Source: Deltaproteobacteria bacterium
GTDB taxonomy: Bacteria > Desulfobacterota_D > UBA1144 > Nemesobacterales > CSP1-2
Assembly (NCBI GenBank): GCA_016187835.1
Contig: JACPIY010000003.1
Location: forward strand, 1-34,859
DNA length: 34,859 bases
Reading direction: 5' to 3'
Notes under the pieces: model-generated
Seen by the model: the letters and a program-made list of their open reading frames with translations, nothing else
The model's database searches: none
What the model was told of the DNA's origin: nothing
Program-made: the position numbers and the translations under genes
In this document: piece by piece, positions 1 to 34,859 of the stretch
Position numbering within the stretch: the first letter of the stretch is position 1
Layout of the letters: each line of letters starts with the position of its first letter

Positions 1-1
1 T

Positions 2-640
2 GAAAACATCACACATAACGATCCAAGCGACCTCCAAGCTCTTCTCCTCCTCTCCAGGGTTTATCTCACCTACGGCCATACCAAAATGCCAAATCATGAG
101 GAGAAAATAAGTTTATTTAAAAACGGAATCGAGACTGGTAAAAAAGCAGTAGAACTCGCGCCGGATAATCCTGATGCACATTTCGTCTATGTTGCGAATA
201 TGGCCTCATTGGGAAAAGAAAAGGGAATCGTGAAATCTTTTTTTATGATCCGTAAGATAAGAAACGAAATAGAACTCATACTTAAAATTAACCAAAACCA
301 TGTCGAGGGTACAGCTATGAACGGCGTTTTATTCTATTCCCTTCCGACATTCCTGGGAGGCGATCTTTACATATCTGAGGTGTACCTGAGAAGAGCCTTA
401 GCGCTAGATCCCCATCTTACAACCATTAAAATTTATCTTGCAAAAAACCTTACAAAACAAGAAAAATACGATGAAGCTAAAAAAGTACTTAAAGAAGTAA
501 TCAATGAAAAAAAACCTACGGTTTATTCCGACTGGTATTTCAATAGAGAAACGGCAAAAAAGATGATTGAGAAAATAGAGAAGAAACAAAGAGAGTCCTC
601 AGTTTCTTATACCTCCCAAATAATTAGAGGCCGAAATTAA
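2..640 (+). CDS. TPR protein, TAtT-like (5' end outside window)
   Basis: The reading frame is open from base 2, so the gene begins upstream of the window; the first in-frame ATG at 86 is internal. The translated part before it (DPSDLQALLLLSRVYLTYG) already reads as a TPR helix pair. Helical repeats follow: one around KNGIETGKKAVELAPDNPDA, and a later one around YLRRALALDPHLTTIKIYLA followed by KYDEAKKVLKEVI. The order of a repeat, a GIVKSFFMIRKIR segment and then LPTFLGG resembles the TRAP-transporter T-component (TAtT) family of periplasmic TPR proteins; this is pattern recognition, not a search result. The N-terminus, including any signal peptide, is not visible. No transporter partner lies downstream. 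The TPR assignment is firm, the TAtT assignment moderate. Confidence 0.75.
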   Translation, partial: ENITHNDPSDLQALLLLSRVYLTYGHTKMPNHEEKISLFKNGIETGKKAVELAPDNPDAHFVYVANMASLGKEKGIVKSFFMIRKIRNEIELILKINQNHVEGTAMNGVLFYSLPTFLGGDLYISEVYLRRALALDPHLTTIKIYLAKNLTKQEKYDEAKKVLKEVINEKKPTVYSDWYFNRETAKKMIEKIEKKQRESSVSYTSQIIRGRN

Positions 641-655
641 TTTTTTTCATTCTTC

Positions 656-684
656 TGTAGGGGCGGGGTGACCCCGCCCCTACA
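656..684. repeat. Perfect 29-nt GTAG palindrome
   Basis: TGTAGGGGCGGGGT, one central G, then its exact reverse complement. It sits 16 nt after the TPR gene stop. A near-identical 29-nt copy lies at 13207-13235, differing in the paired inner bases. There is no T-run, so it is not an ordinary intrinsic terminator. It belongs to the dispersed GTAG...CTAC hairpin family of this window. Confidence 0.85.
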
Positions 685-792
685 AGTAGCCTACGCTTCT
701 GGTCAATCTGTTGCCAGTTTAACAATTGAAAGAAAATAAGACCTCCGCTACTTTCACCCGATTCTCTATTTTTAGGTATATTATTAAACAAA

Positions 793-1140
793 ATGAGTAT
801 TAAAAATTCACTATTGGATATTTTTGAAAAAGCGCTTAGCAAGAATTGTCCTGAGATTCCTGCGAGCGGAATGAAAAGTCTGCTCAAGCAAGCTTTGGAA
901 AAGAGAAAATATGACACCCAGGATGAAGCAATTGTCGAAGCTCTTCTCAATGATAAAGAAAAGCCCCTTGAAGAATCTTTTATAGAGAGTCTTCAACGCT
1001 ACATGAACAAAATAGAGTCGGAAAACGATTTTCTAGGAACTGAAGAGAGGCAAGAGGAGATTGTAGAAATCTTCATTTTTGACCTTGAAAAACTTATAGA
1101 TTATTTTTATAATGCCCTTCTTAATAAACACTTTACTTAA
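793..1140 (+). CDS. Small hypothetical protein (115 aa)
   Basis: An open frame of 115 codons, ATG to TAA, rich in Lys, Glu and Leu and predicted largely helical. It has no signal peptide, membrane segment or motif that I recognise. The N-terminal half (residues 1-60) has alternating acidic and basic helices; the C-terminal part is acidic and then aromatic (FIFDLEKLIDYFYNALL). No clear Shine-Dalgarno precedes the ATG (ATTATTAAACAAA), which weakens the call. It stands alone between a palindrome and a repeat block. Coding status rests on length and plausible amino-acid composition only. Confidence 0.5.
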   Translation: MSIKNSLLDIFEKALSKNCPEIPASGMKSLLKQALEKRKYDTQDEAIVEALLNDKEKPLEESFIESLQRYMNKIESENDFLGTEERQEEIVEIFIFDLEKLIDYFYNALLNKHFT

Positions 1141-1946
1141 CATGTGGTCGGCTGAGGAAACCTGCTATCCAAAAAGTTATTTGAGTTAAATTCATTAAAA
1201 TTACTGTATATTGATATAATTATGTAATCATCAAGATTTATTCTGTCGGACAATGTAAGTATTATTTTTCACCCTCTGTCAAAATTCTCTAGGCTGTCAC
1301 TCCTAGCGCTTCGATACCTCTGATCCCTTCCTGAGCAAAGCGAAGGAATAAACTCCGGGAAGCAATCTGACAAAAGGTGTCATTCCGAGCGTCCACACCG
1401 CTGTCATTCCGAACCCTGTCCCGAACGAATGTGAGGGAGCTTGTGAGGAATCTTGTTGGTTTTCAGGATTCCTAGAAGGATAAGATTTCTCCCCCATGAG
1501 ATATGACCCCGTGGTATAGTAAACATCCCATGGGGTGAAATTATCTCACGGGGTCGAAATGACAGGAGGGTCGGTCAAAAGGACAGTCTCATTTGTCATT
1601 CCGAGTATCACCTCTCCATTACCTTCATTCTAATCCCGTGAAGCCACTCTTGTCATTCCGAGCGTCCACACCGCTGTCATTCCGAACGAACGTGAGGAAT
1701 CTTGTTGGTTTCAGGATGACAGGAGGAACGGTCGAATGACAGTTACTTGATATGAATTATTAAACTAGGTGAGACTTAGCTCCACATTGTCTGTTTGGTC
1801 AAATTTAGATTTTTACATATTATAAGGGCAGACATTTCGTGTTTGCCCTTACAGCGAGTTTGATATTTCCTGATGAAAGTTAGATTTGATTCAACGATAA
1901 TTATTCAGGTTCGGATTTATAATAAAAAACACTAGAAAACCGCTGT
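1141..1946. repeat. Gene-free repeat block, TGTCATTCCGAG family
   Basis: No gene is visible here. From about 1285 to 1740 the DNA is a mosaic of short units of the widespread TGTCATTCCGAG / GAGGAATCT / AATGACAG type, arranged in both orientations. One unit of about 35 nt (TCATTCCGAGCGTCCACACC followed by GCTGTCATTCCGAAC) occurs at about 1380 and again at about 1652. The segment starting TTCTGTCGGACAATGT at about 1239 resembles TTCTGTCGGACAGTGT at about 25149; in both places a TGTCA(T/C)TCC unit follows about 40 nt later, suggesting a shared repeat boundary. Short ORFs crossing the block have no support. Confidence 0.75.
1824..1850. repeat. Hairpin downstream of citrate synthase
   Basis: AAGGGCA and TGCCCTT arms with one internal mismatch around a short TTTCG-type loop, about 100 nt past the gltA stop. 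It could stop gltA transcription as a hairpin, but no T-tract follows on the minus strand. Confidence 0.5.
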
Positions 1947-3236
1947 TCATCCTCTTTCCTCAAGAGGCACATAGTCTCGTCTATCAGATCCCAGGTATAC
2001 CTGTCTTGGTCTAACAATTTTCCTTTCCTCATCCAGAAGCATTTCCTTCCACTGAGACAGCCAGCCCGATGTGCGGGCAATTGCAAAAAGCACGGTAAAC
2101 ATACTCGTCGGAAGTCCCATGCTCTGATAGATTAATCCGGAATAGAAATCAACGTTGGGATAGAGTCTGCGCTTTACAAAGTACTCATCTTCAAGAGCGA
2201 TTCTTTCGAGTTCCAAGGCGATATCAAGCAGAGGATTTTTACCGATAACCTCAAAAACCTCGTGGGCGATCTGCTTGATGATCTTTGCCCTTGGGTCATA
2301 AGATTTATAAACGCGATGTCCAAAACCCATAAGCCTGAATTCACCGGCTTTTACCTTTTTGATATACTCAGGAATCTTATCTTTCGAGCCGATCTCTTTT
2401 AGCATATGGAGCACCTCTTCGTTTGCTCCGCCGTGTAGAGGACCGTAGAGCGCCGCAATAGCAGCAGCAGTAGCAGAATAGGGATCAGGCAATGAGCTTC
2501 CCACGCTCCGCATTGCACTTGTGCTGCAGTTCTGTTCATGATCGGCATGGAGTATAAACAAAATGTCAATGGCTCTCTCTATAACCGGGTTAGGCTTATA
2601 TTTTAGCTCAGTCATCTTGAACATCATGTTTAAGAAATTACCTGCATAGCTAAGATCGTTGTCGGGATATACATAAGGCAGACCGACAGTATGACGGTAT
2701 GAAAACGCTGCCAGCGTCGGCATTTTTGAAATCAAACGATTTATCTGTATCTCTCTTATTTCGGAATTGAAAATTTCCTTGGCTTCAGGGTAAAAAGTGG
2801 ATAATGCGCCAACTGTACTTATAAGCATCCCCACAGGATGCGCATCATGGCGATATCCATCCATAAATTTTTTAACTTTTTCATGGATAATAGTGTGATA
2901 CGTTATGTCATGTACCCATTTTTTATATTGGGATTCGGTAGGCAATTCTCCATAAAGAAGCAGGTAAGCAACTTCTAAATAATCGCTTTTTTCAGCCAAC
3001 TGTTCAATGGGGTATCCTCGATAAAGAAGAATACCTTTATCTCCATCAATATAGGTTATCTTACTCTTACATGAGGCCGTGTTCTCCAGGGCTGGATCGT
3101 AGCTCATCAGACCGAAATCTCCTTCAGAGCCTTTTATTTGACGGAGATCCATTGCTCTAATCGTTCCATGTGTTACAGGGATTTCGTATGTTTTCCCAGT
3201 CCTGTTGTCGGTAATAGTTAAGGTTTCGTTAGCCAC
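1947..3236 (-). CDS. gltA: Citrate synthase, type II
   Basis: Condenses oxaloacetate and acetyl-CoA to citrate, the entry step of the TCA cycle, in the cytosol. The 429 residues match the usual length of type II (E. coli-like) enzymes. The conserved active-site elements are present: HADHEQNCSTSAMR (His230-Arg243), GPLHGGANEEVL with His268, GFGHRVYKSYDPRAK with His307, and NVDFYSG with Asp363, which correspond to the E. coli catalytic His264, His305 and Asp362. The start is GTG: it follows AAAGGAGGATAAAGTT, giving a strong Shine-Dalgarno 8 nt upstream. The gene is monocistronic in this window, with a 587-nt gap upstream. Together with pckG at the other end it marks ordinary central carbon metabolism. 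No anomaly seen. Confidence 0.97.
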   Translation of the reverse strand: MANETLTITDNRTGKTYEIPVTHGTIRAMDLRQIKGSEGDFGLMSYDPALENTASCKSKITYIDGDKGILLYRGYPIEQLAEKSDYLEVAYLLLYGELPTESQYKKWVHDITYHTIIHEKVKKFMDGYRHDAHPVGMLISTVGALSTFYPEAKEIFNSEIREIQINRLISKMPTLAAFSYRHTVGLPYVYPDNDLSYAGNFLNMMFKMTELKYKPNPVIERAIDILFILHADHEQNCSTSAMRSVGSSLPDPYSATAAAIAALYGPLHGGANEEVLHMLKEIGSKDKIPEYIKKVKAGEFRLMGFGHRVYKSYDPRAKIIKQIAHEVFEVIGKNPLLDIALELERIALEDEYFVKRRLYPNVDFYSGLIYQSMGLPTSMFTVLFAIARTSGWLSQWKEMLLDEERKIVRPRQVYLGSDRRDYVPLEERG

Positions 3237-3823
3237 AACTTTATCCTCCTTTTAAAACTTTTTACGTGTCTAGCAATTAATTAATGAACTCTTCTAACAA
3301 TATTTTGCAGGTTTCTAACCGAAAAAGCCTGTTTGGTATCAATTGTCAATGCCCCTCTAAACCTATGACAATACCTAAATTCCAAAATTTTTCAAATTTA
3401 TTTGAAACATAACTTAAACGAAACATTTTAAACCTCTCATTTCCTCTGCTCTAATACCTATTTAACTTGATTTGATATAACTTAAAAACGGCATAGGGAT
3501 TATGATATTTGAAAACTTAATCTATCAATAAACACTATATTTAGCTAGGATTAAGTGGCAACTTTAGGGCGGGATTAGAAAACCCCCACCTATCGTCATG
3601 TCTTAGATCAGCGATAGGCGGGACATTTCCTTCGATAAACTCAGGACAGGCCTGTCCCGCTATTAACAGATTAATAATTTAAAGACTATTAGCCCTCGAT
3701 TCCTCAACTCTCAGTAAATGGAAACCTAAAGGTTTCCGCTACATTAAAACTCGCGTTAAAACACCAATTAGATGCATAAGAAATAGGAGCGGCTCCACAC
3801 AACCAGGTCGCAAATCCAAAGTG
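3237..3823. repeat. Gene-free gap with nested inverted repeats
   Basis: No coding sequence seen. It holds the gltA upstream region and a cluster of inverted repeats: CCTATCG at 3589-3595 with CGATAGG at 3612-3618, GCGGGACA at 3618-3625 with TGTCCCGC at 3653-3660, and a GTAAATGGAAACC / GGTTTCCGCTAC hairpin at 3714-3744. The last is a member of the GTAG-type hairpin family. I could not identify a convincing -35/-10 pair for gltA. Confidence 0.6.
3245..3250 (-). promoter_or_regulatory. Strong RBS fixing the GTG start of gltA
   Basis: AGGAGG on the minus strand, 8 nt before the GTG. No nearby ATG competes, so the GTG start is well supported. Confidence 0.8.
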
Positions 3824-4726
3824 CTAAAACTTAATCGGTACAGGGGTAAAACAACCGATAAATAAAAGCAGAGCAACTACGCCCAATAACTTCCTCTTCC
3901 CATCCAGCGGGACTTCATCATACATTGTCGGAGGATGCCTCGTGCCCATGATTGAAAGAATCACCGCCCACATAAGCCACCCGGGCCATCCGTCAAAAAG
4001 AAAAAAATCCTTATAAAAGTCCAAGGAAGTTCCTTCCCAGAGTTGCTGCAGCAGACGGATTATAGGTTGAGTGCCGATGCCTAGAATCATCAGTACAACA
4101 ACCATGGAAACCGAACTGCGACTGTACCACTTTCTTGGAAGGAGCGAATACATTATATGACCGCCGTCAAGCTGGCCTGCGGGAATTAAATTAAGTGCGG
4201 TCACAAAAAGCCCGATCCACCCTGCAAATGCAACAGGATGAAGGAGAATATCGTAGCCCTCAGATATTTTTCCCAAGAAGAGATCGGATAGGAACAAAAA
4301 AATTAAAGGAGAACCAAGACTTATGCTCCCCTCTATATCACGGCCTGTAGTCTCAACAATCCTAGATAGCTTGAGTCCAACTACAATCACAGGAATCGCA
4401 GCAATAACACCCGCAAGGGGTCCTGCTATTCCTATATCAAAGAGCGCTCTTTTAGTGGAGATCGGAGATTTTATTTTAATGAAGGCGCCAAACGTGCCTA
4501 TAGGAGAGATAAGAGGAGGAGCGGGAATAAAATAGGGAGGGGAAATATCAACGCCATATTTTTTCCCGTAAGCAAAATGACCCATCTCATGGGCGCCAAG
4601 TATAAACAGAAGTGCGATAGAAAAAGAAATTCCACCCGCAATACTCCCACCCTGAAAATAACCTGCTAAAAAAGTAGTCACAAGGGTAACAAAGAAAAGA
4701 ATTATATGAATTTTAGTCAGTTGCAT
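3824..4726 (-). CDS. Site-2 protease-family (M50) membrane metallopeptidase
   Basis: An integral-membrane zinc protease of the S2P/M50 family, which cleaves substrates within the bilayer. The 300-residue protein is hydrophobic throughout, with helices at about 7-24, 29-46, 97-118, 163-181, 205-222 and near the C-terminus. The zinc motif is AHEMGH (His46, Glu47, His50) at the end of the second helix. The third ligand lies in LNLIPAGQLDGGH (Asp187), the typical NxxPxxxLDGG. A PAPPLISPIGTFGA loop follows the first catalytic helix, as in plant EGY-like and bacterial group III S2Ps. No PDZ domain is present, so it is not RseP. It starts 94 nt after the ptsP stop on the same strand and could be co-transcribed. 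Its substrate is unknown; the RBS is weak. Confidence 0.88.
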   Translation of the reverse strand: MQLTKIHIILFFVTLVTTFLAGYFQGGSIAGGISFSIALLFILGAHEMGHFAYGKKYGVDISPPYFIPAPPLISPIGTFGAFIKIKSPISTKRALFDIGIAGPLAGVIAAIPVIVVGLKLSRIVETTGRDIEGSISLGSPLIFLFLSDLFLGKISEGYDILLHPVAFAGWIGLFVTALNLIPAGQLDGGHIMYSLLPRKWYSRSSVSMVVVLMILGIGTQPIIRLLQQLWEGTSLDFYKDFFLFDGWPGWLMWAVILSIMGTRHPPTMYDEVPLDGKRKLLGVVALLLFIGCFTPVPIKF

Positions 4727-4820
4727 TCGCTGGATTTATAAAAATAACCTTTAAATATAGTGATTGGTGAAAATAATACCTAAGCAGTCGAAAATTAAAA
4801 GGAAAGGTTTTTCTCGAGTA

Positions 4821-7115
4821 TCATTCAATGTCTATCAAGGCAGGATCAATAGACTCCAGAGCCTCAATCATGTATCCCCGGATTTCAGTCTCTTTTCTCT
4901 CGTTTAAAATCTTATACCGAACTGTGTGAAGAAAATCCTGATTGATTCGTCTGCATATATACCGTATAACCGGAGATTGAGAGGGTGAAACGCTGAGTTG
5001 ACGGTAACCTATTGCGATTGAGGCTAAAGCTCCGGATGGAGTTCCGGCAAACTCGCCACAGATTGAAACCTCTTTCTTAAGGGACTCGGTTTTAAGATAA
5101 ATTTCATCAAGCATCCTAAGCACTGCCGGGTGGAAACCAGAGTAGAGGTGCCCAACAACGTTGGAGTTTCTATCCACAGCTAAAAGATACTGAATCAGGT
5201 CGTTAGTACCTATCGAAATAAAGTCAATTAACTCCTTATAATGATCCAACTGGTAGAGAATAGCGGGCACTTCCATCATAATTCCAAGGGGAGGTAAATC
5301 GGCATGCGGTATTCCTATTTCTCTTCCCAACTGCTCTAATATCTCACGAGCTGTTTCCACCTCCCACAGGTTGGAAATCATAGGAAGAAGAATCCGAAAT
5401 CGGCGTCCTTTCCCCATCGCTATCAAGATCGCCTTCATCTGATCCTGAAAGAGATTAAGGTACTCCATTGAGAATCGAATCGCTCGAAGGCCGAGAAGCG
5501 GATTTTCTTCTTTCGGGAAATCAAAATAAGGAAGTAATTTGTCGGCACCGATGTCAAGCGTTCGTATCGTAATGTATCCGTCAAAATGCCTTGCCACTTC
5601 TTCATAAATTTCTGCCTGTTCCTCGACTCCGGGCCATTTTTCATACCGAGTAAAAGCAAATTCTGTTCGAAACAGTCCTACGTCTTTCAGGTTATAACGC
5701 TTTGCCATCTCTATATCAACTGGAAATCCGATATTAGCTGTGAGCGCAATTTTAATGTGACCATCGTCTGTTTCCGTTACTTCCTTCTCAATAACCTCTC
5801 TCAGCCCGGTAAGTTTACTGTATGTGCTTTCATATTCGGAAATAAGACTTTCATCCGGGTTTGAGAAAATAAATCCGGTTTTTCCATCAACCATGAGCTT
5901 TTCGCCAGATTTCAAAACGTTACAAATATTTTCTATCCCTACAACAGCGGGAATTCCCAGAGACTTAGCAAGAATAACTATATGAGATGTCTCTCCCCCT
6001 TTCTCAGCAACTATTGCTGCGACTCTGCTCTTATATAGTATTGATACAAAGGACGGCCCGACATTATAGGCAACGAGTATTGAACCTTCTCTAGGCGCGG
6101 GAGAAACCTTTGCTTCTCCCCTCGATTGGAGAAGGTAATGAAGAATCCTCTCTCCAATATCGCGAAAATCCTGCCCCCGCTCTCTGAGGTACCGATCACT
6201 GAGGTTTTCAAACTGCTCGGCAATGGATTCGATTCCTTCTATGACGGCACTCTCGGCAGCCAAGTTGTTTTCTCTGATTTTTTTTATCATTGTGTTTTGA
6301 AATGTGGAATCTTTCAAAATCAAAAGATGAGCATGAAATATATTTATCTCACTCTCCGATAATACTCCCTCCTTCTCAAAGGCTTGAATTATATTCTGGA
6401 GGTCCTTCTCCACGCTTAGAAATGCTCCAAAGAGTCTTTCAATTTCCTCTTCCGGGTTCGACGGCTCAAGTTCATCTGTCCGGATTTGTCCAAAAAGCCC
6501 GCGAAAGAGATAAACCGTCCCTACTGCAAAACCTCCGGAAACCCCTTTTCCCTGATATGTTTTTGTCTCGTGTTTAATGATAGACGGAGTCTTGAGTCGC
6601 TCCAACCTATCCGCAACCTCGAGGAGCCCTGCAAGACGAGAAGCAATAATCTGAAATATTGTTTCTTCGGCAGGATGGATTAAGCGTCTCTCTTTAGTCT
6701 GACCTACAAGAACACCGAGACAGAAATTCTGGAGCAAAATTGGCACACCAATATAACTTTCATATTCCTCCTCGCCGATTTCCGGGAAATACCTGTAACG
6801 AGGATGGTGAGATGCGGGCATTGCAATAAGAGGTCGCCGTGTCTCGTACACAAGACCCGTTAGACCTTCTTCAGGCTTGAGAGTTATGGGATGATCCGGG
6901 TCAACGTGCAGACCCCTTGTTGATCTTAGAACGAGTTCGTTTCTTTGTTTGTCCCAAAGATACACGGATACTACGTCAAAATGAAGAGAGTCACCTACTT
7001 TGTTTACTATTTTTTTTAAAATAGTGTTTAAGCCCGTAGATTGATTTACGAGATCACTGATCTCCTGAACGATCTTAAGGTGAAAATCTGCCCTATCAAT
7101 TGAGGTCGGATTCAT
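4821..7115 (-). CDS. ptsP: PtsP: GAF-domain PEP-protein phosphotransferase (nitrogen PTS enzyme I)
   Basis: Autophosphorylates from PEP and passes phosphate to NPr in the regulatory nitrogen PTS. Domains in order: an N-terminal GAF domain (about residues 10-168, with WDKQRNELVLRSTRGL and GVPILLQNFCLGVLVGQT); the enzyme I N-terminal and HPr-binding region (about 187-335); the swivelling phosphohistidine domain with GGETSHIVILAKSLGIPAVV (His378); and the PEP-binding TIM barrel (about 450-735) with GLFRTEFAF, IGTNDLIQYLLAVDR and the catalytic Cys686 in VSICGEFAGTP. The length of 764 matches PtsP; the GAF domain separates it from the sugar-PTS enzyme I. No ptsO or ptsN is in the window. PTS-Ntr genes are often linked to sigma-54, and a sigma-54 activator lies 6 kb away, but that link is only contextual. 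Confidence 0.95.
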   Translation of the reverse strand: MNPTSIDRADFHLKIVQEISDLVNQSTGLNTILKKIVNKVGDSLHFDVVSVYLWDKQRNELVLRSTRGLHVDPDHPITLKPEEGLTGLVYETRRPLIAMPASHHPRYRYFPEIGEEEYESYIGVPILLQNFCLGVLVGQTKERRLIHPAEETIFQIIASRLAGLLEVADRLERLKTPSIIKHETKTYQGKGVSGGFAVGTVYLFRGLFGQIRTDELEPSNPEEEIERLFGAFLSVEKDLQNIIQAFEKEGVLSESEINIFHAHLLILKDSTFQNTMIKKIRENNLAAESAVIEGIESIAEQFENLSDRYLRERGQDFRDIGERILHYLLQSRGEAKVSPAPREGSILVAYNVGPSFVSILYKSRVAAIVAEKGGETSHIVILAKSLGIPAVVGIENICNVLKSGEKLMVDGKTGFIFSNPDESLISEYESTYSKLTGLREVIEKEVTETDDGHIKIALTANIGFPVDIEMAKRYNLKDVGLFRTEFAFTRYEKWPGVEEQAEIYEEVARHFDGYITIRTLDIGADKLLPYFDFPKEENPLLGLRAIRFSMEYLNLFQDQMKAILIAMGKGRRFRILLPMISNLWEVETAREILEQLGREIGIPHADLPPLGIMMEVPAILYQLDHYKELIDFISIGTNDLIQYLLAVDRNSNVVGHLYSGFHPAVLRMLDEIYLKTESLKKEVSICGEFAGTPSGALASIAIGYRQLSVSPSQSPVIRYICRRINQDFLHTVRYKILNERKETEIRGYMIEALESIDPALIDIE

Positions 7116-7244
7116 AAATCAGTTTCTATCCTAAGTTGATTTTAAATCTTATTCAACAAGTATTATACCAAAGACTAACTTGTAAATAACTATTTGCCTT
7201 CTCAATCGAATTCAAACGAAATATTTTGTACCCACTTAAAATAA

Positions 7245-7272
7245 GTAGGGACACAAAATTTTGTGTCTCTAC
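7245..7272. repeat. GTAG hairpin (near-perfect 28-nt palindrome)
   Basis: GTAGGGACACAAAA followed by TTTTGTGTCTCTAC, with a single mismatched pair. It lies between the divergent ptsP and oxidoreductase genes and overlaps the candidate activator box at 7264-7279. Confidence 0.8.
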
Positions 7273-7279
7273 ATCCACA
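7264..7279 (+). promoter_or_regulatory. Candidate NifA-type upstream activator box (TGT-N10-ACA)
   Basis: TGTCTCTACATCCACA fits TGT-N10-ACA exactly and lies about 80 nt upstream of the -24 element at 7360. It partly overlaps a palindromic repeat, so chance is a real alternative; one exact match per few kb is expected at random. Confidence 0.4.
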
Positions 7280-7359
7280 ATAGACCAGGCTCGAGACTCA
7301 TACCTACTCGTGTTTACAAATAAGGCCTTCCTCCGCTTCCTTTAGCTTATTTACTAATC

Positions 7360-7375
7360 TGGCATAAGTATTGCC
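7360..7375 (+). promoter_or_regulatory. Sigma-54 (RpoN) -24/-12 promoter candidate
   Basis: TGGCATAAGTATTGCC matches the sigma-54 consensus TGGCACRNNNNTTGCW at all but the sixth and last positions, with the required GG/GC spacing. It lies 72 nt before the oxidoreductase ATG. The equivalent site at 9379 has the same layout (nTCTGGCAyAAGwATTGC), which argues against chance. Confidence 0.65.
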
Positions 7376-7447
7376 GGTAAAATCTCCGCGAGAGTTGAAA
7401 ACTTCACTCTATTTGAGCACAATTATGCGATAAGAGGAGGACGTAAT

Positions 7448-8164
7448 ATGCAGCAAACCGAAGGCCCAAAGGCAAGGATAATGGAAAAGGTCAGCTTGAC
7501 CGAACACCTTATGGTAGTGAAAATCAAACCGGAGATCCCATTCACTTTTAAACCCGGTCAATACTGTACGATTGGGGTGAGAGGTGTGGAAAGACCTTAT
7601 TCCATCGTTTCATCTCCGCATGAGGAATCCGTAGAGCTTTTCGTGGAATTAGTTCCCGATGGAGAGCTAACGCCCAAGCTATGGCAAGTAAATGTAGGAG
7701 ATATAGTTAGCATTCGCCCAAGGGCAAAGGGAGTTTTTACCTTTGATGATAAGTACCCGAACCAGCTCATGGTGGCAACCGTGACCGGAATCGCCCCGCT
7801 TATTAGCATGATAAGGAATTACCTGTACCTCGGGATGAAATCACACAACTTCTACGTTCTACACGGAGCCAGCTACGTGGATGAATTAGCCTACGAAGAA
7901 GAGCTTGAGAAGCTCGCCAGAGAACATGAGAACATTATTTACATCCCCACGGTGAGCAGGTCGGAAGAGGATAGGAACCAATACTGGCTGGGAGAGAGGG
8001 GAAGAGTGAATTCTATTCTTGATAAATATATCGAGAGATTTTCCCTGAGTCCTGAGAACACTATAGTATATGCCTGCGGTCACCCCGGTATGATCGAAGA
8101 TGTTAAGCACAATTTGGGAAGTAAAGGGTATAAGGTCAAAGAAGAAAAGTACTGGAGAGATTAA
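7448..8164 (+). CDS. Ferredoxin-NADP+ reductase-like FAD/NAD(P)-binding oxidoreductase
   Basis: A 238-residue flavoprotein of the ferredoxin-NADP reductase superfamily, moving electrons between NAD(P)H and a small carrier. The N-terminal half is a flavin-binding barrel with the FAD motif RPYSIVSS (residues 49-56). The C-terminal half is the nucleotide-binding domain with TGIAPLISM (113-121) and the terminal YACGHPGMIEDV (208-219). The usual GTGIAP loop has Val for its first Gly here. There is no [2Fe-2S] domain, so the partner is a separate protein. The start has a strong RBS (GAGGAGG, 7 nt spacing). It is followed after 31 nt by moaA, so it may supply reducing power to the radical-SAM step; that is inference. 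A sigma-54-like promoter precedes it. Confidence 0.88.
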   Translation: MQQTEGPKARIMEKVSLTEHLMVVKIKPEIPFTFKPGQYCTIGVRGVERPYSIVSSPHEESVELFVELVPDGELTPKLWQVNVGDIVSIRPRAKGVFTFDDKYPNQLMVATVTGIAPLISMIRNYLYLGMKSHNFYVLHGASYVDELAYEEELEKLAREHENIIYIPTVSRSEEDRNQYWLGERGRVNSILDKYIERFSLSPENTIVYACGHPGMIEDVKHNLGSKGYKVKEEKYWRD

Positions 8165-8195
8165 GAAGACAAACACGTCAGGTAGCATTAATTAC

Positions 8196-9209
8196 ATGTA
8201 TAAAAATTATAACAACGGATATACCTTAAAAGATTCATTTGGCCGCATTATCAACAACCTAAGAATTTCAGTAACTGACAGATGCAATTTCAGATGCCGC
8301 TACTGTATGCCGGAAAAGGGAATGGTATGGATGAAAAAGGATGAATTGCTGACTTACGAAGAGATCAAGCGGCTCGTAAAAATCTTTGCAGAGCTTGGCA
8401 TAAAGAAGATTCGGCTCACAGGCGGTGAACCTCTTATGCGAAAAGAATTGCACTTGCTTGTCAATATGATCTCAAACATTGCCGGAATTGTAGACCTCGC
8501 ACTAACTACTAATGCCTACTTTTTAGCCGAGCAGGCGGAGAATCTCGTTAAAGCCGGACTTCATAGGATCAACGTAAGCCTCGATTCCCTTGACCCCGTT
8601 AAGTTTAGTGAGATGACACGACGCAACTATTTTCATAAAGTTTGGGAAGGTATAGAAGCTGTAGAAGCTCTCGGTATTTCACCCATCAAAATCAACGTAG
8701 TTCTCATTCGCGGAATAAACGATGATGAGATTTTAAAATTTGCTCATCTGGCACGCAAGAGAGCATTTGTGATTCGGTTTATTGAATTCATGCCCATTGG
8801 CGCAGACGACGGCTGGAGCATGAATAAAGTCGTTTTCACGCAGGAAATCATAGAAACGATGGAGCATGGGTTAGGCATGAAATTAGTACCGATAGAATAC
8901 CGGGGGAGCCAGCCCGAAGACCGATTTATGTTTGAAGACGGAGTGGGAGATATTGGATTCATAAGCTCTGTGAGCGACCCATTCTGCAACAACTGTAACC
9001 GCATCCGTCTTACATCTGACGGAAAGCTTCGCACCTGCCTCTTCTCCTTAACAGAGACAGATTTCAAAAAACTGATTCGAGAAGGCGCGGATGATGACAC
9101 CATTAAGGAAGTGCTTGTTGATGCCGTATGGAAGAAAGAACCTGGCCATCTTATTAATCGCACCGGATTTGTTCGCCCTAATCGCACTATGTCCCAAATC
9201 GGAGGGTAA
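8196..9209 (+). CDS. moaA: GTP 3',8-cyclase MoaA (molybdenum cofactor)
   Basis: A radical-SAM enzyme that starts molybdopterin synthesis by converting GTP to 3',8-cH2GTP. From the ATG at 8196 the protein is 337 aa, the family norm; an ATG at 8100 in the same frame would lie inside the preceding gene and adds residues unlike MoaA. The SAM cluster is CNFRCRYC (Cys30, 34, 37). The second, GTP-binding cluster is CNNC plus Cys281 (Cys264, 267, 281). The C-terminus ends in Gly-Gly, needed for activity in known MoaA proteins. A weak AGGT RBS lies 12 nt upstream. It is probably co-transcribed with the oxidoreductase. MoaC, MoaD and MoaE are not in the window; mobA and moeA lie 2.1 kb downstream on the same strand. 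Confidence 0.97.
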   Translation: MYKNYNNGYTLKDSFGRIINNLRISVTDRCNFRCRYCMPEKGMVWMKKDELLTYEEIKRLVKIFAELGIKKIRLTGGEPLMRKELHLLVNMISNIAGIVDLALTTNAYFLAEQAENLVKAGLHRINVSLDSLDPVKFSEMTRRNYFHKVWEGIEAVEALGISPIKINVVLIRGINDDEILKFAHLARKRAFVIRFIEFMPIGADDGWSMNKVVFTQEIIETMEHGLGMKLVPIEYRGSQPEDRFMFEDGVGDIGFISSVSDPFCNNCNRIRLTSDGKLRTCLFSLTETDFKKLIREGADDDTIKEVLVDAVWKKEPGHLINRTGFVRPNRTMSQIGG

Positions 9210-9237
9210 ATAAAGTCCCTCCTCGAATAAATCACAA

Positions 9238-9253
9238 TGTAGAATTAGAAACA
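9238..9253 (+). promoter_or_regulatory. NifA-type activator box 1 (TGT-N10-ACA)
   Basis: TGTAGAATTAGAAACA is an exact TGT-N10-ACA, 126 nt upstream of the sigma-54 -24 element at 9379, a usual distance for a NifA upstream activator site. Confidence 0.6.
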
Positions 9254-9257
9254 ATTT

Positions 9258-9273
9258 TGTATTATGCCTTACA
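9258..9273 (+). promoter_or_regulatory. NifA-type activator box 2 (TGT-N10-ACA)
   Basis: TGTATTATGCCTTACA is a second exact match, offset from box 1 by 20 nt, close to two helical turns and so on the same face of the DNA. Two tandem exact boxes are much less likely by chance than one. Confidence 0.6.
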
Positions 9274-9378
9274 AAACTGTAAGTATGCATCAATTTTCTT
9301 TACCGCTTAGCTTCACTAATCTCTATATTTTTCTCTTCTAAAGCTTGTCTGCTCTTTCTTCAAACCAGGTTATCACTC

Positions 9379-9394
9379 TGGCACAAGAATTGCG
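9379..9394 (+). promoter_or_regulatory. Sigma-54 (RpoN) -24/-12 promoter
   Basis: TGGCACAAGAATTGCG matches the consensus TGGCACRNNNNTTGCW at every position except the last. It lies 51 nt before an ATG with a good RBS (AAGGAG) at 9430 and downstream of two TGT-N10-ACA boxes. The layout is that of a NifA-dependent promoter. Confidence 0.75.
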
Positions 9395-9429
9395 CTTAAC
9401 AAATGTAAACAGATTCAAGGAGAAAAAAA

Positions 9430-10038
9430 ATGGAAAAGTAAAGAGCGCTGCAGATAGCAAAAAGGGAGTGGGAAAATATCAGATTATCTCTTCAAGGTTG
9501 TGGTGATATAGGAGAATTCTTCGATGCCGGATTACTTGCCAAATTAAACCGGGGATCGGACCTCGAGACTGCTAATTTTTCTTTTCCGAAATCCCCAGTT
9601 CGCATGTCGAAATCCAATAAAAGTTCTCTTTTCGCCAGAGACCTCATAGATATGGACTATAAACTCAATAGACTTCCGACTTATGGATACTTTACACCGG
9701 AAGCTGCACATGTGTTCACTGCCCTTACATACAGAGCTGTAAAAAGACTCGGACTCAGAGAAAGGGCAGCTAAAACCTTTGGCAGTGGATTTAGTTTGGT
9801 CAGAACAGGTTGTCTTGACTCATATGGAACTGAAAAACAGTCTGAGGAACAGTTGGCTTTCTTTAAATTGTTCTTTCCGTTTGGAGGTGGTTTTAATTGG
9901 AATTTTAACTCTCCACCCGTAAAGAAAAAACTCAAACTCATATTCGATAAATTTCTTGCATCACAATGTGCGAGAGAAAAAAAGAAGGCTTCGCAGACTA
10001 ATAAAACTGGATCTATTAATATCAATATACAAGCGTGA
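9430..10038 (+). pseudogene. Unrecognised gene with stop at codon 4
   Basis: The ATG at 9430 follows AAGGAG at proper spacing and sits just downstream of the sigma-54 promoter, but codon 4 is TAA (ATGGAAAAGTAA). The same frame is then open for about 200 codons to 10038, and the part right after the stop reads as a good helix (RALQIAKREWENIRLSLQ), so the original protein seems to have run through it. An ATG at 9604 would allow a shorter 144-aa product. The C-terminal part is basic (REKKKASQTNK). I recognise no family. Its stop overlaps the GTG of the next ORF (GTGA), suggesting translational coupling. It is either a nonsense-mutated pseudogene or a gene using the internal start. Confidence 0.5.
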
Positions 10039-10678
10039 AGCAGATGAGACGGAGCGAAAATCTGATGAGCAAAAACGAACCTTCCCAAGTTGACCAAACC
10101 TGCAAGATTTTCTTAGCTTCCGGCTCAAAAGTCTTTTTAGAGGGAATCCAAAAAATTCTGGAAAACGAATCTGATATGGAAATATCGGGTGAGACCTCAA
10201 ATCCTGATGAGGTTAAAAGACACATCATTCAGATAAAGCCCGGGTTTCTATTTTTTGATAATAGGACACTTCATCTGAATATTCATAATCTTTTAAATCT
10301 GATAACTGAAAAAAGCCCAAGACCGGGGTTATTTTATTTCGTGCTCACTCAAAAGATGAACTTGACTTCCCAAATATTATTTACTTAACCGAAGAAACCA
10401 ATTATTCAGAGCTAATACAAATCATACGAGGAGAACGCACATTAGCTGAGGACTCAGTCGAAGCAGATAATGCTACAAAGCTTAATTTGACGATAAGGGA
10501 GTCGAGAATAATAAAATTGATTGCAAGCGGTTTCACCAACAAACAAGTTGCAAGCAAGCTTCTAATAAAGGAGAAAACCGTTAAGATCCACCTAACTCAT
10601 ATATTCATAAAACTAAATTTTCAAAACAGGTATCAGCTTATGATATATGCAAACAAACTCAAACGCAGAGTCAGGTGA
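10035..10678 (+). pseudogene. LuxR/NarL-type response regulator, frameshifted
   Basis: The first part (10035 to about 10320) is receiver-like: CKIFLASGSKVFLEGIQKIL, then KPGFLFFDNR, where the Asp matches the phosphoacceptor strand. A second frame takes over: from about 10322 it reads TGVILFRAHSKDELDFPN and runs without a stop into a LuxR-type HTH (LNLTIRESRIIKLIASGFTN, then KQVASKLLIKEKTVKIHLTH). Adding one A to the six-A run at 10309-10314 joins the two frames exactly, giving EKKPKTGVILF. So this is one gene of about 215 codons with a 1-nt deletion or a sequencing or assembly error. The acidic pair of a normal receiver (DD) is replaced by ASGS, so phosphorylation may already have been lost. 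The start is GTG overlapping the previous stop. Confidence 0.75.
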
Positions 10679-11121
10679 AAATACTTCCTGCTCCTGAACA
10701 CAGTGAAAACCAAACTGGTGTAAATCCAAAAACAATCTTGTGTGTTTTCTTACAAAAATGTAATTCCTTATTAAATCCCTATTTTCAATTAATCCTCACT
10801 CCCCATAATAAAGTGAGTTTCGCAGTAGACGGACATCTATTTAGATTAACTTCAGATGACGAACCCTGGATTAGTGGTTCTGTACCGTTTAATAATGAGG
10901 CATTTGGATATACCTTTAATAAACCAGTTGAAGGAGAGGACATAGAAAGAAATCTTGGAGGAGAGCTGGATTTTACTTTGGGTATCAAGCCAATTAGTTA
11001 TCTATCTTTTGATATAGGTTATTCTCATTTTTTTGGGGGAGATGGAGTTCGGGCGGTGTTTGATAAGGAAGACCAGCTCAATTGGTTTTATGCTCAAGCT
11101 GTGGTTAGTTTTACTAAGTAA
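10675..11121 (+). pseudogene. C-terminal fragment of an alginate-export-type outer-membrane barrel
   Basis: The last 80 or so residues have alternating beta-strand character and end in aromatic-rich strands. The stretch LGGELDFTLGIKPISYLSFD, then IGYSHFFGGDG and a final FYAQAVVSFTK, looks like the C-terminal strands of the alginate-export/porin family (usually about 400 aa or more), where a LG.E.D....Y......L..GYSHFF pattern is typical. The N-terminal barrel and signal peptide are missing: the first 30 residues (from the GTG at 10675, overlapping the previous stop) do not fit. I read it as a 5'-truncated remnant rather than a working porin. Family recognition is moderate; truncation is clear from length. 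Confidence 0.6.
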
Positions 11122-11285
11122 ATAATTCCTCGATTACAATGGACTAACCGTACTAATAAGCGGTTCGTACGGCACCTCACAACAAAGTCCTCAAGGAATG
11201 CTATACAAAGTGTCATTCCTAGGATCTGGGGTAGCGATGGAGAGGAAGGGAATTCAGAAAACCGCAACGTTCGCAATGAAAAATA

Positions 11286-11311
11286 GTAGGGGCACATTGC
11301 AATGTGCCTCT
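11286..11311. repeat. GTAG hairpin
   Basis: GTAGGGGCACATT followed by the near-complement AATGTGCCTCT. It lies in the 234-nt gap between the barrel remnant and mobA, and is a member of the dispersed hairpin family. Confidence 0.7.
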
Positions 11312-11355
11312 GATTTGGTTTCAAAACAGATGCCTTTTGAGTACAATAAAATCCA

Positions 11356-11955
11356 ATGTTTTCAGGAATTGTGATTGCCGGCGGAAAGTCCAAAAGAATG
11401 GGTAAGGACAAACGCCGTCTGCTATTCCAGGGTGAAAGCCTTCTAGAAATCTCCGTAAATCGCCTCAGGAATATCGCAGACGAGATAATAGTCGTTACAG
11501 GAGAAGAGGAAAATTTAGATATTAGAGATGTCCGCTTTGTTCTAGACGTTGAAAAAGACCGAGGCCCTATGATAGGGCTCCTTAGCGGACTTTCCAGAAT
11601 AAAAAATTTCTATGCAATCGTCACACCTGTAGACTGCCCACTAATCCTACACGAGTTTTTGAATTACCTAAAAGAAAAAGCCGTCGGCTACGATTTGACA
11701 GTCCCAAGATGGAAAAGAGGAATGGAGCCTCTCATTGCTGTATACTCTAAGAACTTAATTCCAGCCATGAATGAGTGGATAAGAAGAGAAAAAAAGCTTG
11801 CTCCACATCTTTTCATTCAGAAGCCGAATCTCAAAGTAAGATTCATCGAGGAAGATGAAATATCAAATTTTGGAAGTCCAGAGGTTCTTTTTCTAAACAT
11901 TAACACCGAGGGTGATCTGAGAAAAGCTGAGAGATTGATTAGAGGAGAATTATGA
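11356..11955 (+). CDS. mobA: Molybdenum cofactor guanylyltransferase MobA
   Basis: Transfers GMP from GTP to molybdopterin to make the bis-MGD precursor. The 199 aa match the family. The N-terminal nucleotide loop is IAGGKSKRMGKDK (residues 7-19); GPMIGLLSGL (70-79) and TPVDCPLI (90-97, with the Mg-binding Asp93) complete the Rossmann-type fold. The ATG at 11356 gives the expected short N-terminus; no obvious Shine-Dalgarno precedes it. Its stop overlaps the moeA start by 4 nt (ATGA), so the two are translated as a pair. MobA implies bis-MGD enzymes (formate dehydrogenase or nitrate-reductase type) elsewhere in the genome. Confidence 0.93.
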   Translation: MFSGIVIAGGKSKRMGKDKRRLLFQGESLLEISVNRLRNIADEIIVVTGEEENLDIRDVRFVLDVEKDRGPMIGLLSGLSRIKNFYAIVTPVDCPLILHEFLNYLKEKAVGYDLTVPRWKRGMEPLIAVYSKNLIPAMNEWIRREKKLAPHLFIQKPNLKVRFIEEDEISNFGSPEVLFLNINTEGDLRKAERLIRGEL

Positions 11956-13178
11956 TAGAGAACATAGCTATATCAGTAGAAGAGGCAAAAAGACTAATCA
12001 TAGAAAATACAAAGATACTGGAACCCGCTGAAATTCCTTTAACGGAAGCCAAGGGTTATGTGCTTGCCGAAGATATTATCAGCCCTGTTAACCTTCCCTT
12101 TTTCACGAACTCGGCAATGGACGGCTATGCCGTAAAAAGTATGGATACTAAAAGGGCTGGTGAAAGCAACCACGTTGCCTTGAAAGTCACAGGCATAGTC
12201 CGTGCAGGAGACTTTCCGGATTTTATTCTGAGTGATGGGGAAGCTGCAAAAATTATGACCGGTGCTCCTGTTCCCAAGGGAGCGGACTCCGTTGTAATGG
12301 TCGAATATACGGAGGAAGAAGATGGAATTGTAAAAGTAAAAAGACCCGTAAATCCGGGAGAAAACTTGAGGTATGAAGGAGAGGAAATAAAACAAGGAGA
12401 AATCGCCCTTGAGAGCGGAACTCACCTTACTTCTGCATCCATCGGGTTTGTCGCAGAACTGGGCATCAACAAAATAAAGGCTTATAGAAAGCCAAAGATA
12501 GCTCTAGTTGTAACCGGAGAAGAACTCGTTGGAACCGATGAAGAACTGGGACCGGGAAAGATAAGAGATACAAACTCCGTAACTCTACAATCCGCCCTTT
12601 CTCAAGAAGTTGTCGAATCGAAGTTTATTGGACGCGTGAGAGATGAGGTTTTCGACATCGAAGAGAAATTAAAAAAGGCAATTCTCTGGTGTGATGTGCT
12701 CCTTGTGACAGGAGGAGTTTCGGTGGGGGATTATGATTATGTTAAAGAAATCTTCAAGAAACTAGGCATCGAAGGTATATTCTGGAGGGTTTCCCAGAGA
12801 CCCGGAGGCCCGCTATTTTTTGGAAAAAGGGGAAATAGCGTTACCTTTGGTCTTCCGGGAAATCCCGCTTCGTCTCTTGTTTGTTTCTATGAATACGTGA
12901 GACCTGCACTACGTAGAATGATAGGAAGAAGGGATTTATTTCTTTTGGAACTTGAGGCTCTCCTCTCAGAAGAAATAAAAAAGAGTCCAGGCAAAACAAA
13001 CTTTCTAAGAGGATACGTGGAGAAAAAGGGGGGTTCTTTCTATGTAAAATCCACGGGGACTCAGGGTTCACATATATTGAAATCCTTTGCCTTGTCAAAT
13101 TGCCTTATTGTAGTCCCTAAGGATGCAACTCATCTTCCACCGGGAAGCACGGTAAAGGTGCATCTACTACCTGAGTAG
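11952..13178 (+). CDS. moeA: Molybdopterin molybdenumtransferase MoeA
   Basis: Inserts molybdate into adenylylated molybdopterin. The 408 aa match the MoeA length of about 400. Conserved segments: NSAMDGYAV (53-61), MTGAPVPKGADSVVMVEYT (102-120), ALVVTGEELV (184-193), the MoCF-domain loop LLVTGGVSVGDYDYV (250-264) and FGLPGNPASSLVCFYEYVRP (299-318). The C-terminal domain IV follows from about residue 335. An AGAGGAGAA RBS lies just before the ATG, inside the end of mobA; the 4-nt overlap indicates an operon. With moaA upstream it shows a Moco locus that is split by a decayed insert at 9.4-11.1 kb. Confidence 0.96.
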   Translation: MIENIAISVEEAKRLIIENTKILEPAEIPLTEAKGYVLAEDIISPVNLPFFTNSAMDGYAVKSMDTKRAGESNHVALKVTGIVRAGDFPDFILSDGEAAKIMTGAPVPKGADSVVMVEYTEEEDGIVKVKRPVNPGENLRYEGEEIKQGEIALESGTHLTSASIGFVAELGINKIKAYRKPKIALVVTGEELVGTDEELGPGKIRDTNSVTLQSALSQEVVESKFIGRVRDEVFDIEEKLKKAILWCDVLLVTGGVSVGDYDYVKEIFKKLGIEGIFWRVSQRPGGPLFFGKRGNSVTFGLPGNPASSLVCFYEYVRPALRRMIGRRDLFLLELEALLSEEIKKSPGKTNFLRGYVEKKGGSFYVKSTGTQGSHILKSFALSNCLIVVPKDATHLPPGSTVKVHLLPE

Positions 13179-13206
13179 TGTAGGACTTTCCATAATAAAC
13201 AATAAC

Positions 13207-13235
13207 TGTAGGGGCGAGGTGACCTCGCCCCTACA
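13207..13235. repeat. Perfect 29-nt GTAG palindrome
   Basis: TGTAGGGGCGAGGT, central G, exact complement. It sits between the convergent moeA and regulator genes and is the twin of 656-684, with compensating changes in both arms. There is no T-run on either side. Confidence 0.85.
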
Positions 13236-13309
13236 AGCTCATTCGCAGTCCTGGTGAGTAGACAGATTTTAATTGTCCGATTAAGTTCCCAAAAACCATT
13301 AATAAAAAA

Positions 13310-14887
13310 CTAGGATTCCTCCCAGGGCTTTTTTATTTCTATTCCGTACTTATTTATTCTATAGTCAACCTGGCGGGAGCTAATTCCAAGAAGCGTTGCT
13401 GCACGAGATTTAACCCATCCGCATTTCTGAAGCGCCTTTATAATGAGTTCCTTCTCCATTTCTTTAACTGTTTTGGTAAGAGAGAAATTGCCTGAAGCAT
13501 CTTTATTAATCTCACCTGTCTCCGGATTATTATGTAGTTGCTTACTGAATGTCCTTATCTCGTAAGGTAAGTCCTCCACGTTAACTCTATCTCTATCAGC
13601 CATAATCACAAGTCTCTCTATACAGTTTTCAAGTTGCCTCACATTTCCAGGCCATGAGTATTCGAGCATCAAACCCATGACCTCATCTGAAATCCCAATC
13701 CTTTTATTGTTTTCTTCGTTAAACCTCTGAAGAAAATGCTCTACAAGAATAGGTATATCCTCTTTTCTTTCCCTTAGGGGAGGATGAAATATCGGTATGA
13801 CGTTAAGTCGGTAGTATAAATCTTCTCGAAAGCCTCCTTTCACCATGGCTTTCTCCAAGTCCTGGTTTGTTGCGGCAATAACGCGCACGTCTATGGAAAT
13901 AGTTTTTGAACTACCCAGTCTTTCAAACTTTCTTTCTTGGAGAACGCGAAGTAGTTTCATCTGTGTTGATACTGGAATGTCTCCGGTCTCGTCAAGAAAA
14001 ATCGTTCCGCCATCCGCAAGCTCAAACCTACCCTTGCGTTCATGTATTGCTCCCGTAAAGGAGCCTTTTTCATGACCGAAAAGCTCCGTCTCAAGAAGCG
14101 TTTCCGGAAGGGCCGTGCAGTTAATTTTTATAAAAGGCTTTTTCGCCCTGGGACTGTTATAGTGAATGGCTCTCGCTATGAGCTCTTTACCGGTTCCGCT
14201 CTCACCTCTCGGGAACACCGTAGCTGTTGTGGCGGCCACGCGGTGCACAGTCTCGAATATTTCTTTCATACCGTCACCTTGTCCAATTACATTTTCCAAA
14301 CTGTGCTTTGTCTTTAGTTGTTGACGCAGGCTGATTTTTTCCAGTATGAGTTTTTGTTTTTCCTTTTCTACCATATAACTAAGCTCAACCCCTTGACCTA
14401 TTAGTGAAGCAACCATGCTAAGAATCCTAACTCCAGCATCCATGAAAAAAGAGACCTTTTCTTTATAGAACGCAACACCGAGGGTTCCTATCACTTTTTC
14501 ACTAGTCTTGATGGGAACACATATATATGAAAAATTTAGATTTTCATTATAGAGTTTAATTTGATCACTTAAGCTCGGCTCATCCCTAATATCGGAGATA
14601 TTGATTGGGGAGCCGGATTTAAAAACCTTCCCTATAATACCCTGCCCGGCTCTGTATGTTCTTAGTTTTTTCTCTTCTTCGTTGATACCAAGGGCAACAA
14701 AAGTTGAGAGTTCTCTCGTTTCAGGGTTTGACAGCACTACCGTGCGGTATTTCATATCTATAAATTTGTCTAAAATGTTCATCACGGAATCGAGTGATTT
14801 TTTAAGGTTGAGGGTTGACGTAAGCTCTTTACTTGCCTCATAGATAGTAGTAAGCTCTAAAACCTTTGTATCAACTTTGAGTCTCAT
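13310..14887 (-). CDS. NifA-like sigma-54-dependent activator (GAF-AAA+-Fis)
   Basis: A bacterial enhancer-binding protein that uses ATP to open sigma-54 promoters. Domains: an N-terminal GAF sensor (about 15-170); the AAA+ core with Walker A GESGTGKE (228-235), the sigma-54 contact loop as GSFTGA (275-280; the usual form is GAFTGA), Walker B GGTIFLDETGD (293-303), arginine finger FREDLYYRLNV and WPGNVRQLENC (412-422); and a C-terminal Fis-type HTH ending AATLLGISSRQVDYRINKYG. The last segment, with its QVxYRIxKYGI pattern, resembles NifA more than NtrC. No nif gene is in the window. Its likely targets are the promoters at 7360 and 9379, whose upstream boxes fit the NifA consensus TGT-N10-ACA. 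It is transcribed toward moeA. The GAF ligand is unknown. Confidence 0.93.
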   Translation of the reverse strand: MRLKVDTKVLELTTIYEASKELTSTLNLKKSLDSVMNILDKFIDMKYRTVVLSNPETRELSTFVALGINEEEKKLRTYRAGQGIIGKVFKSGSPINISDIRDEPSLSDQIKLYNENLNFSYICVPIKTSEKVIGTLGVAFYKEKVSFFMDAGVRILSMVASLIGQGVELSYMVEKEKQKLILEKISLRQQLKTKHSLENVIGQGDGMKEIFETVHRVAATTATVFPRGESGTGKELIARAIHYNSPRAKKPFIKINCTALPETLLETELFGHEKGSFTGAIHERKGRFELADGGTIFLDETGDIPVSTQMKLLRVLQERKFERLGSSKTISIDVRVIAATNQDLEKAMVKGGFREDLYYRLNVIPIFHPPLRERKEDIPILVEHFLQRFNEENNKRIGISDEVMGLMLEYSWPGNVRQLENCIERLVIMADRDRVNVEDLPYEIRTFSKQLHNNPETGEINKDASGNFSLTKTVKEMEKELIIKALQKCGWVKSRAATLLGISSRQVDYRINKYGIEIKKPWEES

Positions 14888-15242
14888 CTCTAATACTTGC
14901 TCTTAAACCTTCTTAAATTTATATAGTGATAATCCAAGTTCAACTTAGGCTTCGTCTTAAGTTTGGGCGGAAGTTATAAATTGGAACGTACTGCAACACA
15001 CCACAACAATCAAAGGACACTCAATTTTTGATTGCTTCGTCCTTTCTTTGCTCCGGTTCCTTCTCTTCTGTTTACAGGCTTCTTTACGTAATATCCAAAT
15101 CGAATCTTTATAGTATTCCAGCAAATAATATGCCAGGACAAATAGGCTGAAATTACTCAATTTTTTTGGCCTAAACCCTATTTTTATGCTTATAAATCGA
15201 GCATCGAGTTTATTTTAAAGGCACGTTTATAAGAGAAATGTT
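14888..15242. other. Gene-free gap upstream of the activator
   Basis: 355 nt of AT-rich DNA between two minus-strand genes. It must hold the activator's promoter, but I could not pick a convincing one. A 67-codon frame here has a low-complexity, basic translation and no RBS; I do not call it. No repeats of the window's families were seen. Confidence 0.5.
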
Positions 15243-16010
15243 TTACAATTTTATTTGCATTCCATCCTCAAGTATTTTTAGGGGCAGTTTTTTCGATAGG
15301 CTATCTAAATCCGCGACAACCTCTTTTCTACAGAACGGCTTTAGGTGAGTTACATATATTTCTACATCCATACGATTAAGCTTACTAAGCTCTCTTGCCA
15401 TTAGGTCTGGAGTAAGATGTTTTGTTATTCTGGCCATCTCTTCCAAGCGGTTTGGGAAGCTGGCCTCTATAATTATTGCACGAAGCCTTTCGTTGTTTTG
15501 AATCTTCTCCCAGAAGGAGTTCGTAAGATATGTGTCTCCGGTGAAAGCAAATGCAGTTTTTCCGTCATCTACCAAATAGCCTACAGACGGGACCGTGTGA
15601 TTTACAGGGATTGGCAACACGGTGTATGAACCTATCTTTAGGTTCTCAAGTGGCTTAAGGGTTTTATAAGACAGCTTTGCTTCTTTTGGATTTGGAATCC
15701 TTGAGAAATCGGGCCAGATGGTTCCGTTCAATAGATGCGATGAAATGTCTTCTATAGCCTCTTTTATACCGTATAAAAAAATAGGCTCCTTTCTCAAGTC
15801 GAAAACCGCCTCTACTAAGAAGGGCAGGTCGCATATGTGATCAATATGGGCATGTGTGATAAGAATATTGTCTATCCGGGCACAATCCTCCAAGCTGAGC
15901 ACCTCAGATGCTGTGCCGGAATCAAGCAAGAGACTTTCATCAATTAAAAAAGCAGTAGGCCTTGAATCTATTCCTCTGCTTCCGCCACAGCCAAGAATGA
16001 AAATTCGCAA
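15243..16010 (-). CDS. Class II cyclic-nucleotide phosphodiesterase-like metallo-beta-lactamase-fold hydrolase
   Basis: A 255-aa metallo-beta-lactamase-fold hydrolase. The metal motif is ITHAHIDH (His53, His55, Asp57, His58), followed by VNHTVPSVGY, FTGDTYLT and VTHLKP, which supply the remaining ligands. The N-terminus (LGCGGSRG, then LLLDSGTASEV directly ahead of the metal motif) resembles class II cAMP phosphodiesterases (PDEase_II) rather than beta-lactamases, glyoxalases or RNase Z. The start is TTG, backed by AAGGAG 6 nt upstream; there is no better ATG. It is the last gene of a five-gene run whose first encodes an adenylate cyclase and whose fourth carries a cyclic-nucleotide-binding domain, which favours cAMP hydrolysis. 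The substrate is inferred; the fold is firm. Confidence 0.75.
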   Translation of the reverse strand: MRIFILGCGGSRGIDSRPTAFLIDESLLLDSGTASEVLSLEDCARIDNILITHAHIDHICDLPFLVEAVFDLRKEPIFLYGIKEAIEDISSHLLNGTIWPDFSRIPNPKEAKLSYKTLKPLENLKIGSYTVLPIPVNHTVPSVGYLVDDGKTAFAFTGDTYLTNSFWEKIQNNERLRAIIIEASFPNRLEEMARITKHLTPDLMARELSKLNRMDVEIYVTHLKPFCRKEVVADLDSLSKKLPLKILEDGMQIKL

Positions 16011-16022
16011 TTAACGCTCCTT

Positions 16023-17561
16023 CTACAATCCGAAAAAAGCCTTCATGCTCTTTAAGAATCTTGTCGAATAGTTGTTTCGCATAACGGCAACCTCTTCCGC
16101 TTTTTTCCCTTCTTGAAAAAACCCCTCGTTTATAAGCTGCCTTTCCGCCAATCGTCTGCTTAATTCTTCCATAATCTCAGGGCTATTCTCGAGTACCGGC
16201 AATACATCTGTCTTTTTAATCTCGACAAGCTCAATATCCGAATCGGCCACTACACTCGCACTCCTTGGCTCACCCGTAAGAAGCGACTTCTCACCAAAAA
16301 AGTCTCCGGATTTTAGCTTTGCAACGATAATTTCCCGACCATTATCCGGCATCCTTACATGAACGCTTGCATCGCCTTGAAGAATAAGGAAAAGAGAGTC
16401 TCCAACATCGCCCTGTTTAACTATATGCTCACCCTTTCCAAAATTCCATATACGACCCGAAAAAGCTAGAAGTTGAATATCTTTACCATCCAGAGGCTCA
16501 AAGATACTCACATGGCGAAGAAATTTCTCAACTCTCTTGTGACTCATTTCTTCAATCTCTTCCTTCCTCTCTAATTCCTCATGTATAAACACATCCCGTA
16601 TTGGGAAAGGAATTTTTATACTGCTTCGCCTCAAGTTATACCAAATGCGAGTCATGACATCGCTCTGAATATCCTCTGATATGGGTCGGTCTTCAATCCA
16701 GAACTTTAGTTGATAGGTGATAGCAAAATCTCCAAAGTTAATCAAGCGGCATATTGGCCTTGGTGGGGATATAACACCCTGGGTTTCTAGGGCACAGTTA
16801 ATCAGTACATCCTTTACCCGTGTAGGGGGGGCGCCGTACTCAACGCCCACATACAAAAGTAGCGCGTGGAGTCTTGCAGGCTTATAGAAATTAATAATCT
16901 CGTCCTTTGAAATAACGCTGTTTGGGATAGTAAGATAGGTTAGCTGACGCGTCCTGAGCGTTGTAGCGCGCCAGTTTATATCTACCACTTCCCCCTCCTT
17001 ATCACCGACCATAATCCAGTCTCCTACTTCAAACGGCGGTTCTATGTTGAGGGCAATTCCGCCAATAACCCCACTCAGAAAATCCTGAAGTGCAAAGCCA
17101 ATCACCGCCGCCGTTACACTTGAAGCAATGAGAAGACCGGAAAGCTGAAGGTTAAAAATGAAGCGAACTATAACCAAGATGGCAGCAATTAAAATTAAAA
17201 GCGTCACTATGCTTCTCAAAAGTCCCGGAACGTACGTCTTGCGGTGCTCGGAAAGATAGAAGTCCCAGAAAAAAACAGATAGAATTTTTATTGAAAACCA
17301 TACTGCAAGGAAAATAACTATAGCGGTATACCACTTTAGGAACAAAACCAGATTCCAGTCTTTGAGCAAGCCGTATTTATGGTTTAGAATAACCCAAACA
17401 CAAACAGCGGAAATAAGAGAAAAGACGTTATAGAATAGGCCCAGCCTTATCCTGAATCGGCTCCTTAAAAGCCAACCAAATCCCAAAAGAGCGATAAGCA
17501 CAGATAAGCTAATAACCGAGGTTGTTAAGGCGGGTGACTGTTCTAGCCACGTTGTCATCAT
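16023..17561 (-). CDS. MscS-family channel fused to a cyclic-nucleotide-binding domain
   Basis: A small-conductance mechanosensitive-type channel with a C-terminal cNMP sensor. Membrane helices lie at about 14-34, 42-60, 76-97, 113-134 and the pore helix at 141-172 (ASSVTAAVIGFALQDFLSGV). The MscS beta domain follows with FEVGDWIMVGDKEGEVVDIN (177-196), then TIPNSVIS. The cNMP domain spans about 350-475: IVKQGDVGDSLFLILQGDAS, then the phosphate-binding cassette FGEKSLLTGEPRSASVV with Glu424 (ribose) and Arg433 (phosphate) both intact. Such fusions resemble the bacterial cyclic-nucleotide-gated MscS relatives (bCNG), many of which gate with ligand rather than tension. It lies 12 nt before the phosphodiesterase-like gene and 15 nt after the peptidase gene. 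Confidence 0.93.
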   Translation of the reverse strand: MMTTWLEQSPALTTSVISLSVLIALLGFGWLLRSRFRIRLGLFYNVFSLISAVCVWVILNHKYGLLKDWNLVLFLKWYTAIVIFLAVWFSIKILSVFFWDFYLSEHRKTYVPGLLRSIVTLLILIAAILVIVRFIFNLQLSGLLIASSVTAAVIGFALQDFLSGVIGGIALNIEPPFEVGDWIMVGDKEGEVVDINWRATTLRTRQLTYLTIPNSVISKDEIINFYKPARLHALLLYVGVEYGAPPTRVKDVLINCALETQGVISPPRPICRLINFGDFAITYQLKFWIEDRPISEDIQSDVMTRIWYNLRRSSIKIPFPIRDVFIHEELERKEEIEEMSHKRVEKFLRHVSIFEPLDGKDIQLLAFSGRIWNFGKGEHIVKQGDVGDSLFLILQGDASVHVRMPDNGREIIVAKLKSGDFFGEKSLLTGEPRSASVVADSDIELVEIKKTDVLPVLENSPEIMEELSRRLAERQLINEGFFQEGKKAEEVAVMRNNYSTRFLKSMKAFFGL

Positions 17562-17576
17562 AGGGTTGGTTGTTAA

Positions 17577-18422
17577 TTATTTTAAAGCCTTCTCAAACCT
17601 CCTGGCTCTTAACTGGACAAGAGATGGATCGGCTTTTTCTTTGGATAAATTTTTTTCAACCTTTTCTATCCTGCCTGCCGTTGCCGGATGGCTTTTCATT
17701 ATCCCTCCGCCGGATGCCCCGCCCTCACTGACGAGGCGTTGGAGGAAATCCTTCAAAGCAGAAGGGTTGTATCCAGCTCTGGTAAGATACGAAATAGCGC
17801 CTTCATCGGCATGATATTCCTGGGATTTTCCATAGCCATTAACTACTAGAGTCTTAAATACATCATCAATAGAGCCTTCAAAGGCAGTGACGAGCTGTGA
17901 TAACTGAGCGGGAGTATATCTTTGAGCGGCCTGTGTGCCTATTAGCGCCGCAACCGCTGTCAGGCGCGCCTTCTGAATAGCCGAAACGCCGTCTCGATGG
18001 TTTACGTGGGCTACTTCATGGGCAAGGACCGCCGCAAGCTCGTCCTCATTCCGTACCGCGTTTATCATACCCTTTGTTATGAATATCGTCCCGCCGGGAC
18101 ATGCAAACGCGTTTATCTCTTTTGAATTAAGTATCGCAAAATGATAACCGCCATAGGTATAGGGCTTATCGGAGTTAAGCGCTACGGTATTCCCTACAAG
18201 ATTAACGTATTCGGTGAGCTCTTGATTTTGTAAAAGTGAATATGATGAAAGAATCCTCGCAGCTACTGACCGACCGACATAATACTCCTCTTCATCGGAA
18301 AGAGGTCTTGCTGCCTCGAAGGTTTGCTGAACTACTCTAGTCACACCGCCTATATCAACTTGAGTACAGCCAATTAACGAAAGGAAAGTTAATATTAAAC
18401 TTAAAGATAGGAGCTTATTCAT
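17577..18422 (-). CDS. M48-family metallopeptidase, lipoprotein
   Basis: A 281-aa zinc peptidase of the M48/Oma1-like group (relatives of LoiP and the BepA peptidase domain), likely anchored in the envelope and facing the periplasm. The signal peptide ends in a lipobox (LIGC, Cys19). The zinc site is LAHEVAHVNHRDG (His135, Glu136, His139), with the third ligand region in QEYHADEGAISYLTRAGY. GGTIFITKGMINAV precedes it, as is usual for the family. The C-terminal SHPATAGRIEKV is also typical. It has no TPR tail. Its ATG overlaps the stop of the SH3 gene (ATGA). The tie to the cyclase and channel suggests an envelope-stress role, which is inference. Confidence 0.9.
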   Translation of the reverse strand: MNKLLSLSLILTFLSLIGCTQVDIGGVTRVVQQTFEAARPLSDEEEYYVGRSVAARILSSYSLLQNQELTEYVNLVGNTVALNSDKPYTYGGYHFAILNSKEINAFACPGGTIFITKGMINAVRNEDELAAVLAHEVAHVNHRDGVSAIQKARLTAVAALIGTQAAQRYTPAQLSQLVTAFEGSIDDVFKTLVVNGYGKSQEYHADEGAISYLTRAGYNPSALKDFLQRLVSEGGASGGGIMKSHPATAGRIEKVEKNLSKEKADPSLVQLRARRFEKALK

Positions 18423-18880
18423 GGGAGGCTTAGTTTCCCCTTTTGAATGAATTGCATAAGTTCGCTGTCGGGAATTTTATAACTCTCTACCCTGTCAACG
18501 GCGCCGAAGTTTAATTCGGGATTTTTATTCTTATATGCCGCCTCTACCTGAGGATTAAACCCTTTTCCTGCTAGGGCAACCTCCTCGCCTGATGTCCCTT
18601 TTCCTTGGGATCCTGTAAGCTTGGACAGAGAAAGGGATTTTTTCTGAATGGCGCTCTTATGAATACATCCCTGGACCCCTTTAAACGTGACCTGAAACCA
18701 GTCACCCTCCTTTGAGACAACCTCAAGCACGTCATTGTAATGAACCGTTGCCTTGACAGGAGAAAAAAACTTGCAAGAAGTTCTTATCGCATTTTGCTTT
18801 GTGATAACAGTTACGGTCTCTGCGCGGACGGAGGTTGAAGCAGCAGTAATCATTAATAAGACTATAATGAATAGCTTCAT
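18419..18880 (-). CDS. Periplasmic SH3-domain protein
   Basis: 153 aa with a clear Sec signal peptide (FIIVLLMITAASTSVRAE, cleavage after ARA). A bacterial SH3-like domain spans about residues 22-78: it opens TVTVITKQNAIRTSCKFFSP and contains VHYNDVLEVVSKEGDWFQVT, then GVQGCIHKSAIQ, which is the usual end of the fold. The tail (80-153) is low complexity and then helical. Such domains often bind peptidoglycan or envelope proteins. It starts one nucleotide after the cyclase stop (TAA-T-ATG) and overlaps the next gene by 4 nt. Its role in the module is unknown. Confidence 0.8.
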   Translation of the reverse strand: MKLFIIVLLMITAASTSVRAETVTVITKQNAIRTSCKFFSPVKATVHYNDVLEVVSKEGDWFQVTFKGVQGCIHKSAIQKKSLSLSKLTGSQGKGTSGEEVALAGKGFNPQVEAAYKNKNPELNFGAVDRVESYKIPDSELMQFIQKGKLSLP

Positions 18881-18881
18881 A

Positions 18882-20987
18882 TTATTTCTCTGTAAACTTT
18901 ATAACATCCCAATCCAGTGTCAAGTGGGAGTTTGATATTATATATTCGCACCTATCCCTATAAAATTCGGAGGGCCCATCATTGGGATATTCTCTGAGTA
19001 TCTCGATGAATACTTGGGCTGCTTCGTGCCACTTCCTCTCTTTATAAAAAGCTAAAGCCCGATTAAAGAGCGCTATAAGATCCTTTTTAGCCGGTTCTAT
19101 ATTTTGTTCCTCGCCTATGAGTTCAAATACTTTTGCCGGTTGAACCTTCCCTTTTACCGCTATGGAGCCGAGCTCTCTGGCGAAAAAACTATTACCCGTT
19201 TTTTTGAGAGTATCCTCGCTTATTATGATGCTGGTCTTAAAGAATTTATTTACGGATTCAAGTCTTGATGCGAGGTTTACTGTATCACCAATAACCGTGT
19301 AATGAAATAGTCTATCGCTTCCAATATTACCGGCTATCGCAGGGCCAGAGTGTATGCCAATTCTTATTTTCAATTCGGGCAAGCCCTCCGCCCGGAGATC
19401 GCTATTGATTTCACGTAGAGACTCCAGACACTCTATAGCGGAATGACATGCATTTATTTCGTCCTTATCGGTATCAAACGGGGCGCCCCAGAACGACATC
19501 ACAGAGTCCCCAATGTATTTGTCTATAACTCCCTGATTACGTATCAAAACCTCTGTAAGAGAATTCAAAACCTTATGGAGTACGGTGGCTACTTTCCCGG
19601 GCGATATTATTTCCGCAAAGGAAGTAAAACCCGCGAGATCGGCGAAAAACACCGTGACCCGCCTTACCTTCCCGCCGGGTTTAATGAGGGATGGATTTTC
19701 CAGAATGTAGTCAGCGATCTTCTTGTCCATATACTGAGAGAAAGTCGCTTTTAGGAAAAGCCGCTGTCTTCCCTCGGTGGCATAACTGTAGGCAACTGAA
19801 ATTAGAAAGCTAATTACTAATGACGAAATAGGAGAGATTATACTCATATACAGGGATGCCTTGAATAAGGCGGCAAGGATCATAATTATTACGAATAGAG
19901 ATACTATAAAAAGAGAGAGATTTACAAGAAGGGAGTGGCTTCTTAAAACAGAATAACTGACTAAGAAACAGATGAGTAACATAAAGACAATTACAAAAAT
20001 TCCACTAACCGATCTAATAAAATTTTCGTTCACAATATTTTCGAGAGTCGTCGCATGGATGTGTACGCCCGTGGATATGGATGAAATAGAGGTCGGTTTA
20101 AGGTCGTATAAGCCAGCAGCAGTTAGCCCTATAAATACGACTTTTCCTCTGAAGAAATCCTTGTTAACAGATGGTGTTGTTGATGCGTTGCTGTCGAGGT
20201 AAGACTTGATTATTTGGGAAGCCGAGAACACTCTAAAGGGATTATCTTCCGCATAATATCTTAGCAAAAGCTTTCCATTAGTAAGGGGGATCTTGGCGTC
20301 TTTGACGTAGACAGAATTTTGGATGATTTTAACCATGGCTTTTTGGACTAGGTGGCTGAGTACGAAATTAGGAATAGAATATTCTTTTAATTGAAAGACA
20401 ATGGGTACCCTTCTGTAAACGCCGTCTTCATCAGGAGAAATCGTTACGTTACCCGATCCCATAATTGAACTTTTAAAAGCATCAATCGGTGTAATAGCAG
20501 AATTGAATGACAGGACCGGCGATATCTCTCCCTTAATTGAAATATTTTTCATAAACTCCTCATCTTGAGCAGACATGGCTTTCTGCTTTTGTGAGAGGAA
20601 AACCGGCAGATAAACGTTTGAAGCCTTTTTAAATGCATCTGCAAGAATCGAATCGTCCTCTTGACCGTAAGAGGACGGTTCGGTAAAAAGAATATCCATA
20701 AAAACGGCGTCCGCCTCGGATAAATACTCTATTATCGGGAAGTATATTTGCCTTGGCCAAGGCCAGGTGATACCCTGCTCGCTCAAGGCATCAATGCTCT
20801 GCTGATCAACCTCCACTATGACGATATCGCCTGAAGAACTTACGGGGTTAAGATGCCTGGAGAACAGGTCATAGGCTTTAAGCTCAAATAGACCTAATAC
20901 ATTAGACAAAAAAATTACAAGAGATACGAGAAAGGACGATATTGTAAGAGCTAAGAATTTTCCGTTATTGGAGTTAAAGACTTTTAT
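18882..20987 (-). CDS. CHASE2-domain class III adenylate cyclase, non-canonical start likely
   Basis: Makes cAMP from ATP in response to an extracytoplasmic signal. A CHASE2 sensor (about residues 25-290, numbered from the TTG at 20909) is followed by three membrane helices (301-322, 327-349, 352-375) and a class III cyclase domain (about 415-590). Metal ligands are Asp424 (FFADLAGFT) and Asp468 (DKYIGDSVMSFWGAP). Lys464 and Asp542 (IGDTVNLASR) are the ATP-specifying pair, with Asn545 and Arg549 also present. A TPR-like tail (608-650) closes the protein. The first canonical start, TTG 20909, would cut off half of the N-terminal membrane helix that the frame encodes upstream (KFLALTISSFLVSLVIFLSN). 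The frame is open back to about 21010 with no ATG, GTG or TTG; an ATA at 20987 has AGGTGG 7 nt upstream and is the best start. Confidence 0.88.
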   Translation of the reverse strand: MKVFNSNNGKFLALTISSFLVSLVIFLSNVLGLFELKAYDLFSRHLNPVSSSGDIVIVEVDQQSIDALSEQGITWPWPRQIYFPIIEYLSEADAVFMDILFTEPSSYGQEDDSILADAFKKASNVYLPVFLSQKQKAMSAQDEEFMKNISIKGEISPVLSFNSAITPIDAFKSSIMGSGNVTISPDEDGVYRRVPIVFQLKEYSIPNFVLSHLVQKAMVKIIQNSVYVKDAKIPLTNGKLLLRYYAEDNPFRVFSASQIIKSYLDSNASTTPSVNKDFFRGKVVFIGLTAAGLYDLKPTSISSISTGVHIHATTLENIVNENFIRSVSGIFVIVFMLLICFLVSYSVLRSHSLLVNLSLFIVSLFVIIMILAALFKASLYMSIISPISSLVISFLISVAYSYATEGRQRLFLKATFSQYMDKKIADYILENPSLIKPGGKVRRVTVFFADLAGFTSFAEIISPGKVATVLHKVLNSLTEVLIRNQGVIDKYIGDSVMSFWGAPFDTDKDEINACHSAIECLESLREINSDLRAEGLPELKIRIGIHSGPAIAGNIGSDRLFHYTVIGDTVNLASRLESVNKFFKTSIIISEDTLKKTGNSFFARELGSIAVKGKVQPAKVFELIGEEQNIEPAKKDLIALFNRALAFYKERKWHEAAQVFIEILREYPNDGPSEFYRDRCEYIISNSHLTLDWDVIKFTEK

Positions 20988-21360
20988 CTTGATTCCACCT
21001 AACTTAGAGTGTCCTTATAGTTTTAAAAAAATTGGTTAACGAAAAACCCTACAGCAAGTTGCTGGGTATCACTACATAAACTTAAAAACTTTTCGTCATT
21101 GCGAGAAATGAAATGACGAAGCAATCTATTGAGATTCCTCACGGAGTTTATCCTGAGGGTGACGAAGGGTTCGGAATGACACCTCGTGTCAGATTACTTC
21201 ACGGAGTTTACACTGAACGAAGCATGCCCTGAGTGTAACCGAAGGGTGAATGTGTTCGCAATGACAATCGAAACCCCGTAGCAAAGTACTGGAATTAACA
21301 AGTTAAAGTTGTCTTGCCAAACACCAAATTCCAATTCGCCTAGCTTCAACTTTGAAAACT
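20988..21360. repeat. Gene-free gap with TCATTGCGAG-type repeats
   Basis: From about 21094 to 21306 the DNA is a mosaic of the TCATTGCGAG/AATGACA repeat class. The part from about 21191 to 21306 (with TTTACACTGAACGAAGCATG, then TAACCGAAGGGTGAATGTGT) has a close direct copy at about 32069-32188. The similarity runs on past the core through GAAACCC...GT and GGAATT..CAAGTTAA. The promoter of the cyclase operon should lie at about 20990-21060 but is not obvious. Confidence 0.7.
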
Positions 21361-22650
21361 TCAGCCCGGAAAATCTGAAGACGATGGTTTCGTGACTTTC
21401 AACTCGGAGAATTCCCATATTATCTGAGACTTCTCTGCGGAACTGCCCTTAACCCCGATAAAGCCACCCCCTTGAGGAGGCTGGCTATTGAACGTAACAA
21501 CTTCAGACCCATTAATGTAAACCGTCACCTGGTTTCCCTTTGTCACCACTCGTAGATAGTTAACCTGTCCAATCCCCTCCTTTAATGCACTACTCTCACG
21601 CCAATCCACAGGAGCCATGCTGCGTGCGTTTACATAGCGCCTAATACTAAACTGACCATCGCCGCTTACGAGCAGGGCGTAATAATTGTCGTAGTCAGTT
21701 GCCCAGAAAACAAGTCCTCCACCCCAGCTTTGGTCTTCGCTTTTTGCCATACTTACATTAATGCCTGCGTCAATATCTTCAAAGCGGTTCGCCTGATTTA
21801 AGGCAACAAAGCCCGCGTTTACATCCGCCTGCAAAGTGAGCTTGCCGTTTGCGGCGCTGAGATTGGGACCTGCTTCTCCCCAGCCTGGATCCAAAGTTGT
21901 AAAATTGTCGGCCTGAAGTACTTCGCCTCCCTTATTAGCATCAGGCTGAGTTACTTCGGGCTGAGTTACTGGTCCCGGCTGTGGAGTTACTTCGGGTTGA
22001 GTTACTGGCCCCGGCTCAGGTTTAGTAACTTTGAGTTCGGAAAATTCCCAGACGTTTTTGTTCGTAGCCTTCTCAGGTGAGAAAGCAATCATACCAACAA
22101 AGCTGCCTCCCTGAGGAGGTTGACCGCTAAATGTTATAAGCTCTGTATCGTTAACGTAGACCGTTGCCTTGTTTCCCTTTGTCACCACCCGCAAATGGTT
22201 TGTCTGGCCTAGACCGTTTTTAATAGCTGGGCTCTTGCGCCAGTCCACAGGCGCCAGACTGCGTTGGTTCACCCATCGCTTAACCGAATACCAGCCATCA
22301 CTGGTCACCAAGAAGTAGTAATAATCACTTGTATCCTTTGCCCAGAATATCAGACCCGCACTGTAAGTGGGGTCGTCACTTTTTACCTGTGTTAGCTTCA
22401 CACAGGCATCTATGTCCTCGAAGATGTTCCCCTGATTCAGGAGGACGTAACTTGAATTGACTTCAGGCTGTACTATTAGTTTGCCGCTACTCACGCTGAG
22501 ATTAGCGCTCTTCTCTCCCCAGGCAGGATCTAGAGTCGAAAAATTGTCTTCCAAAAGAACTTGACTGCCTTTACAGGCAAAGGCACTCCTGTTTGCAAAT
22601 AATAAAAACAAAACTGCAACAAAAATAATAACACCTGTTTTCGACCGCAT
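21361..22650 (-). CDS. Secreted tandem concanavalin-like (DUF1080/LamG-like) protein
   Basis: 429 aa with a signal peptide (residues 1-25, ending SAFA). Two copies of one domain follow (about 29-205 and 242-422), joined by a Pro/Gln/Thr-rich linker in which PGPVTQPEVT occurs twice. The copies share DNF(S/T)TLDP.WGE, NLS...GKL, FEDIDA, FWA.D..(D/N)YY, R(S/L).APVDWR, LRVVTKGN, QPPQGG.F(V/I)G and the ending WEFSELKVTKP. The beta-rich pattern fits the concanavalin A-like/LamG fold of DUF1080-type proteins. I see no catalytic signature, so a carbohydrate-binding or surface role is more likely than an enzyme. A GGAGG RBS lies 7 nt before the ATG. It is monocistronic. Confidence 0.75.
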   Translation of the reverse strand: MRSKTGVIIFVAVLFLLFANRSAFACKGSQVLLEDNFSTLDPAWGEKSANLSVSSGKLIVQPEVNSSYVLLNQGNIFEDIDACVKLTQVKSDDPTYSAGLIFWAKDTSDYYYFLVTSDGWYSVKRWVNQRSLAPVDWRKSPAIKNGLGQTNHLRVVTKGNKATVYVNDTELITFSGQPPQGGSFVGMIAFSPEKATNKNVWEFSELKVTKPEPGPVTQPEVTPQPGPVTQPEVTQPDANKGGEVLQADNFTTLDPGWGEAGPNLSAANGKLTLQADVNAGFVALNQANRFEDIDAGINVSMAKSEDQSWGGGLVFWATDYDNYYALLVSGDGQFSIRRYVNARSMAPVDWRESSALKEGIGQVNYLRVVTKGNQVTVYINGSEVVTFNSQPPQGGGFIGVKGSSAEKSQIIWEFSELKVTKPSSSDFPG

Positions 22651-22847
22651 GACTAACCTCCATGTTTTAATTTATTTTAGAATCTACTGAAATATGACAT
22701 AGCAAGTTATATAAAGAAAGCTATGTAAGTATGAGTGGCTTATTCATAGACAGATAATATGTCATTTAGGCAAATTATATAACTATAGTCTGTCCTCTGT
22801 CAACACAACACTGAATAGGCCCAATCAGCTTTATATGGGGTTTATGT

Positions 22848-24857
22848 TCAGGCAGATGCGGGGACTAAAACAATCCTTCTCCTAAGCGGGTCAACGTTCT
22901 CAACGTTAAGGCTTATCTTTTCCCCTTCAATTATAACTGCCTCGGAACTGAGAGAAATCGGTACTTCAAGTAAATAGTCAGGCAGATAAACCGATGCTCC
23001 CCTGTCCCTTAGAGAACTTACTACTCCCGTGACCTGCTTTCCCTCGAAATCCTTTAAATATTTTAAGAGCCAATACCTTTCCCTGGACCTTTCAATCATC
23101 TTCTTTTCACGAATTCCGACCTCTATCTGCATATATAGCCTTTCAATATCCTCTTCTGTAAAACAGGCCCCCTCCCCCTCCAGTTCCCCTATCATTTGTC
23201 TCTGTAGAACCAAGTCAAAATACCTTCTTATGGGAGAAGTTATCTGCAAATAACCATCAAGACCGAGAGAAAAATGAGGTTCGGAAGAAAGCCCAACCCT
23301 CGACGGTTTAAAAAACTTTACGGCTTTTATGGGAAACAAGGGATCTCTTTCGTCCAAAGCCCTAGCTTCTTCCGAAATTTGCTCAGGCTGTGCGCGAAAG
23401 ATTGCAGGAAGCCTCCTCTCTTTAAAGAATCTTGCGGAAAGCCAATTCGTGAGGATCATAAACTCGGAAACGACTATATGGGCGATTGTATTCATATAAA
23501 TCTTCTTCACCAGGATCTTACCATCGTCGCTTAGTCTGATTTTAAGTTGTGGAAGCTCTATTATCAGAGCACCCGCATCTATTCTTTTTTTTCTAAGACT
23601 AAGAGCTATCTCAATTAACTTCAATCCCTTAGAGATGTTTCGAAAAAAATCCTCCGCTTCTGTGTAGCAAAGGTTTTTTCTTACTAGAATCTTTGATTTG
23701 ATAAACCTGTAGGTCTTTAAATTGAAATTCTTGTCGAATAAAGCCAGAAGAGAAATTGCAAGTTTGGGAGACCCCTCAAAAAGGCTTAATTTTTCTCTTA
23801 TTAGCTCTGGCGGAAGCATATGTATATGCCTTTCAGGGAGATAGATAGTCTCTCCTCGCCTGGCCGCTTCTTCGTCAAGAAAACTCCACTTGGGAACGAC
23901 ACTCGCAACATTTGTAATATGAACACCTACTTGAATACCCTCTGGAAGTTCTTGAACCGAAATAGCATCATCAATGTCCTCGGTGTTTTCATCATCTATA
24001 GAGTAGGTCTCGAGCATCGTAAGGTCTTTTATCCCATCTTGAGGCTCCGGTTGCTCGATAATTTTCTCTAATTCTTCGTAAACCTTCTTCGGAAATCTCT
24101 CATCAACCCCTAACCTTCTGAATATAGGGTCTTCATCCTCTTTCCAACTTCCGGCTTTAATAAGGAACTCAATCGCGCCTTCCACGTCTCTTACCCCAAC
24201 CTGAGACATGAATGATTTTGCCTCTGCTGCCCTTTCAAACCTGTCAAGATGAATCACATACCCCTTAATAAGCTCCAGATAGTTTGTAAAATTAAAATCC
24301 TGCTCAGTTAGTTCTCTACCCTCGATAATATACCTTGCCCATTTTATAGCGGCTCTATGTTCAATTAGCTTTTTTCTCTCAGATTCTTTTCTTTTGAGGG
24401 TTTCTTCAACCTCCTCAGGCATTCTAGGTCTGTATCCATTCTCCTCTCTTTTAAAATAAAGATCATCTTTATCAACAGCCCAAAAAAATAAAAGAAGATC
24501 TTCATTCCCCAGTTGATCATCGCCAAAATAGAGTTCCACAAGTTCTTCTAAAGTCAGTTCCCTGTCCGCATCAAAAACACACTCCCAGAGGGTTTTTAAA
24601 TCTATTGCATCCCTTTTTTCCTCAAGATCCTTTCTGAGTTCCCTTAGCCTCAGTTTCTTTTCAGATTGAGTTAATTCATCAACGATCTTAATCCCTGTGG
24701 AAAGCACTACCTTCTCAAAATCTACTTCGACTTCTTTAGCCTCTTCGGAAAAGACAGAAACCTTTTCGCCAAGCTCTCCTGTCAGTATCCCAAACGAAGG
24801 TTCCCTCCTTTTTCTAAAAACGATGATCTCGTTCGGCTTAAGAATTTTGTTAACCAT
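22848..24857 (-). CDS. RNase II/RNase R-family exoribonuclease
   Basis: A 3'-5' exoribonuclease of the RNB family (669 aa from the ATG at 24857). The N-terminal region opens with an SH3-like barrel (NEIIVFRKRREPSFGILTGE). The RNB catalytic domain is marked by the metal-binding run DDENTEDIDDAISV (about 288-301) and by SPIRRYFDLVLQRQM (about 541-555). A C-terminal S1-like domain follows (about 604-667, KQVTGVVSSLRDRGASVYLP). It lacks the two clear cold-shock domains of E. coli RNase R and looks closer to the cyanobacterial/plastid type. The frame is open upstream to 24980, but those 41 residues are unlike RNB proteins and run toward a palindromic repeat, so I use MVNKILKPNE as the start. The RBS is weak. 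Confidence 0.9.
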   Translation of the reverse strand: MVNKILKPNEIIVFRKRREPSFGILTGELGEKVSVFSEEAKEVEVDFEKVVLSTGIKIVDELTQSEKKLRLRELRKDLEEKRDAIDLKTLWECVFDADRELTLEELVELYFGDDQLGNEDLLLFFWAVDKDDLYFKREENGYRPRMPEEVEETLKRKESERKKLIEHRAAIKWARYIIEGRELTEQDFNFTNYLELIKGYVIHLDRFERAAEAKSFMSQVGVRDVEGAIEFLIKAGSWKEDEDPIFRRLGVDERFPKKVYEELEKIIEQPEPQDGIKDLTMLETYSIDDENTEDIDDAISVQELPEGIQVGVHITNVASVVPKWSFLDEEAARRGETIYLPERHIHMLPPELIREKLSLFEGSPKLAISLLALFDKNFNLKTYRFIKSKILVRKNLCYTEAEDFFRNISKGLKLIEIALSLRKKRIDAGALIIELPQLKIRLSDDGKILVKKIYMNTIAHIVVSEFMILTNWLSARFFKERRLPAIFRAQPEQISEEARALDERDPLFPIKAVKFFKPSRVGLSSEPHFSLGLDGYLQITSPIRRYFDLVLQRQMIGELEGEGACFTEEDIERLYMQIEVGIREKKMIERSRERYWLLKYLKDFEGKQVTGVVSSLRDRGASVYLPDYLLEVPISLSSEAVIIEGEKISLNVENVDPLRRRIVLVPASA

Positions 24858-24970
24858 AACTTTGATATATTTTATACCATTTAAAAAAATAGATTCCAAA
24901 AGCTGAGTAGAGGAAATCTTCAGGAGTGAATACCCGTCATGTCCGAATGCCTTTATCGAGCATCCAATAT

Positions 24971-25003
24971 GTAGGAACACGCCGTGGCGTGTTCCTGCCG
25001 TAG
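24971..25003. repeat. GTAG hairpin
   Basis: GTAGGAACACGCC, then the complement GGCGTGTTCCT and a trailing GCCGTAG. It lies 114 nt upstream of the exoribonuclease start and is a dispersed hairpin family member. Confidence 0.75.
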
Positions 25004-25036
25004 ATTCCCCCTTAATACGTACGGGAATGACAGTGA

Positions 25037-25064
25037 TAGTGGAGGTCTAAAGACCTCCGCTACA
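25037..25064. repeat. GTAG-type hairpin
   Basis: TAGTGGAGGTCT, two A's, then AGACCTCCGCTACA. Its outer bases (TAGTGG / CCGCTACA) match the copy at 3714-3744 though the inner stem differs. Confidence 0.75.
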
Positions 25065-25204
25065 TTTAGAATCCATTTCTTGAATTGGTACTAAAATACA
25101 GAGATGGATTTACAAACTTAAACGGAAAACTTGAAAAATCAACATTTTTTTCTGTCGGACAGTGTTAGCACGAGTTGCATATTCTGAAGAAACTTCTAAA
25201 GCTG

Positions 25205-25402
25205 TCATTCCGAGCCGAAGGCGAACAATCTCCGTACTTTGATATGCTTCACTAACTTATCGTCTATTTCGGGATGCCTTAGGACAGTTGTTTCTTACCC
25301 GTGGAAGGATTTAGATAAATGATAAATATCGTGTCCCGCTCCATGGCCCAAAAGAATACATCCTTTTTTCTTGAGCAGCCCGATAAACTCCTTTCGCTTC
25401 AT
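25205..25402 (-). pseudogene. hicA: hicA toxin remnant, in-frame stop
   Basis: An HicA-type mRNA-interferase toxin frame, broken. The ATG (25400-25402) overlaps the hicB stop (ATGA). It reads MKRKEFIGLLKKKGCILLGH, then GAGHDIYHLSKSFHG, with the conserved His24, and stops at TAA (codon 36, 25295-25297). In the same frame the family's conserved end resumes right after the stop (ETTVLRHPEIDDKLVKHI; compare the usual TVPRHxEI). The last few codons run into a TGTCATTCCGAGC repeat at 25202-25245 and end at 25205. So the toxin has a nonsense mutation and its 3' end has been overwritten by a repeat. A truncated 35-aa peptide might still be made but would lack the C-terminal half. Confidence 0.75.
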
Positions 25403-25590
25403 ATAGTAATTACTTTAATTTGATATTCTTCCTGCACGTCATCCATTACCATTAAAAGATATGCGTCTTTTATATTTTCCTCTAACTCTTCAATTGTTTC
25501 TCCCTGAGTCATAATTTCAGGATGTTCGAGAAGCCTTCCTAACAAAAATTTGTCTCCTTTCCAGTAAACCATTGTTACCTTCTTGTTCAT
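25399..25590 (-). CDS. hicB: HicB-like antitoxin
   Basis: A 63-aa protein of the short HicB-like group (YWKGDKFLLGRLLEHPEIMT, then QGETIEELEENIKDAYLLM). It is the partial RNase H-like fold that neutralises HicA, without the DNA-binding tail of longer HicB proteins. The order hicB-hicA with a 4-nt overlap is the form seen with short HicB proteins. An AAAGGG RBS lies 9 nt before the ATG. The partner toxin is broken, so this is an orphan antitoxin, perhaps on the way to loss. A small inverted repeat 58 nt upstream could be its operator. Confidence 0.85.
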   Translation of the reverse strand: MNKKVTMVYWKGDKFLLGRLLEHPEIMTQGETIEELEENIKDAYLLMVMDDVQEEYQIKVITI

Positions 25591-25648
25591 GTCTAATATC
25601 CCTTTAAACCCAAATAACCATTACTTTTACTTTAAGGCAATCATAACC

Positions 25649-25663
25649 TAACACAAAGTGTTA
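25649..25663. promoter_or_regulatory. Inverted repeat, possible hicBA operator
   Basis: TAACAC-AAA-GTGTTA, a perfect 6-bp stem, 59 nt upstream of the hicB start. Toxin-antitoxin operons are usually autoregulated at such sites; assignment is by position only. Confidence 0.35.
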
Positions 25664-25931
25664 TTCATAACGACTTTCTCTGTTTGATTATTCTAATTGA
25701 ACAAACTGACATCATCAAGCAATTGCATTGGCATTGCGGTAGGCGGTTGGCTGCAATGATTTGATCCTCAATAAGTGTTTGGTGCAGAAACCGTAATTTG
25801 AAATAAGGTCAGATATACAACTTATACCGGTTCTACCAAATTAACAGTGCATTCAGAAAGGAGTTGTCATTGCGAGCGATATGAGCCAAAACCCAGAGCG
25901 AAGCGAAGGGGAAGCAATCTCTATTTTCGTT

Positions 25932-26037
25932 CATTTGTCATGTCGAACCATGTCCTGAGTGAAAGCGAAGGACCTGTGAGACATCTTGATTTCTCGTGGA
26001 ATTTATCCCGAGCCGAGTCGAAGGACTCGCAATGACA
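25932..26037 (+). repeat. 106-nt repeat, copy A
   Basis: Base-for-base the reverse complement of 31945-32050 over 106 nt. The reverse-complement form begins TGTCATTGCGAGTCC and ends CGACATGACAAATG, so TGTCAT/ATGACA close to each end are inverted, as in a MITE-like unit. Confidence 0.9.
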
Positions 26038-26194
26038 GATTAAGAATCAGGTTGCTTCGTCGCCCTGAGTCATTCGACTTCTCTCAGGATATACCCTATC
26101 GAAGGGCTCCTCCCAATGACGGCCCTGATTATGCACAATAAACCAATGGAATTGGTATTACTGACCTTGAATGTGATTGATAATAATAGAAAAT

Positions 26195-26220
26195 CGAATG
26201 GCATGGTCCCATGCCATTCG
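26195..26220. repeat. Perfect 26-nt palindrome
   Basis: CGAATGGCATGG, TC, then CCATGCCATTCG: a 12-bp stem with a 2-nt loop. There is no gene close on either side and no T-run; role unknown. Confidence 0.7.
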
Positions 26221-26359
26221 TTATGGAATGATTTTATTATTGACATCCGAGACCTTATAAGTTTTCAGCAGCTGTAGCGCCTTTTATATCAATAGCATCA
26301 GTTACACAAGAAAGTAGAACTGCACAAAAAACGCGGACATCTCAGGCTCACGTGCTGCG

Positions 26360-26590
26360 CTACAGCTTCTTATCGCCGCTTTCGGAGATCAACAGCAAGC
26401 TCGTATCTGCGACCGTATATTCATATTCGGCGTATGTGTTATTGTCCCAGTGCAGGGTTAGTTTGCCGGCTTTAGCTTCCCACCAGCCTCGGTCTTCAGC
26501 ACCGACAGTATTCATCGAGATTGAATCGGATGCATCAGCGAATGCTTGGCTCCCTTGAACAAATCGCCCGTCCCGCCCGTTAAAAGCGTT
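26360..26590 (-). pseudogene. 3' remnant of a small beta-rich protein gene
   Basis: On the minus strand the frame ending at TAG (26360-26362) reads NGRDGRFVQGSQAFADASDS, then a run containing EDRGWWEAKAGKLTLHWDNN and TYAEYEYTV, ending LLLISESGDKKL. The beta-strand, Trp/Gly-rich pattern (RGWWEAKAGKL.LHWDN) is that of the C-terminal part of lipocalin-like small secreted proteins, though I cannot name the family. The frame is cut at its 5' side exactly where the transposase unit's inverted end begins (26591). It has no start codon of its own and is a truncated gene. Confidence 0.6.
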
Positions 26591-26611
26591 AAAAGGGGAC
26601 GCAACCCTTTT
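26591..26611. repeat. Left inverted end of the RAYT unit
   Basis: AAAAGGG-GACGCAA-CCCTTTT, exact reverse complement of 27309-27329. Confidence 0.85.
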
Positions 26612-26614
26612 ATT

Positions 26615-27286
26615 TTAAACTTTCTTTGGTCGTCCAATCGGACGATAATGTAATACTCTACCTGCTATTCTTTCAAATATCTTTACAAACTTCTCAGAAC
26701 CACTTGGAAGCCCCTTATACGTATTTCTCCTTATTATCTCTACTTTATCTCTATCTTCTCCCTCCGCTAACCACTTTCTCCAATCCCCTATCTCCTCAAA
26801 CCTCTCCCACCATTCGCTCCTTCTCGTCAACACCTCATCTTCTATCAACTTACAATGCCCTGCTGCACTACTCCACCTGTAGTCCTCCGCTTTCCTAACC
26901 ATCCTAGCCCTTACAGGATTACTCTCTATATATCTTATCGCTACCCATAAATACTCATCATCTAGCGGTGATGAAAAATACCTGCCCTGCCACAAATGCC
27001 CCTTCCACCCTTTCTCCCTGTTTATCCTCTGTGCATATTTCATATGAAGCGGTCTCAAAACTCTTTCTAAACCTTCCCCTTTTGCCGGTACAGCAACAAG
27101 ATGCATGTGATTGGTCATAAGACAATATGCCAAAATATCTACTTCGTGCTTATGACAATACTCCTTAAGCCATGTTAAAAACAACTTGTAGTCTTCGTCA
27201 GTAAAAAACACATCTTCTCGTCTGTTTCCTCGCTGAGTTATATGATGGGGAACTCCGGCAAATATTACCCTTGGATGTCTCGGCAT
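26615..27286 (-). CDS. REP-associated tyrosine (Y1, HUH) transposase
   Basis: A 223-aa single-strand DNA transposase of the Y1_Tnp family (TnpA_REP/RAYT type). The N-terminus has the typical [17 protein letters not shown] (residues 12-28). The HUH metal motif is TNHMHLV (His60 and His62). The catalytic tyrosine is Tyr119 in [23 protein letters not shown] and [10 protein letters not shown] are further family marks. The length and the C-terminal extension (about 150-223) are as in RAYTs rather than the 140-aa IS200 TnpA. It sits alone between inverted hairpin repeats and appears intact, so it may still be able to act on its ends or on matching repeats elsewhere in the genome. Confidence 0.9.
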
Positions 27287-27308
27287 AAAATAATTATATC
27301 ACCAGGTA

Positions 27309-27329
27309 AAAAGGGTTGCGTCCCCTTTT
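27309..27329. repeat. Right inverted end of the RAYT unit
   Basis: Exact reverse complement of 26591-26611; the truncated integrase frame begins just beyond it. Confidence 0.85.
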
Positions 27330-27331
27330 TC

Positions 27332-28006
27332 CCCCTTTTTCCCAAAAGATTGCCGACGGTTCTAACCAGAGAAGAAACACTCAAGATTATCCAGTGTATG
27401 TCAGGTTTGCACCAACTGATGGCAAAGCTCCTGTATGGAAGCGGACTACGTCTTTCCGAATGCGTCGAGATGCACGTTAAGGACATTGATTTCACACAGC
27501 GCCAGATCACTATCCGTGACGCCAAAGGTATGCAGGATCGAGTGACCATGCTTCCAGAGAGTTTGGTTAAGCCGTTACGGGAACACCTGGAACGCGTGAA
27601 AAAGTTACACCAAGAAGACCTAAAGAAAGGCGGGGGCTCGGTTTATCTTCCCTTTGCTCTGGGACGTAAATACCCTAGCGCCAGTCGTGATTGGGGCTGG
27701 CAATATGTATTTCCATCGGCTCGCTTGGCGAGGGACCCTCGTGACGGCATCCTTCGCAGGTATTACATGAGCGAAACGACATTGCAAAGAGCAGTCCACA
27801 AGGCAACGCGACTGTCGGGCGTCAATAAACCCGTCGGTTGCCACACCTTTCGCCATAGTTTTGCCACGCACCTGCTTCAAAACGGTTATGACATTCGAAC
27901 CGTGCAAGAGCTGCTGGCACACAAGGATGTCAAAACCACAATGATTTATACGCACGTTCTGAATCGGAGAGGAATGGCGGTGCGAAGCCCGATTGATCTT
28001 CTTTGA
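27332..28006 (+). pseudogene. intI: Integron-type tyrosine integrase, 5'-truncated
   Basis: The C-terminal catalytic part of an IntI-like recombinase: [15 protein letters not shown], then [20 protein letters not shown] (first catalytic Arg), [13 protein letters not shown], and [20 protein letters not shown] (HxxR), [20 protein letters not shown] (His and nucleophile Tyr). The run [20 protein letters not shown] with [12 protein letters not shown] matches the extra segment that sets integron integrases apart from XerC/D. The usual N-terminal SAM-like domain (about 80 or more residues) is missing. The frame stays open back to 27242, but that part is transposase-unit DNA with no integrase likeness. 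The break coincides with the RAYT unit's right end. All catalytic residues survive, yet without the arm domain it should be inactive. Confidence 0.85.
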
Positions 28007-28065
28007 CCACTTCGTATTTTTCTATGTGATCGTAGAGAATCGTCGAGAAAGTATATACGGCTAGT

Positions 28066-29679
28066 TTAAACCGAAAGCGACGACTTGTACTCCATCACCA
28101 CTTTTATAAAATCCCTGAAAAGCGGATGCGGGTTAAGCGGGGTAGACTTAAACTCCGGATGGAATTGACATCCGACAAACCATGGATGGTTTTTTATTTC
28201 TATCATCTCCACAAGTTTTCCATCCGGGGAAATGCCGCTTAGCACCAAACCGTGTTTCTCGAACGTCTCGTGGTAGCGGTTATTAACCTCATATCTATGC
28301 CTGTGACGCTCTGAGATTTCGTCGGACTTATAGGCGCTATGAGCAAGAGTCCCCTTTTTAAGCAGACAAGTATATGCTCCAAGCCTCATCGTTCCCCCTT
28401 TATCTCTAATTGTCTTCTGACCCTCCATTAGGTCAACTACAGGATGAGGGATGTCGGACCCAAATTCACTTGAATGAGCACCCTGGAGACCGCAGACGTT
28501 TCTTGCAAATTCAACCACAGCCATCTGCATTCCAAGACATATTCCAAAGAAAGGCACTTTTCGCTCTCTTGCAAACCCAATTGCCTTAATCTTCCCTTCA
28601 AAACCTCGCTTTCCAAACCCTCCGGGAACCAGTATTCCATGAACATCACCGAGCAATGTTTCCACCCCATTTGACTCAATATCTTCAGAGTCCACGTATT
28701 TTATGATTACTTTAGAATCATTCGCAATTCCACCGTGTGCCAACGCTTCATGGAGACTCTTATAAGCGTCCTTCAAACTCACGTATTTTCCTACAACGCC
28801 TATCGTCACATCGGATTGGACATTTGTGAATTTATCTACAATCGCTTTCCATTGAGATATATCAGGCCTTTTAGTCCACATATTAAGCGATTCAATTATT
28901 ATTTCATCGAGTCCCTCCTGATGGAAAATAATGGGAACCTCGTAAATTGTCTCCACATCCTTTGCTGTTATAACCGCTTCGATTTTGACGTTGCAAAAAA
29001 GGGCAATTTTTTCTTTTATCTCTCTCGAAAGAAACCGATCCGTACGGCAGAGAATTACATCAGGCTGGATTCCAATTTGAAGCAATTCCTTCACGCTATG
29101 CTGAGTGGGTTTCGTTTTTAACTCCCCGGCTGGAGCGACATAGGGAACGTAAGTAAGATGCACAAAAAGGGTATTCCCTCTTCCCAAATCGGCTCTCATC
29201 TGCCTTACGGCCTCGAGGAATGGGAGGCTTTCAATATCTCCAACAGTGCCGCCGATTTCCACTATAACCACATCGTTATCGTCCGCAACATCGAGAATTC
29301 TGGACTTTATCTCATCCGTTATGTGGGGGATTACTTGGACTGTTTGTCCAAGGTATTTTCCCTCTCTCTCTTTGGTTATGACCGAATCATAAACCTTTCC
29401 AGTAGTAAAGTTATTTTTCTGTGTGAGATTAGCATGAGTGAATCGCTGATAATGTCCTAAGTCCAAATCCGTCTCCGCACCATCATCTGTGACATAAACC
29501 TCCCCATGTTGATACGGGTTCATCGTCCCTGGGTCAATGTTGATGTATGGGTCGAGTTTTTGAAGCGTCACTCTCAGTCCCCTGCTTTCAAGAAGCGCTC
29601 CAATTGAAGCGGCAGCAAGCCCCTTTCCAAGAGAAGACATAACACCGCCCGTAACAAATATGTATTTAGTTTTATTCAT
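28066..29679 (-). CDS. pyrG: CTP synthase
   Basis: Makes CTP from UTP, ATP and glutamine. Synthetase domain at residues 1-265 with [17 protein letters not shown] and [20 protein letters not shown]; glutamine amidotransferase domain from about 290 with [12 protein letters not shown] (nucleophile Cys381 from this start) and [18 protein letters not shown] near the end. The length of 537 is normal. Two ATGs compete: 29688 leaves only one base between GGGGA and the codon, while 29679 (MNKTKYIF) has AAGGGG at a normal distance and the family's usual N-terminus, so I choose 29679. It is monocistronic here; no kdsA or eno follows. Confidence 0.96.
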
Positions 29680-30064
29680 TAAAGGCATTCCCCTTCAAGA
29701 GATTTTCAAAGTCCATATAGGCTTAATATAAAAGGAATAAGCATTAATATATTCAAAACTCAAAAATCTTGCAACTTTAATCAATTACTGACTGGAGAGT
29801 AAAACGTAGGGAATGCATAATGACTTTTCAAATATTAACCTTGTAATAGATAACCTTAAACACACTCCCTTTGGATCCCTATTCCAGATTCTACCTGGTA
29901 GGGGTAGGTAATAAGGATGTTGGAACAGACAGGAATGTCTGTTCTACCAGAAATCATGATATGGTGGGTCAGACATTCTTGTCTGACAACCATCTAGCCT
30001 ACCAGCAAGCATGCCCTGAACATGCCGAAAGGACTGGTGGTCTACCCTACTTTAGCCAATATCC
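29680..30064. repeat. Gene-free gap with paired hairpins
   Basis: No gene. It contains two hairpins close together: GAACAGACA-GGAA-TGTCTGTTC (29923-29944, followed by CTACCAG, with CTGGTAG at about 29895 as the outer arm) and GTCAGACA-TTCT-TGTCTGAC (29968-29987). The inner stems share CAGACA/TGTCTG. A further CTACC...GGTAG-type pair lies to 30053. Looks like a composite of the GTAG hairpin family. Confidence 0.65.
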
Positions 30065-30661
30065 CTATATTTTCTTCTGTCCATTGAGATACATGATGAG
30101 CGCTTTTACCGCTCGTCCTCTATGACTTATCAGGTTTTTTTCCTGAGGAGAAAGCTCCGCCATGGTTTTATTTAACTCGGGTAGAAAGAAAACAGGGTCA
30201 TATCCGAACCCTCCCCCGCCTCTCGGTTTATCCAAGATGACTCCCTCGCAAGTTCCCTCCACGATAATCTCTTGACCACCCGGAAATACAAGTGCGAGAT
30301 TACAGACAAATCTCGCCTTTCTGTCAGTTATGCCGTTTAGTTCTTTAAGAAGTTTCTTTATGTTTTCTTTATCCCCTGCATTTTCCCCCGCGTATCTCGA
30401 TGAAAAAATCCCCGGACGTCCTCCAAGAGCCTCAACCTCTAATCCGGAATCATCCGCAAGAGTAGTTTTTTTAGTAAATACAGCAATAGCACGTGCCTTT
30501 TTAAGCGCATTCTCACCGAATGTTTTTCCATCTTCAACGATATTCGGAAAGGAATCATAATTGTTCAAAGATGTTATTTTCTCGAATATTCCGTCAAGAA
30601 GATCGGCAAACTCCTTCGCCTTTCCCTGGTTTGTAGTGGCAATCACAATCTCTTTTATCAT
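30065..30661 (-). CDS. rdgB: XTP/dITP diphosphatase (RdgB/HAM1)
   Basis: A house-cleaning pyrophosphatase that removes non-canonical purine triphosphates (XTP, dITP, ITP) from the nucleotide pool. 198 aa, normal for the family. Motifs: IATTNQGKAKEFADLL (7-22), TLADDSGLEVEALGGRPGIF (67-86, catalytic acidic Asp70/71), GGFGYDPVF (150-158) and MAELSPQEKNLISHRGRA (167-184). It follows rph on the same strand with a 90-nt spacer that holds a long hairpin; rph-rdgB is a common gene pair. Confidence 0.95.
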   Translation of the reverse strand: MIKEIVIATTNQGKAKEFADLLDGIFEKITSLNNYDSFPNIVEDGKTFGENALKKARAIAVFTKKTTLADDSGLEVEALGGRPGIFSSRYAGENAGDKENIKKLLKELNGITDRKARFVCNLALVFPGGQEIIVEGTCEGVILDKPRGGGGFGYDPVFFLPELNKTMAELSPQEKNLISHRGRAVKALIMYLNGQKKI

Positions 30662-30671
30662 AATTCACCTA

Positions 30672-30752
30672 TCGAGTGTTAGGTATTAGGTGTTGGGTAA
30701 CAGGCATAACTAAAACCTAAAAACCAACACCTAACACCTAATACCTGAAACC
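30672..30752. repeat. Long hairpin between rph and rdgB
   Basis: GGTATTAGGTGTTGG on one arm and CCAACACCTAA...TACC on the other, with a 7-nt CACCTAA duplicated in the second arm. The spacer is built almost entirely from ACCTAA/TTAGGT heptamer variants. It may moderate read-through from rph to rdgB or stabilise mRNA; no T-run. Confidence 0.65.
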
Positions 30753-31468
30753 TAATCAGCCAGAATCTCCCTCTGCTTTGCTATAAGCCTTAGGATCCCT
30801 TTCTCAGCAATGTTGATCATTTGACTGAGCTCGTCTTTGCTAAAAGGTTTTCTCTCCGCGGTCCCCTGAACCTCCACTAAAAGCCGAGAGGCAGTCATTG
30901 CGACATTCATATCCAACTCTGCCTTTGAATCTTCCTCATAGCTTAGATCCAAGACCGCCTTACCATCTATCATTCCGACACTCACTGCAGCTACGAAATC
31001 TATGATTGGATTTTCCTGTAATATCCCATCACGCAAGAGGTATTGGACAGCATCAGTAAGGGCAACGAATGCCCCGGTGATTGAAGCCGTGCGCGTTCCA
31101 CCATCGGCCTGAAACACATCACAGTCAACTATAATAGTTCTTTCACCAAGCTTATCCATATTAACTACGGCTCTAAGGGCACGACCAACAATTCTTTGAA
31201 TCTCCTGTGATCTGCCGCCGACCCTTCCTCTTACGGCATCACGGGTGTTTCTGCTCTTTGTAGACCTAGGGAGCATCGAGTATTCCGCAGTAATCCATCC
31301 TTTACCGGTTTCCCGAAGAAATGGAGGGACACTTTCTTCAATAGTCGCAGTGCATATAACTTTAGTTTCTCCCATCTCAATAAGTGCCGACCCCTCGGGG
31401 TATTTCATCGCTCCACGAGTGATCTTGACAGGCCTTAGCTCGTCAGCTTTTCTTCCATCCGTACGCAT
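30752..31468 (-). CDS. rph: Ribonuclease PH
   Basis: A phosphate-dependent 3' exoribonuclease that trims tRNA precursors. 238 aa, standard. It begins with [15 protein letters not shown], has [17 protein letters not shown] (61-77), [18 protein letters not shown] and the phosphate-binding [19 protein letters not shown] (116-134). AAAGGAG lies 9 nt before the ATG. First gene of a probable rph-rdgB operon. The frame is complete and unlike the frameshifted rph of E. coli K-12. Confidence 0.96.
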
Positions 31469-32209
31469 GTATTAGAACTCCTTTGTTATTATCTTAATAA
31501 AGATTACACAGTCGAAGTATTAGTTTAAATAAATCCAAAAAAATATCGACACCTTGTTACGTGGAATTTAAAGAGAATCAAAATATCGTAGAGACGCATC
31601 GCAATATGTCTCTAAAAATGTATACCCGATTAAGTCTGTCCCCGGCTGCTTTAAGCGGGGGCGTTCGGGCACGACAACGTAAACATGCCTAATATGTGCT
31701 AGTAAATAAAATTACTTTATCTATTCTCCTGGTTGCAAAATGCTTCTTCTAAATAAATACTAACTCAAAGAAATCAACTACTCTGTAGCAATCTGCATGG
31801 TATGATCTTACAATATTACCACCACGACTGTCATTGCGAGGAGCCCTTCGACGGAATTTACACTGAGCACTTCGATTCTCTCAGTGCAGGCTCCGCGAAT
31901 GTGCTCAGGATAAACTCCGCGACGAAACAATCTGATATTGAGCTTGTCATTGCGAGTCCTTCGACTCGGCTCGGGATAAATTCCACGAGAAATCAAGATG
32001 TCTCACAGGTCCTTCGCTTTCACTCAGGACATGGTTCGACATGACAAATGGATGAAAAAAGAGATTCTTCACGTGATTTACACTGAACGAAGCATGCCCT
32101 GAACGTAACCGAAGGGTGAATGTGTTAGCAATGACAATATAGTGGAAACCCTGTCACAAGCAGGCTACAGGGAATTGCCAAGTTAATTAGGAATTGTAGG
32201 GTTAAATTT
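31469..32209. repeat. Gene-free repeat block
   Basis: No gene seen in 741 nt. A GTAG hairpin (GTAGAGACGCAT / ATATGTCTCTA) lies at 31588-31613. From about 31829 to 32140 there is a mosaic of TCATTGCGAG/AATGACA units, including copy B of the 106-nt repeat (31945-32050) and, at about 32069-32188, a direct copy of the unit at 21191-21306. Short frames through this block are shadows of the repeats. Confidence 0.75.
31945..32050 (-). repeat. 106-nt repeat, copy B
   Basis: Perfect reverse complement of 25932-26037, compared base by base across all 106 positions. Confidence 0.9.
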
Positions 32210-32794
32210 ATGTACAAAATCTATTTGAGTAAATCCTTATTCATTATAGTAATCTTAATTTTCCTATTTGCAATCTCGTCTTATCCAAAAGACATATATA
32301 AATGGGTTGATAAAGACGGCAATCTTCACTTTACAGATAACCACGCACTCATTCCCAAAGATAAAGTAGGTGAAGCCGATATGATAGATGAGAAGGAAAG
32401 CGAAACGGATGGAAAAGGAGAATTCGACGTTGTAGAAATATCTCCCGCTCCCTTAGAAGAGGAAAATCTTGAAGTGGATTCAGAAGAGGATAGAGAAAAT
32501 GAAGAGACTCTTAGAGAATTTTGGGGAAGTCGCGTGCTGGAAATAGGCTCTAAGGAAAAAGCAATTTCAGAAGAGATTGAAAATACAGAACGACAAATTA
32601 GATATAAAAAGAGAGAGGTTGATTACCTGCTTATAAACGGTTACTCCGCTGACTATTCTATTCTAGAGCTTAGGTATCTGGATGACTATCTAAAAGACCT
32701 GGAATATCAAATGAGTCTAGTAGATCAGGAAAGAGAAAACCTGAAACAAAAAGCTCGCAGACAGAGTATCCCTCCCGGTTATCTCAGGCCATGA
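32210..32794 (+). CDS. DUF4124 domain secreted coiled-coil protein
   Basis: 194 aa with an N-terminal signal or anchor helix (FIIVILIFLFAISSYP). A DUF4124-type motif follows (KDIYKWVDKDGNLHFTDN, residues 27-44), a short beta unit common at the N-termini of exported proteobacterial proteins. Residues 60-105 are strongly acidic. Residues 110-180 form a charged coiled coil (EKAISEEIENTERQIRYKKR), ending in IPPGYLRP. Function unknown; a periplasmic scaffold is plausible. It stands alone between a repeat block and pckG, with no good RBS visible. Confidence 0.75.
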   Translation: MYKIYLSKSLFIIVILIFLFAISSYPKDIYKWVDKDGNLHFTDNHALIPKDKVGEADMIDEKESETDGKGEFDVVEISPAPLEEENLEVDSEEDRENEETLREFWGSRVLEIGSKEKAISEEIENTERQIRYKKREVDYLLINGYSADYSILELRYLDDYLKDLEYQMSLVDQERENLKQKARRQSIPPGYLRP

Positions 32795-32808
32795 AATACC
32801 CCAATAAA

Positions 32809-32832
32809 GTAGGGGGAGGACTTCGGTCCTAC
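32809..32832. repeat. GTAG hairpin with TTCG loop
   Basis: GTAG, then AGGAC-TTCG-GTCCT and AC. A very stable tetraloop 14 nt after the DUF4124 stop; it may serve as a transcript end, though no T-run follows. Confidence 0.6.
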
Positions 32833-32874
32833 AAATATCCTAGTACCGTTTTTTAACAAAGATTTCCGAGAAAT

Positions 32875-32900
32875 GTAGTGCTCGTTCCCCGAACGAGCCT
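32875..32900. repeat. GTAG hairpin
   Basis: GTAGT, then GCTCGTTC-CCC-GAACGAGC. A second hairpin between the convergent DUF4124 and pckG genes. Confidence 0.65.
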
Positions 32901-32992
32901 TAGAGCTGATGAGGGCATTACCCCCTACAATCTTCCGGTGTAATGCCATAAATAGAAAAGTCATCAATACCTAATTTCTTTCTTAAAAGGTA

Positions 32993-34798
32993 TTAGCTTG
33001 ATCGCCAAAGATTAGACAGAATAAGCTCGCGGATGAATATAAGTTCCTTTGGCAGTTTATCATACAACTTTATAAATAACTCTTCATGTGAAAGGACCTC
33101 TCTCTTCCACATATCACTATCTACACGCATCAATTCTTGAAATTTTTCCTTGGTAAAACTCTCCAAACCCCTCCAATCAATATCCTCGTACCGGGGCATT
33201 TTCCCGATAGGATTTTCAACACCATAAGCTCGACTGTTTGCTCGGTCAACAATCCATTTTAAAACCCGCATATTTTCTTCGAATCCTGGCCAGACGAATT
33301 TACCATTCTCATCCTTCCGGAACCAATTGACGGAGAAAATGGGAGGAGGATCAGGAATCCTCGGTCCAAAATTCAACCAATTATTAAAGTAGTCAGCCAT
33401 GTGATAACCGCAAAACGGCAACATAGCAAATGGGTCGCGACGTGCTTCTCCAACTTTACCAGCGGCAGCAGCGGTAGTTTCGGAACCCATCGTGGCTGCG
33501 AGATATACACCATAACTCCAGTTTGAAGCCTCATAAACAAGAGGCACAACGTCGCTGCGTCTTCCGCCAAAAATAAAGGCTTTGACGGGCACGCCATCAG
33601 GATTTTCCCAATCAGGATCAATGGACGGACACTGGCTGGCAGGAGCAGTGAACCTTGAATTGGGATGAGCGGCAGGTCTTCCGCAGTCAGGCGTCCAGGG
33701 CTTTCCCTGCCAATCAAGTAATTCAGCGGGAGGCGTGTCTGTCATTTCTTCCCACCACACATCGCCATCGGGCGTTAGTGCAACGTTTGTAAATATCGAG
33801 TTTCGGCTGATAGAAGCCATAGCGTTGGGATTGGATTTTTTCGAAGTGCCCGGGGCAACGCCAAAAAACCCTGCCTCCGGGTTAATCGCATAGAGTTTGC
33901 CATCCTCACCCGGCTTGATCCAGGCAATATCATCTCCCACCGTTGTGACTTTCCATCCTTTGAAGGCAGCAGGCGGAACCAGCATCGCGAAATTGGTCTT
34001 CCCGCATGCGCTGGGAAACGCCGCAGTTACGTAGGTCTTCTCGCCTTCTGGGGATTCAACTCCGAGAATAAGCATGTGCTCGGCAAGCCATCCTCCTTCT
34101 CTAGCAATAACAGAGGCTATTCTCAAGGCAAAACATTTTTTGCCGAGCAGTGCATTTCCTCCGTAACCGCTTCCGTAAGACCATATAGAACGCTCTTCCG
34201 GAAAGTGGACGATGTATTTGGTTTTGCTGCAGGGCCACCGGACGTCTTTCTCGCCCTGTTTAAGAGGCATACCGACTGAATGTAGGCAGGGGACAAATTC
34301 TTCATTCCCAAGTATATCCAGCACGGCTTTTCCCATTCGGGTCATAATCCTCATGCTGGCAACAACGTATGGTGAATCAGTGAGTTGAACTCCGATATGT
34401 GCGAGGTGTGAACCTAAAGGACCCATGCTGAAAGGAATTACATACATAGTTCGACCATGCATGGAACCTTTAAAAAGACCAAACAAGATTTCTTTCATCT
34501 CCTTGGGCTCCATCCAGTTGTTAGTAGGACCTGCATCACTTTTATTGACACTACAGATGAAAGTGCGGTCTTCAACACGGGCAACGTCGCTGGGATCAGA
34601 CCTTACGAGGTAACTGTTGGGCCGTTTCTTTTCATTTAACCTGATGGCCGTTCCGGATTTTAACATAAGACCGAACATATCATCATATTCCCTTTCAGAA
34701 CCGTCGCACCAGTGAACTTCTTCCGGCTTACACAGGGTGACCATCTCCTGAACCCAATTTCTCAATTTGTCGTTTTTCACATAATTCGGCAAATCCAT
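32993..34798 (-). CDS. pckG: Phosphoenolpyruvate carboxykinase (GTP)
   Basis: Interconverts oxaloacetate + GTP with PEP + CO2 + GDP, the first committed step of gluconeogenesis. 601 aa, normal for the GTP family and unlike the shorter ATP type. The P-loop has the GTP-family cysteine: [12 protein letters not shown] (262-273, Cys265). Metal and substrate segments include [13 protein letters not shown] (209-221), [10 protein letters not shown] (285-294) and the C-terminal aromatic guanine-binding region (FPFCGYH-like [16 protein letters not shown]). The start is supported by AGGAGG 5-6 nt before the ATG. It is the last gene; only 61 nt of upstream DNA is visible, so the promoter cannot be judged. 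Confidence 0.97.
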
Positions 34799-34859
34799 TA
34801 TGCCTCCTTTTTCACCTTATGAGCTTATAAAAAAATTCTTTAATCAGCATTACCGCTAA

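Follow-up and report, generated by a model that had tools for sequence, protein, structure and literature searches.

The locus

Five genes lie head to tail on the minus strand between positions 15243 and 20987 of the window, by which we mean the whole stretch of 34,859 nucleotides analysed here. From cyclase to hydrolase they are separated by 1, -4, 15 and 12 nt. The original prediction had given the same genes, order, strand and spacing, and the coordinates and gaps bear it out; its domain identities are likewise upheld by Pfam, with SH3_3 alone falling just below its cut-off. The features are as follows.

18882-20987, minus strand: CHASE2 class III adenylate cyclase (from Pfam, catalytic residues, start-codon alignment and transmembrane segments by hydropathy)
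20985-21000, minus strand: Shine-Dalgarno-like AGGTGG and, after a spacer of 7 nt, the apparent ATA start of the cyclase (from comparison of homologous codons)
18419-18880, minus strand: periplasmic SH3-type protein with a signal sequence and a strictly conserved LAGKGF, the marker of the module family (from Pfam and alignment)
17577-18422, minus strand: M48 metallopeptidase lipoprotein with lipobox Cys19 and an intact HExxH (from Pfam, alignment and curated relatives)
16023-17561, minus strand: MscS-type channel with a C-terminal cyclic-nucleotide-binding (CNB) domain, bCNG-like, cassette FFGEKSLLTGEPRSAS (from Pfam, alignment and searches of its own genome)
15243-16010, minus strand: metallo-beta-lactamase-fold hydrolase, a predicted class II-type cyclic nucleotide phosphodiesterase with the motif THAHIDH (from Pfam and from profile and fold searches)

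The genome to which the contig belongs comprises 2.86 Mb and is 94% complete. Its closest named relatives, found in a contig search with a hydrolase alignment (a narrower one, that of all 15 homologues being too divergent), are Candidatus Dadabacteria and Desulfobacterota metagenome-assembled genomes. An Rfam scan of the window returned no RNA families, and promoter and terminator scans gave counts no higher than those in shuffled sequence, so that the ends of the transcript are not defined by them. A 24-nt inverted repeat (15030-15053 and 21103-21126) looked like a pair of element ends around the operon; we rejected it as a dispersed repeat, because the window has five copies of its core, against an expected 0.15.

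The cyclase and its start codon

The first gene encodes a class III adenylate cyclase with a CHASE2 domain (CHASE2 163.7 bits, Guanylate_cyc 88.6 bits in Pfam), arranged by hydropathy as one transmembrane helix (TM1), a periplasmic CHASE2 domain, three further helices, the catalytic domain and a short TPR-like tail. All of the catalytic residues are kept, namely two metal-binding aspartates, the adenine-type lysine and threonine, and the transition-state asparagine and arginine, in the motifs FADLAGF, IDKYIGD (K), YTVIGD (T) and YTVIGDTVNLASRLE. Given these intact adenine-specific residues, the enzyme would make cAMP from ATP.

Where, then, does its translation begin? Homologues support a start at 20987, where an ATA stands behind AGGTGG, and the start is hence apparently non-canonical. 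The sole in-frame ATG, GTG or TTG before or within TM1 is a TTG at 20909, and a start there would cut the helix in half. Upstream of the first membrane helix, no in-frame ATG, GTG or TTG is found in the window or at four related loci (L034, L050, L142 and L039), and the cyclase of a further locus, L140, has a single canonical candidate upstream, a badly placed TTG. With the helix as the anchor of the alignment, codon -16 reads ATA in the window, ATT in L034, L050 and L039, and ATG in the sister locus L212; one codon further upstream, at -17, stand ATA in L140 and ATC in L142. In all window pairs, second codon positions are the least variable, or tied for it, upstream of the first canonical start, and this is the pattern expected of translated sequence. 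The cyclase of the window lineage thus appears, from these alignments, to start at AUA, AUU or AUC, and that of the sister lineage at AUG. Both infC and pcnB are known to start at AUU, and Escherichia coli cyaA is limited by a UUG start; in the window lineage, too, the unusual codon probably keeps synthesis of the cyclase low.

An old triad

In the original prediction, the SH3 protein and the M48 lipoprotein would tie the group to envelope stress. They are not peripheral: with the cyclase, they form its most conserved part. The window's SH3 protein scores 23.8 bits against SH3_3 (cut-off 27), its orthologue in a distant genome, G115, clears that cut-off with 44.5 bits, and LAGKGF is invariant across the aligned family, which we found in 18 of 387 sampled genomes; the AlphaFold model of the protein is poor (pLDDT 67). 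The M48 protein (Peptidase_M48, 111.4 bits) carries the lipobox cysteine, the HExxH and the third glutamate of BepA/LoiP-type lipoprotein peptidases, and C19, H135, E136, H139 and E202 are invariant in six aligned members. Its best curated relatives are BepA (98 bits) and LoiP (63.5 bits), and it shares with them a Peptidase_M48 domain on an exported protein; unlike them, it stays below the equivalog cut-offs (570 and 365) and is tied to an SH3 protein and a cyclase.

How firm is that tie? Wherever the contig allows the comparison, at 17 loci, SH3 is in every case followed by M48, and the cluster includes a CHASE2 cyclase in 15 of the 17, one of these with two opposite-strand genes between. 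A maximum-likelihood tree of 16 cyclases from SH3-M48 loci and 10 other CHASE2 cyclases, including paralogues from the same genomes, places all 16 on one side of a branch with 100/99 support and the 10 on the other. The label changes once on that tree, against a mean of 8.2 when labels are shuffled, and none of 500 shuffles gave so low a count. The module cyclases form one clade. Because of these counts and this tree, we regard cyclase-SH3-M48 as an old core with its own cyclase subfamily, to which channel and hydrolase are variable additions.

The channel

Cyclic nucleotide-gated (bCNG) channels of the MscS superfamily were reportedly described in bacteria by Caldwell in 2010 and Malcolm in 2012, and the fourth gene has their architecture: an MscS beta-domain and C-terminal domain (PF00924, MS_channel_2nd, 66.7 bits; PF21082, 36 bits) followed by a CNB domain (PF00027, cNMP_binding, 77.4 bits). 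The CNB domain retains the canonical phosphate-binding cassette, of the form FGE...PRSA, with its glutamate and arginine in place; these residues, E424 and R433, are the same in all four channels compared, and two of the four are just ~30% identical to the window's. Cyclic-nucleotide gating is predicted from these features; bacterial CNB domains do not always bind cAMP. Unlike the known bCNG channels, this one shares its operon with the genes of a predicted phosphodiesterase, a cyclase and two periplasmic proteins.

Searches of the window genome return three CNB proteins, one MscS-domain protein (the operon channel) and one MscL. The other two CNB proteins, among them the one CRP/FNR-like protein of the genome, lack the cassette glutamate and arginine, and the channel is for this reason the only canonical cyclic nucleotide receptor that we could find, in a genome 94% complete and with receptors outside the CNB family possible. 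The same genome holds seven class III cyclase domains, so the ligand of the channel need not stem from the cyclase of the operon.

The hydrolase

The last gene had been called PDEase_II-like. That label stands insofar as the protein passes the profile (PF02112, 60.1 bits, cut-off 23.7), as do all 15 of its homologues, and has yeast PDE1 as its best solved relative; it is not a plain member of PDEase_II. Class II phosphodiesterases fall into typical enzymes, such as yeast PDE1 and CpdP, and atypical ones, such as Rv1339, YhfI and Corynebacterium glutamicum CpdA (PMC9293780), to which the phage protein Apyc1 may be compared (PMC9117128); cleavage of cyclic nucleotides has been shown experimentally for YhfI, Rv1339 and Apyc1 (PMC9293780, PMC9117128). 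The typical motif, HxHLDH (PMC9293780), is absent from the window protein, which reads HAHIDH, and in its homologues the leucine position is occupied by I, F, L, A or V. The atypical motif, [T/S]HxHxDH (PMC9293780), is present as THAHIDH at residues 52-58, and H53, H55, D57, H58, H138, D159 and H222 are invariant in the 15 homologues. The NCBIfam model of the Rv1339-type equivalog (NF041851) gives 37.7 bits against a cut-off of 400.

Profile searches against solved structures return yeast PDE1 (3e-17), YhfI (1e-15), RNase Z (5e-10) and Apyc1 (3e-5). The AlphaFold model (pLDDT 95) has as its best Foldseek match yeast PDE1 again (4ojv, E 3.6e-18), to which the hydrolase is ~20% identical, followed in order by YhfI, RNase Z, PhnP and Apyc1. 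The hydrolase is placed between the typical and the atypical class II enzymes: it shares with them and with Apyc1 the metallo-beta-lactamase fold, the [T/S]HxHxDH motif and its best profile and fold matches, and differs in forming a family apart from the Rv1339-type model and from PDE1, with a genomic link of its own to CHASE2 cyclases and CNB proteins. From its family, its fold and its gene neighbours, we predict that it is a cyclic nucleotide phosphodiesterase of class II type and of its own family.

That genomic link can be counted. At 31 of 71 family loci, a cyclase, CHASE2 or CNB gene is no more than three genes away from the hydrolase; among the controls, paralogous hydrolases from the same genome sample, this holds for 1 locus of 29 (Fisher p 3.6e-5). 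The comparison is to be read with the caution that some loci are close relatives and not independent, and that the CNB and cyclase models were partly built from the same loci. Counting only neighbours on the same strand leaves 27 family loci and no controls (p 2.9e-5). Partial matches in Aenigmatarchaeota (L111 to L115) were excluded. The hydrolase counts are lower bounds; in one locus (L215), the gene was masked by a spurious opposite-strand reading frame and was found by a motif scan.

Individual loci make the same point. A CHASE2 cyclase, a CNB protein and the hydrolase are adjacent in L043, and a cyclase, a CNB protein and the hydrolase in L047, where the contig includes no more of the cyclase than its catalytic end; the hydrolase is fused to a CNB domain in L051, and in L096 a CHASE2 cyclase adjoins a fusion of hydrolase, GAF and HD domains. 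The proposal that genes for making, sensing and degrading a cyclic nucleotide are grouped here has thus found its counterpart in unrelated genomes, in L043, L047 and the L051 fusion as well as in the full sets described below.

The full set

All five components together are rare (4 of 387 sampled genomes). The expectation that these families would co-occur elsewhere holds, then, for the association of hydrolase with cyclase and CNB protein and for that of the triad, both of which recur; for the full five-gene set, it does so only in these few genomes. With Pfam-confirmed domains, G001 (L034) has the order of the window; G115 (L144) has SH3-M48-channel-cyclase-hydrolase; and G293 (L215) has SH3-M48-cyclase-hydrolase-channel, which makes three gene orders in all. 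The last two genomes are related to the window genome at domain level only, in the classification used. Their hydrolase belongs to a different subfamily, without a PDEase_II match and with beta-lactamase-superfamily profiles only, so its equivalence to the window hydrolase is itself a prediction. In G115, the CNB part is in a different frame from the rest of the channel, apparently through a frameshift.

Nearer relatives are less complete. At four same-family loci (L035, L036, L037 and L038), the channel is absent or the hydrolase lies elsewhere, and genome G003 has cyclase-SH3-M48-channel at one locus (L140) and its hydrolase at another (L036), beside a second CHASE2 cyclase. Because both the orders and the hydrolase subfamily differ in G115 and G293, the set has been built more than once; that is, it has been assembled repeatedly around the old cyclase-SH3-M48 core.

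Discussion

What might five such genes do together? The best reading, to which we would give a probability of about 0.6, is that they form one cAMP circuit localised at the membrane. Together with the CHASE2 domain, the SH3 protein and the M48 lipoprotein would signal some condition of the envelope and govern how active the cyclase is; the cyclase, as its adenine-specific residues suggest, would turn ATP into cAMP; cAMP would occupy the pocket in the C-terminal domain of the adjacent MscS-type channel and alter its opening; the output would be a flux of solutes or ions and not transcription; and the hydrolase of the last gene, judged by its family, fold and gene context, would cleave cAMP and terminate the signal. 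The unusual start would hold the level of the cyclase down, and channel and phosphodiesterase would have joined the old triad in several lineages. One can say more than this, namely, that the circuit is complete and has an ion channel as its output instead of a gene regulator, that an envelope-sensing CHASE2-SH3-M48 core acts on a dedicated cAMP-gated MscS channel, that a new family of metallo-beta-lactamase phosphodiesterases resets it, that the conserved AUA/AUU/AUC start keeps its level low and that it came together on two or more occasions, with phosphodiesterases of different subfamilies. We hold this fuller account only tentatively, as somewhat less likely than not.

Could the unit be the triad and nothing else, an envelope sensor that feeds a general cAMP pool, with a channel and a hydrolase that share its transcript and its theme and close no local circuit? 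This is the strongest alternative, and although we think it rather unlikely, it deserves to be taken seriously: no other part of the set is nearly so well conserved as the triad, the majority of triad loci lack the channel as well as the hydrolase (L212, L213, L217 and L220), and MscS-CNB genes are also found on their own, without an adjacent cyclase (L145 to L148). Against it, channel and hydrolase have been joined to the triad in different orders and with a different hydrolase subfamily (L144 and L215), which points to selection for the full set, and the two other CNB proteins of the genome are without canonical pocket residues. To suppose instead that five unrelated same-strand genes have met by chance is hardly credible; compact operons of unrelated genes do exist, but distant bacteria hold the same set in other orders (three in all, with G001, G115 and G293) and many more genomes hold subsets, and so the grouping is no accident.

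Two further alternatives may be weighed. An RNase Z- or PhnP-like hydrolase, acting on RNA or some other phosphodiester, would have nothing to do with cAMP, and the NCBIfam RNase_Z model does give 62.5 bits over the metal-binding half of the protein and PhnP 39 bits. The former score is far under its cut-off of 293, however, and another protein, C48, is the better RNase Z candidate of the genome (91 + 42 bits in two pieces, against 44); PDE1 and YhfI rank ahead in profile and fold searches, and the family is enriched beside cyclase and CNB genes, all of which makes this reading improbable. We give still less credence to a Pycsar-like defence, in which phage infection would raise a cyclic nucleotide that opens the CNB channel and kills the cell. 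Like Pycsar, the operon sets a class III cyclase beside a CNB-bearing membrane protein, and the channel is plausible as a membrane effector; among the PADLOC models, those for PycC hit the cyclase domain and those for Pycsar effectors the CNB domain. These matches are confined to shared domains, however, and the other three proteins match no defence models. The cyclase has the adenine-type lysine and threonine and not the residues of a pyrimidine cyclase, and a CHASE2 sensor, SH3 and M48 partners and an in-operon phosphodiesterase are not Pycsar parts.

The membrane-localised circuit has its nearest described logic in Sinorhizobium meliloti, where the outer-membrane protein NsrA signals to the CHASE2 cyclases CyaD1, CyaD2 and CyaK and a transcription factor, Clr, serves as receptor (PMC13001267). 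There, as would also hold here, CHASE2 class III cyclases make cAMP on an envelope-side signal and act on a dedicated CNB receptor; unlike there, the predicted receptor is a channel and not Clr, the periplasmic partners are SH3 and M48 proteins and not NsrA, and the operon ends in a metallo-beta-lactamase-fold hydrolase. Our literature search found no paper joining CHASE2 cyclases to MscS or bCNG channels, a weak negative with subscription papers mostly outside its coverage, and nothing on Dadabacteria and cyclic AMP. The bCNG channels are already known; what would be new, as read from the genes, is their link to a CHASE2 cyclase, an SH3 protein, an M48 peptidase and a predicted phosphodiesterase in one operon.

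Several things follow. The LAGKGF SH3 protein can serve as a marker for an old envelope-sensing cyclase triad, and a non-canonical start held throughout a lineage would be a rare case for a signalling enzyme. An uncharacterised hydrolase family, with cyclase and CNB genes as neighbours across many distant genomes, is thereby given a likely function. Finally, it has so far not been obvious where the ligand of MscS-type CNB channels is made and where it is removed; the module may offer both steps in one operon, and with it the question of how such channels are supplied becomes directly testable in vitro.

Start codon and surroundings of the operon

Judged from sequence, ATA, ATT or ATC appears to serve as the start codon of the operon's cyclase in six of the lineage's genomes (position 20987 of the window and loci L034, L050, L039, L140 and L142), and in five of these six no canonical start, which is to say ATG, GTG or TTG, lies upstream of the first membrane helix of the cyclase. 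The sister locus L212 carries an ATG, and the six apparent starts fall on the corresponding position or a single codon away from it.

Other features of the window
13310-14887: GAF sigma-54 activator, directly downstream of the operon
15030-15053, 21103-21126 and others: dispersed repeat, core GATTGCTTCGTC
27242-28006: gene for a tyrosine recombinase of the phage integrase family, with housekeeping genes as neighbours

The repeat core is present in five copies in the window, against 0.15 expected, and two copies of the repeat in opposite orientation flank the operon on either side. The activator scores 568.9 bits, above the NifA cut-off of 528.85, and is also found in G001, the genome that shares the window's gene order. 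In G115, a distant genome with all five components, the channel and its CNB (cyclic-nucleotide-binding) domain lie in two overlapping frames (L144:9737-11232), which looks like a frameshift; this genome consists of a single contig.

Hydrolase neighbourhoods and fusions

In several distant genomes (L043, L044, L045, L046 and L091), the genes for a CNB protein and the hydrolase adjoin one for an AccD-like acetyl-CoA carboxylase beta subunit. In Rhodocyclaceae (L065 and L079), a large protein of 804-812 aa is encoded directly downstream of a CHASE2 cyclase, the hydrolase and a CNB-rhodanese protein, and at L062, the hydrolase adjoins a GAF-bearing type II/IV secretion ATPase of similar length to that protein. 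The hydrolase is also found fused, with a CNB domain at L051:7209-8633 and with GAF and HD domains in Sulfurospirillum (L096:3915-6266). The Sulfurospirillum fusion is encoded next to a CHASE2 cyclase, and two cyclic nucleotide systems may be linked through this one protein.
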